Shown: positions 1-64,000 of the stretch, in pieces | Numbering within the stretch: the first letter of the stretch is position 1 | How the letters are laid out: each line of letters starts with the position of its first letter | DNA from: Paenibacillus sp. D2_2 | GTDB taxonomy: Bacteria > Bacillota > Bacilli > Paenibacillales > Paenibacillaceae | NCBI RefSeq assembly: GCF_031199965.1 | Contig: NZ_CP133605.1 | Coordinates: forward strand, 687,501-751,500 | Direction of reading: 5' to 3' | DNA: 64,000 nucleotides | Translations under genes and position numbers: made by a program | Notes under the pieces: model-generated | The model's database searches: none | What the model saw: only the letters and a program-made list of their open reading frames with translations | What the model was told of the DNA's origin: nothing

Positions 1-86
1 GTAATGAGCAGTATATTATCGATATGCGCAATCGGATTAATCGTGAGATTCAGGAGAGGCTTGTCACGGCAACTTCAATCATGTAG
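1..86 (+). CDS. C-terminal end of an unidentified protein (partial)
   Basis: One frame stays open from the window edge to a TAG at 84-86 and encodes about 27 residues rich in Arg, Glu, Asn and Ile. It sits 22 bases upstream of the phosphatase start, so the two genes may be co-transcribed. The fragment is too short to assign a family, and a chance open frame cannot be excluded. Confidence 0.4.
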   Translation, partial: NEQYIIDMRNRINREIQERLVTATSIM

Positions 87-108
87 TATCGGGTTGAGGT
101 GAGGATAC

Positions 109-594
109 GTGGAGAGTAAACAGAGAATAGGAGTACTATTTGTATGCTTAGGCAATATATGCCGTTCGCCTATGGCGGAAGCAGTATTTCGGCATATGGT
201 GGCTGAGGAAGGGTTAGTGGACCAGTTCCTAATCGATTCTGCAGGCACGGGCAATTGGCATATCGGAAAGCCGCCACATCACGGGACGAGAGGAATTCTT
301 GATCAGTACGGGATTTCTTATGAAGGACTAAAGGCTAGACAGGTCGCGGCTACGGATTTCTCCAGCTTCGACTACATTGTGGCTATGGATGTTCAGAATG
401 AGAAGGACCTAAGACAGTTAGCGCAAAGCACGCATGCGCAAATTGTTAAATTGCTTGATCTGGTTCCGGAAGCGGTGAACAAAGAAGTACCGGACCCATA
501 CTATACCGGGAAATTTGAAGAAGTCTACGAATTGGTCAGCAGGGGCTGCGCGGCTTTGTTGGAGCGTATTCGCCAGGAAGCGCAGCTGGATTAG
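109..594 (+). CDS. Low-molecular-weight protein-tyrosine phosphatase
   Basis: A cytosolic phosphatase expected to act on phosphotyrosine (or phosphoarginine, as in the YwlE branch). The catalytic P-loop CLGNICRS lies at residues 13-20, giving the nucleophile Cys13 and Arg19 of the C-x5-R signature. The general-acid motif DPY starts at Asp129. The length of 161 residues is normal for the family. The start is GTG, preceded by GAGGTGAGG at a suitable distance. The residue after the P-loop Cys is Leu and the fifth is Cys; substrate specificity (tyrosine or arginine) cannot be decided here. It is followed directly by a strong terminator, so it is the last gene of its transcript. Confidence 0.93.
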   Translation: MESKQRIGVLFVCLGNICRSPMAEAVFRHMVAEEGLVDQFLIDSAGTGNWHIGKPPHHGTRGILDQYGISYEGLKARQVAATDFSSFDYIVAMDVQNEKDLRQLAQSTHAQIVKLLDLVPEAVNKEVPDPYYTGKFEEVYELVSRGCAALLERIRQEAQLD

Positions 595-607
595 TGGACC
601 ATTGATT

Positions 608-643
608 CGCCCCATCCGTTGATTACCGGATGGGGGCGTTTTG
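608..643 (+). terminator. Rho-independent terminator after the phosphatase gene
   Basis: A GC-rich stem pairs 608-618 (CGCCCCATCCG) with 627-638, and is followed by TTTT. It starts 14 bases after the phosphatase stop codon. Confidence 0.85.
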
Positions 644-692
644 CATTGTCATGCGACCGAAACTTTCTCAGCCTTCCAAGCGTTTACAAAAG

Positions 693-738
693 TGAGTGTT
701 CAAAAAGTTCGGTTTTGCGGACTTTTTGAACTACCTCT
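693..738 (-). repeat. Short hairpin copy of the GTTCAAAAAG repeat family
   Basis: GTTCAAAAAGTTCG (698-711) and its inverted partner (718-731) form a near-perfect hairpin with a 6-base loop, ending in CTACCTCTA. The outer ends match the ends of the long repeats at 20168, 34617 and 46921, so this looks like an internally deleted copy. It lies between the terminator and the next gene. Confidence 0.75.
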
Positions 739-776
739 AAAATAGTACATAAATCTGGATAGTTAGGGGAAATGTT

Positions 777-1951
777 ATGGATCCGGTATCATCATTGCCT
801 AGCCGTTCTTCGGCGAGACAGGGAGGGGCAGGGAAGAAAGGTAGCACATCAACAACTCGTAAACCTTCCAAGAAGCGGAAGCGCAAAAAGAAGGGCTTCT
901 TCCGGACGGTCGGAAGAATTTTGATGGTAATGATTGTGCTGATCGGGATGTGCGAGGCATGGTTGTATTTAACGCCGTCTGGCAATAAAATGCTCTATTT
1001 GATGGCAGATACACTGATTACTACCCAGCATAGACACTGGGCGAAATATTTGATCGGACAAGCGGAACTGGATAGACGGGTTGCTGAATATCAGAAGCAA
1101 TTTGTAGAAATGGGCGAAGAGAAGGATACACATACGATTACACCTCAACCTGGAAGCGCTGGGGATAAGGGTGAAGAAACCAAACCGCTTACTGAAATTG
1201 AGGAAGTTTCTGGTAAGGGGTATCACGGTTATGTCATAACGGTAAATGATCCCACGAAGATCAAGCTTGGCGTCCCGGACAAACGTGGTAAGGGTGAGAA
1301 AGTGTCCAGTATGGTTGAACGGACTGGTGCTGTTGCGGGAATCAATGGGGAGGCTTCGCCGATCCGAACTGGAAAGGGAATGGCTTCAAGCCGATTGGCG
1401 TCGTCATCTCACAAGGCAAGCTGTACTATAACGGACTTGATTCTAAGAAGGCTTCTACCCAGATTGTTGGGATCGACAAGCAGGGGAAGATGATCGCCGG
1501 AAATTATACGCTGAATGAACTGAAGGATCTGAACATTCAAGAAGCAGTAACCTTTCAGCCAAGAATTATTGTGAACGGTAAAGGTCAGATTAAGAGCCAG
1601 AAGGAAGGCTGGGGCATTGCACCACGTACGGCGATGGGACAGCGTGAGGACGGAGCAATTCTGTTCGTCGTGATCGATGGACGTCAGCCAGGATATAGTA
1701 TTGGCGCCAGTCTCTATGATGTCCAGCAGATCATGCTGGATCATGGGGCTGTCATCGCCGCCAACTTGGACGGGGGCTCCTCGACCGTATTGGTTACTAA
1801 AGGCGGGGAGATCGTTAATAAGCCTTCATCTGAGTATGGTGAACGTTATTTGCCGACTGCGTTCCTTGTATTTGAGCATCCGGAGCAAGTGGATATTGCG
1901 AACATATGGGAGGGCTTGCGTCCACAGGATATCGATCCAGGAAAGAAATAA
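777..1951 (+). CDS. Membrane-anchored phosphodiester glycosidase family protein (one frameshift)
   Basis: The protein has a basic, Lys/Arg-rich N-terminus (residues 1-42), one membrane anchor (about 43-66) and a C-terminal NAGPA-type domain (phosphodiester glycosidase, Pfam PF09992). Family hallmarks near the C-terminus are GGGFADPN-like (restored frame), RTAMGQ, and ANLDGGSST. The orientation predicts an extracytoplasmic catalytic domain, perhaps acting on a cell-wall or exopolysaccharide glycan; the substrate is not known. The reading frame breaks near 1349, where a run of four G should be five G; restoring one G joins both halves into one protein of about 391 residues. The start ATG at 777 follows AGTTAGGGGAAATGTT. 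Confidence 0.82.
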
Positions 1952-1964
1952 TGCAATTATAACG

Positions 1965-2010
1965 ATGGCCATTTTCCGAGCAATCAGCGCTTGGAAAATG
2001 GCCATTTATA
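1965..2010 (+). terminator. Candidate terminator or bidirectional hairpin between convergent genes
   Basis: A perfect 13-bp stem (1965-1977 with 1993-2005) lies between the glycosidase and the convergent degV-family gene. The stem is strong, but the T-tract after it is poor. Confidence 0.5.
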
Positions 2011-2047
2011 GTTGATATTAAAGTTTGGGTAAAAGGGAATTAACGTA

Positions 2048-2908
2048 TTAGTAGGATAGCTGTTTTTTCATATACATAATGGCAACGGTACGTGGTCCGC
2101 AGTGGCAGGAAATAGCACAGCCGCCTTCAATGATAGCTACTTCTTTTACGTCTGTCCGCTCCAATAATGCTGTCTTGATATATTCAGCGGTTTTATCCGC
2201 AAGCGTTTGTGCAACGATGATCAAATCCCGGTCGATCTTATGGAAGTTATCTGTGATGTAGTTCAACATACGCTCCACGGCTTTTTCTGTTTTGCCCCGA
2301 TATTTATCGGCAGAAACGACGACACCTTCTTTAATGCGCAAAATGGGACGAATTTTGAGTAGGCTACCAATCATATGCTGAAGATTGGACACACGGCCTC
2401 CTTTATGAAGGTAGTCCAGCGTATCGACGAGCACCTCAATTTCACAGCGATCCCGTTGTTCATGGAGCATGGAGGCGATGTTCGCTGCGCTCATGCCAGC
2501 CTTGGCTGCCAAGACGGCCTTCATAACAAGGAGAGCGATGCCTCCTGACACATTCAGTGAATCAACGACATGTACACTTCCTTCTGGTAACTCTGCTGCG
2601 GCGATCATAGCACTCTGATAGGTTGACGAGAGCTTGGAAGACATGCTGATAAATACGATCTGGTTCTGCTGCTCGATCCAGGGAGAAAAGGCCGCTATGA
2701 AATCCGCAGGAGAAGGGGCAGACGTGCGTGGCAATTCTCCAGTCGCCTCGACTCTGCTGTAGATGTCGTTGGTAGTGATTTCAAGTCTGTCTTTATAGGC
2801 AGTCTCGCCAAACACTACATATAACGGTACGATCCCAATGTCATATTGTTCGATCCAGGACTGTGGAATATCGGAGATACTGTCCGCGAAAATTTTCACT
2901 TGTGTCAA
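2048..2908 (-). CDS. DegV family fatty-acid-binding protein
   Basis: The cytosolic DegV/FakB-like fold binds a fatty acid, and some members present it to the kinase FakA. Seen here: an N-terminal DSISDIP segment (residues 10-16), TSAPSP (about 62-67), ISMSSKLSSTYQSA (about 88-101), LDYLHKGGRVS (about 164-174), and a C-terminal SCHCGP motif (about 270). At 286 residues it has the normal length. The start is TTG at 2906-2908, with GGAGG seven bases upstream. No FakA-like kinase gene is adjacent, so whether it acts in fatty-acid incorporation is inference from the family. Confidence 0.93.
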   Translation of the reverse strand: MTQVKIFADSISDIPQSWIEQYDIGIVPLYVVFGETAYKDRLEITTNDIYSRVEATGELPRTSAPSPADFIAAFSPWIEQQNQIVFISMSSKLSSTYQSAMIAAAELPEGSVHVVDSLNVSGGIALLVMKAVLAAKAGMSAANIASMLHEQRDRCEIEVLVDTLDYLHKGGRVSNLQHMIGSLLKIRPILRIKEGVVVSADKYRGKTEKAVERMLNYITDNFHKIDRDLIIVAQTLADKTAEYIKTALLERTDVKEVAIIEGGCAISCHCGPRTVAIMYMKKQLSY

Positions 2909-3061
2909 AACATTTCCTCCAGTATAAGTTCTTGTTCAAAAGGTCGATTCTCTGCTCCGGAAGTTCACTGAACAAGCACTTAAATGTATTTGGTTCGTTA
3001 TCTTGCATTATAGAGGAGAAGTAGTGCATAAGCAAAAAATATATTGCTGGAAAATACTACT

Positions 3062-3982
3062 CTAACTATAGCAAGGATCAGGACTCCCTATTCCAGGCAA
3101 AATGCTGGCGAAACTTGCGTGGGACAAGCCTTCCTGCTTAGTGAAGCAGGCGGTGAAATATGCCGCATGATTGAAGCCGACTTCTTCTGCGATCCGTTCA
3201 ACGGGCATATCGGTCTGAACGAGCAGTAGCTTGGAATGCTCGATTCGGATCAGCAGCATATACGCCGCCGGCGAGCACCCGAACACCTTCTGCATGCATC
3301 TGGCAATATAGACGGGATGAAAATTGATGCTCTCTCCGAGTCTTTTGGCAGAGAACGGCTCGCGGTAATGCTCGCGTAGATAGGAAGCGGCCTTCTCTGC
3401 ACATACCGAGCCGGGGGATGGAGCGCTGGTTTCCAAAGATGCGGCCAATAGACCGATGACTTCTTGGAATAGAGCTTGCTGCTTCAGTCGCACACTGCTG
3501 TGATGAGATGCGCGATTCATCTCTGTTAATTCGTCAATCGTATCCGTTACCTTCTGTAGCTGGGGAAGCAGGGTGAACTGCGGTACAGCCAGTGTGAATG
3601 GCGTCGTAGTGAAGGGATGAAGCGACATATACGCCGTATCCTCGCCTTCTGGGTCTGAATGCTGCTTGCAGTATTCCGTCTGGTCGATAACACACCAGGT
3701 CCCGGGAATCTGGAAATGAAGCCAATGATGGACCGTATCCTCTTTGCAGCCGGAGAAGCCATAATGATAGCAATCCGGGCGAAGGATGAGGGCGTGTCCT
3801 GCGGAGACCTCATAATTTTGCTTCTCTTCTCCGACGTAAAGACACCCTTGGGAGACGACAAGTAAGTCGAATACTCCAATATTTTTGCGGCTGAGATGCT
3901 TTCCGCCATAGGACATATGTGTAGATCCGCTAATTATATATTGCGGCAGCGGGGGAGCGGTTATTTCGATAATATGAGGCAT
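3062..3982 (-). CDS. AraC family transcriptional regulator with cupin-like N-terminal domain
   Basis: A 306-residue regulator. The first ~160 residues have the AraC ligand-binding pattern (short beta strands, HALILRPDCYHYG). The C-terminal ~100 residues are a double helix-turn-helix, with LGESINFHPVYIARCMQKVFGCSPAAYM followed by PVERIAEEVGFNHAAYFTACFTKQEGLSHASF. The start ATG is preceded by GGAGGTG. It is divergent from the MATE pump at 4145, with a 160-base AT-rich gap, so the pump is a plausible target (inference). Confidence 0.9.
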   Translation of the reverse strand: MPHIIEITAPPLPQYIISGSTHMSYGGKHLSRKNIGVFDLLVVSQGCLYVGEEKQNYEVSAGHALILRPDCYHYGFSGCKEDTVHHWLHFQIPGTWCVIDQTEYCKQHSDPEGEDTAYMSLHPFTTTPFTLAVPQFTLLPQLQKVTDTIDELTEMNRASHHSSVRLKQQALFQEVIGLLAASLETSAPSPGSVCAEKAASYLREHYREPFSAKRLGESINFHPVYIARCMQKVFGCSPAAYMLLIRIEHSKLLLVQTDMPVERIAEEVGFNHAAYFTACFTKQEGLSHASFASILPGIGSPDPCYS

Positions 3983-4144
3983 ATATCCACCTCCAGGTGC
4001 GATGAATAAGGTTTGAATTATGATAGATTGAGTTGATTATTTGATACATTAATTTTAATAATGCATCTATAATGTGATTCATGTCAATAAGTTTGATAAG
4101 AGCAGCAGCGTAGTAGCGTCTCTGTTCTTCAGGAGGTTGTAATA

Positions 4145-5495
4145 ATGATGAAATCCAAGGGCAACGAGAGCAATAAATTTAACCTCTGGCTGCTCGCTTG
4201 GCCGATATTTATTGAACAGTTTCTGCAATTTCTGCTGGGCTCCGTCGATACTTTGATGGTGAGTCGGATATCTGATAATGCGGTAGCTGTTGTTGGTTTC
4301 TCCAATCAGCTATTTAACGCCCTTACGACACTATTTGCTACGGTAGCTAGCGGGGCGGGGATCGTTATCGCTCAGAAAATTGGCTCTCGTCTGAATGAGG
4401 ATGCTAGGACGGTCGGAATCATTTCCTTCAAAGTAACCATAGCCATTGGGCTTGCGTTAAGCGTGCTGTTAGTTACTTTCCCACATCCGATCGCTAAAAT
4501 GCTGCAGCTTCCGAATGAACTGCTGCCTTTGGCGGATACCTATATTCCTATCGTTGGCGGTGGTATGATTCTCATCGCCGCTATCGCGGTATTAGGTACA
4601 GCTATCCGCAATACAGGGAATACGAAGGGACCGATGATCATTGCCGTTGGCATGAATGTGATTCATATTGTGATGAATTACGGTTTTATTTTTGGTGCCT
4701 ACGGTTTCCCGCAATTAGGTTTTACCAGGTGTAGCTATCTCAACGGTAACCAGCCGTCTAATCGCTACGATCGTCCTGTTTGTTATTTTCCTTGGCTCAT
4801 TCGAACGTAAGATTAAGTTCAGCGATTTCCGTATCTTTGACCGTAAGCTTTTCAAAGAAGTCCTCCAGATTGGCTGGCCGCTCGGAATCAATTCAGCGAA
4901 CTGGGTTTTCTCACAATTGGCAATTTTCTCGTTCCTGGCGATGCTCGGCTCGACAGAGCTAGCAGCCAGAACCTATATGAATACGTTGGAATCGTTCTGC
5001 TTCTTGCTGGGTTTCTCTCTTGCATTGGCCGCACAGATCCAGATTGCACATCTGTATGGAGCAGGGAAGACGGGAGAAGCTTATCGGGCTGCTTATAAAG
5101 TTCTTACCGTCGGGCTACCGTTGGTCATTGTGAATGCTTTTATTCTCGTTGTCTTCGGGACTCATGTGCTACGTCTATTTACACAGGATAGTGATATATT
5201 GGCACTTTGCGTAACGCTGCTATGGATGAATCTTATGCTTCAACCGGGCAAAATGGTCAATATGGCGCTCGGCAACTCGCTTAACGCCGTTGGGGATACA
5301 CGTTATACAATGAAGATTTCTCTGATCTTCATGTGGGTTGTCGCGACAGGCTGCTCTTACTTGCTGGGGGTATCGCTTGGCTGGGGCATCGTCGCTATCT
5401 ACTCTTGCATGATTGCGGATGAGTATATCCGCGGAGTACTCTCATACTTCCGCTGGAGAGGGCGTAAGTATTTGCGGAAGAAGAAGAAGAGATAA
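4145..5495 (+). CDS. MATE family efflux transporter (one frameshift)
   Basis: A multidrug/sodium-type MATE pump of about 450 residues with a dozen hydrophobic helices. The N-terminus shows the family pattern WPIFIEQFLQFLLGSVDTLMVSR, and SGAGIVIAQKIG and TAIRNTGNTK also fit the family. The frame breaks near 4727, where ACC should read AC (one extra C); downstream the reading resumes as GVAISTVTSRLIATIVLF and continues through GINSANWVFSQLAIF to the stop. Two ATGs (4145 and 4148) follow AGGAGG at 4131-4136. It is transcribed away from the AraC regulator. Confidence 0.88.
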
Positions 5496-5611
5496 TGCAG
5501 GAACAGGAACAATGTGCGGCTGAGGTTGGCTTGGTGTTGTAGTTATCCTGGAACCTGATAGGAATCCGGTTGTACGTAATACGTGTGAAATATAGATTGA
5601 TTAATTATGGG

Positions 5612-5648
5612 AACCCTGTCTTTAGAGACTAGGGTTTTCTTTTTTTGT
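5612..5648 (+). terminator. Rho-independent terminator downstream of the MATE gene
   Basis: AACCCTGTCT pairs with AGACTAGGGTT around a TTAG loop, followed by a run of T (5636-5646). It lies about 115 bases after the MATE stop codon. Confidence 0.85.
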
Positions 5649-5689
5649 GTGGTATATGGTGTATAAATCCTATACTTCTCCGGGAAAAG

Positions 5690-5752
5690 CCTGCAATAAT
5701 GCTGGAATTCACCAACATATCGATCTAAGCGGGTAAATTCCTGCGATAATCA
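5690..5752 (+). repeat. Pair of CCTGC(A/G)ATAAT repeats 50 bp apart
   Basis: CCTGCAATAAT begins at 5690 and CCTGCGATAAT at 5740, exactly 50 bases apart. This continues the 50-base spacing of the element that starts at 5789. Only two copies are present and the function is unknown. Confidence 0.5.
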
Positions 5753-5788
5753 GACTGTTGGAAAAGCGTAAGTAAGTCCCACAAACTT

Positions 5789-5971
5789 TAACGAAACACC
5801 ATAACGCTATTTACACAATAATGAGGGGAATGGGAATCTAACGAAACACCATAACGCTATTTGGGTAAAAAACCGCAATTTAACCCCTTGGTTCCCATAA
5901 TAGCGATACCCAGTTTCGTTAGAGTATTAATTCGCCCTCTTTGACGTAAATAGCGATACCTAGTTTCGTTA
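5789..5971. repeat. 183-bp mirrored four-unit repeat element (copy A)
   Basis: Four 24-base units are arranged as two direct copies (5789-5812 and 5839-5862, identical, 50 bases apart) and two inverted copies (5898-5921 and 5948-5971, 50 bases apart). The array is symmetric about 5880. All units share TAACGAAAC at one end and CGCTATT at the other. The 7-base middle is ACCATAA in the forward units and TAGGTAT or TGGGTAT in the inverted units. No ORF overlaps it. Another element with the same geometry lies at 55405-55587. Confidence 0.85.
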
Positions 5972-6097
5972 CAATATGGGGATCTAAAAAATGAGCATAT
6001 TTGCAGTTTTGGACTTTTTGTGGCGGGCATAGTTCGGTCGTAAAGAGGGGGAGACGAATGATTTTGAATGAATTTGAATGTTTATGATAGAAAATGA

Positions 6098-6125
6098 TTG
6101 ATTAATGAGCGGCATGTGGTATGAT
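6098..6125 (+). promoter_or_regulatory. Predicted sigma-A promoter of the fruRKA operon
   Basis: TTGATT (6098-6103), a 16-base spacer and TATGAT (6120-6125). This places transcription start near 6132, upstream of the GGAGGG ribosome binding site. It also rules out the ATG at 6121 as a start because that ATG lies in the -10 box. Two copies of TTTGAATG just upstream (about 6063-6080) could be regulator contacts, but this is unproven. Confidence 0.55.
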
Positions 6126-6147
6126 AAGAACAGATGGAGGGATGGAT

Positions 6148-6902
6148 ATGTTGACAGAAGAACGCTACAACTTAATATTAGAGCGCTTGCAAAGCCAAGG
6201 TGTTGTTAAGCTGCAAGAACTTGTTGAAGCCATCGGGGCTTCAGAATCGACGATCCGGCGGGATCTGGTTGATCTTGAGGGCCGCCATCTGCTGAAGCGA
6301 ATCCACGGCGGAGCCAGCTTGCTGAATCAGAAAAGCCAGGAGCCGGGGATGGATGAGAAAACGTTCAAAAACATTCAAGAGAAAGAAGTTATTGCCCGTC
6401 TAGCCGCCCGGGAAATCCGGGACAATGAATGTATTTATTTGGATGCGGGAACTACTACTCTAGCGATGATCTCATATATTGAAGCGGAGAATGTAACGGT
6501 TGTGACTAATGGACTGTCTCATGTTGAAGCTTTGGTTAACCAACGAATCCGCAGTTATCTGCTTGGAGGGATGATGAAGATTCATACCAAGGCCGTCATT
6601 GGGAGCATCGCCCTGCAGAACATGGATAATTTCCGGTTCGACCGCTGCTTTCTCGGGACGAACGGAGTCGATCTGGAGATGGGTTACACCACCCAGACCC
6701 TGAGGAGGCACTAATCAAGCGGCGCGCTCATCAATTATCGGGTCAAACATATGTTCTGGCCGATTCAAGCAAGATCGGCGAGGTTACCTTTGCCAAGCTG
6801 CTGGATCTAAATGAGGCGACTCTAATTACGGATAACGTTCCTCATCATCTGCGGAAGGCCATCGCTCATAAAACAAAAATAATCGAGGGATCAGCATCAT
6901 GA
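6148..6902 (+). CDS. fruR: DeoR family repressor of the fructose operon, FruR-like (one frameshift)
   Basis: DeoR-type sugar-phosphate-sensing repressor. The N-terminal winged helix has ERYNLILERLQSQGVVKLQELVEAIGASESTIRRDLVDLE, then the C-terminal DeoRC effector domain with DAGTTT and GTNGVD. ATG 6148 is preferred because GGAGGG (6136-6141) is six bases upstream and the predicted promoter overlaps the earlier ATG. The frame breaks near 6692 (ACCACCCAG lacks one base); the corrected C-terminus reads TTPDPEEALIKRRAHQ and ends with TGA at 6900-6902. It overlaps fruK by four bases (ATGA), so the genes are translationally coupled. It presumably senses fructose 1-phosphate, as in other fruRKA operons. 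Confidence 0.87.
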
Positions 6903-7809
6903 TATATACGATAACGCTTAACCCGTCTGTGGACTATATCGTCGAGGTAGAAGAACTTAATATCGGCGGTCTTAGTCGGATGAAGCGGGACCTGAAGCTT
7001 CCGGGAGGCAAGGGGATTAACGTGTCGCGCGTATTGAACCAGCTTAGTGCGGAAAATACAGCGCTCGGCTTCCTTGGAGGGTTCACCGGAAGGTACGTGA
7101 ACGACAGATTTCAGGAAGAGCAAATAGTAACTGATTTCGTAACGATAACAAGTGACACACGGATTAATATCAAGCTGAAGCACGGCGAGGAGACGGAGAT
7201 CAACGGTCTAGGGCCGGACATCATCGAAGCGGAAGCGGAGCAGTTGATACAGAAGCTATCCGCATTGCAGGAGGATGACATCGTGATCTTATCAGGCAGT
7301 ATTCCACCGTCGCTTGGTAATGATTTTTATGAACGACTGATTCAGGTTAGTAAGCAAAGGGGCGCCGAGTTTGTGATCGATACGACTGGTGAAGCGCTGC
7401 TCAAGGCGCTCAAGCATCGTCCGTTGCTCGTCAAACCGAATCACCATGAACTCGCTGAATTGTATGGTACTGAGTTGAATTCCATGGAGGATGTGGCAGT
7501 GTACGGACGCAAACTGTTGGAGGCTGGAGCCAAGAATGTCCTCGTCTCTATGGCTGCTGAAGGGGCTCTGCTAATAACCGAGTCTGCTGTGTATCATGCG
7601 AACGTGCCAGCGGGACAAGTCAAGAACTCGGTGGGGCAGGCGACTCTATGATCGCAGGCTTCGTAGGTACGCTGGTGCAAACCGGTGATCCTATCGCGGC
7701 TTTTCGTACTGGGGTTGCCGCAGGGAGCGCGACTGCATTCGCAGATGATCTTGCGACCAGAGAGATGATTGATCAACTACTACCACAGGTCGTTATATCT
7801 AATCGATAG
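6899..7809 (+). CDS. fruK: 1-phosphofructokinase (one frameshift)
   Basis: A PfkB-family sugar kinase that phosphorylates fructose 1-phosphate to fructose 1,6-bisphosphate, the step after uptake by FruA. Seen: N-terminal TITLNPSVDYIVEV, the GGKGINVSRVL substrate loop (about 38-48), and SGSIPPSL. The C-terminal PfkB signature is VGAGDSMIAGF after restoring one G missing near 7633 (GGGG should be GGGGG). The anionic-hole GAGD catalytic Asp lies in that motif. The corrected length is about 303 residues, normal for FruK. It is coupled to fruR by a 4-base overlap and is 45 bases from fruA. Confidence 0.93.
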
Positions 7810-7854
7810 AATACAGGCTGGCTGGACAAATGAAAATCTAAAGGGGTGTTAACC

Positions 7855-9793
7855 ATGAAAATTACCGATTTGTTGATCAAAGAGACGATGATTATGGACT
7901 TACAGGCGCAGACCAAGGACGCAGCAATCGACGAGTTGATCGCAAGCCTGTATAAGCATGGTCGGATCACAGATCCGGTGTTATTCAAGGAGAAGATATT
8001 AAAACGTGAAGCAGAGGCAAGCACGGGGATTGGTGGGGGATCGCCATGCCCCATGCGAAGACCAATGTGGTTAACGAAGCGACGGTCGTATTTGCCAAAA
8101 GCTCCAGTGGTGTAGATTACGACTCTATTGATGGAGAGCCAGCCAGAATCTTCTTTATGATTGCCGTTCCGGAAGGAGCGGGTAATATGCATCTTCGCAC
8201 GCTGGCCACGTTATCCACGATGTTAATTGATAGCGAATTCATCGACCAATTGATGAACACTAGAACACCTGATGAAGTAACGGCGTTGTTTGACGCTAAG
8301 CAGGCTGAAGGTGATGAAGAGGCGCGAAACGGAAGCCGAGAAGCGGAGCAAAGGTCCGACCGGGAAACACATTCGGATAAGCAGGAGTCAACTTCTGAAG
8401 GAACGGAATCTGAACCTTTGGTCATTGCTGTAACCGCTTGCCCTACAGGAATTGCTCATACGTATATGGCGGAAGATGCGCTCAAGAAGATGGCGAAGGA
8501 GATGGGCGTAGCTATCCGAGTTGAGACGAACGGCTCTGAAGGAGCCAAGAACGTGTTGACCGCTGACGAAATCCGCCGGGCAAGTGGGGTAATTATTGCT
8601 GCGGATAAAAAAGTTGAAATGGCTAGGTTTGATGGCAAGCCACTACTGCAAAGACCAGTCAGCGACGGTATTCGCAAGCCTAAGGAGCTGATTCAAAAGG
8701 CACTTCAAGGCGATGCTCCGATTTATCATGGCGCTAACAAAGCGGCTGATGATCCAGAGAAAGAAGAGAAGAAAAGCGTCGGCAGCAAAATATATAAGGA
8801 CTTAATGAACGGTATTTCTCATATGCTGCCGTTTGTCGTAGGCGGCGGGATTCTGATCGCCATCTCTTTCCTGTTTGAACAGGTGGGTGGACCGGATCAT
8901 CCGCTGTATAAATTGCTGATGACGATCGGTGGAGATGGAGCGTTCCACTTCCTGATTCCGATTCTGGCCGGATTCATCGCTATGAGTATTGGTGATCGTC
9001 CAGCGCTCATGCCAGGTATGGTCGGCGGCTTGATGGCGGTCAATTCGAATGCGGGCTTCCTTGGTGGTCTGGCCGCCGGTTCATGGCCGGCTATATCGTG
9101 ATCGGGCTGCGGAAGCTATTCGCTGGACTACCTAAATCGCTTGAAGGGCTTAAGCCAATTTTGCTCTATCCGGTATTTGGGCTGCTGATTACTGGCTCGA
9201 TTATGTACTTTATCTTTGATCCGGTATTTAGCACGATTAATACATGGCTGGTATCTGGACTGAATAATCTAGGAACAGCTAACGCCGTTCTGCTTGGACT
9301 TGTTCTTGGAGGTATGATGGCGATAGACATGGGCGGCCCGTTCAACAAAGCTGCATACACCTTCGCTATCGGCGTATTCACATCAAGTGGCAACACGAAC
9401 GGATTGATGATGGCGGCTGTCATGGCAGGAGGCATGGTTCCTCCGCTGGCAATTGCTCTGGCAAGCACCTTTTTCAAGCGAAAATTCACAGAAGAAGAGC
9501 GGAAGTCTGGCTTGACCAACTATGTACTTGGATTATCCTTTATTACCGAGGGCGCGATTCCATTCGCGGCGGCTGATCCGCTTCGAGTTCTGACCTCCTG
9601 TATCCTTGGTTCGGCAGTGGCCGGCGGTCTAACTCAGCTATGGAATATTAATATCCCGGCTCCACATGGCGGAATTTTCGTTGCCGCTCTGGCAAATCAT
9701 GCTCTGTTGTTCCTGCTTGCGGTAGCGATTGGCTCGGTCATCTCGGCTCTGGTGCTCGGTATTTGGAAGAAGCCGTTGGAGAACAGAGTATAA
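7855..9793 (+). CDS. fruA: PTS fructose transporter subunit IIABC (two frameshifts)
   Basis: Membrane permease that imports fructose as fructose 1-phosphate. Domain order: EIIA (residues 1-150, phospho-His67 in MPHAKT), a charged Glu/Arg/Ser linker (about 150-185), EIIB (about 187-285, phospho-Cys196 in ACPTGIAHT), and EIIC (from about 300, many helices, with AAADPLRV near the end). Two breaks need one base each: near 8037 (five G should be six) and near 9080 (GGTTCATG should be GGTTTCATG). After correction it has about 646 residues, the usual IIABC size. ATG 7855 follows AAAGGGG at 7840-7846. A terminator closes the operon. Confidence 0.94.
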
Positions 9794-9822
9794 GCTTGAT
9801 TAGGAGATCTGCATGAATATAA

Positions 9823-9869
9823 TAAAAGCCGTTCGCGCAGCTAAGCATTTGGCAGCGCGGGCGGCTTTT
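9823..9869 (+). terminator. Terminator of the fruRKA operon
   Basis: AAAAGCCG.TCGCGC pairs with GCGCGGGCGGCTTTT around a loop, starting about 30 bases after the fruA stop codon. The downstream arm ends in TTTT. Confidence 0.8.
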
Positions 9870-9948
9870 GTGCATAATGAGGTCGATCTGGGCACATCCC
9901 ATATGTTACATTAAAGAATAGCCGAGCTTTTTGAAAAGGAGAAGATAG

Positions 9949-10500
9949 ATGATGAAACTGATGTTTATTTCCGATATTCACGGGTCCGCTTACTGGCTGG
10001 ACAAGGCAATCGAGAAGGTGAAGGAGGAGAAGCCGGATCAGATCGTGATGCTTGGCGATTTCATGTATCATGGACCTCGAAATCCGCTGCCTGAAGGCTA
10101 TAACCCGGCTATGGTCGCGGAAACGCTGAACCAGTATAAACAGCAAATCGTGGCTGTGCGCGGCAATTGTGATGCGGAAGTGGATCAAATGCTGCTTGAA
10201 TTCCCGATGATGGCGGACTACACGGTGATCCTTCATGAGGGACGTCGCATATATGTGACGCATGGGCACGGGTTTAATATAGAGCAATTGCCACCTCTTC
10301 AAGAAAGCGATATTTTTATTCAGGGACATACGCATGTGCCTGTAGCAGATATAAAAGACGGCATTTATGTACTCAATCCAGGATCGATCTCGCTTCCTAA
10401 GGAGAACTATCCGAATTCCTACGGTATTATCGAGAATGGTAGCTTTTTCGTTAAGGATTTTGAGGGTGGCGTAATTAAATCAGTAACCTTTACGTCATAA
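9949..10500 (+). CDS. yfcE: YfcE/MJ0936-type metallophosphodiesterase
   Basis: Calcineurin-like phosphoesterase of 183 residues. The metal-binding motifs appear in order: DIHGS (residues 8-12), GDFMYHG (about 36-42), RGNCD (about 67-71), VTHGHG (about 103-108), and GHTHVP (about 125-130). E. coli YfcE hydrolyses phosphodiester substrates in vitro, but the cellular substrate is unknown. ATG at 9949 (or 9952) follows AAAAGGAGAAG. It is flanked by terminators on both sides and looks monocistronic. Confidence 0.93.
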   Translation: MMKLMFISDIHGSAYWLDKAIEKVKEEKPDQIVMLGDFMYHGPRNPLPEGYNPAMVAETLNQYKQQIVAVRGNCDAEVDQMLLEFPMMADYTVILHEGRRIYVTHGHGFNIEQLPPLQESDIFIQGHTHVPVADIKDGIYVLNPGSISLPKENYPNSYGIIENGSFFVKDFEGGVIKSVTFTS

Positions 10501-10517
10501 GAGCATTTGAAAACTAT

Positions 10518-10556
10518 AACAGGCCCCCTGTTCAATCACAGGGGGCCTGTTTTTTA
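10518..10556 (+). terminator. Terminator after yfcE
   Basis: A perfect 13-bp stem (AACAGGCCCCCTG at 10518-10530 with 10539-10551) is followed by TTTTTT. It could also serve the convergent DeoR gene. Confidence 0.9.
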
Positions 10557-10602
10557 CAACTGTAGTTAAAGGCAAGTAGATCAATGAATCGAGAAATTCG
10601 AA

Positions 10603-11364
10603 TTATGGATGGAGCAGTGTAATATCATGATTCTCCAGGAACGAGATCCACTCGTCGGAAGGCCTGTGATCGGTAATGATATAACTAATCTGCTTAAACT
10701 CAAGCATTTTTACAAAGCCAATACTGTCGAACTTGCTTGAATCTATGAGCAGAATGGTCTGCCTGGCCTGCTGATTCATGACTTGCTTCAATTCGCTCTC
10801 CGGCTCGTTGGAATCCGTGATACCACCCATCATAGATATACCTTTACAGCTGAACAAGGCAATATCGACATTGTAATTCTGAATGGCCTGTCTGGCCACC
10901 GGGCCGATAAGCGAGCTTGCCTTAGGCCTGAGTGAGCCGCCGGTGGAGATTATCGCGTGGCTTGTCTGATTGAACTCATTAAGGATAATGACAGAATTTG
11001 TGATAATGGTCAGATTGTCGCGTTCAGACTCTAGGATCTTCAGCGCTTCAAATACGGTGGAGCTTGTATCGGTCATTAGTGTATCTTCATCGTTAATCAG
11101 CGGTAGAAGTAAGCTGGCAATGGTTCTTTTTTCGTCTATATTATGCGTATTCCTCGTCTGATAGGGTAGATCATCATTGATATGGACGTTTAGTACGGCT
11201 CCGCCATAATTTCGGGTAACGATCCCTTCCTGCTCGAGCTTCTCCAGATCACGGCGAATCGTCTCCTCGGTAACTTCGAAGCTGGCTGCCAGCTGTGAGA
11301 CGAGCACTTTTTTATGTCTATGTAACTCTTGAATTATTTTTTCTTTTCGCTCAAAAGCCTTCAT
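10603..11364 (-). CDS. DeoR family transcriptional regulator divergent from rhaD
   Basis: 253 residues. The N-terminal winged helix shows ERKEKIIQELHRHKKVLVSQLAASFEVTEETIRRDLEKLE, followed by a DeoRC sugar-sensing domain with TDTSSTVFEAL and ISTGGSL. It faces rhaD across 274 bases containing a strong palindrome (11532-11575), so it is the natural candidate regulator of rhamnose catabolism here (inference). Rhamnose regulators of the DeoR type are known in Gram-positive bacteria. Confidence 0.9.
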   Translation of the reverse strand: MKAFERKEKIIQELHRHKKVLVSQLAASFEVTEETIRRDLEKLEQEGIVTRNYGGAVLNVHINDDLPYQTRNTHNIDEKRTIASLLLPLINDEDTLMTDTSSTVFEALKILESERDNLTIITNSVIILNEFNQTSHAIISTGGSLRPKASSLIGPVARQAIQNYNVDIALFSCKGISMMGGITDSNEPESELKQVMNQQARQTILLIDSSKFDSIGFVKMLEFKQISYIITDHRPSDEWISFLENHDITLLHP

Positions 11365-11527
11365 TGGAACCCGCCTTTCCTAAGTGAACATAAATCTATT
11401 GTACATAAATCATAATGAAAATAAAAAAGAAACTACAAAAACCAAAATTATTTCTGCTTTTTATGTTGTTTCATAGAAAAACAGAAGTTAATTACATTAT
11501 AAACGGAAATAAAACAACAAATACTGT

Positions 11528-11575
11528 TTGATTTTCTTTGTTTACGTGGTATTATGATGTTGGAAACAAAGAAAA
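11528..11575 (+). promoter_or_regulatory. Promoter and palindromic operator upstream of rhaD
   Basis: TTTTCTTTGTTT (11532-11543) and AAACAAAGAAAA (11564-11575) form a perfect 12-bp inverted repeat with a 20-base spacer, i.e. 32 bases between half-sites. A possible promoter, TTGATT (11528-11533), 16 bases, TATTAT (11550-11555), lies across it. That is the geometry of a repressor site for the divergent DeoR protein (inference). Confidence 0.5.
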
Positions 11576-11638
11576 AAACAGAATGTTCTATTTGAGACGT
11601 CATTAATTCATACATTACAACGAGGGTAAGGTGAGAGT

Positions 11639-12459
11639 ATGCATCAAGATATACTGACAGCGCCATTTCTGCGGGAAATGTGCGATACTACGGCCAATTT
11701 ATATCGCTTAGGTTGGGATGAGCGTAACGGGGGTAATATCAGCTATCTGATTGGGGAAGAAGAAGTAAGCAATTATTTAAATGTTTCGCGGGTCGAGCGC
11801 ACGGTTCCGATGAGCTTCGATGCTTCTGAACTGGCAGGAAAGTATTTTGTTGTGACAGGTTCCGGAAAATACTTTAAGAATGTTATCCAGGACCCAAAAG
11901 TGAACCTTGGTGTTATCCGTATCGGGCAGGATGGACACAGCTATGAGATTCTGTGGGGATTGGCTGATGGGGGAGTGGCTACAAGCGAGCTACCAACCCA
12001 TCTGATGAATCATATGGAGCGCCTAAAGGTGGATCCTAAGCACCGGGTTATCATGCACTGCCATGCAACACATCTGATAGGTATGACATTTACACATTCT
12101 CTGGAAGAGGTTCATTTCACAAAGACCTTGTGGGAGATGTGTACAGAATGTCTGGTTGTGTTCCCTGAAGGCGTCGGAATCATTCCATGGGTGGTGCCGG
12201 GCACAAATGAGATTGGGGAAGCGACCGCAGAGAGAATGAAGGATGTTCGAATTGTGATGTGGCCGTATCATGGTGTGTTCGGAGCGGGGACTACGATGGA
12301 TGAGACCTTCGGATTGATCGAGACAGCTGAGAAGGCTGCACAGGTCTACACGATTGTATGTGCGCAGGGTGGTAAGAGCAGACCATCTCGGATCAAGAGC
12401 TGCTCGATTTGGCAAGGGCCTTTGGCGTAACACCGAGACCAGGAGTACTGCAGGTCTGA
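11639..12459 (+). CDS. rhaD: L-rhamnulose-1-phosphate aldolase (one frameshift)
   Basis: Class II (zinc) aldolase that cleaves L-rhamnulose 1-phosphate to dihydroxyacetone phosphate and L-lactaldehyde. Seen: RNGGNISYL near residue 30-38, the phosphate-binding VTGSGKYF segment, and the metal motif MHCHATH (His-x-His), which closely matches RhaD rather than FucA. A single A is missing near 12376; the corrected end reads [26 protein letters not shown] and stops at 12457-12459. The corrected length is about 274 residues, normal for RhaD. No rhaA, rhaB or transporter gene lies in the neighbourhood. Confidence 0.92.
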
Positions 12460-12461
12460 AC

Positions 12462-12503
12462 CTAAATGTAGTTCAAAAAGTCCTTTCTTTGAACACACAC
12501 TAT
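12462..12503 (+). repeat. Short copy of the GTTCAAAAAG repeat family
   Basis: GTAGTTCAAAAAGTCC is followed almost at once by TTTGAACACACACT. These are the two ends of the long repeats, with nearly all internal sequence missing. It lies just after the rhaD stop codon. Confidence 0.65.
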
Positions 12504-12530
12504 TAGAATGATGTATATGTAAACATAACA

Positions 12531-12566
12531 AACCAGGCTGCCTAAGAAGGCAGCCTGGTTCTTTAA
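12531..12566. terminator. Bidirectional terminator between rhaD and the sulfatase gene
   Basis: AACCAGGCTGCC (12531-12542) pairs with GGCAGCCTGGTT (12549-12560). The flanks are TCTTT on one side and A-rich on the other, suiting convergent genes. Confidence 0.8.
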
Positions 12567-12577
12567 TATATAGAGTT

Positions 12578-14449
12578 TTACTCTTGATCGTCCTTCTGGC
12601 GATCCGGTAGCTGCTGTACATAGCTGTCGGACAAGCGAAGCAGATCAAGCGCCCGATTATATTCATCCTCCGTAGTAAGGGCCTGGCTTACGCCGTCCTT
12701 GGCTAACGGGAACTGAGTACCGTCATCATACCAGGTGCCTGGCATGAACACAGCTTTGTCATTAATAAATGACCCGGAAGGCAGATAGTAACGCTGCGGT
12801 AATAAATTATAATTGTTATTCAGTATATCCTCACCGAAATGGATCTGATTGCCCATAGAGACACCAAGTAGGTTAGCAACGGTCGGTAGAATATCGACCT
12901 GTCCGCCGACATTATCCATAACCTTGGATTCAGTCTGACCCGGAATCGAGATCACGAGCGGGATGTTAAGCATGTCACGGTAGCTGTAATCGCGGCCGTA
13001 AATTTCGCTCATTAGTTCCAGACCTCGCTTATCCAGCGAGAACTTCGGCAATCCCAGGTGGTCACCATAGATTACAACAAGACTGTTATCCCAGATTCCG
13101 CGCTGCTTCAGATCGTCAATGAACAAGCCAAGTGCATAGTCCGCATAATTCTGTGAGCGGATATAATCGCCGACCATATTGTTCTGATAACTCTCCGGCA
13201 GTGTAATCCGGTCCAGCTCGTGCGGAATCGTAAACGGATGATGCGCCGTCATAGAGATAACTTGTGAATAGAATGGAACTCCAGTTGATTGCATTTTGCT
13301 CAGTTCTTCAGCGGTTTTCCTGTACAGCACTTCATCTGAAGGTCCGAAGAATACTGTGTCATCTTGACCGAAGAACTCCTGATCGTAGTAGCGATCCCAG
13401 CCGATCGCTTTGTATAGTTCGCCGCGATTCCAGAAATCTACCACATTCGTGTGGAAGGTAGCGGTATCATAGCCATTTGATTTCAACAGTTTGGGTAGAC
13501 TCGGCAGTTCTTTGTCAGGATAATTCTGTGTTGCTGCTTCATTATAAGGAATATAGAAGGACGTATTCACGACAAATTCGGCATCCGATGTATTTCCTTG
13601 GCCCACCATTTGATAGAAATTCTTGAAATAGAGATTGTCTTTAACAAGCGAGTTCATGACCGGAGTAACCTCTTGCCCGTCGATCTTCAGATCGATCAGG
13701 AAGTTTTGGAAGGACTCCAACTGAATAATTATCAAGTTTTTGCCTTCGGCGGCGCCGAAGAACTGTGGATTTTCTTGTTTCTGAACACTTTTCAGTTTGT
13801 CGATCTTTGCTTGGGTAATTTCATCCTTATCTACGAGATCTTCCTCTTTATTTGATAGAATCGTATAGGTCTCATAGCTAAGAATTCCCATTTGCTCCGC
13901 TTGCTTGATCTCATTCATGCTGGCCCGGTTCGGCCAAATGTTGAAAATACACAGGGCAAGTGATACCCCGGCTACAACCCCTACAAAGCTCTTGCTTACT
14001 CTGTTCAAGTTGAACAGACTCTTGAGTTTTCCGCTCTCTTCCTGCGCATTAGCCAGAAGCCGATCACGACTATATCAAGGAAAATAAGCAAATAATATGG
14101 AGCTAGCAGTGAGAACACACTGTTCTTTACTGCAGTTACCTGATTGACTTGCTGAAGCGCATGATAGGTGACGATAACGCCGTAATATTTATGATACATA
14201 ATTGCTGCGAAGAAGACGGCAGTAACGATCAGGTTAACCGTTAGATAAATCCCGAATTTCCTCTTGGAGGAGAAGACCTCAATCAGACAGAACAGGATCA
14301 GGATAAATGGGAGTTCCTTGAGTAGCGGTCCCAACCGGCATTTGATCAAATATCGTGATCCACGCTAGGTAACTTTTCAGAATCATAATAACGGTGAAGA
14401 ATACGAGCGGCTTGAGATTACCAGGCCGGATTCGTTGGAACGCTGACAT
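12578..14449 (-). CDS. LTA synthase family membrane sulfatase (two frameshifts)
   Basis: Polytopic membrane enzyme of the LtaS/YfnI family, which transfers glycerol phosphate from phosphatidylglycerol to build lipoteichoic acid or its primer. The N-terminal ~200 residues hold about five membrane helices, then a linker helix and the extracellular sulfatase domain. Motifs seen: IIQLESFQNFLI (metal Glu), GQGNTSDAEF (catalytic Thr), MTAHHPF, and YGDHLG (metal Asp/His). Breaks near 14330 (one base extra in GGGACCG) and 14023 (AAAA should be AAAAA) must be corrected to join the parts. ATG 14447-14449 follows AAGGAAGG. Which LtaS paralogue it is cannot be told from one copy. Confidence 0.87.
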
Positions 14450-14752
14450 GGTGCGACCCTTCCTTTCATTAATAATTGAGTAAGCGACTCCAAAGCACGA
14501 CTTCTGAACATACACTTTCAATATCATAACTGAAAAAATGGGAAGAAGGAAATCGATCATTTTCTCTTATTTAACAGTAAATGGCATTAAAAGGGATAAA
14601 ACCGCTTCTCAACTTTGTTTTTTGCTTTAAATTAGGGGTTTTCACATCTTTACATATTCATCATGCCAGATCGGCATTTAAAAGCAGTGAAATTATTCAC
14701 GTCTAGGTGAGCCAAATAGTTAATTCATGGAAGGCTGAGGATTGATTATCGG
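14450..14752. other. AT-rich intergenic stretch with no recognised feature
   Basis: About 300 bases between the sulfatase start and the methionine sulfoxide reductase stop. It must carry the sulfatase promoter, but I see no convincing gene, repeat or RNA. Confidence 0.4.
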
Positions 14753-15231
14753 CTAAAGCTGCTCCGTCAGCACCTGAACGAATTGTTCTAGAAAAGCTTG
14801 ATCTAGCTCGTCAAAGCGGGACTTCAGCGGGCTATCAATATCGAGTACACCAATTAATTCCTCTCCCTTAATTACCGGAAGCACAATCTCACTATTCGAT
14901 GCGGCGTCGCAAGCAATATGACCAGGGAAGGCATGTACATCATCTACCCGAACTGAACGGCGCTCCATAGCGCTTGTCCCACATACCCCCTGCCAAGCGG
15001 AATGCGGATGCAGGCCGGTAGTCCCTGAAATGGGCCGAGTACAAGTTCCTTGCCATCGAACATGTAGAAGCCTACCCAGTTAATGTCTGATAGATAGAAG
15101 TTTAATAGAGCAGTAGCGTTAGCTAGATTAGCAATTCTACTAGGTTCGTCGTAGATTAGTGATTTTAATTGAGATATGACTTGATTATGCTGTTCTTCTC
15201 GGGAACCTGTGTAGCTGATTGTATGGAACAT
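14753..15231 (-). CDS. Free methionine-(R)-sulfoxide reductase, GAF domain (one frameshift)
   Basis: A cytosolic GAF-domain enzyme (fRMsr) that reduces free methionine-R-sulfoxide. About 160 residues, the normal length. Seen: LLNFYLSDINWVGFY, LVLGPFQGLPACIRIPLGRG, then after correction GVCGTSA, HIACDAASNSEIVLPV and GVLDIDSP. The three conserved Cys (in PAC, GVC and HIAC) match the catalytic/resolving set of the family. One base is missing near 14985, where GGGGG in the gene strand should be longer by one. Upstream is a short repeat copy. Confidence 0.9.
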
Positions 15232-15252
15232 GCGCCCATCTCCTTTTTATCT

Positions 15253-15302
15253 ATATAGAGGTAGTTCAGAAAGTCCGCTTTTAAACACGGGCTATTACGC
15301 CT
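15253..15302 (+). repeat. Short degenerate copy of the GTTCAAAAAG repeat family
   Basis: AGAGGTAGTTCAGAAAGTCCGCTTTT is followed by AAACACGGGCTATTA. The left end matches the long copies well, but the right arm has lost part of the TTTTTGAAC stem. Confidence 0.6.
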
Positions 15303-15341
15303 TATTATAGTATGAATGTCAGACCGTTGAAAGCCACTATC

Positions 15342-16336
15342 CTAGGTTGAAAGTGGTAATGCGGCCTGCTGGGTGGCCCCAGTTAATTCGGGAGAGATAG
15401 AGGTTATGCTGGTCGGATGGACTTCGATCCTGAGCGCTTGGTGAATTAATAGACGGACCGCTTCGCTATATTCCTTAGGGGCTACAGCATAAGCATTACC
15501 GTGAACTGCTCCGTCCACCAGGAGTAGGCTTTTGGGTCCGGCCTTGTGCTCATAGAGCTGTTCGCTCATAGATGTGGGCACATAATTGTCCTTCGTACCA
15601 TGAATGAACAGGACAGGAAGATGGCTATGTTCTACCGCCTGAAGCGGGCTAACTTGTTCCATGGAGAACCCGGCTTTGTGCTTCAATATTTTATTGATGA
15701 TGGGCAGGAGCGGGAGGAGGGGAGCCTATAGACCGTTTTTGCTTGGTGACGAACCAGCTGTGTTAAATCTGAGAATGGACAGTCTGCAACGACAAATTTG
15801 ACGTTAGGGTGGACGATGCTCAAATATTCGAGCACGGATGCCCCGCCGAGTGACTGACCGTGAAGACCGATGCTGCATTCGGTTCCGTAATTATGTGATA
15901 TCCATCTGACCCATGCAGCAATATCGTATTTTTCATAATAGCCGTAGGTTGTATATTTCCCTTCACTATTCCCGTGACGGCGCTGGTCAATGAGTAGAAT
16001 GTTGAAGCCTTCGCTCTGGAAGAGATCGATATATTGAGTAGAGATTAGCATGGAGACGGTGTAGCCATGGACGATAATCGTCCAATCCTTGGACGATGGG
16101 TCGGTCTCTATGACGTAACCGCATAAGCGTAGTCCATCATCGGAGAGAATATGGACGTCCTGTTTCTTCAGATGGCTGAATCGTTCCCGACTGTAGACGC
16201 CGGATTGCTCTAAATATTGAAAAAGTTTATCGGTGGTCTGCAGTTTCATATGAGTAAGCTGTTGAAAAGCGAAGGTGATAATTCCCAGTCCTAGACTGGC
16301 AACGACCAACAGAGCAATCATCAAATAGATCGTCAT
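15342..16336 (-). CDS. Membrane-anchored alpha/beta hydrolase (one frameshift)
   Basis: About 332 residues with an N-terminal hydrophobic anchor (residues 3-25). The hydrolase fold follows: IVHGYTVS (oxyanion loop), LLIDQRRHGNSEG, and the nucleophile elbow GQSLGGAS. The late strand is LPVLFIHGTKDNYVP (Asp) and the catalytic His is in DGAVHGNA. It resembles the YqkD/YhfP-like group of Bacillales; the substrate is unknown. One base is missing near 15727; correction gives YRLPPLLPLLPIINKILKHKAGFS. A paralogue with the same build is at 47123-48130. Confidence 0.87.
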
Positions 16337-16577
16337 GAGAGTGAACCTCCTTAGCTGTCGAACTATGGTGGAGCATCCAAAGAATGTGCCTATATTATCT
16401 GCCGATCACCCGGATGAATATGCTGCATTATATTGTGAATTAGGGCATTTCGGGATTGTTCAAAAATTATTTATTAAAAAATACTATTTGGGCATATTTG
16501 CCGGGCTTATTTTTTCACTTTGACTCTGCCTCCTGTTCTATGCTTATATAAAAACAACTGATTGCGCAGGGGAGGAG

Positions 16578-17162
16578 ATGAGTCTTTTGTTCAAATGCGG
16601 TGGTAAGATTCCGGTGCTGGAAGGCGAGAGAATACGTCTAAGAAGGATGGAGCAGGCTGATGCCGCGGATATGTTCCGCTATTGGAGTGATCCGAAGGTT
16701 GTTAAATATATGAATGTCCCTGTGTTCACTTCCGTGGAGGAGACGTCGGAGATGATCGATTTCCTGAACGGCTTGTCCGAGACGGAGGATACGATGCGCT
16801 GGGGAATCGAGCTGGTGCAGGAGCAGAGACTGATCGGAAGCTGTGGCTTCAATACATGGGAGTTATCGGGGGCTTATCGCGGGGAGATTGGTTATGATAT
16901 TGGGCGTGATTTCTGGCGACAGGGCTATATGACGGAAGCGCTCCGATTAATGCTGAATTATGGCTTCATGACAATGGGGCTGAACCGTATTGAAGCTCTG
17001 GTTGATCCACGAAACAGCGCTTCTCGCAGCATTTTGCAATCTTTTACTTTCTGCGAGGAGGGACTATTAAGAGAGTATCAGCGAACCGAGGAAGGCTTCG
17101 TGGATCTGTTAATCTATTCCTTGTTGCGTAGAGATTTTGATTCAGGAGGAAAATATTTGTGA
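16578..17162 (+). CDS. GNAT acetyltransferase, RimJ/RimL type
   Basis: 194 residues with a full GNAT fold: GERIRLRRMEQADAADMFRYWSDP at the start, GEIGYDIGRDFWRQGYMTEALRLMLNYGF (acetyl-CoA loop), then NRIEALVDPRNSASRSILQSFTFCEEG. This group acetylates protein N-termini or small molecules; the substrate is unknown. GGGGAGG lies only two bases before ATG 16578, so TTG 16587 may be the true start. The stop overlaps the GTG of the EcfT gene (GTGA), so the two are co-transcribed. Confidence 0.88.
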   Translation: MSLLFKCGGKIPVLEGERIRLRRMEQADAADMFRYWSDPKVVKYMNVPVFTSVEETSEMIDFLNGLSETEDTMRWGIELVQEQRLIGSCGFNTWELSGAYRGEIGYDIGRDFWRQGYMTEALRLMLNYGFMTMGLNRIEALVDPRNSASRSILQSFTFCEEGLLREYQRTEEGFVDLLIYSLLRRDFDSGGKYL

Positions 17163-17926
17163 CCCAGTTACACGTAGATCATCGATTCAGACAAGGCTTG
17201 GCACTGAAATCCATAGATCCGCTCAGTAAGCTGGTCGCTCTGTTCTGTGCTGCTCTTCTGGCGATGCACTGGGACAAACCGCAGCCGTTGTTGATTATGT
17301 TGTTCGTGTTCATCGGCTTAGCCCGTTATGGTGCGGGAATGAGCTGGCCATGCTTAGGGCGCAGATTGAGATTTATTGCTGTCTTTGGCTTGCCATTGTT
17401 CATCATCACTAGCATCGCGGCACCGGCGGGGGAAGCGTTTGTCACTTGGGGGCTTCTACAGATTTCGTTAGGGGGCGCCGAGTATGCAGCGGCGATTACA
17501 CTGCGCATGTTCTGCCTGTTCTTGTCCTCGATCATATATATTGAGTCCACAGATCCCAAGGATTTTGTCACTATACTGACTACACGACTGAAACTCCCTT
17601 ACCGGTTTGTCTTTGGCGTATCCATGGCGCTAACTTTTCTGCCGTTGCTTGAATCGGAAGGCCGGATAGCTAGGCAAGCGCGCCAACTGCGTTTCGGCAG
17701 ACAGCCACGTGGTGTCGGTGAGCGATGGCGGATGTGGCGTGGCAATCTTGCAGCTATATTTACCGGAGCGGTAAGACGTGTGGAGCAGACGGCCGGCTCA
17801 ATGGAATCCAAGGGCTTCGGCGCTTATCCGGTGCGCAGTTTTCTGCGGGAAGTAGAGATTGGAATTGTCGGATATGCTCTGATAATCATGAGTGTTGTTG
17901 TGACAGTCTGTTTATGGTCCGTTTAA
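17159..17926 (+). CDS. ECF transporter T component
   Basis: Energy-coupling-factor membrane scaffold that links the substrate-binding S protein to the ATPases. 255 residues with four to six helices. The two cytosolic coupling motifs are ARQARQLRFG (about 174-183) and SMESKGFGAYP (about 217-227), matching the Ala-Arg-Gly type signatures of CbiQ/EcfT proteins. The start is GTG at 17159, overlapping the acetyltransferase stop codon. Unusually, it lies upstream of the promoter/operator that precedes the S and A genes, so the ratio of T to S/A may be set independently. Confidence 0.88.
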   Translation: MTQLHVDHRFRQGLALKSIDPLSKLVALFCAALLAMHWDKPQPLLIMLFVFIGLARYGAGMSWPCLGRRLRFIAVFGLPLFIITSIAAPAGEAFVTWGLLQISLGGAEYAAAITLRMFCLFLSSIIYIESTDPKDFVTILTTRLKLPYRFVFGVSMALTFLPLLESEGRIARQARQLRFGRQPRGVGERWRMWRGNLAAIFTGAVRRVEQTAGSMESKGFGAYPVRSFLREVEIGIVGYALIIMSVVVTVCLWSV

Positions 17927-17934
17927 AAAAAGAC

Positions 17935-17982
17935 TTGACGTACTATAATTGTTAACCTAAATTTAAATTGTTGGTTAACAAT
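17935..17982 (+). promoter_or_regulatory. Promoter with BirA-like palindromic operator
   Basis: TTGTTAACC (17949-17957), 15 bases, GGTTAACAA (17973-17981), extended by one more matched A/T pair on each side. A promoter reading TTGACG (17935-17940), 17 bases, TAAATT (17958-17963) overlaps the left half-site. The half-site sequence and N15 spacing are those of the biotin repressor BirA operator of Bacillales and resemble the E. coli bio operator. The leader is under 80 bases, too short for a TPP riboswitch. Confidence 0.7.
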
Positions 17983-18002
17983 CAGGGAGGATGACACTAC
18001 AA

Positions 18003-18605
18003 ATGAGTCAGTCTTTAAACAGAGGAGTATTCAAAGCATTTACAACAATTGAAATTGTGCTGATGGCCATGTTGGCGGCAGCCAACGGTGTGATGACGAC
18101 TTTTATCTCGCCGCTTAACCAGGCCTTGAATGGGCTGGGCGGGCCGATAGCAACGTCTACAATAACAGGTTTATATATGGTTTATGGTCTGCTTGCCTAT
18201 TACATTATTCGGAAACCAGGAACGGCAGTCATTACATATGGCATTGGAGCCGTAGTCCAGTCTTTCATGGGTTCGGCCTACGGTATCGCGTCCTGCTTCG
18301 TTGCTGCTGCCTGTTATATAGTGATTGCTGAATTAGTATTTGCGGCGTTTCGTTATAAGAAATGGAACCTTCCAGTGCTCATGCTGGCAGGGGGTGCCAT
18401 GGTTCCGATCTGGTTCTTCTTCGCATCTAGAATGTTTGGCTATACAGCATGGGGAACGAACGTGTTGCTCATCGCTCTTGGTGTTCGTATTCTGAGTGGT
18501 ATCGTCATGTGTGGAATGTTGACCAAGCTGTTGGGTGATGTACTGAGCCGCAGCGGTCTGTTGCGACGGTTCGCGGTTAGCAGCGGGAGAAGGGTAAATC
18601 AATGA
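18003..18605 (+). CDS. ECF transporter S component, YkoE-like
   Basis: Membrane substrate-binding subunit of about 200 residues with five to six helices. Seen: an N-terminal TTIEIVLMAMLAAANGVMTT, then YYIIRKPGTAVI, AELVFAAFRYKKWNLPVLMLAGG, and a basic tail. The IRKPGxA and FRYxxWNLPV patterns are those of YkoE-type proteins, assigned to thiamine/HMP uptake in Bacillus. I do not see the BioY sequence pattern. The BirA-like operator upstream argues for a biotin link, so the substrate is open. AGGGAGG lies 12 bases before ATG 18003. It overlaps the ATPase gene by four bases. Confidence 0.83.
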   Translation: MSQSLNRGVFKAFTTIEIVLMAMLAAANGVMTTFISPLNQALNGLGGPIATSTITGLYMVYGLLAYYIIRKPGTAVITYGIGAVVQSFMGSAYGIASCFVAAACYIVIAELVFAAFRYKKWNLPVLMLAGGAMVPIWFFFASRMFGYTAWGTNVLLIALGVRILSGIVMCGMLTKLLGDVLSRSGLLRRFAVSSGRRVNQ

Positions 18606-20118
18606 TTCCTGCTCCTGAAGATTTAGTCCATTCACTGGAACTTCGTGATGTCACCTATGCCTACGAGGAGGATGCCACGCCTGTTCTGCAGGAGATTTCG
18701 TTCCTCGTAAAACCTGGGGAATGGGTGCATATAACGGGGATAGCGGCAGTGGGAAATCTACCTTGGCGGGACTGCTCTGCGGATATTTTCCCCGGACTGG
18801 GGCGGAGTTCGCAACGGAATGATACATGTGAACGACATAGATCCAGAGGAAGATGGAGGAATACGTCAGGTTACCGAGCGGATTGGCGTCGTATTTCAAG
18901 ATCCGGATGCCCAGCTAGTACAGGGGCGTGTCGAGGATGAGGTAGCCTTCGGTCCGGAGAATATGCGCTGTGACAAAAAGGAAGTAGAACACAGGGTTGC
19001 GGAGTCGCTAGATGCAGTTGATCTAAGCGATTACCGCATGGATAACGTGCATAATTTATCTGGAGGCCAGCGGCAGCGTGCGGCGATTGCTGCCGTTTTG
19101 TCGTTGGAGACACCGATTCTTGTGCTCGATGAACCAGCGGCAAGTTTGGATGCTACTGCAAAGGAGCGGCTGCTCTTACTGCTTAACAAGTTACGGGGTC
19201 AAGGTTGTACCATTGTGACCCTGAGTGGGAGGATCGATGAATTCGCTGCAGCCGCTGGGAGATTGATCGTGTTGGAACACGGGAAGATTATCCTGGACGG
19301 GCCAAGTCAGCACCTACTTGAACGAGAGAGGGTGAGCTTGGTCAAGCTGGGCCTCCTACCTGATCGGATACAGCGTGAGGGATATGCCTCATCTACTCTA
19401 GAGGCCGAGGGCCAGCCTCAAATCGGCTCCTCTGTTAAACCGTTGCTGAAAATTAAAGATTTATCGTATGCCTATGACCTGAACAAAGGGGATGTCTTGA
19501 AGAATATAAATCTGTCTCTGTATGCTGGCGAGTGGCTGCTCTTATGCGGGAAAACGGGTCGGGAAGACGACACTGTCGCGTCTGTTCATGGGTCTGCTCA
19601 CACCTCCTAAGGGGAGAATATGGTGGCAGGAGCAGGATATAGCCCGTCTATCCTTGCCAGTGATCGCGCAGGATATCGGCTATGTATTTCAGCAACCAGA
19701 GCATCAATTCGTTGCGAATACGGTACTGGATGAACTACTCTTCGGTCCCCGTGCGGCTATGGGGCTGAGGCCACGTGAGCAGACGCCAGATCCTGTGTTA
19801 AAGCGGGCCGAAGCTCTGCTTGCCATAGCAGGGCTGCAGGGAAGGAAGCACATATCTCCCTATATGCTAAGTGGAGGCGAGAAGCGGTTGCTGAGTGTAG
19901 CTGCTGCAATGATCGTGCCCAAGAAGCTGTATATTCTTGATGAGCCGACAGCAGGTACAGATTTGCATGGTGTAGCCAAGCTGGCTGATCTATGCAAGGA
20001 TGCTGTGGCCTCTGGAGCGGCAATCGTAATGATTACTCATGAGCCGGAATTGTTCGCGGGTGAGAAGACAGCTATTTGGAGGATGAACCAGGGAAGTCTG
20101 GAGACCGGATTACGGTGA
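18602..20118 (+). CDS. ECF transporter dual ATPase, YkoD-like (several frameshifts)
   Basis: Two fused ABC ATPases in one chain of about 507 residues. First half: Walker A GDSGSGKST (restored), signature LSGGQRQRAAIAA, Walker B ILVLDEPAASLD. Second half: Walker A GKTGSGKTT (restored), LSGGEKRLLSVAAAM, and LYILDEPTAGTD. It powers the S/T complex. The sequence lacks one G near 18737, one G near 18803 and two bases near 19555, all in or next to G runs. The dual-ATPase build is that of YkoD in the YkoEDC system. It overlaps the S gene (ATGA), so translation is coupled. Confidence 0.88.
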
Positions 20119-20167
20119 TTTCGTGATTAGATCACGGCAAGAACAAGATAATGTCTGTAAGTTAAAT

Positions 20168-20462
20168 ATGTGTTCAAAAAGTTTGGTTTTCAGCACCAAG
20201 AAGGTTGGATGAAGCTAGGGTCTGAGGAGCGGAGCGTACGTAGTTTGTACGTGAGCACCGGAAGCCCCGGCTGAATTCAAGATTCGAATGTCGATTAAGC
20301 TCTCAGTGTTACTTCGTGTTAGATATAGAATTTATTCGTTGTCAACGGAGTTGATGGAATTCTTATATCGCAAGAAAACCTACATTTGAATCGCGGTCGC
20401 TCATCCTTGAATGACTTCGATCGGTTTTCTTATCAAAAGCGAACTTTTTGAACTACCTCTAA
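20168..20462 (-). repeat. Long copy of the GTTCAAAAAG repeat family, with internal extension
   Basis: About 295 bases bounded by TGTTCAAAAAG and CTTTTTGAACTACCTCTA. Read on the minus strand it shares with the other long copies CACGAAGTAAC, CGAATCTTGAATTCAGCC, ACTACGTACGCTCCGCTCC and TAGCTTCATCCAACCTTCT. It has about 110 extra bases near one end, bounded by AAGAAAACC and GGTTTTCTT, and it lacks the TAAGC-to-ATCTTAG segment present in the other long copies. No ORF is evident. Confidence 0.8.
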
Positions 20463-20463
20463 A

Positions 20464-20521
20464 AAGCGAGCAAGCGGGGGAGGCAAAATATGCCTTTATT
20501 CCCGCTTGTTCGTCTTTTCTT
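20464..20521 (+). terminator. Terminator after the ECF operon and repeat
   Basis: GCGAGCAAGCGGG pairs with CCCGCTTGTTCGT around an inner GAGGCAAAATATGCCTT hairpin, followed by CTTTTCTTTT. Confidence 0.75.
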
Positions 20522-20599
20522 TTAAAAGGGAGGCATTTATAATGTAGTGAATGCATTTCAATATTAGTTGAACTAATGATTATAAGGATGATGGCAGCC

Positions 20600-20728
20600 G
20601 GGTGAAATATTCTTCCGATCGCTGTTGTTCATGGATTTCTTGATTTCATAGAATCTAACGAGGTAGAAATCCATTCACAAAGGCGAACGCTACGCTTCTC
20701 CAGAATCATTTCACCCTCTTGCCTATTC
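20600..20728. repeat. Long imperfect palindrome upstream of the MFS gene
   Basis: Nested inverted pairs: GGGTGAAAT (about 20602) with ATTTCACCC (about 20707), and ATGGATTTCT (about 20632) with AGAAATCCAT (about 20665). The whole segment could fold as one long hairpin. It lies about 55 bases upstream of the MFS start. The function is unknown. Confidence 0.5.
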
Positions 20729-20780
20729 CTTGCATTCCTTTTGTTCAACTTCTATAGACAGAGAGAGAGGAAGTTAAACA

Positions 20781-22265
20781 GTGAGTGCAACAATAAAACG
20801 TAATTATATATTAGCCGGGCTATTATTATCTACATTTCTGGCTGCGATTGAAGGGACGGTCATTGGCCCAGCAGGACCAAGAATTGTCGGAGATATCGGC
20901 GGAGTGGAGCTGTTAAGTTGGGTATTTACCGCTTATTTGCTGACGATGTCGGTGACGACTCCGATCTTTGGTAAAATCAGCGATTTATATGGACGTAAGC
21001 TTGTATTCGTGATCGGATCGGTTCTGTTTCTGGCGGGATCGATGCTGTCTGGCTTTGCTTCAGGGATGGAGCAGCTCATTATTTTCCGGGCGATTCAAGG
21101 GATCGGCGCTGGAGCTCTACTTCCCGTTACCTTTACCATCATCGGGGATATTTATTCGATAGAAGAGCGTGCTAAGGTTCAGGGGATGATCAGTTCGGTC
21201 TGGGTATCTCGTCCCTCGTTGGTCCGCTACTTGGCGGATATGTGGTAGATTCATTGGACTGGCGCTGGATATTTTATTTTAATCTTCCGTTCGGGTTGAT
21301 CTCCTTATTTATGATCATCCGCTATTTCAAGGAAAAGGTCGAGAAACGGGAAGTGAAGATAGACTATGCCGGAGCAATCACCTTTACCATTGGGGTGGCT
21401 GCGATGTCGTTCGGTCTGGCGACCGGGGACAGCAGTGGGCTTGGAACTCGCCGTTTCTGCTCAGTATTTTTGCCGTATCGATTATATCGCTTATTATTTT
21501 CTTTATTGTGGAGCAGAAGGTGGAAGAGCCGCTACTTCCACTCAAACTATTCAAGATCAGAGATATCGCCTACTCCAACATCGCGAGTGTGCTTGCAAGC
21601 GCTCTGTTAATGGGTTTGACATTTTATTTACCGCTCTATGTACAGGGCGTACTTGGCAAAAATGCAACGATCTCCGGGCTTGTGCTCGCGCCGATGTCAA
21701 TTGGCTGGATGGTGGGCTCGATGCTGGGCAGTCGGTGGCTGATCAGTCGAGGAATACGTAATACCTCTTTAATCGGTATGATAATTATCGCTATTGGTGC
21801 TATCGGACTGGCCTTTGTTCACGAAGGAACGCCAATGTTCTTGATATTAGTATTTAATGCGCTGTATGGAATAGGCTTTGGTTTTTCTTTTACCGTATTT
21901 ACAGTCATTGCACAGTCTTCGGTTGGCTACAACCTTCGGGGGCGTCGACTGCTCTGAACTCATTCGTGAAATCGATCGCGCAGACGATCGGTGTTGCAGT
22001 GTTCGGGGTACTGATCAATATGCAAATTGCAGCACGGACAGCCAAAGGAACATCCTCAGGGGCAGAGGTCAAACAGGAGGATATTAACAACCTGCTCTCG
22101 CCGGAAAAGGTCCATCTTCTTCCGCAGCAATTGTGGAATGATTTGAAGCATGTGCTTGGCGACAGTCTGCATATCTTATTTATCGTTATGGCTGTCATCT
22201 CGGTCATCGGCGTCTTCTCTGTATTGGGACTTCGCAATCAGGCACCAGAGGTTAAAGAGGAATAA
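20781..22265 (+). CDS. DHA2-type (14-helix) MFS drug transporter (three frameshifts)
   Basis: EmrB/QacA-type proton-coupled exporter of about 495 residues. Seen: AAIEGTVIGPAGPRIVGDI in helix 1, motif A GKISDLYGRKLVFVIG, motif C region RAIQGIGAGALLPVTFTII, then WRWIFYFNLPFGLISL, characteristic of this subfamily. Three breaks are each one G missing from a G run: near 21199 (WG), 21424 (TGGQQWAW) and 21940 (RGAST). After correction the C-terminal half reads ALNSFVKSIAQTIGVAVFGVLIN. The start is GTG, preceded by AGAGAGGAAG. Substrate unknown. Confidence 0.9.
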
Positions 22266-22312
22266 AACATCGCCCTTCTCCGCACCTTATACGGTAAGGG
22301 GAGGTGTTATCG

Positions 22313-22657
22313 ATGTTAGAGGAGTTCAATGTTGATCAGAATACATTAGTCCATGCCTGGCAGCAGCAGCTTCCGGAATTTCTGGGTCCAGGGGATTCGG
22401 CCGAGGTGCTCGCCGATGATAGTGATCCTCAAGGATTAAGGGTTCATATTAATGCGGCAGGCCACCAGTTCTATTCCTTCGATTTTTCTTGTACTTATAT
22501 GGATCCTCGGGAAGTCAAAGTGGAACTGGTCGATGTAGAGAAGGGCGGACAGACGGTGAATGAGCAAAATGAACGTCTTCAGGAGATGACCGGCGATTAT
22601 GTGCGTCATCTTCATGAATGTGCCCAAGCTCTACACCGGATTACGAACCCATCTTGA
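22313..22657 (+). CDS. Hypothetical acidic protein
   Basis: 114 residues, acidic, without membrane segments or a recognised domain. The N-terminus FNVDQNTLVHAWQQQLPEFLG and a middle VHINAAGHQFYSFDF suggest a small alpha/beta fold. ATG 22313 has GGGGAGG eight bases upstream, a strong site. It is 47 bases after the MFS gene and 18 bases before a small gene. I do not recognise the family. Confidence 0.75.
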   Translation: MLEEFNVDQNTLVHAWQQQLPEFLGPGDSAEVLADDSDPQGLRVHINAAGHQFYSFDFSCTYMDPREVKVELVDVEKGGQTVNEQNERLQEMTGDYVRHLHECAQALHRITNPS

Positions 22658-22675
22658 GAAAGCGAGGCAAAAGAG

Positions 22676-22846
22676 ATGGCAAAAGCAAATGGTCGGGACA
22701 AAAATCTCGGCAATGTAGATGATCACTTGCAGCAGTCAGCGGTCAACAGCCACAGCGTGCAGCAGACTCAACAAAAGGCGAATGACCGCCGCCACCGGGA
22801 TGTGCACAATCACCATAAAGAGACGGATATGGATCCGTCGCATTAA
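22676..22846 (+). CDS. Small hydrophilic protein (56 residues)
   Basis: ATG 22676 to TAA 22844-22846 encodes 56 residues rich in Gln, Asn, His, Asp and Arg, with no hydrophobic segment. Ten or so similar small, polar proteins are typical of spore or stress proteins in Bacillales, but no family is recognised. A weak GCGAGG site precedes it, and a terminator starts 11 bases after the stop. Composition and context support a real gene; function is unknown. Confidence 0.6.
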   Translation: MAKANGRDKNLGNVDDHLQQSAVNSHSVQQTQQKANDRRHRDVHNHHKETDMDPSH

Positions 22847-22856
22847 TGAAAAGCCA

Positions 22857-22891
22857 AAGAAGGCTGTCCTTAGATAGGGCAGCCTTCTTTG
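22857..22891. terminator. Bidirectional terminator between the small gene and marR
   Basis: AAAGAAGGCTGTCCT pairs with AGGGCAGCCTTCTTT around a 5-base loop, between convergent genes. Confidence 0.85.
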
Positions 22892-22919
22892 TGCTCTGTA
22901 CATGTGAAATGAAGAACAA

Positions 22920-23387
22920 TTACTTACGCACCAAAGGGGCTAATTTCTCCGCTTCACGTCCCATTTTCTTCAGCAATTCAATCATGGTTTGCTTCTCGTC
23001 TTCGTTCAATCCGCTTAGCGCGTGATCGATTCGATCAGAGAAATCAGGGTACAACCGATCCATCAGCTCTTTGCCCAGAGGAGTCAATTCAGCAAAAATA
23101 ACGCGACGATCCCGTGGACAAGGACTCCGGTGTAAATATCCGGCAGATTCCAGCTTATCGATGACGTAAGTAACATTGCCACTTTGAAGCAGCAGTTTGG
23201 CACCTATTTGTTGGATTGGTTGCGGGCCCTTGTAATAGAGGACCTCCATAACAGCGAAGGCCGTAGGGTTGAAGCCCTGAATTTTGCTTCCTGTTACGGC
23301 ATGGTCGTTGACGCTCTTGAAGGATTTCGAAAATACGCGATAAAGATGCAGTGACAAATCGGTCCCGCGTTCCTCGGTTTTCAACAT
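22920..23387 (-). CDS. MarR family transcriptional regulator
   Basis: 155 residues with the MarR winged helix: PTAFAVMEVLYYKGPQPIQQIGAKLLLQSGNVTYVIDKLESAGYLHRSPCPRDRRVIFAELTPLGKELM. The DRR wing and the helices at both ends for dimerisation are present. It is divergent from the MFS-DrrAB genes across about 350 bases holding a palindrome (23614-23631), so it is the likely repressor of that efflux set (inference). Confidence 0.92.
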   Translation of the reverse strand: MLKTEERGTDLSLHLYRVFSKSFKSVNDHAVTGSKIQGFNPTAFAVMEVLYYKGPQPIQQIGAKLLLQSGNVTYVIDKLESAGYLHRSPCPRDRRVIFAELTPLGKELMDRLYPDFSDRIDHALSGLNEDEKQTMIELLKKMGREAEKLAPLVRK

Positions 23388-23613
23388 TTATCATCCCGCC
23401 TTGTTCTAATATTTTAATGAGCTATAAATTGTTAGGAATAATGCTATCTTAGATCAAGCCCATATTAAAAAAAATATAATTTATCACAATTTTCGGTATT
23501 TATTTTTAAAGTGCGTGTCTTTTGCTCCGGTTGTCGTCCTTCTTGCGACCCTATAAAAAATCATCCCTCAGTTGGCACCTGATTTCATCCTCGAGACGGA
23601 TGGATGAAAATTC

Positions 23614-23631
23614 CTTATGTTTTAACATAAG
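23614..23631. promoter_or_regulatory. Candidate MarR operator
   Basis: CTTATGTTTTAACATAAG is a perfect 8-bp inverted repeat with a 2-base centre, in the gap between marR and the efflux genes. MarR proteins commonly bind 16-20 bp palindromes of this type. The rest of the gap (23388-23735) holds a second weak hairpin TTTCATCC/GGATGGATGAAA at about 23583-23609 and nothing else that I recognise. Confidence 0.45.
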
Positions 23632-23735
23632 TCGTAGAAAAAGTTCGGAATTGTAATGGCTTAAAGGAGCTGGCGGTAGTTAATAGTGTCGGTACTTTGG
23701 GTCCGTAACAAATTGAGAATTGGTGGGTGAGGTTT

Positions 23736-25070
23736 ATGGTAGATCAGGAAATGCCACAGGGAAGTAAGGGGCTATTTCATAATCGGGCTTACATGTCACT
23801 GATGGCTTCACAGCTTATATCTAATTTGGGTGATTGGTTGCATTTATTGGCGCTCTTAATGATGGTTGGGCTGAAATGGCATGCAACACCTTGGCAAATT
23901 ACGACAATTATGCTGTGTTCCATGCTTCCCATGTTGGTAGGCGGTCCACTGGCAGGAATGCTGGCCGACAGAATGGAACGCAAGAAGCTGATGATCCTGG
24001 CAGATGTCGTCAGAATTTTTATTGTGCTTGGTCTGGTGTTCGTGACGGATATATGGCAGGTGTATGTATTGATCGTAGCCAAGAGCATATTCGATGTGAT
24101 GTTCTCGCCGGCGAAGAATGGGAAGATCAAAGAGGTTGTACCCAAGGAGCATTTGGAGAAGGCAGTATCCTATAGCGCAATTATTGAGCAGGGAAGCAAG
24201 ATCGTAGGACCTGCGCTTGGCGGGATGCTTACTGCGGCATTCGGTGTGTCGGTCTGCTTTATGATCGATTCTGCTTCATTTCTGTTATCGGCATTACTCT
24301 TGTTGTTTGTTCCCGGGAAAATTGCGAAAGCTCACACAGACGCAGGAGAAGTATCTAGTGTTAAGCAAGCTAAAACCGGCCTTTCCGAGTGAGCTGGGGC
24401 GGGCATTCGCGAGATTATCGGGATTCCCCTGGTTGCCTTCAGTACATTAATGTTGGCGATGACCTTGCTTGTTCTGCAAATCGCCGATTCGCAAGCGATC
24501 GTATTGTTTCGTGATATCCCTAATCTTCCGAAGGATTTATTAGGTTGGTGCATTGCCGCTAGTGGGTTTGGTACTTTGCTGGCCGCGGGGTTGAACGGAT
24601 TCGTTTCAAAATACGCTATCTCTCCGCTGCTGAAGATGGGTGTTGGCGGGATGCTGCTCGGTCTGGTATTCGCTTTTACAGGAGCATTCGCAATCATAGG
24701 AACCTTCAATCAACTTGGTGTCATCATCATACTGATTCTGTTCGTCCTTGCAGGTCTAGGTGCGGGGATGACGTTCATTCCTTTCCAGGTCATGCTGCAA
24801 CAACGTACCCCAGAGGCTTTAATAGGCAGAGTGTTCGGGGCGGTGACGAGCGTAACTTCAACAGCAGCGTTGATCGGTCCGATTGTAGGCGGGTACTTGG
24901 TTACGACGTTTGGTCCGCAGATTGCCTTTATTATTTCTGGTAGCTTGGTTGCTTTGATTGGTTGCGTTCTGCTCGTATTCAAATCGGTCATATTAAAGCA
25001 CGACGGGATGGTTCAAAGTACGGGAGTACCCGCCGCTCGGAATAACATTGTATTGGGGGAAATGAAGTGA
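23736..25070 (+). CDS. 12-helix MFS transporter (one frameshift)
   Basis: About 445 residues. Seen: LFHNRAYMSLMASQLISNLGDWLHLLAL at the N-terminus, motif A LAGMLADRMERKKLMILADV, and a C-terminal QVMLQQRTPEALIGRVFGAVTS, typical of the macrolide/MFS_3-like group. The frame breaks near 24390, where GAGTGAGCTGG should read GAGTGGGCTGG (one G missing), giving SEWAGAGIREIIGIPLVAF. ATG 23736 follows GGGTGAGG. Its stop overlaps the ABC ATPase start (GTGA), forming an efflux operon. Confidence 0.88.
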
Positions 25071-26107
25071 ATTATATCAATGAAACGCAAAGCTTGTCGG
25101 GAAGCTGTGAATGGGCCGTAGAGGCTCATGGGCTTGTCAAAATATTTGGAGATAACCGCGCGGTCGATGGCGTAGATTTGAAGGTGCGCGCCGGCTCGAT
25201 CTACGGTGTGCTCGGACCTAACGGAGCGGGTAAGACGACGACGATCCGCATGCTGGCCACACTGCTACGGCCGGATGCAGGTACGGCACGAATCTTCGGT
25301 CATGACGTGATCAAGGAATCACAGATCGTGCGGCAGTTGATTGGCGTAACGGGGCAATACGCTTCCGTCGACGAATCGCTCAGCGCTACTGAGAATCTAA
25401 TCATCTTCTCGCGACTGCTCGGCCTGTCACGTAAAGAGGCAAAGCGTAAATCAGAGGAACTGCTGGAGGAATTCGGCTTATCCGAGGCGGCAAGACGTCC
25501 GCTCAAAAATTTCTCCGGCGGCATGCGGCGCAGATTGGATCTGGCCGCCAGCTTGATCGCGCAGCCGCCGCTCATCTTCCTCGATGAACCGACGACCGGG
25601 CTCGACCCGCGTACACGCTCTCAGATGTGGGATACGATTCGCCGATTAGTAGATACAGGATCGACCGTACTGCTTACGACGCAATATCTGGAGGAGGCCG
25701 ACCAATTAGCTGACCGGATCGCCGTGATTGATTACGGCCGGGTTATCGCTGAAGGCACTGCCGATGAGCTGAAGATGTCCGTCGGTACTTCGTCCCTGCA
25801 TCTACGAGTTCATAATGCGCAGGATATCGAGAAGGCTCGCCGCCTGATCGAGCGAGTGCTTAAGGTACCGTCCGGCATCTCTTCAGAGGCCGGGGAGATT
25901 ACAGCGCCGATGGCGAATGCAGATCTCGTCACCGATCTGTTGATCGCGCTGCGCAGCGAAGGAATTGCTCTGTCGGAGATGAGCGTGCAGAAGCCGACCC
26001 TTGACGAGGTCTTCCTGACGATCACCGGCCAACGGGCAACTAATGCTGCGGCAGATGCCGCTGCATCAGCCTATGAATCTAATACCATGGAGGGAACGAC
26101 GGTATGA
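25067..26107 (+). CDS. DrrA-like ABC transporter ATP-binding protein
   Basis: 346 residues. Walker A GPNGAGKTT (about 51-59), Q-loop GVTGQYASVDE, signature FSGGMRRRLDLAAS, Walker B LIFLDEPTTGLDPR, and an H-loop TQYLEEADQLADR. The C-terminal extension with LDEVFLTITG is diagnostic of the daunorubicin-resistance (DrrA) family of drug exporters. GTG start overlapping the MFS stop; overlaps the permease by four bases. Local GC is higher than in its neighbours. Confidence 0.93.
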   Translation: MNYINETQSLSGSCEWAVEAHGLVKIFGDNRAVDGVDLKVRAGSIYGVLGPNGAGKTTTIRMLATLLRPDAGTARIFGHDVIKESQIVRQLIGVTGQYASVDESLSATENLIIFSRLLGLSRKEAKRKSEELLEEFGLSEAARRPLKNFSGGMRRRLDLAASLIAQPPLIFLDEPTTGLDPRTRSQMWDTIRRLVDTGSTVLLTTQYLEEADQLADRIAVIDYGRVIAEGTADELKMSVGTSSLHLRVHNAQDIEKARRLIERVLKVPSGISSEAGEITAPMANADLVTDLLIALRSEGIALSEMSVQKPTLDEVFLTITGQRATNAAADAAASAYESNTMEGTTV

Positions 26108-26916
26108 GAACTTCCATTCAACCTATAGCGGAACGCAAATTAAAAAATCACACCAGCTTCATTCAATCGCTGCGCCATTCGCTAACGATGGCTTACCGGG
26201 GACTGCTAAAAATTCGCCGCACACCGGAGCAATTATTCGATGTCACACTGCAGCCAATCCTGTTTACTTTGATGTTCACCTATATCTTTGGCGGGGCGAT
26301 CTCTGGCGATGTAGCTAGTTACTTGCCGGTCATTATCCCTGGTATTCTCGTTCAGACCGTCATAACGACATTTATCGTTACCGGCGTCCAGTTGCGCGAG
26401 GATATGGACAAAGGCGTGTTCGACCGCTTTAAGTCGCTGCCGATCGCGCGGATTGCTCCACTCGCAGGAGCACTACTCGCTGATACGATCCGCTATACGA
26501 TTGCGACCGTGCTGACTTTTACCATGGGCTATATTATGGGCTATCGACCAGAAGGAGGCATCGAACATGTAGCCCTTGCCGGGATTATCGTCATTCTCTG
26601 CTCCTGGGCTATCAGCTGGATCTTCGCTTTCTTCGGTGTTATTGCTCGTACGGCCTCAAGCGTGCAAGGTATTTCGATGATCGTGCTGTTCCCGCTCACT
26701 TTTCTCTCCAACGCTTTCGTGCCAGTCGAGACGTTGCCGAACTGGCTACAGTGGTTCGTGAAGATCAATCCGATTTCGCATCTGGTGACGGCTGTACGTG
26801 ATATGGCCAACTCAGGCACCGTCGGCTGGGACCTGGCCATATCTTTGGTCGGCGCTGCGGTGATCGTGTTGATCTTTGCACCGTTTACTGTGCGAGCTTA
26901 TATGAGACGGACTTAA
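26104..26916 (+). CDS. DrrB-like ABC-2 type permease
   Basis: 270 residues with six predicted helices. A cytosolic N-terminus ends in FDVTLQPILFTLMFTYIFGGAISG, then ILVQTVITTFIVTGVQLREDMDKGVFDRFKSLPI, the characteristic ABC-2 loop, and a C-terminal NPISHLVTAVRDMANSG. It pairs with the preceding ATPase as a lipophilic drug or antibiotic exporter; the substrate is unknown. Start overlaps the ATPase stop (ATGA). Confidence 0.93.
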   Translation: MRTSIQPIAERKLKNHTSFIQSLRHSLTMAYRGLLKIRRTPEQLFDVTLQPILFTLMFTYIFGGAISGDVASYLPVIIPGILVQTVITTFIVTGVQLREDMDKGVFDRFKSLPIARIAPLAGALLADTIRYTIATVLTFTMGYIMGYRPEGGIEHVALAGIIVILCSWAISWIFAFFGVIARTASSVQGISMIVLFPLTFLSNAFVPVETLPNWLQWFVKINPISHLVTAVRDMANSGTVGWDLAISLVGAAVIVLIFAPFTVRAYMRRT

Positions 26917-26942
26917 AGCGAGTGTAGTAATGAATATATAGA

Positions 26943-26985
26943 AGCCTATACATGTCACCAAAAGTGACGGTATAGGCTTGTTTTA
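26943..26985 (+). terminator. Terminator of the efflux operon
   Basis: AAGCCTATAC pairs with GTATAGGCTT around an inner GTCACCAAAAGTGAC hairpin, followed by GTTTTAC. Confidence 0.75.
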
Positions 26986-27013
26986 CTTCATGAGGATTAT
27001 TTTTGATCTAGTA

Positions 27014-27042
27014 TTGAAAACGGTTTATTGGTGTGATATTCT
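27014..27042 (+). promoter_or_regulatory. Predicted sigma-A promoter of the YheO-type regulator operon
   Basis: TTGAAA (27014-27019), 17 bases, TATTCT (27037-27042), about 70 bases before the start codon. Confidence 0.5.
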
Positions 27043-27112
27043 TTTATCAAGATAATAAATTATTATTCTAATAAAATAAATGCATGACCCGGACGGAAGG
27101 AGACAGATTTTA

Positions 27113-27793
27113 ATGGTGAACGAGAATCGGCAATTTTTAGAAAAGTTCTTTCCGGTGGCCTCTTTCATTGCGGCAATCATTGGACCTAAATGCGAGGTCG
27201 TCGTACATGATATTAGTGATCCAGAGCACTCTATTATCTTTATTGAGAACGGATACATTAGCGGCCGTAAGGTAGGGGATGCTTCTACCGACCTCGTATT
27301 GAAGATTCTCAAATCCGAGGCGTATCATGAGGAACAGTTCATTGCTAACTATAAGGCATCGGGCAAATTTGGACAGAGCTTTCGCTCGTCGACATTTTTC
27401 ATTAAGAATGATAGGAATGAACTGGTCGGTCTTCTGTGCTTGAATATCGATGTTACCCATATGGAGGTAGCTGCTGAATGGGTTCAGCATATTTTGCAAG
27501 GAGGGCCTAATCCGTATGTGATACCTCCGGTGGACGAAGCACCGAAGGAAGAAAAGCAGGCGACAGAATATTTGCAAGGCAATGCGGATGATCTGCTACA
27601 GCATATGATCTCCTCGGTAACTAGCAAGATAACGATATCGACGGACCGCTTGTCGTCGCAGGAGAAGATTGAAATCGTACGTGAGCTGAATGAGCTTGGA
27701 GTCTTCTTGTTGAAGGGAGGCGTCTCCCAGGTAGCAACGGCATTATCGATCTCGGAGCCTACAGTGTATCGCTATCTTCAGAAGCTGAAGTAA
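27113..27793 (+). CDS. YheO/DauR-like transcriptional regulator (PAS-like plus HTH)
   Basis: About 227 residues. The N-terminal YheO-type PAS domain shows IIGPKCEVVVHDISDPEHSIIFIENGYISGRKVGD and SSTFFIKNDRNELVGLLCLNIDVT. The C-terminal HTH is EIVRELNELGVFLLKGGVSQVATALSISEPTVYRYLQKLK. Relatives control amino-acid (for example D-arginine, or cysteine-like) metabolism. ATG 27113 has GGAAGGAGA ten bases upstream. It is 30 bases ahead of the PatB gene and likely controls that cluster. Confidence 0.9.
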   Translation: MVNENRQFLEKFFPVASFIAAIIGPKCEVVVHDISDPEHSIIFIENGYISGRKVGDASTDLVLKILKSEAYHEEQFIANYKASGKFGQSFRSSTFFIKNDRNELVGLLCLNIDVTHMEVAAEWVQHILQGGPNPYVIPPVDEAPKEEKQATEYLQGNADDLLQHMISSVTSKITISTDRLSSQEKIEIVRELNELGVFLLKGGVSQVATALSISEPTVYRYLQKLK

Positions 27794-27823
27794 CACAATT
27801 ATATACAAGAGGGTGACATCATC

Positions 27824-29002
27824 ATGAGTTATAACTTTGATCAAGTCATTAGCAGGTTTGACACGAATAGCGCCAAATGGGATGGGGCCGCCGATACGTT
27901 GGGCAGAGATGTAATCGTTCTCTCTGTAGCGGATATGGATCTTCAAGCACCACCCAAGGTCGTTGACAAGATTGCTGCAATGGCGCGTCACGGAATATAC
28001 GGATACACCGATGCGCGCCCACCCTATTATACAACGGTACAGCGCTGGCTTGAGAGAGCCTATAACTGGATTGTACCGGAGGATTGGATCGTATTCTGTC
28101 CACGGATTGTACAAGCTGTATCGATCATCATTGAGCGCTTTACGAAGCCGGGCGACCGTATTCTGATGCATACCCCGGCTTACCAGCCGATTGCGAATGC
28201 AGTCGAAATTAATGACAGACAGCTTGTGGAGAGTCGGCTGTTACTTAGAGACGGAAAGTATGAGATCGACTTCGATGACATGGAGCGTGAGATGAAGGAC
28301 GGGATCAAGATCGTTCTGCTTATTTCGCCGCACAATCCGACTGGACGTGTATGGACGAAGCAGGAGCTGGAACGGATCGCTGAGTTATGCATCCGTTATG
28401 ATGCACTTATCGTATCGGATGATATTCACGCTGACTTTATTCACGAAGGACATGAGCATACGATTATAGCCAAGTTGTCGCAGCAGGTGGCGGAGCGCTC
28501 GATCATTTGCACCTCTCCAGGCAAAACTTTCAACTTGGCAAGCTTGGAGATCGCCAACATTGTAATACCTAATGAACAATTGCGAGAGCGCTTCCGTCAT
28601 GGATTAAGACAGGCGGGCATTCATAATCCAACCTTCTTCTCCGTACCTGCCCTGGAGGTTGCGTATACGGATTGTGATGATTGGCTTGAGGAACTGCGCT
28701 CATATATTAAGGGGAATATCGCTTATACCAAAGCGTTCTTTAATGAGCATATGCCGGAATTGAAGATCATTAAGCCGGAAGGTTCATTTCTCCTATGGGT
28801 AGATTGCTCGGCTTATAGCAAAAATGAAAGCGATTTAGTCGAATGGATTCAGAATCAAAGTCTGGTTAGCGTTAGTTTTGGCACCTCATTCGGAGCTGAT
28901 GGGGAAGGATTTATAAGACTGAATCTAGGAGCGCCAAGAGCGCTGCTTCAGGAAGCCTTCGAACGTATGGCAAAAAATTATCCTATACGTCATTCATCGT
29001 AA
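27824..29002 (+). CDS. PatB/MalY family PLP-dependent C-S lyase
   Basis: 392 residues, fold type I aminotransferase family. Seen: NSAKWDGAADTLGRDVIVLSVADMDLQAPP at the N-terminus (MalY/PatB hallmark), SPHNPTGRVWTKQEL, SDDIHADF (PLP-binding Asp) and SPGKTFNLASL with the Schiff-base Lys. Members cleave cystathionine, cysteine or other thioethers to ammonia, pyruvate and a thiol. It is linked to NhaC and RidA; RidA clears the enamine/imine that such lyases release, so the set fits together. Confidence 0.93.
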   Translation: MSYNFDQVISRFDTNSAKWDGAADTLGRDVIVLSVADMDLQAPPKVVDKIAAMARHGIYGYTDARPPYYTTVQRWLERAYNWIVPEDWIVFCPRIVQAVSIIIERFTKPGDRILMHTPAYQPIANAVEINDRQLVESRLLLRDGKYEIDFDDMEREMKDGIKIVLLISPHNPTGRVWTKQELERIAELCIRYDALIVSDDIHADFIHEGHEHTIIAKLSQQVAERSIICTSPGKTFNLASLEIANIVIPNEQLRERFRHGLRQAGIHNPTFFSVPALEVAYTDCDDWLEELRSYIKGNIAYTKAFFNEHMPELKIIKPEGSFLLWVDCSAYSKNESDLVEWIQNQSLVSVSFGTSFGADGEGFIRLNLGAPRALLQEAFERMAKNYPIRHSS

Positions 29003-29032
29003 TCAATTATTACATCATTAGGGGAACTCATT

Positions 29033-30514
29033 ATGGCAAAGCCCATCAAGGAAAAGACAATCAAGCAACCTACTCTGTTTCTGGCTCTAGTTCCTATTGT
29101 TACTATGATTCTTCTACTCAGTCTAGGTTATATTCTGTTCGAACTTCCGCCTGAACCGTTAATTATCGCTTCAACTGTGGTTGCCGGAATTATTGCCATT
29201 AAGCTCGGCTATAGCTATGACGATATTATGGGCTCGATCGCACAGAAGATCGCCAAGACGATGCCGGCCATTTTGATTCTGATTACCGTCGGCTTCATGA
29301 TCGGAGCCTGGATGGTCGGCGGAACAATTCCAATGATGATCTTTTATGGACTCAAAATTATCAATCCGCAATTTCTGCTGATTACAGCCTTCGTCGTAAC
29401 TTCTGTCGTATCTCTTTGTACGGGGACATCATGGGGTTCGGCGGGGACAATCGGGGTCGCATTTATGGGCGTAGGTGCCGGGCTTGATGCGAATCTGGCA
29501 GCCGTAGCTGGTGCAGTCGTAGCTGGTGCATATTTCGGGGACAAGTTGTCTCCATTGTCAGATACGACCAACCTTGCAGCTCTGTCCACAGGAGTCAATC
29601 TGTATGAGCATATTGGCCATCTACTGTATACAACGATTCCTTCATTTATCGTGGCAGCAACAGTCTATGTAATTACTGGCTTAAATACACATGGAGCAGA
29701 GACTGCTATACCAGAGAAAGTCGTTACAATCATGGATACACTAAGTACTGTATTCCATTGGAATTTACTGCTGCTACTTCCGGTATTGATCGTATTGTAC
29801 GGATCAGTCCGTAAGAAGCCTACGATTCCGATTATGCTCATCTCCTCTATAGTAGCGATGGCGAACGGACTTATCTTCCAAGGATTCTCTTTGCATGATG
29901 TAATCACTTCCGTAATTAATGGCTTCGACATTGCGATGGTTAACGTTCAAGGTTTCGATGCGGCTGCAGTCATTCCGGATATTCCTCGGCTATTGAATCG
30001 TGGTGGTATGAACTCTATGATGGGTACGCTGCTCATCTGCTTCTGTGCCATTACCTTTGCAGGAACGATTTCGTTAACTAAGTCGCTAGAACTGATCGTT
30101 AACAAGATTCTCAAGCATGTACGTTCCACAGGCTCGCTGATCTTGGCTTCTATCGCTACCGGGCTTACAATGATCGGGGTAACTAGCAACGGTCAAGTGT
30201 CGATTCTGATGCCTGGTGAAATGCTTCGTGAAGCATATGTCCGTCGCGGATTACATCCTAAGAACCTGGGTCGGACAATTGAGGATTCAGCGTCCATTAT
30301 CGAACCTATTCTGCCATGGACAGCGGCCGGTGCTTATATGGCGGGTACGCTCGGCGTAGCGACGCTCTCGTATTTGCCTTGGGCCATGCTGTGTTGGACA
30401 GGTATTATCTTCGCTGTGATCTGGGGCTTCACGGGTTTCGGCATTGCCAAACTGACACCTGAACAGCAGCAGGAAATGCTGAAGGAGTATGATGAGATTG
30501 GCACTGTTAAATAA
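29033..30514 (+). CDS. nhaC: NhaC family Na+/H+ antiporter
   Basis: 493 residues with about a dozen helices. Family patterns: GFMIGAWMVGGTIPMMIFYGL, TGTSWGSAGTIGVAFMGVG, GAYFGDKLSPLSDTTNLA, and GVTSNGQVSILMPGEMLREAY. It may exchange Na+ for H+ or transport an organic substrate (some NhaC-like proteins move malate/lactate or amino acids). Given its place between a C-S lyase and RidA, an amino-acid-related role is possible (inference). Its last codons sit at the edge of a long repeat. Confidence 0.92.
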   Translation: MAKPIKEKTIKQPTLFLALVPIVTMILLLSLGYILFELPPEPLIIASTVVAGIIAIKLGYSYDDIMGSIAQKIAKTMPAILILITVGFMIGAWMVGGTIPMMIFYGLKIINPQFLLITAFVVTSVVSLCTGTSWGSAGTIGVAFMGVGAGLDANLAAVAGAVVAGAYFGDKLSPLSDTTNLAALSTGVNLYEHIGHLLYTTIPSFIVAATVYVITGLNTHGAETAIPEKVVTIMDTLSTVFHWNLLLLLPVLIVLYGSVRKKPTIPIMLISSIVAMANGLIFQGFSLHDVITSVINGFDIAMVNVQGFDAAAVIPDIPRLLNRGGMNSMMGTLLICFCAITFAGTISLTKSLELIVNKILKHVRSTGSLILASIATGLTMIGVTSNGQVSILMPGEMLREAYVRRGLHPKNLGRTIEDSASIIEPILPWTAAGAYMAGTLGVATLSYLPWAMLCWTGIIFAVIWGFTGFGIAKLTPEQQQEMLKEYDEIGTVK

Positions 30515-30690
30515 AATCGCTTTTGATCACGAGGTAACACTGAGAGCATATTCGACATCGAATCTTGAATTCAGCTGGGCCTAAGCAGATGCTTACGAAG
30601 TTGTTTTCTACGAAAACGTGTAGCTCCGCTCCTCAGGCTCTAGCTTCATCCAACTGAAGCGTTTTGAAAAAACGCACATCGGAAGCATCA
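30511..30690 (+). repeat. Long copy of the GTTCAAAAAG repeat family (degenerate right end)
   Basis: Starts with CGCTTTTGATCACGAGGTAAC right at the nhaC stop codon. It continues with CGAATCTTGAATTCAGC, TGCTTACGAAG, the stem GTTTTC-TAC-GAAAAC, and GCTCCGCTCCTCAGG. It lacks the GTGCTCACGTACC block and ends in an altered TTTTGAAAAAACGCAC. It fills most of the gap between nhaC and ridA. Confidence 0.75.
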
Positions 30691-30747
30691 TTTTGTAGTT
30701 TTAATATATAATGCGCAAGACCATGCGCTAATAAGGAGAGAACCCAT

Positions 30748-31131
30748 ATGACACAACAAGAAAGAAAGACAATCGCAACTTCTGAGGCACCAGGTGCAAT
30801 CGGGCCATATTCCCAAGCTGTTCAGTTTGGGAACTTGCTGATCACATCGGGACAGCTAGGCATGAACGCAGCCGGCGAGTTTCCGCCAACCGCTGCGGAG
30901 CAGGCCAGACATTCTTTGTCCAATGTGAAGGCGATTCTAGAAGCAGCGGGATATGGTATGGAGCACGTTATCAAGACAACGGTTTTTCTAGATGATATGA
31001 ATGATTTCCAAGCGGTGAATGAAGTTTATGCAACTTTCTTCGCGGAGCCTTATCCAGCGCGGAGCGCCGTACAGGTTGCCAAACTACCAAAGAACGGACT
31101 TGTAGAAATTGAGGTTATCGCAATAAAATAA
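30748..31131 (+). CDS. ridA: RidA family enamine/imine deaminase
   Basis: 127 residues. It hydrolyses reactive enamine/imine intermediates made by PLP enzymes. Seen: APGAIGPYSQAVQFGNLLITSGQLG at the N-terminus, the conserved FLDDMNDFQAVNEVYATFF, and PARSAVQVAKLPKNGLVEIEVIA with the substrate-binding Arg in PARSAV. The start ATG follows AAGGAGAG. Its position after a C-S lyase gene fits its detoxifying role. A terminator lies directly downstream. Confidence 0.95.
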   Translation: MTQQERKTIATSEAPGAIGPYSQAVQFGNLLITSGQLGMNAAGEFPPTAAEQARHSLSNVKAILEAAGYGMEHVIKTTVFLDDMNDFQAVNEVYATFFAEPYPARSAVQVAKLPKNGLVEIEVIAIK

Positions 31132-31137
31132 TATATA

Positions 31138-31175
31138 AGAAGAAGGCCTCCGGTATTCCGGAGGCCTTCTTTTTG
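31138..31175 (+). terminator. Terminator after ridA
   Basis: AAGAAGGCCTCCGG pairs with CCGGAGGCCTTCTT around a 4-base loop and is followed by TTTT. Confidence 0.9.
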
Positions 31176-31293
31176 GAATAACGATTGAATATTTCAGTTC
31201 ATCAAAAGTCAGTAAGTGAAACTATGGTTTGAGTGCGGACGTATAAATAAGAAACTAGTAGTACTTGAATTTATCGTACGGGTGGGGATTGAA

Positions 31294-31998
31294 GTGGCGA
31301 ATACATTGCTAGAGGTGAAAATCGAAGAGGCTGGCTACGACGGCCATCATTCTACGATTGAACAAATCGAATTTGCAGTAAAGTCCGGTCAGCTAACTGG
31401 CCTGATTGGTCCCAACGGAGCTGGCAAGAGCACAACGATTAAGGCAATCATGGGACTGCTGACAGATGTGAAGGGGACCATTAACTTCTCGAAATCGGGA
31501 AACCATTATGCATACATACCAGAGCAACCGGTTTATTATGAGACGTTAACGCTATGGGAGCATTTAAGCCTCGCCTCAGCGGTCTATGGATTAGACGAGA
31601 CGGTGCTGGAGCGAGAAGGAAATGCACTATTGGAACGATTCCGCATGACTGAGGTCAAACATCACTTGCCGGATGGCTTCTCCAAAGGAATGCGGCAGAA
31701 GATGATGTTAATGATCGGTTTTCTAATTCGTCCTGACATATATATTGTAGACGAGCCCTTTGTCGGGCTTGATCCAAGAGCTACGAGTGATTTTCTTGCG
31801 CTGCTTGAAGAAGAACGGCGCCGCGGTGCAGGCGTGTTGATGTGTACGCATGTGCTGGACACGGCGGAGCGAATATGCGATGACTTCGTTCTACTATCGA
31901 ACGGGAGGGTCGTGGTGAGTGGGGAATTGGATGATATTCGCCATGCGGCCTCATTGCCAGAGGGGACATTATTCGATTGCTTCAATGCCCTGACTTAA
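31294..31998 (+). CDS. ecsA: EcsA-like ABC transporter ATP-binding protein
   Basis: About 234 residues. Walker A GPNGAGKST, the EcsA-like FSKGMRQKMMLMIGFLIRPDIYIVDEPFVGLDPR (signature plus Walker B), and H-loop CTHVLDTAER. In Bacillus, EcsAB is needed for secretion, competence and intramembrane proteolysis by RasP. The GTG at 31294 follows GGTGGGGA and fits the family start better than the upstream in-frame codons. It is 43 bases ahead of ecsB. Confidence 0.88.
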   Translation: MANTLLEVKIEEAGYDGHHSTIEQIEFAVKSGQLTGLIGPNGAGKSTTIKAIMGLLTDVKGTINFSKSGNHYAYIPEQPVYYETLTLWEHLSLASAVYGLDETVLEREGNALLERFRMTEVKHHLPDGFSKGMRQKMMLMIGFLIRPDIYIVDEPFVGLDPRATSDFLALLEEERRRGAGVLMCTHVLDTAERICDDFVLLSNGRVVVSGELDDIRHAASLPEGTLFDCFNALT

Positions 31999-32041
31999 GA
32001 TAAACGTGACCGGGAGAAGATGATTTGAGGAGATTTTGATT

Positions 32042-33308
32042 ATGAACAAAATAAGCACAGCCACCCGAACCGGAACCCTATTCAGAAGACGTTGGCTTGA
32101 CTATATTCGTCATCAAATCGGTGTACTGCGTACGGCTTTTGACGGAGTGGTTCTATTATATATTGGAATACCTGGTTTACTGCTGCTGGGGAGAGTCTAT
32201 TACGGATTATGGAAGGACGTACTTCCGAACTGGCTGACTGGATTACCATTCCAGGTTGTGCCTTCGGCATTGCTCCTCCTGACGTTTCTGCTAGGTGGAC
32301 TCGTCTTGTTTATTGAGGCGGCGGATGTTCTGTTTCTGAAGCAGCATCCTAAATGGGTGCGGGGATCATGCTGCGTGCCATTTCACTTGCACTGCTACAG
32401 CGATTAGTCGCCATTCTGTTCGGAGCAGTCTTGCTAACACCAGTGTTATGGCGTGTTTACGGTATGGAGGGCAAGGAAATACTCATACTTTTTACATTTA
32501 CATATACCATGAATGCCATTTATCTGCTGCTATTCAATCTGCTCGCCGTCGCATTTACCGGCTTCAGACGGATCCTCTTGCGGCTTGTTGGTACCAGTAT
32601 GCTTGGGGCAAGCTATATGGCGGGCGTATTGCATATCGAAACGCGGCCCGAGATCAGCATAATTATACTGCTATGCTATGTTCTGGCTTCCGTATTGTTT
32701 ATTAGAGGAAGAATATCGATTCAGGGTCGGTTCGAGGCAAGCATACGTGAGGAGGAACGGCAGCGGACGCGGCTGACCGGAATGATTCTGCAGCCAAGTG
32801 TAGAACGGCCGGTTAAGACAAGACCGCGTCCATGGCTGTTCCGCCGCAGCGGACATCTTATTCGGCATCGTCAGGTACATGATCGAGTTACGGAGGCGGC
32901 GGTCAAGTCATTTTTCCGCAACCGAGAAGTACTATTATATGTGCAGTTCGCCATATATGGATTTATAGCCGTATTTTTACCCCCATATCCTGCCAATCTA
33001 TTGGTATACATTGGCCTGATTCTATTGTTGTTCCAGTGGATGAATACACAGCGGCGTGCCTTCTACCAGGCTAAATTATTGGCCATATTGCCGAAGGACG
33101 AAAATCTGGAATTTAGGTGCGCACCCAAGACAATGAGGCTACTATTATTCCCTGCGATTCTCGTCATTACGGCAGGGTTTTGCATGAATTTGTTCACACC
33201 TGGCTGGGGCTGCTGGTAGCTATCCCGCTTGGTTCCGCCGTATCCATACTGGTTGTGCCTGTTCTATGGCGTTTCTTCTCTATGAGTCCAAGGCGCAGGA
33301 GGGGATAA
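32042..33308 (+). CDS. ecsB: EcsB-like ABC transporter permease (two frameshifts)
   Basis: About 421 residues with several hydrophobic helices. Early part: RRRWLDYIRHQIGVLRTAFDGVVLLYIGIPG, which matches EcsB. Then KQHPKWVRGIMLRAISLALLQ after adding one G near 32363, and a late MNLFTPGWGLLVAIPLGSAV after adding one G near 33207. Both breaks are a missing G in a run of four. It is the membrane partner of EcsA in the same transcription unit. Confidence 0.85.
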
Positions 33309-33329
33309 GAGGACAATCCCTATTCCCTA

Positions 33330-34597
33330 TCAGTGGCCTTGCGCGAGCAGGCCGGCATGGTGCCCAGCAGTATACCCGGTGGCGAAAGCGGCCGTAATAT
33401 TGTATCCGCCTGTATAGCCATGGATATCGAGCACCTCACCGCAGAAGAACAGTCCCGGCATGAGCTTGGATTCCATCGTCTGTGGGCTGATTTCCTTAAG
33501 ATGAATTCCTCCGCCGGTGACGAAAGCTTCTTCAAAGGGACGGGTCCCCGTTACCATGATACTGAAGTTCTTCAAATTAGCTGTAAACGCAAGCCATGGT
33601 TCTTTAGGTAAGTGCTCAAAGGTTGTCTCTCCGGAAAGATCGGATCGTTCGAATAGGATGGGAAGCAGACGTTCCGGAATCGTACCTTTGAGTACATTTT
33701 TTAGTGTTTTTTTAGGTTCATCAGCGAGTAGTCCGCGTAAATAAGCATCCAGTCCGGCTTGAGACATCTCGGGGAACAGATCAAGCGTGAGCCTCACCTC
33801 GTTGCTTCCGCTCTTCTTCTTGACGCCGCGAATGAAGCCGCTGCAACGTAGAGCGATTGGCCCGGACAAGCCGAAGTGGGTGAAGATCATATCTCCCTGA
33901 TGTGCCACGACTGTTTTGCCTTTCGCATTAATTACTGCCAGCTTCACATTGCGCAGTGACAACCCTTGCAGGCTCCGATCCGTGATGAAGGGCTCCTTGG
34001 AGATGATGGGCACCTCTGTCGGATATAATTCCGTAATCGTATGGCCAGCTGCGATAGCCCACGGGTAGCCGTCCCTGTTAACCGGTATGCGGGACAGATT
34101 TCCGCCGGTAGCTATAATTACGCTTTTGGCTTCTATTTGTTCACCCGTTGTAAGCTTGACCCCCTGTACCCCGTTCTCTGCGAACAATACCTCTTGAACG
34201 GGATGATGCGTAAGCAGCCTCACTCCCAACGATCTTGCCTTACCGATCAGCGCATCGACGACGGTCTTAGCTTTATCCGATACGGGGAACATTCGCCCGT
34301 TGTCCTCTTCCTTTAGTGCAATCCCTAAGTTCTCGAAGAAGGCGATGATATCACGATTGTTGAACAGGGAGAAGGCACTATAGAGAAATCTACCACCGCC
34401 TGGTATGTATTGAATCAATTCATCAATCTCCTTGGCATTCGTTACATTACAGCGGCCTCCCCGGATATACCTAGCTTTCTCCCCAGCTTATCTCCTTTAT
34501 CGAGTAGGGCAACGGAAGCTCCTTGCTCCGCAGCAGCAATGGATGCCATTAACCCTGAAGGCCCTCCTCCGATTACGATTACTTCATATTTGCTCAT
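33330..34597 (-). CDS. HI0933/YhiN-like NAD(P)/FAD-dependent oxidoreductase (one frameshift)
   Basis: About 422 residues. The N-terminal FAD-binding motif [11 protein letters not shown] lies at about 9-19, then [16 protein letters not shown] (restored), the diagnostic SGGGRCN motif of this family. The C-terminus has [41 protein letters not shown]. One G is missing near 34458 in the GGGGG of the SGGGRCN codons. ATG 34595-34597 follows AAAGGA. The physiological substrate of this family is not established. It converges on ecsB with only about 20 bases between, and no terminator is visible there. Confidence 0.9.
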
Positions 34598-34616
34598 CTA
34601 TTTTTCCTTTCTCATC

Positions 34617-34818
34617 CGCTTTTGATCACGAAGTAACTCAGGAAGTGGTCTGGACATCGAATCTTGAATTCAGACGGGCCTAAGCATTGCTTACGAAGTT
34701 ATGTTTCCTACGGAAACATCTTAGGTGCTCACGTACCAACTACGTACGCTCCGTTCCTCAGTCCCTAGCTTCATCCAACCTTCTCGGTGCTGAAAACCGA
34801 TCTTTTTGAACTTCCTAA
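34617..34818 (+). repeat. Long copy of the GTTCAAAAAG repeat family
   Basis: CCGCTTTTGATCACGAAGTAAC, CGAATCTTGAATTCAG, TGCTTACGAAG, stem ATGTTTCC-TAC-GGAAACAT, GTGCTCACGTACC, ACTACGTACGCTCC, then TCGGTGCTGAAAACC and CTTTTTGAACTTCC. Closely similar to the copy at 46921. It starts 20 bases upstream of the YhiN-like start codon and ends about 160 bases before the kinase. Confidence 0.85.
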
Positions 34819-34980
34819 TTGTATTTTGTATTATTTGATCATTATTTTATAGGATATCACATATTATAGACATTCTTGAAAGTTGTTAGCGTTTATCTGA
34901 AATAAGAAATATTGTAAAACATTGTCGGCTATGATTTAATCAATGATATATTGGTATTCTTCCGCCTGAGGAGGGAGAAG

Positions 34981-36680
34981 ATGGTTGAGTTCAGGGAGAT
35001 TCTGTTGCAAGTACTAATCGCTTGTCTGCCTGCTTTTTTGTTTCCGCTTCTATATGAGAAATCTTCTAGAATTCCTCAGCGTAAGGTCCGAAAGACTTGT
35101 CATACGGCTTACTCCATGGGATTGATCTACACATGTACTTCCAGCATGCTGCTATGCTCGTTATTTCCTAGCTATGTATGGAGTGGGATCCCTATTAACT
35201 TCGGGATTTTGCCCCTCTTCGCGCTCATGCTGTATGGCAAGCTGAGGGAAGGGATTATACTTGCAGTTCTGTACTTACTGCTCTATCCTCTCTATGCCAT
35301 GAGATTTACGTTTTTGGAGTTCCTGCTTGAGACCGGGTTATTCCTATATCCCTTTGTACTATTGACCGCTAATTACTTTAAGCGAATCGGTCGCCGCGGC
35401 AAAGTAGCTGTATTAACGGTTATCTTTGCTGTTGGAGAGTTGGTTATTACTGTATCACCCTATATTTTTGAAGAGATGAAGGTTGAGCTTGGCTCGATCG
35501 TAACGATCATTGCAAATATTCTGGTCTCTGTGCTGGCTGGAAGCTTGTTTGTACATATTATTGAGACGACTATGGAGAAGGAGAAGCTGCGCGAACAGGT
35601 CATACATTTATCGAGAAAATATTTCCGCGAGGCTGAGACGCTGCAGCAAATGATGGATGCTGCTCCGCTGAGCATCACTTTACTGGATCAAAAGGGAGGA
35701 TTGTGTCGGTCAACGATACATTTATGCAATTTTATCGTCTGAACCGTCCGAACGGGACCCGTGAGGACCTCATACGAAAGGAATTGGAAAAGGTGTTACA
35801 GGGCCTCGATTACGAAATTGTTGCTTCCCGGAAAGAGCAGACACTGGAGGGGAATGTCAAGACGTCACAAATATTGCAGAGTGCTGATCGAGTCTACTAT
35901 GCGACCACTTCTCCGATTACGAAGATGCATACGAATGAGAATATCGGGTCCGTCATTATCATACAGGATATTACCGAGCTGGAGGCGCTACGGATGGAAT
36001 TGAATCATGTAGAGCGCTTGGGTCTGGTTGGCCAGATGGCAGCGAGTATTACGCATGAAATCAGAAATCCGATGGCCGTCGTTCGCGGTTTTCTGCAATT
36101 GATGAGGGAGAAGAGCCCAGCTTCGCTAGAGCATTATTATCGCATCGTTATGGAGGAACTTGATCGGGCTAATGGAATCATTAATGATTTCCTGTCGCTG
36201 GCCCAGAATCGGGTCGTTAAGATGGAGCTGTATAGATTACATGAGATCATCTCGGAGTTAACTCCACTCCTATGGGCGGATGCCAACCTGCGTGGACAGA
36301 GCATCGAGGTACGCCTCGACGAGAACGCGCCGTTGCTTATGCTCAATCATAAAGAGATCAAGCAACTCGTTCTCAATCTTGGACGCAATGCGATGGAGGC
36401 CATGGGTGAGAAGGGCAACCTAATTTTAGAGATGAAAAGACAATCGGACGGCGTTGAACTGTACGTTACTGATACAGGTCCAGGTATTCCGCCAGCTCAG
36501 AAGGAGAGATTGTTCGAGCCGTTCTTCACGACGAAGAGTAAGGGGACAGGCCTGGGGCTGTCGCTATGTCTAAGTATTATGGAGCGGCATGGCGGTAGAA
36601 TCAACGTAGAATCAGAAGAAGGGTTAGGAACGACATTCATCGTGTTCTTCCCATTTGCTTCCGAACGGGTTGAAGTTTAG
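34981..36680 (+). CDS. KinB-like membrane sensor histidine kinase, orphan (one frameshift)
   Basis: About 566 residues. The N-terminal ~190 residues hold five to six helices of the 5TM-LYT type. A coiled segment follows, then a PAS-like domain (MMDAAPLSITLLDQKG onwards). The kinase core has the phospho-acceptor His in SITHEIRNPMAVVRGFLQLM, then NLGRNAMEAM (N box), VTDTGPGIPPAQKERLFEPFFTTKSKGTGLGL (G boxes). One base is missing near 35698; correction gives DQKGRIVSVNDTFM. ATG 34981 follows GAGGAGGG (34969-34976). There is no adjacent response regulator, as for sporulation kinases feeding the Spo0 phosphorelay (inference). Confidence 0.87.
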
Positions 36681-36788
36681 GCATTACAACGAGCTGTTGC
36701 TTTCCTGAGGGTGAAATGTATAATTAATTATAGTTTGAAGTGATATAAATCATATTTGCAGCACAATAGGATATGAGGAGTGAAGATT

Positions 36789-37224
36789 ATGTCAATGTCA
36801 TATGATCAATATATGAGAGAAATGATTCAACCGATGCGGGATGAACTGACAACTTTGGGGATTACGGAGCTTAGAACTCCTGAGGAAGTAGAGACAGCAT
36901 TGCCAACAGCTAAAGGTACTGCATTGGTTGTAGTGAACTCGGTGTGCGGCTGTGCAGCCGGACAATGCCGTCCAGGTGTGGCCCAGGCTCTACAGAATGA
37001 GTCTGTTCCAGATCAGCTGTTCACCGTATTTGCCTGGCCAAGACAAAGAAGCAACAGCTAAAGCGCGGGAATACTTTGCGCCTTACGCTCCGTCCTCACC
37101 GTCGATCGCTTTGATGAAAGATGGGGAGCTCGTACATTTTATCGAGCGTCATCAGATTGAGGATCGTTCCGCAGCTGAGATCGCTGCTGATTTGACGAAC
37201 GCATTCGACCGTTTTTGCAAATAA
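36789..37224 (+). CDS. Bacilliredoxin, BrxA/BrxB family (one frameshift)
   Basis: About 145 residues, cytosolic. It removes bacillithiol from S-bacillithiolated proteins. The active-site motif CGC lies at residues 53-55 (NSVCGCAAGQCRPG), with the family pattern MREMIQPMRDELTTLGITEL. One extra C near 37031 breaks the frame (GCCTGG should be GCTGG); correction gives FTVFAGQDKEATAKAREYFAPY. Follows GAGGAG ahead of ATG 36789. It implies that the organism makes bacillithiol. Confidence 0.92.
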
Positions 37225-37248
37225 GTAAGCAGTGATAGCAAAGCTTTA

Positions 37249-37295
37249 ATCCGCCCCTTGTTCCGGTAACCCGGTACTGTAAGGGGCGGTTTTTA
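37249..37295. terminator. Bidirectional terminator between the bacilliredoxin and AraC genes
   Basis: CCGCCCCTT pairs with AAGGGGCGG around TGTTCCGGTAACCCGGTACTGT (an inner CCGG/CCGG pair), flanked by TTTTT on the + side. Confidence 0.8.
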
Positions 37296-37300
37296 CATAT

Positions 37301-38198
37301 CTAGTAGGATGCAGGCTGAACAGGGATGTAAATATCCATCACTATATCTGCCTCGCCCCAGCAGCGTTCGTCATACCATTCGAAATCGGGGAACACGCTT
37401 GTTCATATCCGGAGGCAGGGATCCAATCACGGAATATGGCACCCATGTCTCTTGGATGGCTAAGCTGAATCGTTCATTATCCGTAGGAGGTGTTGTGAAG
37501 ATAGCATAGGTCGCTTCCGGGATAAAAAACTCGGCCATTCCCTCTGGTACGGCAGTTTCGTCATCTACTTCAAAGCCGATAATATAACGGAAAGAGCCGT
37601 CTTCATCGATGGGTGTGCATACGCCAAGCTCAACATTAGGTTGTTTCTTGCCCGGGACACGGTCTCTCCATTGCTCGCGCATGTAGGTCTGCCAGAATTC
37701 GGGGATTTCCTTGTTGTTCTGGCCGTTATCTGTCGTCGTGGTCAGTGAGAAGCCGATAATTCTCATGGCAGGCAAGGTCTCAATACGGTGTTGCATACGA
37801 TAATCACTCCAATTCAATGTAATGGATTCGTCTGACATTAGCAGGGGGGCCGCTCTTGGAACGATGAACGGGGGAATTCCTCGCTTACGGCAGTCTGAAG
37901 GTAGCATGCCGTACATTTTGCGGAACGCTCGGGTGAAGGTCTCATGGGAGCCGAACCCGCATTCCATCGCGATATCGAGCACTTTACGATCGGTATATGC
38001 CAGTAGTTCAGCGGCATTGGACAAGCGTCGCTTACGAACATAATTAGAGACAGTCTCACCCGTAAAATGCTGGAAAATGCGATGAAAATGGTACTCCGAG
38101 TAAAACATCGCCTGGGCGATTCCTTTTAAGCTGAGCTCTTGTTCCAGATGGTTCTCGATATAATCGATACTTCTTGAGACAAGGTTGATATTGTTCAT
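37301..38198 (-). CDS. AraC family regulator with GyrI-like effector domain (one frameshift)
   Basis: About 299 residues. N-terminal AraC HTH: IDYIENHLEQELSLKGIAQAMFYSEYHFHRIFQHFTGETVSNYVRKRRLSNAAELLAYTDRKVLDIAMECGFGSHETFTRAFRKMYG. The C-terminal GyrI/SbmC-like small-molecule domain starts near 130 (LPAMRIIGFSLTT) and ends, after correcting a one-base break near 37385, with FPDFEWYDERCWGEADIVMDIYIPVQPAS. This is the BmrR/Rob-type layout used to sense drugs. It faces a divergent region before acpS; its target is unknown. Confidence 0.87.
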
Positions 38199-38478
38199 GA
38201 ACTTCCTCCAGCAGGTCTATGCTCTTAGTATAGAATAGGCGGATTGAACCTCTTGACGTTTCTTGCTCTTGGACAAAAGATTGGTGAGTATGTACTAATT
38301 TACAAGTTTATCCTTTGATTATAGCATGTGAGTTGCTCTAGACTTTTCTTCACAATGGCTTCCTTGTACAATGTGGGTAGCCCAATGCAAGGTGAATATC
38401 GAAATCGCATGATGAAGCTTGCAGGGGCTGGCATAGTGCATAGCTCTGATCAGGTAAATGAGGAAGAAGGGGAACCTG

Positions 38479-38871
38479 TTGATATACGGAATCGGTCATG
38501 ATGTAGTAGAAATTGAACGAATTAGACATATGCTAGACAGTAGTGCTGGAGACAAGTTCGCTTGGCGGATACTGACGTCCGCTGAATATGAGTTGCCGGG
38601 CAGGATAAAGCGTTCTGCTGAATTTCTTGCTGGCCGCTTTGCGGCCAAAGAAGCGGTTAGCAAGGCATTTGGCTGCGGGATCGGAAAGGTGCTCGGATTT
38701 AGGGATATCGAGGTTATACCGGATGCGAGTGGTAAGCCATCAGTATATTTGCAGCCTGAGGCTTGGCAACGTCTTGGATTATCAGGTCCAGACAGTTATG
38801 CGGTGCATATTAGCATTACGCATGAGCGTCAACTGGCCTCTGCCTTCGCCGTGGTGGAGAGAATGGGTTAA
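38479..38871 (+). CDS. acpS: Holo-[acyl-carrier-protein] synthase
   Basis: About 130 residues. Transfers the 4'-phosphopantetheine of CoA to ACP. Motifs: YGIGHDVVEIERI (metal Asp in HDVV) and FLAGRFAAKEAVSKAFG (metal Glu in AAKEA), near residues 3-15 and 50-66. The TTG at 38479 is the best start because GAAGAAGGGG ends six bases before it and the family begins M-I-x-G-I-G-x-D. The gene precedes mutY by 33 bases in what looks like one transcript. Confidence 0.93.
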   Translation: MIYGIGHDVVEIERIRHMLDSSAGDKFAWRILTSAEYELPGRIKRSAEFLAGRFAAKEAVSKAFGCGIGKVLGFRDIEVIPDASGKPSVYLQPEAWQRLGLSGPDSYAVHISITHERQLASAFAVVERMG

Positions 38872-38904
38872 TACGGCTGTCTATCAACGGGGAGGATCAA
38901 CAGA

Positions 38905-40090
38905 ATGATACAGGAAAGCAAGGAGAGTAAGCTGTATTTCAGCAAGGAATTGTTAGGCTGGTATGAGAAGGCGAAGCGTGATCTGCCCTGGAGGCGACAT
39001 CGCAATCCTTACTATATATGGGTCTCGGAAATTATGTTGCAACAGACGCGGGTCGACACGGTGATCCCGTATTTTCAGCGCTTTATTGAACGTTTTCCAA
39101 CGATACAAGCTCTTGCAGAGGCTCCGGAAGAAGATGTACTAAAATGCTGGGAGGGTCTTGGCTATTATTCACGGGCTCGCAATTTGCAGGCAGCTGCCCA
39201 GCAGGTAATGGAGTGGCACGGTGGTATCGTGCCAGATAACAAGAAGGATGTATCAGCTCTGAAGGGGGTAGGCCCATATACTTCGGGAGCTATTCTAAGC
39301 ATCGCTTACAATCAGCCGGAGCCGGCGGTGGACGGTAATGTAATGCGCGTTCTGTCGCGATATTTCCTAATCGAGGAAGATATCATGAAGACAGGTACGC
39401 GTACGCTAATGGAGGAGCTGGCGACTGAGCTGATTCCACTGGGTCGCGCTGGGGATTTCAATCAGGCGCTGATGGAGCTTGGCGCTCTGATCTGTACACC
39501 CAAATCACCACAGTGCCTGGTCTGCCCTGTGATGTTGCATTGTGCTGGTCGCCTGGAAGGGGCGGAGGACCGCCTGCCGGTGAAGAGCAAGGCAAAGCCG
39601 CCGCGGCCAGGTCCCGGCTCGTCGCCATAGTTGAGGGCGACGGAGAGCAATCCGGGCGTGTGCTCGTTCGCCGTCGCCCGGATTCGGGGCTGCTCGCCCG
39701 AATGTGGGAGCTGCCCCATATCCCGGCAGCGGCGGAGCCCGGTGAGGGGCTGGCCTGCCGGACGGCCCGGCGATGGACAGGCTCGCCGGTGCACTAGGAG
39801 GCGCGGGGGTACTGGCTGCGCCGGAGGGTGCCTTGATGGAAGCGGAGCATACATTCAGCCATATTCATTGGAATATGCGTATCTTTCGCTTCCAACAGGT
39901 GGATGGCCGGAGCGGCTTGACGGCTGTGGCCGAGTCCGCTTCCGCTTATGAAGCAAATGGTGACGCGAACTGTCCGAATGCAGGCGATGATTCGGCTGAA
40001 TATCGCTGGATTACACAGGATGATATGGAGGAACTGGCTTTCCCCAATGTCTTCATTCGCATATTGAATCAATATTTCTCTACTAGATAG
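38905..40090 (+). CDS. mutY: A/G-specific adenine DNA glycosylase MutY (two frameshifts)
   Basis: Removes A mispaired with 8-oxoG. Catalytic Glu42 is in [12 protein letters not shown], the helix-hairpin-helix is [12 protein letters not shown] (119-130), Asp143 is in [10 protein letters not shown], and the 4Fe-4S loop is Cys197-x6-Cys204-x2-Cys207-x5-Cys213. The C-terminal NUDIX-like 8-oxoG domain follows ([22 protein letters not shown] and later [13 protein letters not shown]). Breaks near 39610 and 39767 fall in a locally GC-rich stretch (about 39540-39830). About 395 residues after correction. Confidence 0.9.
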
Positions 40091-40120
40091 AAGTGGTGTT
40101 ACTTTGTAGCGGATTATGAC

Positions 40121-40178
40121 AAGAAGCAGTCTTGGCTGGACATTCGAGGAATGTCTTTGTCAAAGACTGCTTCTTATT
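40121..40178. terminator. Long bidirectional terminator between mutY and the small gene
   Basis: AAGAAGCAGTCTT (40121-40133) pairs with AAGACTGCTTCTT (40163-40175), enclosing an inner GACATTCGAGGAATGTC hairpin. It separates convergent genes. Confidence 0.8.
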
Positions 40179-40190
40179 ATTGAAACTCCC

Positions 40191-40406
40191 CTAGTCGCCA
40201 ATCATGCGATTTTCGACACTTTTCATCGTATTCTGCTGATCTGGTTCACGATGCTGCTCTGGAGTTGCTTGGCCCGAATCAACAGGTGTATTGCCGCTAA
40301 CACTGCGGGCGAAGTTGGTGAACTGCGTTTTATGCTGATCCTGTTTATGCTTGGCTTTGAGCAGCTCCTGCGGATCATTGGTAAGATTCGAATTGTTATT
40401 GTCCAT
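40191..40406 (-). CDS. Small hydrophilic Asn/Gln-rich protein (71 residues)
   Basis: 71 residues, almost wholly polar (Asn, Gln, Lys, Asp, Ser, Thr), no membrane segment. A good site, GGAGG, lies nine bases ahead of the ATG at 40404-40406, and a bidirectional terminator lies just beyond its stop. The composition resembles small acid-soluble or other spore proteins of Bacillales, but I do not recognise the family. Confidence 0.7.
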   Translation of the reverse strand: MDNNNSNLTNDPQELLKAKHKQDQHKTQFTNFARSVSGNTPVDSGQATPEQHREPDQQNTMKSVENRMIGD

Positions 40407-40864
40407 TGATCATTGCCTCCATAAGTATGTGATTGGTGTGAGATATATGGTTAACCTGATGGTTTGTTCAATAGTATGCGTAATTTGTCAGTAAATTAAA
40501 TATGGGGTTTAAATTCGTTAAGCTAATCATGTCGATTCTTCGAATTTGAATAAATATTGTTCCATTCAGAGGTATAATAGAGTTTGTTAGTAGAGTGTTA
40601 TAACGAGAGAAAATGTCACAAACTAGCAAATTGAAACATTTTCATTTCCGATAATAGAAATAAATGGTCGCAAAAACAATGTAAACGCTTAATATAAAGC
40701 GTTTTCAGAAGAAAAATGGTGTAATCCCAAGATAAATATGCTTTAATGGACAAAGAAACTATTTTTTCTCGTTTTTTGTCTGGATTTCAATTGTTTCAGT
40801 TTTGTAAAAATGGGAGGACATTTTTACATAATCTATCATGCGAAAAGAAAAGGGAGATCATAGC
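40407..40864. other. AT-rich divergent intergenic region
   Basis: About 460 bases between the small gene and the GNAT gene. It contains AAACGCTT/AAAGCGTTT (40683-40704), a small hairpin with weak catabolite-box resemblance, and several A/T tracts. No ORF, RNA or repeat is convincing. Confidence 0.4.
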
Positions 40865-41305
40865 ATGCATATTCGTTCCTTTCAGTTAAGTGATGCTAGT
40901 CAAGTGATGGAGCTTTTGCAAGTGGCCTTATCGGAAGATTGTTGTGAAGACACGAAGCGGGCATTTGCCAGGCAATTGTCTTGGGACTCGGACTTAATTG
41001 TAATTGCGGAAGTGGACGAGGAAATCGTTGGTGTTTTGATCGGTACGATCGACAATAATGTGGGTTGTATTTATCGCACGGTTGTTCATCCAGATTATCG
41101 TCGTCAAGGAGTAGCAACCAGACTCGTGAATGGGATGGAGCAACGTTTCAAACAGCGCAAGGTTTGCAAGATTGTAATCGCCGGAGACGAACACAATAAA
41201 GCGATCGCGCCATGGTATGAGGCATTAGGGTACGGCGCCAGCAAGTTCCTGGAGGCGTTTCAGAAGCTTAGCATTGCCGCTGTTCAATCCTTGTCAAGAT
41301 CATAG
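40865..41305 (+). CDS. GNAT family N-acetyltransferase
   Basis: About 146 residues with a GNAT core: IAEVDEEIVGVLIGTIDNNVGCIYRTVVHPDYRRQGVATRLVNGMEQRF (strand 4 and the acetyl-CoA loop RRQGVA), then WYEALGYGA. Substrate unknown; the compact RimI-like layout suggests a protein or small amine target. ATG 40865 is nine bases after AAGGGAGA. Confidence 0.87.
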   Translation: MHIRSFQLSDASQVMELLQVALSEDCCEDTKRAFARQLSWDSDLIVIAEVDEEIVGVLIGTIDNNVGCIYRTVVHPDYRRQGVATRLVNGMEQRFKQRKVCKIVIAGDEHNKAIAPWYEALGYGASKFLEAFQKLSIAAVQSLSRS

Positions 41306-41492
41306 GAATCGTTGGTTTATTGATTAATTATAAAGAATGTCAAATATTGATGAATTTAGGCATGTCTGGCGTCCCATTGCAAAAGGGAACTGGATATGCT
41401 TTTCTATTATATAGAGATTTTTACGGTTAAAATCAAGGGCATTTGGCCTTATCTGTCAGGCCCGGGCGCTGCCCTGAGCTGGAGGTAGAAGG

Positions 41493-41930
41493 GTGAAGGA
41501 AATTTCGATATATACAGATGGTGCTTGTTCAGGTAATCCCGGACCGGGGGGATGGGGCGCCATTCTTCTATATAAAGTGCATCGCAAAGAATTGTCTGGC
41601 GGTGAGAAGCAGACCACAAATAACCGAATGGAGATTCAGGCTGTAATCTCTGCGCTCAGCGAGTTGAAGGAAACTTGTCAGGTGAAGGTGTACAGCGACT
41701 CGGCGTATGTGGTTAATTGCTTCCAGCAAGGATGGATACGTGGCTGGTTGAAGAATGGCTGGAAGAACAGCAAGAATCAACCGGTAGAGAACAAGGATCT
41801 ATGGCAAGAGCTGTGGCGCTTAATGGGAATTCATAAGGTGGAGTACATTAAGGTTAAGGGACATAGTGATAATGAACTGAACAATCATTGTGATTTCCTT
41901 GCTCGTGAAGCGATCAAGCGTCTATCTTAA
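41493..41930 (+). CDS. rnhA: Ribonuclease HI
   Basis: 145 residues. Hydrolyses RNA in RNA-DNA hybrids. Catalytic residues: Asp9 (YTDGACSGNPGPGGWGA), Glu47 (NNRMEIQA), Asp69 (VYSDSAYV) and Asp134 (HCDFLARE). The basic handle region GWLKNGWKNSKNQPVENKDLW is present, as in E. coli RNase HI. GTG start after GGAGG. Overlaps the upstream in-frame ATG of queG by one base. Confidence 0.96.
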   Translation: MKEISIYTDGACSGNPGPGGWGAILLYKVHRKELSGGEKQTTNNRMEIQAVISALSELKETCQVKVYSDSAYVVNCFQQGWIRGWLKNGWKNSKNQPVENKDLWQELWRLMGIHKVEYIKVKGHSDNELNNHCDFLAREAIKRLS

Positions 41931-41953
41931 TGGACGGTCAAGGAGGGACAAGC

Positions 41954-43155
41954 ATGGAGCTGAAGACAAATACCAATATAGCAGATCAAGCGGGATGGGA
42001 CAGACTTAAGCAAGAAATTATTGAAGCTGCTCCATCGCTTGGAATAGATGATATCGGGTTTGCTACTGCGGACCCATTTTTGTCATTGAAGGCGGTTCTA
42101 CTCGACCGCCGGGCTAAGGGTTACGAGTCAGGTTTTGAGGAGCCTGATATCGATAAGAGGGTTTATCCCGGGTTGACGCTGGAGCAACCGGCGTCTCTAA
42201 TCTCGATTGCAGTGGCCTACCCATCCAAAATGAACAATCCACCAAAGTCAGAGCCGGGACAGCGTAGAGGAATTCTTGCCCGATCGGCATGGGGGAAGAT
42301 TATCATCTAGTGCTGCGCAGAGCGATGGCCAAGCTTGAAGAATTCATTCGTGAACGTGTTCCAGATGCACGTTTGGAGAGCATGGTTGATACAGGCGCTC
42401 TGGTGGACCGCGCTGTCGCTGAGCGGGCTGGAATTGGGTTCAAAGCGAAAAATTGCATGATTATTTCACCCGAATGGGGATCATGGATTTATTTGGGTGA
42501 TATGATCACCAATATTCCATTTCCGCCAGACACGCCGGTAACAGAGGACTGCGGCGAATGTACAAAATGTATCGACGCTTGTCCAACAGGTGCATTAGTC
42601 GGTCCTGGAGTGCTGAATGCGCAGCGCTGTGTTTCTTTTCTGACACAGACCAAAGGATTTCTGGATGAGGAATTCATGATGAAGATCGGCAACCGCTTGT
42701 ACGGCTGCGATACATGCCAGATGGTCTGTCCTAAGAATAGAGGGAAGTCGTGGAACCATCGTCCCGAGCTGCTGCCTGATCCGGAGACGGTGAAGCCACT
42801 GCTGCTACCGATTCTCGATCTAAGTAACCGGGAGTTCAAGGAACGGTTTGGGAGCAGTGCAGCCGCATGGCGCGGCAAGAAGCCGATCCAGAGGAACGCG
42901 CTGATCGGACTTGGTAATTTCAAGGATCGTAGTGCGGTGCCGAAGATTGTTGAGGTAATGCTTAAGGATCCTCGGCCAGTAATGCGGGGTACAGCAGCCT
43001 GGGCTTTAAGCCGCATAGGCGGCCAGGAAGCGCTAGACGGTGTGCAGAGGGCGCTTGTTGTTGAACAGGACGAGGAAGTGCTAGAGCGGCTTCATCGTGC
43101 CGAGCAGAAGTTAATTGAGGCGGAGAGTGCATCGGAACAAGAGAAGCATGAATAG
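41954..43155 (+). CDS. queG: Epoxyqueuosine reductase QueG (one frameshift)
   Basis: Cobalamin- and FeS-dependent reductase that makes queuosine in tRNA. Two 4Fe-4S motifs: CGECTKCIDACPTGA and CDTCQMVCPKN. The conserved Asp is in MVDTGALVDRAVAERAGIGF. The C-terminus has HEAT-like repeats (GLGNFKDRSAVPKIVEVMLKD onwards). The frame breaks near 42292, where GGGGG should be GGGG plus GAA, i.e. one G missing; correction gives SAWGEDYHLVL. ATG 41954 has AGGAGGG six bases upstream. About 400 residues. Confidence 0.93.
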
Positions 43156-43326
43156 AAGTAGTAGAAGAATGACTAGGGCACAGCGGTTATATAGATGCCA
43201 ATTGGAAGTTAATTTCAGTTGCTTTTTGCTCAAACTCAGGGGCCATTGACCGATATTTTATAGAGAGATAAGTAATTAAAGATATAGTCAGTGACAAAAT
43301 GGGATGGCTACCGAGGGGGATAAATC

Positions 43327-44364
43327 ATGAGATTTATGAGTGTTGAGGACATTGAGCCCGGACAGATACTAGGAAAAACCGTATATTCCGCAAATGGGAC
43401 AGTGCTACTGTCTGAGGGTATTCAGCTTACGGTTTTTATGATCAATACATTGAAACGGGTTGGTGTCACTATGCTCTACATCAAGGATCCCGGGTTCGAG
43501 GATATCGAAATAGAGGATGTATTGAGTGATTCAACGAAGCAGGCTGTATTCAGAGATATGAGCGAGACGATGGAAGCGATCCGATCCGGTAAGGACTGGA
43601 GCACGCGAAGAATAAACACCACTGCGGATGCCCTTTTGACGGATGTTCTGAACAATAAAGAGGTAATTATCCAGCTTACCGATATTCGGACAAATGATAA
43701 TGCTGCTTATATGCATGCGGTGAATGTCTCTTTGCTGTCTACCATGATCGGTCTAAATTTGGGCCTTAATTACTCACAATTGAAGGATTTGGCTATTGGT
43801 GCGCTGCTTCATGATATCGGTAAATCAATTCCGTTGCCAGAGGGGGCGGATGAGTCGGATATGAAGAATCATCATACCTGGCGCGGATTTGAGATATTGA
43901 AGAACAAGCGTGAATTTAACCTGATGATCGCCCACACGGCGTTGCAGCATCATGAGCGATTGAATGGAAGCGGGTTGCCACGTGGTCTGGATGAAGGACA
44001 TATTCATATCTTCCCGAAAATTGTAGCTATCGCCAATATGTACGATAACTTGATCGCTGGCGGTGAGGGAAGTGGAGGTCGTCCGCTGCTGCCGCATGAA
44101 GCTTGTGAGCGCCTGATGGCCTGCTCTGAACAAGAGCTAGATCATGATGCGCTGGTGGAGTTCACAAGGATTGTATCCGTCTATCCTAACGGCTCATCGG
44201 TGCGGTTGTCTACGAAGGAGACTGGCGTCGTTGTTCGTCAGCACCGCGGTCTGCCAGGCAGACCGGTCATTCGCATTGTTCACGGTACGAGTGAAGAGAT
44301 GGAAGTGAAGGAAGTAGATCTCGCTACAGAGACTACCATTTTTATAGAAGCGGTTTTGGCTTGA
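43327..44364 (+). CDS. HD-GYP domain protein (putative c-di-GMP phosphodiesterase)
   Basis: 345 residues. The N-terminal ~100 residues are an uncharacterised domain (VEDIEPGQILGKTVYSANGTVLL). The HD domain has IGALLHDIGKS (His-Asp metal pair) and HTALQHHERLNGSGLPRGLD. The GYP region reads HHERLNGSGLP, differing from the HHExxDGxGYP signature at the Asp (Asn) and Tyr (Leu), so activity on c-di-GMP is not assured. No signal peptide or membrane segment is visible. Confidence 0.87.
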   Translation: MRFMSVEDIEPGQILGKTVYSANGTVLLSEGIQLTVFMINTLKRVGVTMLYIKDPGFEDIEIEDVLSDSTKQAVFRDMSETMEAIRSGKDWSTRRINTTADALLTDVLNNKEVIIQLTDIRTNDNAAYMHAVNVSLLSTMIGLNLGLNYSQLKDLAIGALLHDIGKSIPLPEGADESDMKNHHTWRGFEILKNKREFNLMIAHTALQHHERLNGSGLPRGLDEGHIHIFPKIVAIANMYDNLIAGGEGSGGRPLLPHEACERLMACSEQELDHDALVEFTRIVSVYPNGSSVRLSTKETGVVVRQHRGLPGRPVIRIVHGTSEEMEVKEVDLATETTIFIEAVLA

Positions 44365-44462
44365 ATACTACGGTGGCAGAATGCTATTATATGTTGAGTA
44401 ACTCTAGCCATGCACAGGATGCATGATGAAATTTGAAGATTGAGTACAGGGGGAGTCCAGGA

Positions 44463-44744
44463 ATGATGAGTTATGTAATTCCTATTATCACTTTAATCGT
44501 TGGCTTGATCGGCGGATTCGCGATCGGCGTCTTCTATCTGAAGAATCAGCTCTCGAAGATGCAGAATGATCCGCAAATGCTGCAAAAGATGGCCAAGCAG
44601 ATGGGCTACAATTTGAACGGCAAGCAGATGCAGCGTGCGCAGCAAATGATGAAAAATCAGGCGCCGGCAATGACTGGCAAGAAGAAAAGAAGTAGAATTA
44701 AGGATACTAGAAATGTTGATTTGATTGAAAGGAGGAGGCGCTAA
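44463..44744 (+). CDS. yneF: YneF family small membrane protein (C-terminus probably altered)
   Basis: A single N-terminal helix (SYVIPIITLIVGLIGGFAIGVFYL) followed by NDPQMLQKMAKQMGYNLNGKQMQRAQQMMKN, the YneF (UPF0154) pattern. The family normally ends soon after. The extra KKKRSRIKDTRNVDLIERRRR tail could result from one missing A near 44688; restoring it gives Lys-Lys-stop at once. The tail also overlaps the folE ribosome binding site. Function unknown. Confidence 0.82.
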   Translation: MMSYVIPIITLIVGLIGGFAIGVFYLKNQLSKMQNDPQMLQKMAKQMGYNLNGKQMQRAQQMMKNQAPAMTGKKKRSRIKDTRNVDLIERRRR

Positions 44745-45338
44745 ATGTCAGGATTAAAGGATTATGTAAATACACATGTTGGTGAAAATCGGGAGAAGGT
44801 TGAGTACCATGTCCGCGAAATATTGAAGCTGATTGGCGAAGATGTTGAGCGGGAAGGGCTGATCGAGACTCCTGCCCGCGTGGCTCGGATGTATGAGGAG
44901 ATCTTTGCCGGGTATGAGATAGATCCTCGTGAAGTACTGGGAGTCACCTTCGAAGAAGATCATCAGGAACTGGTCATCGTGAAGGATATCGTATATTTCA
45001 GCCAATGTGAACACCATATGGCGCCTTTCTTCGGCAAGGCACATATAGGTTATATTCCAAGCGGAAGAATTGCTGGGCTTAGCAAGTTGGCTCGGTTGGT
45101 GGAAGCGGTGACCCGTAGACTGCAGGTTCAGGAGCGGATCACTTCACAAATTGCCGACATCTTGGAAGAAGTGCTTGAACCGCAAGGTGTGATCGTTGTC
45201 GTCGAGGGAGAGCATATGTGTATGTGTGCCCGTGGCGTGAAGAAGCCAGGTAGCAAGACAATCACCTCGGCGGTAAGAGGTACCTTCCGTACCGATGCTG
45301 CTTCTAGAGCAGAGTTTCTATCACTAATTAAAGAATAA
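44745..45338 (+). CDS. folE: GTP cyclohydrolase I
   Basis: 197 residues. Converts GTP to 7,8-dihydroneopterin triphosphate, the first step of folate (and here queuosine) synthesis. Zinc ligands: Cys88 and His91 in [10 protein letters not shown] and Cys159 in [10 protein letters not shown]. Also [30 protein letters not shown] and [29 protein letters not shown] precedes the ATG. The neighbouring queG makes a shared pterin/queuosine theme plausible, though they are not in one obvious operon. Confidence 0.96.
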
Positions 45339-45375
45339 TTAGAGGTAGTTCATGCACTAATTGAATTTGACAATC

Positions 45376-45443
45376 GATCCTTCAGTATATCCGACCGACA
45401 GCGTAAAAATAGCTGCTAGATGGATATACTGGAGGATTTTTTG
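45376..45443 (+). terminator. Terminator after folE
   Basis: ATCCTTCAGTATATCC (45376-45391) pairs with GGATATACTGGAGGAT (45422-45437), followed by TTTTTTG. The loop is about 30 bases. The stem starts about 38 bases past the folE stop. Confidence 0.75.
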
Positions 45444-45488
45444 TAACTTGAGAAGCTTCAAGGTCATCAGCGGATAAGCTGTAATCAG

Positions 45489-45519
45489 AAAAAGGCAGCC
45501 TCTAAAAGGGCTGCCATTT
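45489..45519 (-). terminator. Terminator overlapping the end of the superoxide dismutase gene
   Basis: Read on the minus strand, GGCAGCC pairs with GGCTGCC and is followed by TTTTTC. The left arm is coding, and the stop codon (45502-45504) lies inside the loop. Confidence 0.75.
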
Positions 45520-46844
45520 CAATTTCCTCGCTTGTTCAAAGCGCTTCGCAACTGCTGGCCAGTAGACGACATTCCACCAATCCTCGATATATTTGGCACG
45601 CTCATTCTGGTGCTTTAGATAATAGGCATGCTCCCATACGTCCAGTGGAAGCAATGGGACGACATCCCATTGGGACAAATTTTGATGCTTCTCAGCTGTA
45701 AGTATCTCTAATCTATGGCTGCGCGGACTCCAGACGAGAATCGCCCAGCCGCCCCCTCGACCTTCTCGGCTGCTTTCGAGAATTGATTGTGGAAGGCATC
45801 ATAGCTTCCAAAATCACGTTTGATTTGTTCCATCAGCTCCCCTTCTGGTTTACCGCCACCTTTTGGATTCATAGTATCCCAGAAGATCGTATGCAAATAA
45901 TGGCCGGCACCGTTGAAGGCTAATTCTCGTTCCCAGTGCTTCACTAGGTCGAAATTTCCTGATTTCCGTGCCTCCTGTAATTTTTTCTCGGCTGTATTCA
46001 GACCTTCTACATAGGCTTTATGGTGAATATCGTGGTGAATGCGCATCGTCTTCTCATCGATATAAGGCTCCAAGGCATTATAAGCATAAGGAAGGGGCGG
46101 TAAAGTATGTTTGCCAATCGGAACGGGGTGGTCCCTATCATTTGGTGGATCATTAGGATCAGCTTTATTAACTTTATTAACTTGATTGGCAGGATTAGCA
46201 GGATTAGCAGGATTAGATGAGTTAATCGGATTGGCGGAATTCACAAGATTACTTTCGCTTTGTTCCTTGCGGATATTAGAAGAGACGGCAGCTTCAGATT
46301 CACTAGCAGTAATATCGTTAGTTATCATTACTTCACTGATGAAGGTGCTATTTCCCGAAACTACGGAGATGCCGGCTTGCAGATTTTGCTCATCAGTGTC
46401 AATCCCAGGTCTTGGATCATGCGGGGCATTTATGCTTTGGGCTTTCAGCAAGAAATGTTCAGATTCTTGAATGACATGCCGCAGTAATGCCTGGGCGTGA
46501 GGATCGGACTGGACAGCAGCACTATGATCGAGAATATAGCATAGCTGCCTGATGAATTCTTGGGATTGCCGGCAGGAAGCATCAAGAAGCTTCTCGACCT
46601 CTTTCATGAAATGGGGGTCTGAGGACGCTTTGGTGTTGCTTAAGGCATGTTGCAATAGGCGGCCTGCCTCCTCCTGCGTAGCACAGAAAATGTGGTACCA
46701 TTCGTCAAGCAGTTTGACGTATTCGGGTTCCAGCCCGGGAACAGCCGCCTTAATTAATTGCGTGTGCCTAGCTTCCTGGCGCTTCCAGCAGAAGATCTCT
46801 TCCAGAATACGCACAGGCAAATAGGGACCATAAATGAATAGCAT
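45502..46844 (-). CDS. Fe/Mn superoxide dismutase with long N-terminal helical domain (one frameshift)
   Basis: About 447 residues. The C-terminal SOD domain starts near residue 246: LPPLPYAYNALEPYIDEKTMRIHHDIHHKAYV with metal His270, then His318 in AGHYLHTIFW, and after correction DVWEHAYYLKHQNERAKYIEDWWNVVYW with metal Asp and His. Residues 1-140 form a helical domain rich in Glu, His and Leu that resembles ferritin-like bundles. A low-complexity linker follows (about 200-238, Asn-Pro-Ala repeats). One G is missing near 45762 in the codons for EGGGWA. ATG 46842-46844. Confidence 0.88.
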
Positions 46845-46920
46845 TCATTAACCTCCTCGGTCGTATGTCATTATACTTAGTTTATTAACGAGGTAGGTTG
46901 ACCTATACTATAAAATCATG

Positions 46921-47124
46921 TCCGTTTTGATCACGAAGTAAATCAGGAAGTTACTCGGCATCGAATCTTGAATTCAGCCGGGCCTAAGCTGATGCTTACG
47001 AAGTCATGTTTCCTACGGAAACATCTTAGGTGCTCACGTACCAACTACGTACGCTCCGCTCCTCAGTCCCTAGCTTCATCCAACCTTCTCGGTGCTGAAA
47101 ACCGGCCTTTTTGGAACACGCACT
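46921..47124 (+). repeat. Long copy of the GTTCAAAAAG repeat family
   Basis: Same blocks as at 34617: GATCACGAAGTAA, CGAATCTTGAATTCAGCC, TGATGCTTACGAAG, stem ATGTTTCC-TAC-GGAAACAT, GTGCTCACGTACC, ACTACGTACGCTCCGCTCC, TCGGTGCTGAAAACCGG and CTTTTTGGAACACGCACT. Its last bases include the stop codon (47123-47125) of the downstream minus-strand hydrolase. Confidence 0.85.
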
Positions 47125-48130
47125 AAGGTCTGCTGGAGCCCATAGAGGCTTCAGCACGTCCAAGGAAGCTCGAGACAAGACGTAAGTACTCCTTTGGATG
47201 CTCGCGGAAAATCAACTCATGATGAGAATCCTTGACGATCCAGACATCAGAGATCGGGTTCGTCTGGTTCTCGGCTAATTGTTCGGCGATCGGATAAGGA
47301 GCCTTATCGTCTTTGGTGCCGTGAATGAACAAAATCGGAAACGGATAGTCTTCCGTCTTGACCGCTTGATATGGAATTTGTCGCAGACTTGTGCCATTCA
47401 ACACGGGCAGCAGCAACCCGATAATTTCCAGAGAAGGATGGCGCGGTAAATCTATATGTTGTCGAATGTTATGATACATCGTATCCGGCTCAAGCAGGAA
47501 AGTGCTGTCCAGTATCATGGCATCGATATCTTTGGTATATAGAGCGGCCTGCAGTGCTGTACCAGCTCCCATGGAGAAGCCCCAGACGATGAGCTCATCG
47601 CCTTCATGCTGCTTGGCATATTGGATTGCACCTAATAGTTGCTGGGCCTCTTTCTTCCCTCCGGTTGCTACTTCCTTACTGCCTTCAGCGGCAAAGCCAT
47701 AGTCGAACATAAGGACATTGAAATTCAAACGATGAGCATAGTGGGCTAGATCATACATCGGAATCCAGCTCTCCTCTCGATTCGCGCCATAGCCATGACT
47801 GAACACAATCGTCTTGTGGGAAGAATCCGCAGGTATATACCAGCCTTGCATCATCCGACTGCCATCCGCAGCCGGGAAGGATACATTATAATAATCCAGA
47901 TTTTTGGCAAGTTTCGGGTTGGAGTAGAGAGGGGCTACTGTCGGATTGGACAACACCCATGCGATGAACCCGTGTAGAGCAACAAAGCAGAAGATTAAGA
48001 AGAAGATAATAGATAGCAACAGAGCGACGATAATATTCTTAAGACTAATCCGTCTCGATTTATACACGGAAGAGTCAGGACCGATCCGTTCAGGTTGCAG
48101 AGGAAGATCGTTGTGGTTCAATAATTTCAT
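47123..48130 (-). CDS. Membrane-anchored alpha/beta hydrolase
   Basis: 335 residues with a membrane anchor at about 33-60. Hydrolase motifs: FSHGYGANREE, VLMFDYGF, nucleophile elbow WGFSMGAGTAL, ILFIHGTKDDKAPYP (acid) and KDSHHELIF (His). A paralogue of the hydrolase at 15342-16336 in layout, but not close in sequence. Its stop codon lies at the edge of a long repeat, so the last residues may be repeat-influenced. Confidence 0.9.
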   Translation of the reverse strand: MKLLNHNDLPLQPERIGPDSSVYKSRRISLKNIIVALLLSIIFFLIFCFVALHGFIAWVLSNPTVAPLYSNPKLAKNLDYYNVSFPAADGSRMMQGWYIPADSSHKTIVFSHGYGANREESWIPMYDLAHYAHRLNFNVLMFDYGFAAEGSKEVATGGKKEAQQLLGAIQYAKQHEGDELIVWGFSMGAGTALQAALYTKDIDAMILDSTFLLEPDTMYHNIRQHIDLPRHPSLEIIGLLLPVLNGTSLRQIPYQAVKTEDYPFPILFIHGTKDDKAPYPIAEQLAENQTNPISDVWIVKDSHHELIFREHPKEYLRLVSSFLGRAEASMGSSRP

Positions 48131-48404
48131 GGATGCTCCTCCTCATCTAGAATAATTTTAATTATTATATGTCAGGTTGCAAGAAAACACTTTCTACGAA
48201 AAATTAAAACGTTGATAGTCGTGAATTCTGTCGAAAAAAGATGATTTTTGAAAAAAACTATGAAAATATCGTACGGCTCCCTTTTCAGATTGTCAATGTA
48301 TAGGGGGCAATTTATAGTTGCATCATTGACGGATGAGATGGTTTTCTCATATAATTTATGTAACTGAGTTTCATATAGTGAAACGTAAGGGAGGAGATTC
48401 CGAT

Positions 48405-49154
48405 ATGGAAGATCGAAAATTAACCGTGCGCGCCGTAGAACGGGCGCTTGACATATTGATGTGCTTTACGAAGAAGGATGACCTTGGGTTAACGGAAATA
48501 GCCGCGGAGATTGATCTGCACAAGAGTACGGTGCATCGCTTGTTGAATACCCTTGAGGAGAAGGGATTCGTAGTTCGCAATGCGTCCACCGAGAAATATA
48601 GATTAGGCCTGAAAATATGGGAACTATCCGCACATCTGTCGCATAATGATGATCCGGCAGTGCTGCTTCTTCCACAAATGGAGCAGCTTCGTGATCGTCT
48701 CGGCGAAACGGTAAGCCTATATTTGCGTGACGGAATCGATCGTTTGCGTATCCAGGCGGTACAGAGCAATCAGGCTATTCGAAGGGTAGCACCCGTTGGC
48801 GCCAGGCTTCCACTGTTCGTCGGAGCGTCCAGCAAGGTTCTTGTAGCCTATGCGGATGAGTCGGTACTTCAGGCAGTGATGGCTAGTCCCGACTGGCCGG
48901 AATCGGTTGACCGCAATGTCTATGTGGAGCAGTTGCAGGATATTCGCAGGCAGGGGTATGCTATAAGCTATGAGGAACGTGAGCCCGGTGCTTCGGCTGT
49001 TGCTGCACCGATTTTTAACCGGAATGGTAAAATCGCTGCTGCCTTGTCTCTATCGGGGCCGATAAGCCGTATGAATCCCCAGAAACTGCATGAGTACGGC
49101 CCGATGCTGATCGAGGCCGTGAGAGAAATGGGAATGATGATTCAAACCAGTTAA
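48405..49154 (+). CDS. IclR family transcriptional regulator
   Basis: About 249 residues. N-terminal winged helix TVRAVERALDILMCFTKKDDLGLTEIAAEIDLHKSTVHRLLNTLEEKGFVVRN, then the IclR effector domain with GARLPLFVGASSKVLVAY and EREPGASAVAAPIFNRNGKIAAALSLSGP. Members respond to aromatic, acetate or sugar-acid metabolites. ATG 48405 follows GGGAGGAG. No catabolic target is adjacent, so its regulon is unknown. Confidence 0.93.
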   Translation: MEDRKLTVRAVERALDILMCFTKKDDLGLTEIAAEIDLHKSTVHRLLNTLEEKGFVVRNASTEKYRLGLKIWELSAHLSHNDDPAVLLLPQMEQLRDRLGETVSLYLRDGIDRLRIQAVQSNQAIRRVAPVGARLPLFVGASSKVLVAYADESVLQAVMASPDWPESVDRNVYVEQLQDIRRQGYAISYEEREPGASAVAAPIFNRNGKIAAALSLSGPISRMNPQKLHEYGPMLIEAVREMGMMIQTS

Positions 49155-49187
49155 CTTAATATTGAATGTTATGTTATCAGAAGACGA

Positions 49188-49235
49188 AAAATCGCGAGTC
49201 CATGGCCAATAAGGCTTGGCGGACTCGCGATTTGT
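49188..49235. terminator. Bidirectional terminator between iclR and the hydrolase gene
   Basis: AAATCGCGAGTCC pairs with GGACTCGCGATTT around an ATGGCCAATAAGGCTTGGC loop that can itself pair, between convergent genes. Confidence 0.85.
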
Positions 49236-49249
49236 TGTTATAGAGAGTA

Positions 49250-50859
49250 TTATTTGATTCCTTTAATCCAGGAGGCAATATCGTCAATAATTTCCTTCGA
49301 CACATTGGACGGGATAACGTATTCGGCCCCGATCGATACTCCTTTATATTCGGTTAATAGGTGATTTACGTTCGGATATGATTTGAACTGTACATTCGTA
49401 CGATCCTTCAATGCTGTTTTCCAGCCTTCAAATTGGTTCATCGTGACCTGCCAATCATTCTCACCTTGGAGAATCAACATAGGAACGTTCTGCCCCTTGG
49501 CCAGATCGGCAGGAACATAGTTCTTCTGTTCAAAGAACCAGTAAGCAGGCTGGAGCGGGAACTGCTCCGGCATATGATCTACTGAATACTGCGGATCATC
49601 CACCATATTAGCGATAGCGGTATATTGAGCGGCCTGCTGTTCGTATGCAGTCGCATCGATGCCGAGCTCCTTAACACGCTTAACCAGTCCTTGCTGTTGT
49701 TCAGCCAGTACATCGACAAATTTGCCGCTGGGTCCGGATAATAGAACTGTTCCTGCAACATCCTTATTGGTGTCAGCAGAAATTAGCAGTGGCATTGCAT
49801 ATCCGCCCTGACTATGGCCTATAACGAAAATGCGGGAAGTGTCGATGCTTGCGTTGTTCTTGAGCAATTTTACCGCCGACAGCGCATCATCTACGGTCTC
49901 CTTCTTCAATGTGAACTTCGGATCTGCCGTGATTTTATATGTATGCTCGTAAGTTACTTTATCATAGCGTAATACGGCAATCCCTTGCGAAGCGAGCCCT
50001 GCTGCCAGATCACGAAACGGCTTGGCGCCACCAAATGTAACATCGCGGTCTTGCGCCCGGAGCCATGAACGAGGACGACAGCCGGGAACGGTCCTTCTCC
50101 CTTAGGCAATGTAAGCGTCCCCGGTAATGCCAGGTCGCCTTGGCCCACGATAACTTCTTGCTCGGTGTAACTGTCCGCTTTGTCATAGGACGGCTTCAAG
50201 TAGCTAGAATCATTAGTAGCAGGCGCGATGTTCAGATCATCAATTAGCCCGGACAGGTTCAGACGAATCGTTATTTCAGCCGATACGGTCCCGGCCTGGA
50301 TCGCGTAGGTTACATTCCGGTGCACGGAATTGGTCTTCTCTGTCTTGGCGCCGGTTAGCTTCATTTTACCCAAAATGGTCTCAAAATTGCTCCATAATAC
50401 GTTCAATTTGTTCTGTGGAAGAGTGGCCGCGAATGATTCGCTGACATATTGTGCTGCCTGGGCACCGTTTCCGGATTGCAGTGCATCTACGAACAAGTCG
50501 GCCGGATCGCCGGATTGCTGCGAATTCTTGAATAGATCATCGATAAATTTAGAATCGGCCAGAGCGCGTCCGGATACGACGGTGACTGGGTGATCCATAG
50601 CTACTTGCTTGCCATTCACAATGGCTCCATTTTTACCTATCTCCAGTACGATTACGCTATCGTCTTTGGTAATGGTGATCGTGTGAGTCTTTTGATTCCA
50701 TTTGACGTCAGCTCCATATTTAGCAGACGCTTCCCTAATCGGCGTAAGCGCAGTGGAACTGCTGGAAGTAGTGGCCGCAGAAGCGGCCGAGGGCAGCATG
50801 AGACTTAAAGCAAGTGTTACAGCGGCTGCTGTTAGCATAGTTTTGTTCTTGTCTAACAT
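49250..50859 (-). CDS. Secreted alpha/beta hydrolase with N-terminal stalk-like domain (one frameshift)
   Basis: About 537 residues. Signal peptide LTAAAVTLALSLMLPSAASA at the N-terminus, then a segment like the copper-amine-oxidase N-domain (TPIREASAKYGADVKWNQKTHTITITKD), a DUF3887-like part (about 120-200), and the hydrolase: VHGSGAQDRD (restored), IGHSQGGYAMP, and MLILQGENDWQV. One G is missing near 50058. ATG 50857-50859 follows GGGGAGG. The stalk-like domain suggests a cell-surface location. Substrate unknown. Confidence 0.87.
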
Positions 50860-50891
50860 ACAATTACCTCCCCATGATTTAAAAATATATG

Positions 50892-51986
50892 TTATTTCGC
50901 GAAAACGTAAGTCAACGCGATAAAACCAAAAATACCAAGCAGGATAAACCAACATAACGGGTGCCCTAAATTCAACGTCCAGCCGATACCGAATCTTTTT
51001 TCTACAAAGAGGGTCGGGTCATTTCGATTGAAATAGATGGCTCCGAGTTTCCAGTTGCGGTCATTATTTACAGGCTCAAGCTTGGAGCCAGAAGCTGGAC
51101 GTTCGATCCTGCTTCCGCCTTGGCCCGTCCTGAAGGAGATGACGATGGCGAACAGGACGATTAAGATAGGCACGAGTAAACTGATAAGAATTAAGCTGTT
51201 CGGGCCAACCTGACCCAGCATATTAAACTGAATCAAGGAGAACAGAAGTACTAATGCCAAACCGGACAATACCGTAAACAGCGACCAGCTGCGGCGAAAG
51301 GCCGCGTTCTGGCGGATCGACCGCTGCGGATCATCGGGATGAATCTGCTGTTTACTGCTACGGATGCTCCAATTTAATAGCATGAACAGTAGCGTTACAA
51401 AGATTTGCAGGATCGTCGGAAAAAGTACTGTCTGATATGATTTGGCGGCGCTGTTAACTACGTTCCCTGCAAAGTCGAATTTCATCGGAATTACGTTCGG
51501 AATTTGATCATATCGGACCAATATAGCGATAAGCCCTACAAGAATAATGGGCACATGGATCAGAAACCATTTGTTGGAGAACACTAGCTTGCCTTGGCGG
51601 AACCCTGTATCCACAGCCAGAATAGACGGCGACGGGGTAGAGGGGAGCGAAGGAAGCAGCTTTTTCATTTTAAAATAATGGGTTATGTTCATTGTCATTG
51701 AGACCAGAATCGTTATCACTACATAAGCTACGATAATCCCGTTCTGATTTGAAGAATTGTTGTTTAGCAAACCGACTATACACAAGATGAACAGGACAGC
51801 ATAAATTATGCCGCTGATTAAGCTATATGACCTACGCATACGACGAAGCGGCTCGCTGCGGTAATTATCCTCGCTAACGGTTACGCCGAAGCTTATAGTT
51901 TCTCTCGTTAGATAGGGCATGGCAGCTAATAAAACCATCACCGGCAAAAATATTAAGGCTGTCAGAAGGGAAGATAGTATATTCAT
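50892..51986 (-). CDS. DUF1648-containing membrane protein
   Basis: 364 residues with about eight helices. The DUF1648 signature is present as YDQIPNVIPMKFDFAGNVVNSAAKSY. A C-terminal DUF5808-like part has YFNRNDPTLFVEKRFGIGWTLNLGHP. Members associate with GntR/YtrA regulators, as here: the regulator gene lies one base upstream. Proposed to act in cell-envelope or bacitracin-like stress, but the function is not established. Confidence 0.9.
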   Translation of the reverse strand: MNILSSLLTALIFLPVMVLLAAMPYLTRETISFGVTVSEDNYRSEPLRRMRRSYSLISGIIYAVLFILCIVGLLNNNSSNQNGIIVAYVVITILVSMTMNITHYFKMKKLLPSLPSTPSPSILAVDTGFRQGKLVFSNKWFLIHVPIILVGLIAILVRYDQIPNVIPMKFDFAGNVVNSAAKSYQTVLFPTILQIFVTLLFMLLNWSIRSSKQQIHPDDPQRSIRQNAAFRRSWSLFTVLSGLALVLLFSLIQFNMLGQVGPNSLILISLLVPILIVLFAIVISFRTGQGGSRIERPASGSKLEPVNNDRNWKLGAIYFNRNDPTLFVEKRFGIGWTLNLGHPLCWFILLGIFGFIALTYVFAK

Positions 51987-51987
51987 A

Positions 51988-52395
51988 TCACTCGATCTCC
52001 TTGTCTGTATGCACTATTTCTCGATAAATTTGCTCAACTTCTTGAAGCAACTGTTCCTGGCTCTTTCCGCGGCAGATTGCTTCCGCAACGATGGGTTTAA
52101 GTTCACCGCGCATCTTATTCTTGTAGGGCTCGGTAAACCCCGGCATTTGGTCCGGGTTAATGACTACCCCTTTCTGGCGGTGTATATGGATGAAGCCGTC
52201 TTGCTTGAGCTGAGTATACGCCTTATTGACCGTGTGGAGGTTAATACCTATATCTGAGGCCAAGCTGCGTACGGAAGGCAGAGGTTCGCCCGGCTTCAGC
52301 CTGCCGCTGGCAATACCCTCAATGATTTGATTTACTAACTGAGTGTATATCGGAAGCTCAGATTGCATATCAAGCTGGATAATCATCGTCGTCAC
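51988..52395 (-). CDS. GntR family regulator, YtrA subfamily
   Basis: 135 residues. Winged helix SELPIYTQLVNQIIEGIASGRLKPGEPLPSVRSLASDIGINLHTVNKAYTQLKQDGFIHIHRQKGVVIN, with the short C-terminal effector region typical of YtrA. It is encoded directly upstream of the DUF1648 protein on the same strand, and a palindrome lies in its promoter (52410-52432), consistent with autoregulation. Confidence 0.93.
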   Translation of the reverse strand: MTTMIIQLDMQSELPIYTQLVNQIIEGIASGRLKPGEPLPSVRSLASDIGINLHTVNKAYTQLKQDGFIHIHRQKGVVINPDQMPGFTEPYKNKMRGELKPIVAEAICRGKSQEQLLQEVEQIYREIVHTDKEIE

Positions 52396-52409
52396 CTTCT
52401 TTGTTATAA

Positions 52410-52432
52410 CTGTTATACTTATAATATAACAG
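52410..52432. promoter_or_regulatory. Candidate GntR/YtrA operator
   Basis: CTGTTATA (52410-52417), 7 bases, TATAACAG (52425-52432): a perfect inverted repeat 15-37 bases upstream of the regulator start codon, overlapping its probable -10 region. Confidence 0.55.
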
Positions 52433-52451
52433 GTGTATTATTGGTGTAAAC

Positions 52452-52504
52452 CATAAAAGACCTTCCATTCGCCCTGAATCCTAGCTTCAGGTGAATAGGA
52501 GGTC
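52452..52504 (-). terminator. Terminator after the aconitase gene
   Basis: Read on the minus strand, AGACCTCCTATTCACCTGAA pairs with TTCAGGGCGAATGGAAGGTCT and is followed by TTTTATGG. Confidence 0.8.
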
Positions 52505-52541
52505 TACTTATTACGGTGAATGTTCGTATAATTCCAGACGA

Positions 52542-55259
52542 TTAGTTCGCTGCGCTGATCATTTGGCGCAGTACGGTTTGCAGAATACCGCCGTTATGGT
52601 AGTAGTCCACATCAACCATGCTGTCGAGGCGAGCGATTGCAGTAAACTCGAAACTGCTACCATCTTGGCGCGTCCCCACAACCTTCAATTCTTGCCCTGG
52701 CTTAACATCATTGCTCAGGTCGAGAATATCGAAGGTTTCTGTGCCATCGATATTCAGCGTCTTCCAGCTCGTTCCTGCCGGGAACTGCAGTGGAAGTACG
52801 CCCATGCCGACGAGGTTGCTGCGGTGGATTCGTTCGAAGCTCTCCGCGATAACGGCCTTCACGCCGAGCAAGTAGGTTCCCTTGGCTGCCCAGTCACGCG
52901 AGCTACCTGTTCCGTACTCCTTACCAGCGAGCACGACCAGGTTCTGGCCTTCGCCTTGATATTTCATTGCCGCATCATAGATCGACATTACTTCGTCGGT
53001 CGGCAGGTACTTCGTTACACCACCTTCTGTTCCAGGGGCTACCTGGTTACGAATGCGGATGTTGGCGAAGGTACCGCGCATCATGATCTCATGGTTGCCG
53101 CGGCGCGATCCGTAGGAGTTGAAGTCCTTGCGGGCCACTCCGCGTTCGCTCAAGTAATGTCCAGCAGGGCTGGAAGGCGAGATATTGCCGGCTGGCGAGA
53201 TATGGTCGGTCGTAACCGAATCGCCAAGCAGAGCCAGCACACGAGCACTACGGATATCAGCGATATCTTGCATGCCCTCGCCAATCTTCTCGAAGAACGG
53301 CGGGTTCTGAATGTAGGTTGATTTCTCATCCCATTCATAGAGCTCACCCTGAGGGACAGCAATCGAATTCCAGCGTTCGTTCTGCGTAAAGACATGCTCA
53401 TATTTGCTGCGGAACATCTCTGGACTAATCGAAGAAGCGATTGCTTCCTTGATCTCCAACGAGGTTGGCCAGATATCCTTCAGATAGACTGGTTCGCCTT
53501 GTTGGTTATAGCCGAGCGGATCATTCTGGAGGTCGATGTTCACCGTACCAGCGAGAGCATAAGCAACGACGAGTGGGGGTGAAGCGAGATAGTTCGCTTT
53601 GACCTGCGCATGTACCCGTCCTTCGAAGTTACGGTTTCCGGATAATACAGCTGCTACAGTAAGGTCATTATCAGCAATTGCGCTACCAACTTCCTCTGGA
53701 AGCGGTCCGGAGTTTCCGATACAGGTAGCGCAGCCATAGCCTGCCACGTAGAAGCCGAGCTTCTCTAATGGCTCGATCAGACCGGACTTCTGTAAATATT
53801 CGGTGACGACGAGCGATCCCGGAGTCAAGCTGCTCTTAACATAACCCGGCTTGGTCAGGCCACGTTCTACTGCTTTCTTGGCGAGCAGACCCGCACCCAG
53901 CATTACGCTTGGGTTGGATGTGTTCGTACAGCTCGTAATTGCTGCGATAACTACAGCACCTGGAGCAAGCTCACTTGTGCTTCCGTCAGGATGAGTGACC
54001 GGAACACGCTGCGCGATCTTCTCATCGCTCAGGCCGTAGCCGCCTTTATCAATAGGAGTACGGATAATATCGTTAAATTTGTTCTTCATTTCAGTGAGCA
54101 CAATTCGGTCTTGCGGACGCTTAGGTCCAGCCAAGCTCGGTACGACCGTTGAGAGGTCCAGCTCAATCAGATCTGAGAACTCTGGATCAGCAGTCTCATC
54201 GGTGCGGAACATGCCCTGCGCTTTATAGTAGGCTTCAACGAGCGCGATTTGCTCTTCGCTACGGCCTGTGCTACGCATGTAAGCAAGCGTCTCCTTATCA
54301 ACCGGGAAGTAACCGATCGTAGCGCCGTATTCCGGTGCCATGTTGGCTACGGTTGCGCGGTCAGCGAGACTGATGTTAGCTAGACCAGGTCCATAGAACT
54401 CGACGAATTTGCCAACAACGCCTTTCTTACGCAGCATTTCTGTGACCGTCAGTGCCAGGTCGGTTGCTGTTGCGCCTTCATTCAAGCTACCGGTCAATTT
54501 GAATCCGATAACTTCAGGCGCTACAAAATAGAGCGGTTGTCCGAGCATGCCGGCTTCCGCCTCGATACCGCCAACGCCCCAGCCGACAACACCCAGGCCG
54601 TTGATCATCGTAGTATGAGAATCTGTTCCGACTAGGGAGTCTGGATACACTACCGTCTCACCATCTACCGTCTTAGTAGCGGCTACCGAGGCGAGGTATT
54701 CCAGGTTAACCTGGTGCACAATCCCGGTTGCAGGCGGTACTGCACGGAAGTTGTTGAATGCGGTCTGAGCCCAGCGCAGGAAACGATAGCGTTCTTCATT
54801 CCGTTCGAATTCAATGTTCATATTATATTCTAGCGCTTCAGGGGAACCGAAGGCATCAACCATGACAGAGTGGTCGATAACGAGATCGACAGGAACGAGC
54901 GGGTTGATCTGCTTAGGATCGCCACCAGCTTTCTTCACGGTATCGCGCATCGCAGCCAAATCAACAACAACCGGTACACCGGTGAAGTCCTGCAGTACAA
55001 TTCTTGCCGGGATAAATGGGATTTCCTTGTTCTCATCGCGGCCCTCGGCCCAGCCAGCGATTTGCTTCACATGTTCTTCAGTAATAGCTCTGCCGTCATA
55101 CTGACGAATTGCCGCCTCAAGCAATACCTTGATAGAGAATGGCAACTTGGAAATTTGTCCCAGTCCTTGCTGTTCCAACGTTTGCAGATCATAGTAGCGG
55201 TAGTCTTTTCCATCAACAGACAAATGACGGGCAGCAGTGAAAAAATCGTTCTTTGACAT
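52542..55259 (-). CDS. acnA: Aconitate hydratase A
   Basis: 905 residues. Isomerises citrate to isocitrate; many Bacillales homologues also bind RNA when the cluster is lost. FeS-cluster Cys: one in [19 protein letters not shown] and two in [12 protein letters not shown]. Substrate residues appear in [15 protein letters not shown] and [17 protein letters not shown] 55257-55259 is preceded by AAGGAGGT; earlier in-frame codons lack a site. It is the longest intact gene in the window, with no frameshift. Confidence 0.97.
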
Positions 55260-55314
55260 GAAAGTACCTCCTTGTTCCATTAGGTGAAACACAATTTCAT
55301 ATTCCGTTATAATC

Positions 55315-55343
55315 AGTATACCGTCCCCGCTGAAGTGAGTAAA
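55315..55343 (-). promoter_or_regulatory. Predicted sigma-A promoter of acnA
   Basis: On the minus strand TTTACT, 17 bases, TATACT, about 55 bases upstream of the acnA start codon. AATCAGTATA and nearby AT-rich half-sites could bind a regulator such as CcpC, but I cannot confirm this. Confidence 0.45.
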
Positions 55344-55404
55344 GTGTTTTTTGTCCAGTATCTTCTTATATAAATTGAGGTTCAAAAAGGCAGTTTCACA
55401 TTTG

Positions 55405-55587
55405 TAAAGGACGCCAGCAACGCTTATAAGCTAGAAATAGTTGTTTGTAGATTTTAACGGACGCCACAGACACTTAAACGCTGTGAACCCAGCGAAAAGG
55501 GACATTTCTACTAATTAACCTGCATCTATGTCCGTTAGAGATCATAATGTTCGAAATTTTCCCACTAAGAGGCCGTGGTGTCCGTTA
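55405..55587. repeat. 183-bp mirrored four-unit repeat element (copy B)
   Basis: Forward units start at 55405 (TAAAGGACGCC) and 55455 (TAACGGACGCC), 50 bases apart. Inverted units end at 55537 and 55587 (ATGTCCGTTA and GTGTCCGTTA), also 50 apart. The array is symmetric about 55496. The total span, unit spacing and mirror plan are identical to the element at 5789-5971, but the unit core (TAACGGAC) differs from TAACGAAAC. No ORF overlaps it. Confidence 0.8.
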
Positions 55588-55732
55588 TGAGCACTGTGAC
55601 GTTAAGTGTTCTCCAATTTGGATCCATGTCATAAAGTCCGGGTACAGAAACAAGGATACCTCTATTAGTACATACTCATTATTATGCGTTCATATAAATA
55701 GAATGGGTATGTATTAGAAGGAGGCGAGAACC

Positions 55733-56737
55733 ATGGCGGATGAATGGAGAAGAGCGCTGACGAAGTATGTGAATCAGCTGAATCAGGATGAAGTCGATTA
55801 CCGGGTTCGTACGGAGGATTCCGTCGTGACCGATCTGGATTATTTAATTCGCAGCGGGGAACGTAAACATAGGCTGGAGATATGGTATAGGGAACGCGGG
55901 GCAGCTCCGGTTAGATGTGAGACGAAGGCAAGATTGGTTCGTGAGATTGAGCATCGAGTGGGAGAGATGGAAGTTGAGCTACTATTGTTGCAGAAGATCT
56001 ATTATGACAAGGGTGGAGCGAGGCATCAGGAGAAGCGGATCGATCAGCAGCGACTAACTCTCTTGCGCGATGGGGATGGCTGGACAGTGTCCCGTGTATT
56101 CCAAGCTATTCCGGAACGAAGCGCTCCAGTAAATGTTGCCTCTATATATAATCAACATTATTCGATGAAGAGTGATCCTCCCCGTCCATACCTCAATCAT
56201 CAAATTCTCGGCGGGGGAGTAGGCCAGCGAAGTACAGCTTATCGGCGTGAAGACGCCGTATTGTACGCAGATCGCTGGTGGGATAGCTATAATCCGGAAT
56301 TTGCCCAATTTGAAGTCGATTGCACCAGTTATATCTCCCAATGTCTCTTTGCAGGCGGAGCCCCAATAAACTATACTGGAAAAAGAGAATCGGGCTGGTG
56401 GTATAAAGGATATGTAGGCAAACAGGAGGCGTGGAGCTATAGCTGGGCGGTGGCGAATGCTCTGCAGCTATATTTGACCCATAGCAACTCCCATTTGCGC
56501 GCGGAGATCGTTGACCGTCCTGAACTGCTTCAGTTAGGAGATGTCATTATTTACGACTGGGACGGGAACGGTGCATATCAGCACAGTACAATCGTAACCG
56601 CCTTTGACGCTGGCGGCATGCCGCTCGTGAATGCGCATACGACGCCAAGTCAGCATCGCTATTGGGACTATCGGGATTCCTATGCCTGGACCGAGAATAC
56701 CGTATATCGGTTTTTCCATATTGCGGACCGGTTCTGA
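55733..56737 (+). CDS. Amidase-domain protein (putative amidase, NlpC/P60-like fold)
   Basis: 334 residues. The C-terminal half has the Amidase_6 pattern: YRREDAVLYADRWWDSYNPEFAQFEVDCTSYISQCLFAGGAPI, with the catalytic Cys in DCTSYISQ. Then a His in QHSTIVTAF and GDVIIYDWDGNG. The N-terminal half is a variable domain. No signal peptide, so its location is unclear. GAAGGAGGCGA precedes ATG 55733. Peptidoglycan or peptide hydrolysis is inferred from the fold only. Confidence 0.87.
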   Translation: MADEWRRALTKYVNQLNQDEVDYRVRTEDSVVTDLDYLIRSGERKHRLEIWYRERGAAPVRCETKARLVREIEHRVGEMEVELLLLQKIYYDKGGARHQEKRIDQQRLTLLRDGDGWTVSRVFQAIPERSAPVNVASIYNQHYSMKSDPPRPYLNHQILGGGVGQRSTAYRREDAVLYADRWWDSYNPEFAQFEVDCTSYISQCLFAGGAPINYTGKRESGWWYKGYVGKQEAWSYSWAVANALQLYLTHSNSHLRAEIVDRPELLQLGDVIIYDWDGNGAYQHSTIVTAFDAGGMPLVNAHTTPSQHRYWDYRDSYAWTENTVYRFFHIADRF

Positions 56738-56794
56738 TATCCGGGAGTTTGAATCGATCAAGACGTGTATTTATTTTTAGAAAAGAGGTTACCC

Positions 56795-57891
56795 ATGGGA
56801 CAGGACAAATTGACTGTAGGGCTGATTTATGGAGGTAAATCTGGAGAACACGAGGTGTCACTACAGACGGCTCTGGCAGTCATGCAGGCTTTTGATTACG
56901 AAAAATATGAATTGCTGCCTTTCTATATTACGAAGCAAGGGGAGTGGAGAGTCGGCAGCAACCAGTCCACTCCTTTTACTGAGTTAGAACAATTGAAGCT
57001 AGAATCGGATGCGGGGGATACGAGCGCGGCGATTAATATGCTATTTAGCAAGCTGGCAACCGGAGAAGCGAAGATTGATGTCGCCTTCCCACTCTTGCAT
57101 GGTACAAATGGAGAAGACGGCACAATTCAAGGCTTGTTCGAAATAGCGAACATTCCATATGTAGGAGCAGGTGTATTGGCTTCGGCTGCTGGTATGGACA
57201 AAGTCATTATGAAGAAACTATTCGCCGATGCAGGAATCGAGCAGTGCGGATACTGTTATTTCACCGATAGTGAATGGGAGCGCGATAGTTTCTCGCTAAT
57301 TCAGAAGGTCGAAGAGAAGCTAGGTTATCCATGCTTCATTAACCGGCCAATCTTGGCTCCAGCGTAGGAATATCAAAGGCGAAGACAAGAGACGAGCTTG
57401 TTAGCTCGGTCAAGCTCGCACTCCGTTATGATATCAAAGTCATTGTTGAGGAATTCGTTGAAGCCCGTGAGGTTGAAGTCGGGGTGCTCGGCAACGATAT
57501 TCCGCTGGCTTCCGTACCAGGAGAAATCGTATCCTCCGGCGAATATTACGATTATCAAGCCAAATATCTCGATGGTAAATCCCAAATGATGATCCCGGCC
57601 CAGCTCGATATCGAACTGGCTGAACGGATCCGCGATGTGGCGGTTAAAGCCTTTAAAGCCATCGATTGTAATGGGTTGTGCCGGGCTGACTTCTTTATAC
57701 GCAAGACGGATGGTCGTATCTTAATTAACGAAGTGAACACAATGCCAGGCTTCACACCGTACAGCATGTACCCTCTTTTGTGGAGAGAGACAGGACTTTC
57801 TTATGAGACGTTGCTTGGCCGCTTGATCGAGCTGGCACAGGAACGGTTCGCGAAGAGACAGGATCTGTTCTTTGAAAATGGGGTTAATTAA
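56795..57891 (+). CDS. ddl: D-alanine--D-alanine ligase (one frameshift)
   Basis: Joins two D-Ala for peptidoglycan precursor synthesis. About 366 residues. Seen: GLIYGGKSGEHEVSLQTA near the N-terminus, HGTNGEDGTIQGLFEIANIPYVGAGVLASAAGMDK, then after correction [33 protein letters not shown], and the C-terminal LCRADFFIRKTDGRILINEVNTMPGFTPYSMYP. One A is missing near 57340 (ATTAACCGG should be ATTAAACCGG). Essential in most bacteria, so the break is almost surely not biological. No murF follows. Confidence 0.95.
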
Positions 57892-57946
57892 TCCGGCAAA
57901 ACCGGTTAATAGCAGATGAGAATTCAGAATTGAAAGGGAGATGAGC

Positions 57947-58264
57947 ATGGGGTTTCAGACGGAGTTTAATTCGGTATGCAAGTTCAAGAATGAACAGGAG
58001 CTGTTCGACCTGTTGGAATATGGCCGCGGTAAGATGCGCAAGGAGGGATTACGCGTATTCCCAACTGGGCAGAAGGTCATTGCTTATAGCCCAGATAATA
58101 AAGCTGTGGCCATTGTGAAGATTACGGCCTGCGTAGCTGAGATTAACTTCAACGGAGAAGAAGTGACCGCAGTCGAGTTAGATTTGGTACGTCCGTTGAC
58201 GGATGAAGAATCTGCTATCCAAACTTCGCTTGCATACGAAATGTTCTTCGGAGATGCCAAGTAA
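57947..58264 (+). CDS. Hypothetical protein (105 residues)
   Basis: 105 residues of mixed alpha/beta composition, no membrane segment, with ELFDLLEYGRGKMRKEGLRVFPTGQKVIAYSPDNKAVAIVKITACVAEINFNGEEVTAVELDLVRPLTDEE. AAAGGGAG lies six bases before ATG 57947, a strong site. It follows ddl by 55 bases and is probably co-transcribed. I do not recognise the family. Confidence 0.8.
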   Translation: MGFQTEFNSVCKFKNEQELFDLLEYGRGKMRKEGLRVFPTGQKVIAYSPDNKAVAIVKITACVAEINFNGEEVTAVELDLVRPLTDEESAIQTSLAYEMFFGDAK

Positions 58265-58286
58265 TTCGGGTCCCTTTTGCTCTGGA

Positions 58287-58330
58287 GTTTGTCCTCATAG
58301 AGTTTCATTCGCCTGAGGGACAAGCTTTTG
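58287..58330 (+). terminator. Candidate terminator after the hypothetical gene
   Basis: GTTTGTCCTCA pairs with TGAGGGACAAGC (one bulge) around a 16-base loop, then TTTTGAG. The T-tract is short. Confidence 0.45.
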
Positions 58331-58610
58331 AGAGGAATCTTATGAATTCCCTCCAGGTTTATTTTTTCTTATGGCGGGAACTCTGTAAATAGAAGATCTA
58401 TTGTAGTTGTTAATTTTCGTAAGAGGTTCGTAATTGGCCGTACTATGTGGCTGGTTACGGACTTTTTGTATAATTGGTGGTATATTAAATATAGACAATT
58501 TGCTGCTATACCGCCTGATTTTCTGTATAAATCACTCAAATGATGCAACTTTACGCCAATCGGGGCGTATATTTAAAAAAGGTAAAAATTACAAGATTCA
58601 TAGAAGTGCT

Positions 58611-59513
58611 ATGCAAATTGAAAATCAATTAGAAAGTAGTGTGAAACCATTGGAACCTAAGCCTAAAATTCCATACGTAGTAGGAAGCAAGAGTCCGACG
58701 GCTGTGGCAATCAACAGTGCCTCCAAAGCGGGAGAATGGATTAAGAGCCGGCTTGGATTAATTAAGGAAATAAATACGAAATGCTCACCGCAAGATCTAG
58801 TCACCGATGTTGATAAAGGGGCGGAGCTGATGATCCGCAAGCTGATCCTGACGCATTTCCCGGATCATACGATTCTTGGGGAAGAGGGCGTTGATCCTGG
58901 TGCTGAAGCATCCGCGAATGCATTGACAGAGGCGAAGAAGGAAGCAGACTACTTATGGATTATCGATCCGATCGACGGGACAACGAATTTTGTTCAAGGC
59001 TTTCCTTTCTTCTGCGTGTCGATTGCCTTGGCTTATCGTGGTGAGGTTATTATAGGTGTAATCTATGATCCGATTCGCGACGAGATGTTCGTTGCCGAGA
59101 AGGGCAAGGGAGCATATGTTCATGGCAACCCGGCGCGGGTGTCGCGAGATGATAAGCTAGCGGACAGCGTGCTGGCGATTGGCTTCAACCCAGATCGTGA
59201 AGTTGCGCTCCCTGTTAATATGAAAGGGATTGCCGCACTTTCGGACAAAACCCGCAGTCTGCGCGCGGCAGGATCTGCAGCTTTGCATCTTGCCTATGTT
59301 GCCGCAGGACGGCTTAGCGGCTATTATGAGGTCGGTCTGAATTCATGGGATATCGCTGCTGGCGCTCTGCTGGTTAAGGAGTCAGGTGGTATCGTTACAG
59401 ATACGGTAGGCAATCCTTATGATATTGGCGTTCGCCATCTGGTTGCCAGCAATGGCAAAATCCATCAGGAGCTGCTTGATGTATTGAAGACTGCCGAAGC
59501 CACGGGAATTTAG
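58611..59513 (+). CDS. suhB: Inositol monophosphatase family protein (SuhB-like)
   Basis: About 300 residues. Mg-dependent phosphatase fold: ILGEEGVDPG (Glu ligand), IIDPIDGTTNFVQGFPFFCVSI (Asp ligands) and GLNSWDIAAGALLVKESGG (third Asp). Family members dephosphorylate inositol phosphates, PAP or sugar bisphosphates. ATG 58611 is a choice among several starts; the site upstream is weak and the true start could be a few codons downstream. About 100 bases earlier starts would also be in frame but lack a site. Confidence 0.88.
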   Translation: MQIENQLESSVKPLEPKPKIPYVVGSKSPTAVAINSASKAGEWIKSRLGLIKEINTKCSPQDLVTDVDKGAELMIRKLILTHFPDHTILGEEGVDPGAEASANALTEAKKEADYLWIIDPIDGTTNFVQGFPFFCVSIALAYRGEVIIGVIYDPIRDEMFVAEKGKGAYVHGNPARVSRDDKLADSVLAIGFNPDREVALPVNMKGIAALSDKTRSLRAAGSAALHLAYVAAGRLSGYYEVGLNSWDIAAGALLVKESGGIVTDTVGNPYDIGVRHLVASNGKIHQELLDVLKTAEATGI

Positions 59514-59564
59514 CGATACATCTTATAGAATTAGGATTCTGATTCGAAAAGGAGTTCAAATACC

Positions 59565-59828
59565 ATGAGCGATGACAACAAGTTGGAACGGGAATTGAAT
59601 GAACTGCTAACAGAAGGCGAGCCGATTACAGAGGAGGAGCGCCGCGAAGAAGGACGCCGTCGCCTGTCGCCCCGATATGAGGTAAGAATTCAGACTCAGC
59701 TTGATCCGATCGTGGAGGAGACAAACAAATACCGTAAAATCGCCAAGGAAATTGATGACCGATACGATAATTATCTGAAGAAAACGGGACATAAGGATGA
59801 AGAGAAGTGCGATGACAAGGAGTCATAA
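59565..59828 (+). CDS. Small charged hypothetical protein (87 residues)
   Basis: 87 residues, very rich in Glu, Arg, Lys and Asp, with predicted helices and no membrane segment. AAAAGGAG lies about ten bases ahead of the ATG. It follows suhB by 51 bases and is followed by a strong terminator. Function unknown. Confidence 0.78.
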   Translation: MSDDNKLERELNELLTEGEPITEEERREEGRRRLSPRYEVRIQTQLDPIVEETNKYRKIAKEIDDRYDNYLKKTGHKDEEKCDDKES

Positions 59829-59838
59829 CTGAAGCTGC

Positions 59839-59882
59839 AACGGATACCACCATGGACAGAATGGGGTATCCGTTTTTTTGTG
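59839..59882. terminator. Bidirectional terminator between the small gene and methyltransferase gene
   Basis: ACGGATACC pairs with GGTATCCGT around an ACCATGGACAGAATGG loop, followed by TTTTTTT. Confidence 0.85.
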
Positions 59883-59916
59883 ATTGTCTGTTTTTTTCAG
59901 TCATGCAGCTAATGGA

Positions 59917-60694
59917 CTACGTCTGTTCCTTGATGGCAACAATTCGCAGCCGTTTGTAGTCTCCGTACCAATCACCGTCAACCAGCAGATCTTGTTCAGC
60001 AGATCTAGCGATGAGCTGAATCGCCTGTTCCATCTCAGGCTCACTCAGGGAGTGTAGGAATGGATCTGCGGCAAACAGACGGAGCCAGTGATTCATGCCA
60101 TCTGTACCGCCTTCCAGCTTCAGTAGGCCGGTCGAAGTGTACGGCATAGGTTACTCGGAAGCCCTGCTTTTCTAATAAACTGCTGTATTCGCCTAGGCTT
60201 GGATAGTACCAGGGATTGAGCGGCGTGGCATCGATACCGTAGTTCTCGCCGAGTACTTTGGTGATGTGCTTGACGATGATATCTACATTGCCTTTGCCAC
60301 CGAATTCAGCCACGAATCTTCCCCCATCTTCTAAGGCATGATACACGGACTTGACTACACTCTCCGCGTCTTTTATCCAATGTAGCGCGGCGTTGGAGAA
60401 CACGGCTTGAACAGGTCGTTCAACAGAGAAATGGGTCGCATTCTGAACCGCAAACTTCAGGTCTGGATATTTAAGGCGAGCCTGCTGAATCATCGTCTCC
60501 GATAAATCAAAGCCATTAACAACAGCCCCTGTCTTGGCAATCTCATAAGAGATATCGCCTGTACCGCAGCCGAGATCAATGATTACTTCCCCAGCCTGTG
60601 CGTTTAGGAGCTCGAGCACACCCTTACCGAATTCAGATACAAACCTGAATTTCGTATCGTAGAGCTTGGCGTTCCATACCTGTCTTGCCTCCAT
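59917..60694 (-). CDS. Class I SAM-dependent methyltransferase (one frameshift)
   Basis: About 258 residues. SAM motif I VIIDLGCGTGDISYEI (38-53), motif II GFDLSETMIQQA, and AVFSNAALHWIKD (trans-aconitate methyltransferase-like). The C-terminus, after a one-base break near 60115, continues TKLEGGTDGMNHWLRLFAADPFLHSL. ATG at 60692-60694 has GAGGAGGT upstream. The substrate is not known; trans-aconitate is only suggested by resemblance. Confidence 0.88.
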
Positions 60695-60932
60695 GATCGG
60701 ACCTCCTCAATATGAATTGCCTCTATTGTTGCATACAAATTTGGATTGGTTAAATATATAAAATCAATCTCGCTGATAGGTTATTCCTATTAATGGGCGA
60801 AATCTGGTTCAAGTTCAGTAAGATCGCGCATAAGCTCATTAGTCCTGGACATTCGTAAAGGGCAGTATTTAGGCTAATCTGGATGAAGGGCATGAAAAGA
60901 ACAGAACTAATATTCAATAGGGAGAGATCAAT

Positions 60933-63228
60933 ATGCCGAAGATAGCAGACAAATATTTAGTCGTTGATCCATGGAAGATCGTAGAGGAAGGATTCGATCC
61001 ACAGCGCAGCCGAGTGTCGGAGTCTATTTTCTCGTTAGGCAATGAATATATGGGGGTTCGCGGCTATGCCGAGGAAGGCTATAGCGGAGACACATTGATA
61101 GGCAGCTACTTCAATGGATTATTCGAAGAGAGCGAGGTTGGGCGCATTATAAGGGGATCATTCGCTCATTGCGCTTTATGGTCAACGGAGTTGACTGGTT
61201 ATATACACGCATTACGATCGACGATGAGACTTTCGATATGAGAACGAGCGAGTTCACGGATTTCCGTAGGGAGCTAGATTTCAAGCGGGGCGTATATACA
61301 CGGCAGTTTATCTGGCATATGCAGAACAGGAAGAGCATCCAGCTTACTTTCGAAAGGCTGATTAGCATGCAGGTCTCGAACCTGGGATGTCAGCGAATCG
61401 TCCTAAAGCCGCTCAACTTCGCCGGTACAGCCCAAGTTATCACGGGGCTTGACTTTGCGACGATCCATGAAGATCAGGATACAAGATATTGGGAGGGCGT
61501 GAAGCAGGGCAGTCAACATGGAATTACTGCTATGCTGGGCCGGACGGCGAATACAGGAAATCGGCTGTTCTCAAGCTATCGACTTGATCTGCCGATGGGA
61601 GCCAAGAGCGGGACATTAAGTGAAGAAAATTTCATAGGTGATGAGATCGTCCTGAACCTGAAGAAGGGAGAAGAGACTGTTGTAGATAAGCTGGTCATCA
61701 ATTATGCAGATAAGGATCAGGAGCAGAGTGATGATGAAGTCTGGTCCAAGGGCATGAAGCTGGCTAAGCAGTACGCCGAGGTGGACTACAAGGCTGCTGC
61801 GGAGCAACAGGAGCAATATTGGGCGAAGGTATGGGAGCACTCTGATATCGTTATCGAAGGGGACCCTGAGAATCAACAAGGGATTCGCTTCTGTATTTTT
61901 CAATTGTATCAGACTTATCATGGCGACAATCCGGGCTTCAACATTGGGGCGAAGGGTCTGACCGGGGAAGCATATCGTGGCTTGGCCTTCTGGGATACAG
62001 AGTCTTACTGTCTACCGTTCTATATCTTCAATAATCCGAAGGCAGCGCGCAGCTTGCTAGAGTTCCGCTATAAGACCTTGCCGCAAGCGTTGGAGAGGGC
62101 GAAGGAACTCGACTGTGCAGGTGCGTTCTATCCGATTGCGACGATCGATGGGACGGAGAGCTGTGATCTGTGGCAGCATTCCAATCTGCAGCTGCATGTA
62201 GGCACGGCAGTGGCTTACGGGATTCGTCATTATGTGAATATTACAGGTGACAAGGCATTTTTATATGAAAAAGGTCTGGAGATGCTGATTCAGATCAGCC
62301 GCTTCTATGCGACCCGTGGACAGTGGGGACAGAAGACGGGCAAATACGGTTATTTTGGGGTTATGGGACCGGATGAGTTCCAGCTTATGGTGAACAACAA
62401 CTGTTACATTAATCTGATGGCGAAGAAAATGTTCGACTATACGCTAGAGACGATCGCTGAGATGGAGCAAGCTCAGTTGTCTGCTTTTGTAGCGCTGGCA
62501 GATCGCCTCGAGTTAACGGTACAGGAACAGATGGAATGGAAGAATAAGGCGGACAACATGAAGATTCCTTATGATGAGGAGACGGGAATCTATGAGGAGC
62601 ATGACGGCTTCTTCGATATGCCGCATCTTGATATTCATTCGATCCCGGTGACCGAATTTCCACTCTATTCGCACTGGTCCTATGATCGTCTCTATCGCTA
62701 TGACATGATTAAGCAGCCGGATGTGCTTATGTTCATGTTCTTGTACAGCGGAGAATTCTCGCGCGAAGCGAAGCGGGCTAATTACGATTATTACGAGACG
62801 AGATGTATCCATGAATCGTCCCTGTCTCCATCGATTCATTCGATTCTGGCAGCGGAGATCGACAGGCCTGCGGAAGCCTACAAGTTCTTCGAATTCGCAA
62901 CCCGGCTTGATCTTGACAATTATAACCGCAACACGCGGGAGGGGCTGCATACAACTTCGATTGCGGCTGCTTGGATGAATATTGTGTACGGATTCGGGGA
63001 ATGCGCTCGGATGGAGATAAGCTGGTCTTTAATCCGACGATTCCAGAGCGCTGGAGCCAATATTCCTTCCCAATCACTTATCAGGGAACTGAGCTCGCGA
63101 TCGAGGTGAACCAACAGCGGGTGAAGATTAGTGTACGTAGCGGGGAAGCTGCTTCGATCAATGTCTATGGCCAGGATTATATCGTTGGTCCAGCAGGGAT
63201 TGAGCTGAAATTGAAGAAGGTGGGATGA
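60933..63228 (+). CDS. GH65 family disaccharide phosphorylase (two frameshifts)
   Basis: About 766 residues, cytosolic. GH65 enzymes phosphorolyse alpha-glucosides such as maltose, kojibiose, nigerose or trehalose. Seen: SLGNEYMGVRGYAEEGYSG at the N-terminus, AYRGLAFWDTESYCLPFY, the catalytic Glu in GVMGPDEFQLMVNNNCY, and a phosphate-binding YETRCIHESSLSPSIHSILAAEI late in the chain. One G is missing near 61141 and another near 63000 (GGGG should be GGGGG). The next gene is a second GH65 protein three bases downstream. Exact substrate cannot be read from sequence. Confidence 0.9.
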
Positions 63229-63231
63229 GCT

Positions 63232-64000
63232 ATGAGCTGGATCATTGAAGAGAGCGGCTTCGATAAAGAACGAATCGCCATAAGCGGCAATAAATTCATG
63301 ACTGGCAATGGCTATATGGGCTATCGTGGTACGCTGGATGAGTTCACATTTTCCGAGCTAACCGCAACCATTCCAGCTGGATTATACGATAAAGTGGGTG
63401 ATAAATGGCGTGAACCGATCAATGCACCGAACGGGTTATCAACCACGATGGTGTGCGACGGAGTGTCTTTAAGTGTGCTCGAGCTTGAGCCGCTTGAACA
63501 CGAACAAGAGCTGGACATACGCCACGGCGTACATCGCCGTAGGACAGTATATCCGGCGCCGGGTGGAGGAAGCGTTGCTTTTGAATCGGAACGCTTCTGC
63601 AGTATGCAGCGTCTGCATTTGCTCGTCAATCGCGTAACGATAACTTGCAGCCAGGATTGTGAGTTAACTATTACTACAGGGATCGACGGAGGAATATGGG
63701 ATATTAACGGTCCACATTTGGAGCGGACGGAAGGCAAAATGCAGGATGGAGTACAGGGGGAGACGTTGATCTTAACCGGTTGGACACATGAGCTGAACAT
63801 TCCGGTCTCGGTCAGCCATTCCCTCGACTGTAGATTCGGGGAGCAGCGCACCATCGAATCCGGCGACTTTCTCGGCAAGGAGATCCGCTTACAGGCTGAA
63901 GTGGGTAAGAGCTATACCTTCTACAAGTATGTGTCCGTATTTACTGGTCTGGATGAGGCTGTGGACACTATTATGGCAGGATTAGAGGATAGTCAGGAGG
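63232..64000 (+). CDS. Second GH65 family protein (partial, runs off the window)
   Basis: Frame open from ATG 63232 to the edge, 256 residues. The N-terminal GH65 domain is clear: GFDKERIAISGNKFMTGNGYMGYRGTLDEF, similar in plan to the start of the previous gene. It lies three bases after the previous stop codon, so the two are co-transcribed and likely co-operate in breaking down one or more disaccharides. The catalytic domain is beyond the window. Confidence 0.88.
   Translation, partial: MSWIIEESGFDKERIAISGNKFMTGNGYMGYRGTLDEFTFSELTATIPAGLYDKVGDKWREPINAPNGLSTTMVCDGVSLSVLELEPLEHEQELDIRHGVHRRRTVYPAPGGGSVAFESERFCSMQRLHLLVNRVTITCSQDCELTITTGIDGGIWDINGPHLERTEGKMQDGVQGETLILTGWTHELNIPVSVSHSLDCRFGEQRTIESGDFLGKEIRLQAEVGKSYTFYKYVSVFTGLDEAVDTIMAGLEDSQE

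Follow-up and report, generated by a model that had tools for sequence, protein, structure and literature searches.

ERIC, BOX, RUP and bcr-type repeats are dispersed imperfect palindromes of 100–200 bp with no known transposase of their own. Transposon ends of the IR/DR kind (e.g. Sleeping Beauty and Tn7) carry at least two binding sites per end in an inverted arrangement. The IS3-family element IS1397 inserts into REP elements, and a folding, bridging or insulating role at operon ends has been proposed for BIMEs. Passages of three papers (PMC3116915, PMC1525189 and PMC2817692) present BIME, REP and REPIN sequences as intergenic, palindromic and present in many copies, with several sequence groups per genome, regularly spaced inverted units, tandem clusters and insertion sequences that target them. 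The 183-base element described here shares these features, its palindromic units being dispersed between genes and mirrored, but differs in having four long units at a fixed 50/62/50 spacing, with no constraint on arm pairing seen. It resembles ERIC, BOX, RUP and bcr-type repeats as a dispersed imperfect palindrome of 100–200 bp without a known transposase of its own; we know of no four-fold, equally spaced sites or coexisting core classes among those repeats. Doubled sites per end and their inverted arrangement are shared with the IR/DR ends, but here the sites take up the entire element, which lacks an internal gene, and resident copies keep their cores.

The window, a stretch of 64,000 nucleotides (687501–751500) of the single 5.75-Mb contig of Paenibacillus sp. 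D2_2 (G000), contains two such elements, copy A and copy B (Table 1). The original prediction had given copy B two direct and two inverted units on the plan of copy A, under a different unit sequence. All four positions held, but the first unit reads TAAAGGAC, one mismatch away from the unit that had been named. Both copies span 183 bases with both spacings of 50 and the same mirror layout, and only 75 of the 183 bases were identical in an ungapped, position-by-position alignment, confirming that one geometry is carried by two sequences. TAACGAAAC was found five times in the window (four within copy A) against 0.39 expected, and none of 100 shuffles reached five. TAACGGAC was found four times (three within copy B) against 1.07 expected, and four or more matches occurred in 4 of 100 shuffles; this count by itself is weak evidence, and copy B stands because of its geometry and its recurrence throughout the genome.

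Table 1. Positions of copies A and B (window numbering) and sites of the IS3-type insertion sequence (G000 genome numbering)
Feature	Position	Strand	Remarks
Copy B, whole four-unit element	55405..55587	.	class TAACGGAC; between the aconitase (-) and Amidase_6 (+) genes, which read divergently
Copy B unit 1	55405..55427	+	TAAAGGAC...CGCTTA, core one base off
Copy B unit 2	55455..55477	+	TAACGGAC...CACTTA
Copy B unit 3, inverted	55515..55537	-	TAACGGAC...AGGTTA
Copy B unit 4, inverted	55565..55587	-	TAACGGAC...CTCTTA
Copy A, whole four-unit element	5789..5971	.	class TAACGAAAC; between the MatE (+) and DeoR-family regulator (+) genes, both rightward
Copy A unit 1	5789..5811	+	TAACGAAAC at 5789
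Copy A unit 2	5839..5861	+	TAACGAAAC at 5839
Copy A unit 3, inverted	5899..5921	-	inverted end 5921
Copy A unit 4, inverted	5949..5971	-	inverted end 5971
IS3-type, inside an element	1988482-1990037		L032, L393; span of the long element with its insert
IS3-type, inside an element	835596		L033, L391
IS3-type, inside an element	3650869		L394
IS3-type, inside an element	5128207		L040, L395
IS3-type, outside elements	1716535		L392; duplication TTAA

A-type units matched 206 places in the D2_2 genome at up to two mismatches, against four for the reversed pattern. The two-block B-type pattern gave 27 exact matches, and seven B-type elements spanning 182–183 bases were found besides copy B; with one mismatch allowed, this pattern was at control level apart from the exact matches (64 vs 52). 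Grouping of A-type units (at least two per group; window and retrieved own-genome stretches) gave 46 groups, 32 of which spanned exactly 183 bases. The others were two groups spanning 182, two four-unit groups over 184, nine three-unit groups and one (L023) that is probably noise. Groups with a span of 183, or of 133 with one outer unit missing, entered the A sequence set (37 in, 8 skipped, L023 excluded), and five more rows lacking an outer unit were then removed from the alignment; the 32 oriented elements that remained had a mean identity of 70% (52–88%). The genome held classes AAAC and GGAC and one copy of GGTT. A further array (L041:1010–1184, at 228.8 kb) consists of dyads TAACGGAC-N6-GTCCGTTA and variants with centres, by eye, about 51, 59 and 51 apart, a related plan with another unit; similar arrays of the TAACGGAC dyad may lie at 2051495, 3177293 and 5477663, known as pattern matches or partial reads.

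In its best form the unit is a dyad, TAACGR-N9-YCGTTA, with TAACG at positions 1–5 opposite CGTTA at 17–21, and this dyad matched 76 places in the genome against 3 for the control. The full dyad is a minority form: CGTTA occupied positions 17–21 in 115 of 256 AAA units and 63 of 275 GAC units, CGCTA and CCTTA being the main variants, and the second blocks of copy B make poor dyads (Table 1). Within units, positions 6 and 16 paired in 60% of 580 units against 31% after shuffling, since one class has A with T and the other G with C, a co-variation that largely mirrors the two big classes, ancestry included, many loci having been retrieved by patterns needing two like units. From the sequences, this suggests a homodimer site whose half-sites change together. 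Among the first 50 places listed, the dyad lay outside three- or four-unit elements twice, at window position 14223 (in a 114-aa ORF) and at a single-unit remnant (genome position 599423); two elements in that list were judged by spacing alone.

A core-agnostic form of the plan (TAACG-N44..46-TAACG-N72..74-CGTTA), with the reversed pattern as control, was searched in a sample of 98 family genomes. At least five matches were obtained in 48 of them, from 15 genera, and in none with the control; any match was obtained in 63 genomes and 16 of 19 genera, against 28 genomes with at most four matches each for the control. The highest count in one genome was 269 pattern matches, which are not elements, most elements matching once per strand. 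At least six core classes were seen on the one plan (AAAC, GGAC, GGAAC/GGAAR, GGTT, GATT and GCTT/GCTG), several of them in a single genome (e.g. G055). Mixed cores at positions 6–7 occurred in 0 of 30 own-genome elements, 2 of 13 in G248, 0 of 13 in G246 and 8 of 89 elsewhere; eight of the ten were mixed by a single unit and two by two units, and AAAC and GGAC were never combined. The classes probably form one superfamily, since TAACG is common to all of them and often a second block, TTATT or CTATT, as well.

A scan of named genomes returned at least 117 stretches, mostly from Paenibacillus and its relatives, with a few of Bacillus type and isolated chance matches in unrelated taxa. When arm spacing was left free between 40 and 60 and span between 150 and 220, the 117 stretches contained 47 elements with four exact TAACGGAC units, of which 33 were 50/183/50, 13 lay within one base per arm and one was 50/178/45. 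Seventeen more, with both outer units and one inner unit exact, spanned 183 (8), 182 (3), 184 (2), 181, 180, 175 and 173 bases (one each). Forward-to-inverted TAACGGAC distances in the first 80 stretches (n=196) peaked at 133 (76), 83 (47) and 183 (34), and forward-to-forward spacing there was 50 in 48 of 99 cases. Over all retrieved loci, 145 non-redundant elements fitted the plan within 49–51 and 181–186, 116 of them as 50/183/50. The prediction had held spacing and symmetry to be selected, not just copied, and had named widely varying spacing as the finding that would overturn this. Spacing was near-invariant while cores varied, most stretches having been retrieved by patterns that already asked for a spacing near 50, and wide variation was not seen. 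Selection is thus supported by the survey, by the core classes on one plan and by the indel counts between orthologs (14 vs 52, below); since copies within a class share descent, it is the comparisons between orthologs and between classes that carry "not just copied".

The 183-base element belongs to a large intergenic family of Paenibacillus-type bacteria that is apparently undescribed. No description of it was found in the open, as distinct from the subscription, literature on Paenibacillus repeats and MITEs, and searches with the unit words as text gave publications unrelated by title, among the matches listed. No plasmid match was found for copy A, and phages matched copy B only in 28-base stretches of nine Campylobacter phages (E 0.05), which were taken as chance. 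Both arms were present on viral contigs in 0 of 49 stretches with a B pair and 2 of 13 with an A pair; the two contigs of the viral collection, which may be prophage or host DNA, carry A-type arms at L338:8803–8985 and L348:9541–9723.

Flanking DNA is about 89% identical between D2_2 and its two close relatives G248 and G246. Six of the seven A sites comparable in the three genomes were occupied in all of them; the seventh was occupied in G248 and G246, and D2_2 has the lone unit at 599423 there. The copy B site was occupied in D2_2 only; both junctions in the relatives carry further flank changes, compatible with gain as well as with loss. In 13 A ortholog pairs between D2_2 and G248, some chosen since G248 has an element and one with a partner lacking unit 1, identity was 98.5% in core 1 (452/459), 94.7% in core 2 (338/357), 86.8% in the 7-base unit middle, 77.0% in the linkers (521/677), 73.3% in the element centre and 70.4% in the 60-bp flanks (1038/1474). 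Among 21 ortholog pairs, indel events numbered 14 over 3787 element columns and 52 over 2189 flank columns, a per-column rate about six times lower within the element, and the indel-to-substitution ratio differed between element and flank (p=1.8e-4), some flanks aligning poorly, which inflates both indels and substitutions there. Both the cores and the spacing of A elements are thus constrained. Over about 719 kb of the three genomes, all 30 elements detected had at least three units and 28 had all four, the finder requiring two units and lone units escaping it.

Copy number of the element differs between relatives through local duplication, tandem elements at 213–448 base spacing being present at G246:C13:524064–524960 and 554179–554906 and at G249:C1:1221943–1222638. 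At different sites of G233:C1 (L351–L359), most pairs among L351 and L353–L356 were 93–96% alike over 186–212 ungapped aligned bases, a recent multiplication in that genome.

The elements lie in intergenic gaps. No overlap with an ORF of at least 240 bases was found for 45 of 48 elements. Of 50 elements, 48 had two recognisable neighbours, arranged co-directionally in 32 cases, convergently in 10 and divergently in 6, against 73, 5 and 20 for background gaps of at least 200 bases (n=98). Among 237 neighbour proteins neither a strongly recurrent family nor a candidate binding protein emerged, the largest groups having five and four members (by eye response regulators and ABC proteins). The regulon of a single operator was considered and rejected, since nearly all of the first 50 dyad places listed fell within arrays and the neighbouring genes showed no strongly recurrent family. 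An aconitase gene also adjoins a B-type element in Paenibacillus fonticola (L105:3849), on its 3′ side there and on its 5′ side at copy B, and this common neighbourhood is probably a coincidence.

A 1.37-kb IS3-type insertion sequence is present five times in the D2_2 genome, four times inside element units, after unit position 12–13 by eye (Table 1). Two of these four duplicate 4 bases (unit positions 10–13), one duplicates 4–5 bases (9–13) and one is rearranged without a duplication. The long element at 1988482–1990037, considered as an autonomous version, proved to be this insertion sequence within a copy. As IS1397 does with REPs, the IS3-type sequence targets the element, but it is a passenger and not the source of the element. 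Insertion sequences that target REPs, as a passage of PMC1525189 describes them, are a parallel to these insertions.

What the element is for was approached through four readings. Its mirrored units invite pairing, and copy A can be folded into a long imperfect hairpin (−63.5 kcal/mol), so it might be a structured RNA or single-stranded DNA hairpin (REPIN- or attC-like) in which pairing of the arms is selected. No compensatory change was found in 91 arm pairs of the 32 A elements (top z 2.1 unoriented and 1.6 oriented), a test in which the invariant core pairs are uninformative; some arm pairs matched less often than shuffled ones, mainly since the element is polar and present in both orientations. 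Rfam searches were negative, both for the whole window at gathering scores and for 55300–55700 at E up to 1, and an RNA or cruciform function was set aside on these two results. Terminator-like sites preceded the element at 8 of 36 facing gene ends, with 0.4 in shuffles, a further point against this reading; the count covered 41 of the 48 elements, those 7 overlapping or touching an ORF being left out. Nine of 13 element-rich genomes (G000, G246, G248 and six more) lack the Y1 transposase (PF01797), which the other 4 and 2 of 12 element-poor genomes have; a RAYT-driven REPIN was rejected on this result, which also sets the family apart from REPIN/RAYT systems. We consider selected pairing very unlikely: the arms lack compensatory pairing, so folding is probably not the selected feature. 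Nor would the elements be neutral copies of one old repeat in which the geometry common to A and B reflects shared descent only, even though TAACG recurs in every class, often together with the second block. This reading, which we find barely credible, is already contradicted by the rarity of indels and the strong core constraint, and by a plan that holds across genera at a mean identity of 53% (34 named elements of span 183).

The two stronger readings are a site array and a mobile element. The best reading, on which we are evenly balanced, is that the element is a double-stranded DNA array of four putative homodimer sites that selection maintains in situ between genes. Each unit would be a site of about 21–23 bp, best represented by the dyad, and bound by a homodimer. 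Four same-class units, two in each direction (class A dyad centres at 11, 61, 123 and 173), would let four dimers assemble into a compact complex of protein and DNA with two-fold symmetry, in which the linker would serve as a ruler only. Classes, defined by positions 6–9, may each have a reader of their own, a paralogue or an allele of one protein, and the role would most likely be local, to fold, bridge or insulate DNA at operon ends. A spacing that stays near-constant while sequences differ between classes suggests that a specific protein reads the element. Such a protein is likewise implied by tens of elements per genome, near-base-pair spacing across most sampled genera, cores that vary together within an element and clear constraint between species, and the class structure makes it testable. 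The main rival for present function, which we hold possible without expecting it, is a non-autonomous MITE with two transposase sites per end, moved in trans, whose geometry would persist because transposition demands correct spacing. The doubled sites at the inverted ends and the terminal inverted repeats agree with a MITE, as do the closely similar dispersed copies in G233, 298 and 122 matches of one pattern in G246 and G248, the absence of copy B from the same site in both relatives and the uneven spread of classes, the exact A pair being limited to at most 18 of the 245 family genomes. The G233 copies and the tandem elements of G246 and G249 point to multiplication and, like the absence of copy B, count against the array, and at least some members of the family are likely to be of mobile origin. 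Yet resident A copies hold core 1 while their flanks drift, unlike a dead insertion; two-unit remnants were not detected in the 719 kb, although there is at least one remnant of a single unit; the own-genome places listed (100 of 206 for A type) included no autonomous version; no constant target-site duplication was visible at the flanks inspected by eye; and the gain in G246 is partly local tandem duplication. A broader form of the array proposal, which we regard as doubtful, would be a hitherto undescribed chromosome-organising system of the Paenibacillaceae, with several parallel, mutually exclusive classes of four-dimer arrays in a genome, each with its own paralogue of one DNA-binding protein, holding base-pair spacing across genera and folding or insulating DNA at operon ends. 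The family poses a Gram-positive counterpart to the BIME/REP question, in genomes mostly without the Y1 transposase that explains REPs.

Along the D2_2 chromosome, 25 of 32 A elements were co-oriented with replication (Fisher p=0.003), an association confounded by gene direction, 14 of 19 also following the gene strand (p=0.07); in G248, counted by hand among the matches listed, about 27 of 47 were co-oriented and the bias was not confirmed. Positions appeared uneven (chi-square p=0.004 on 53 places) among the matches listed, which favour low coordinates.

Of the 245 family genomes, 18 contained the exact A pair and 80 the exact B pair, some of these matches being head-to-tail 51-bp arrays of another kind. 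In such arrays (L044, L043, Cytobacillus and other records) the tandem unit carries TAACGGAC or TAACGAAAC and is not mirrored, and further ones lie at G041:C13:556530, G082:C80:37526 and G201:C23:52546; they are perhaps a related repeat.
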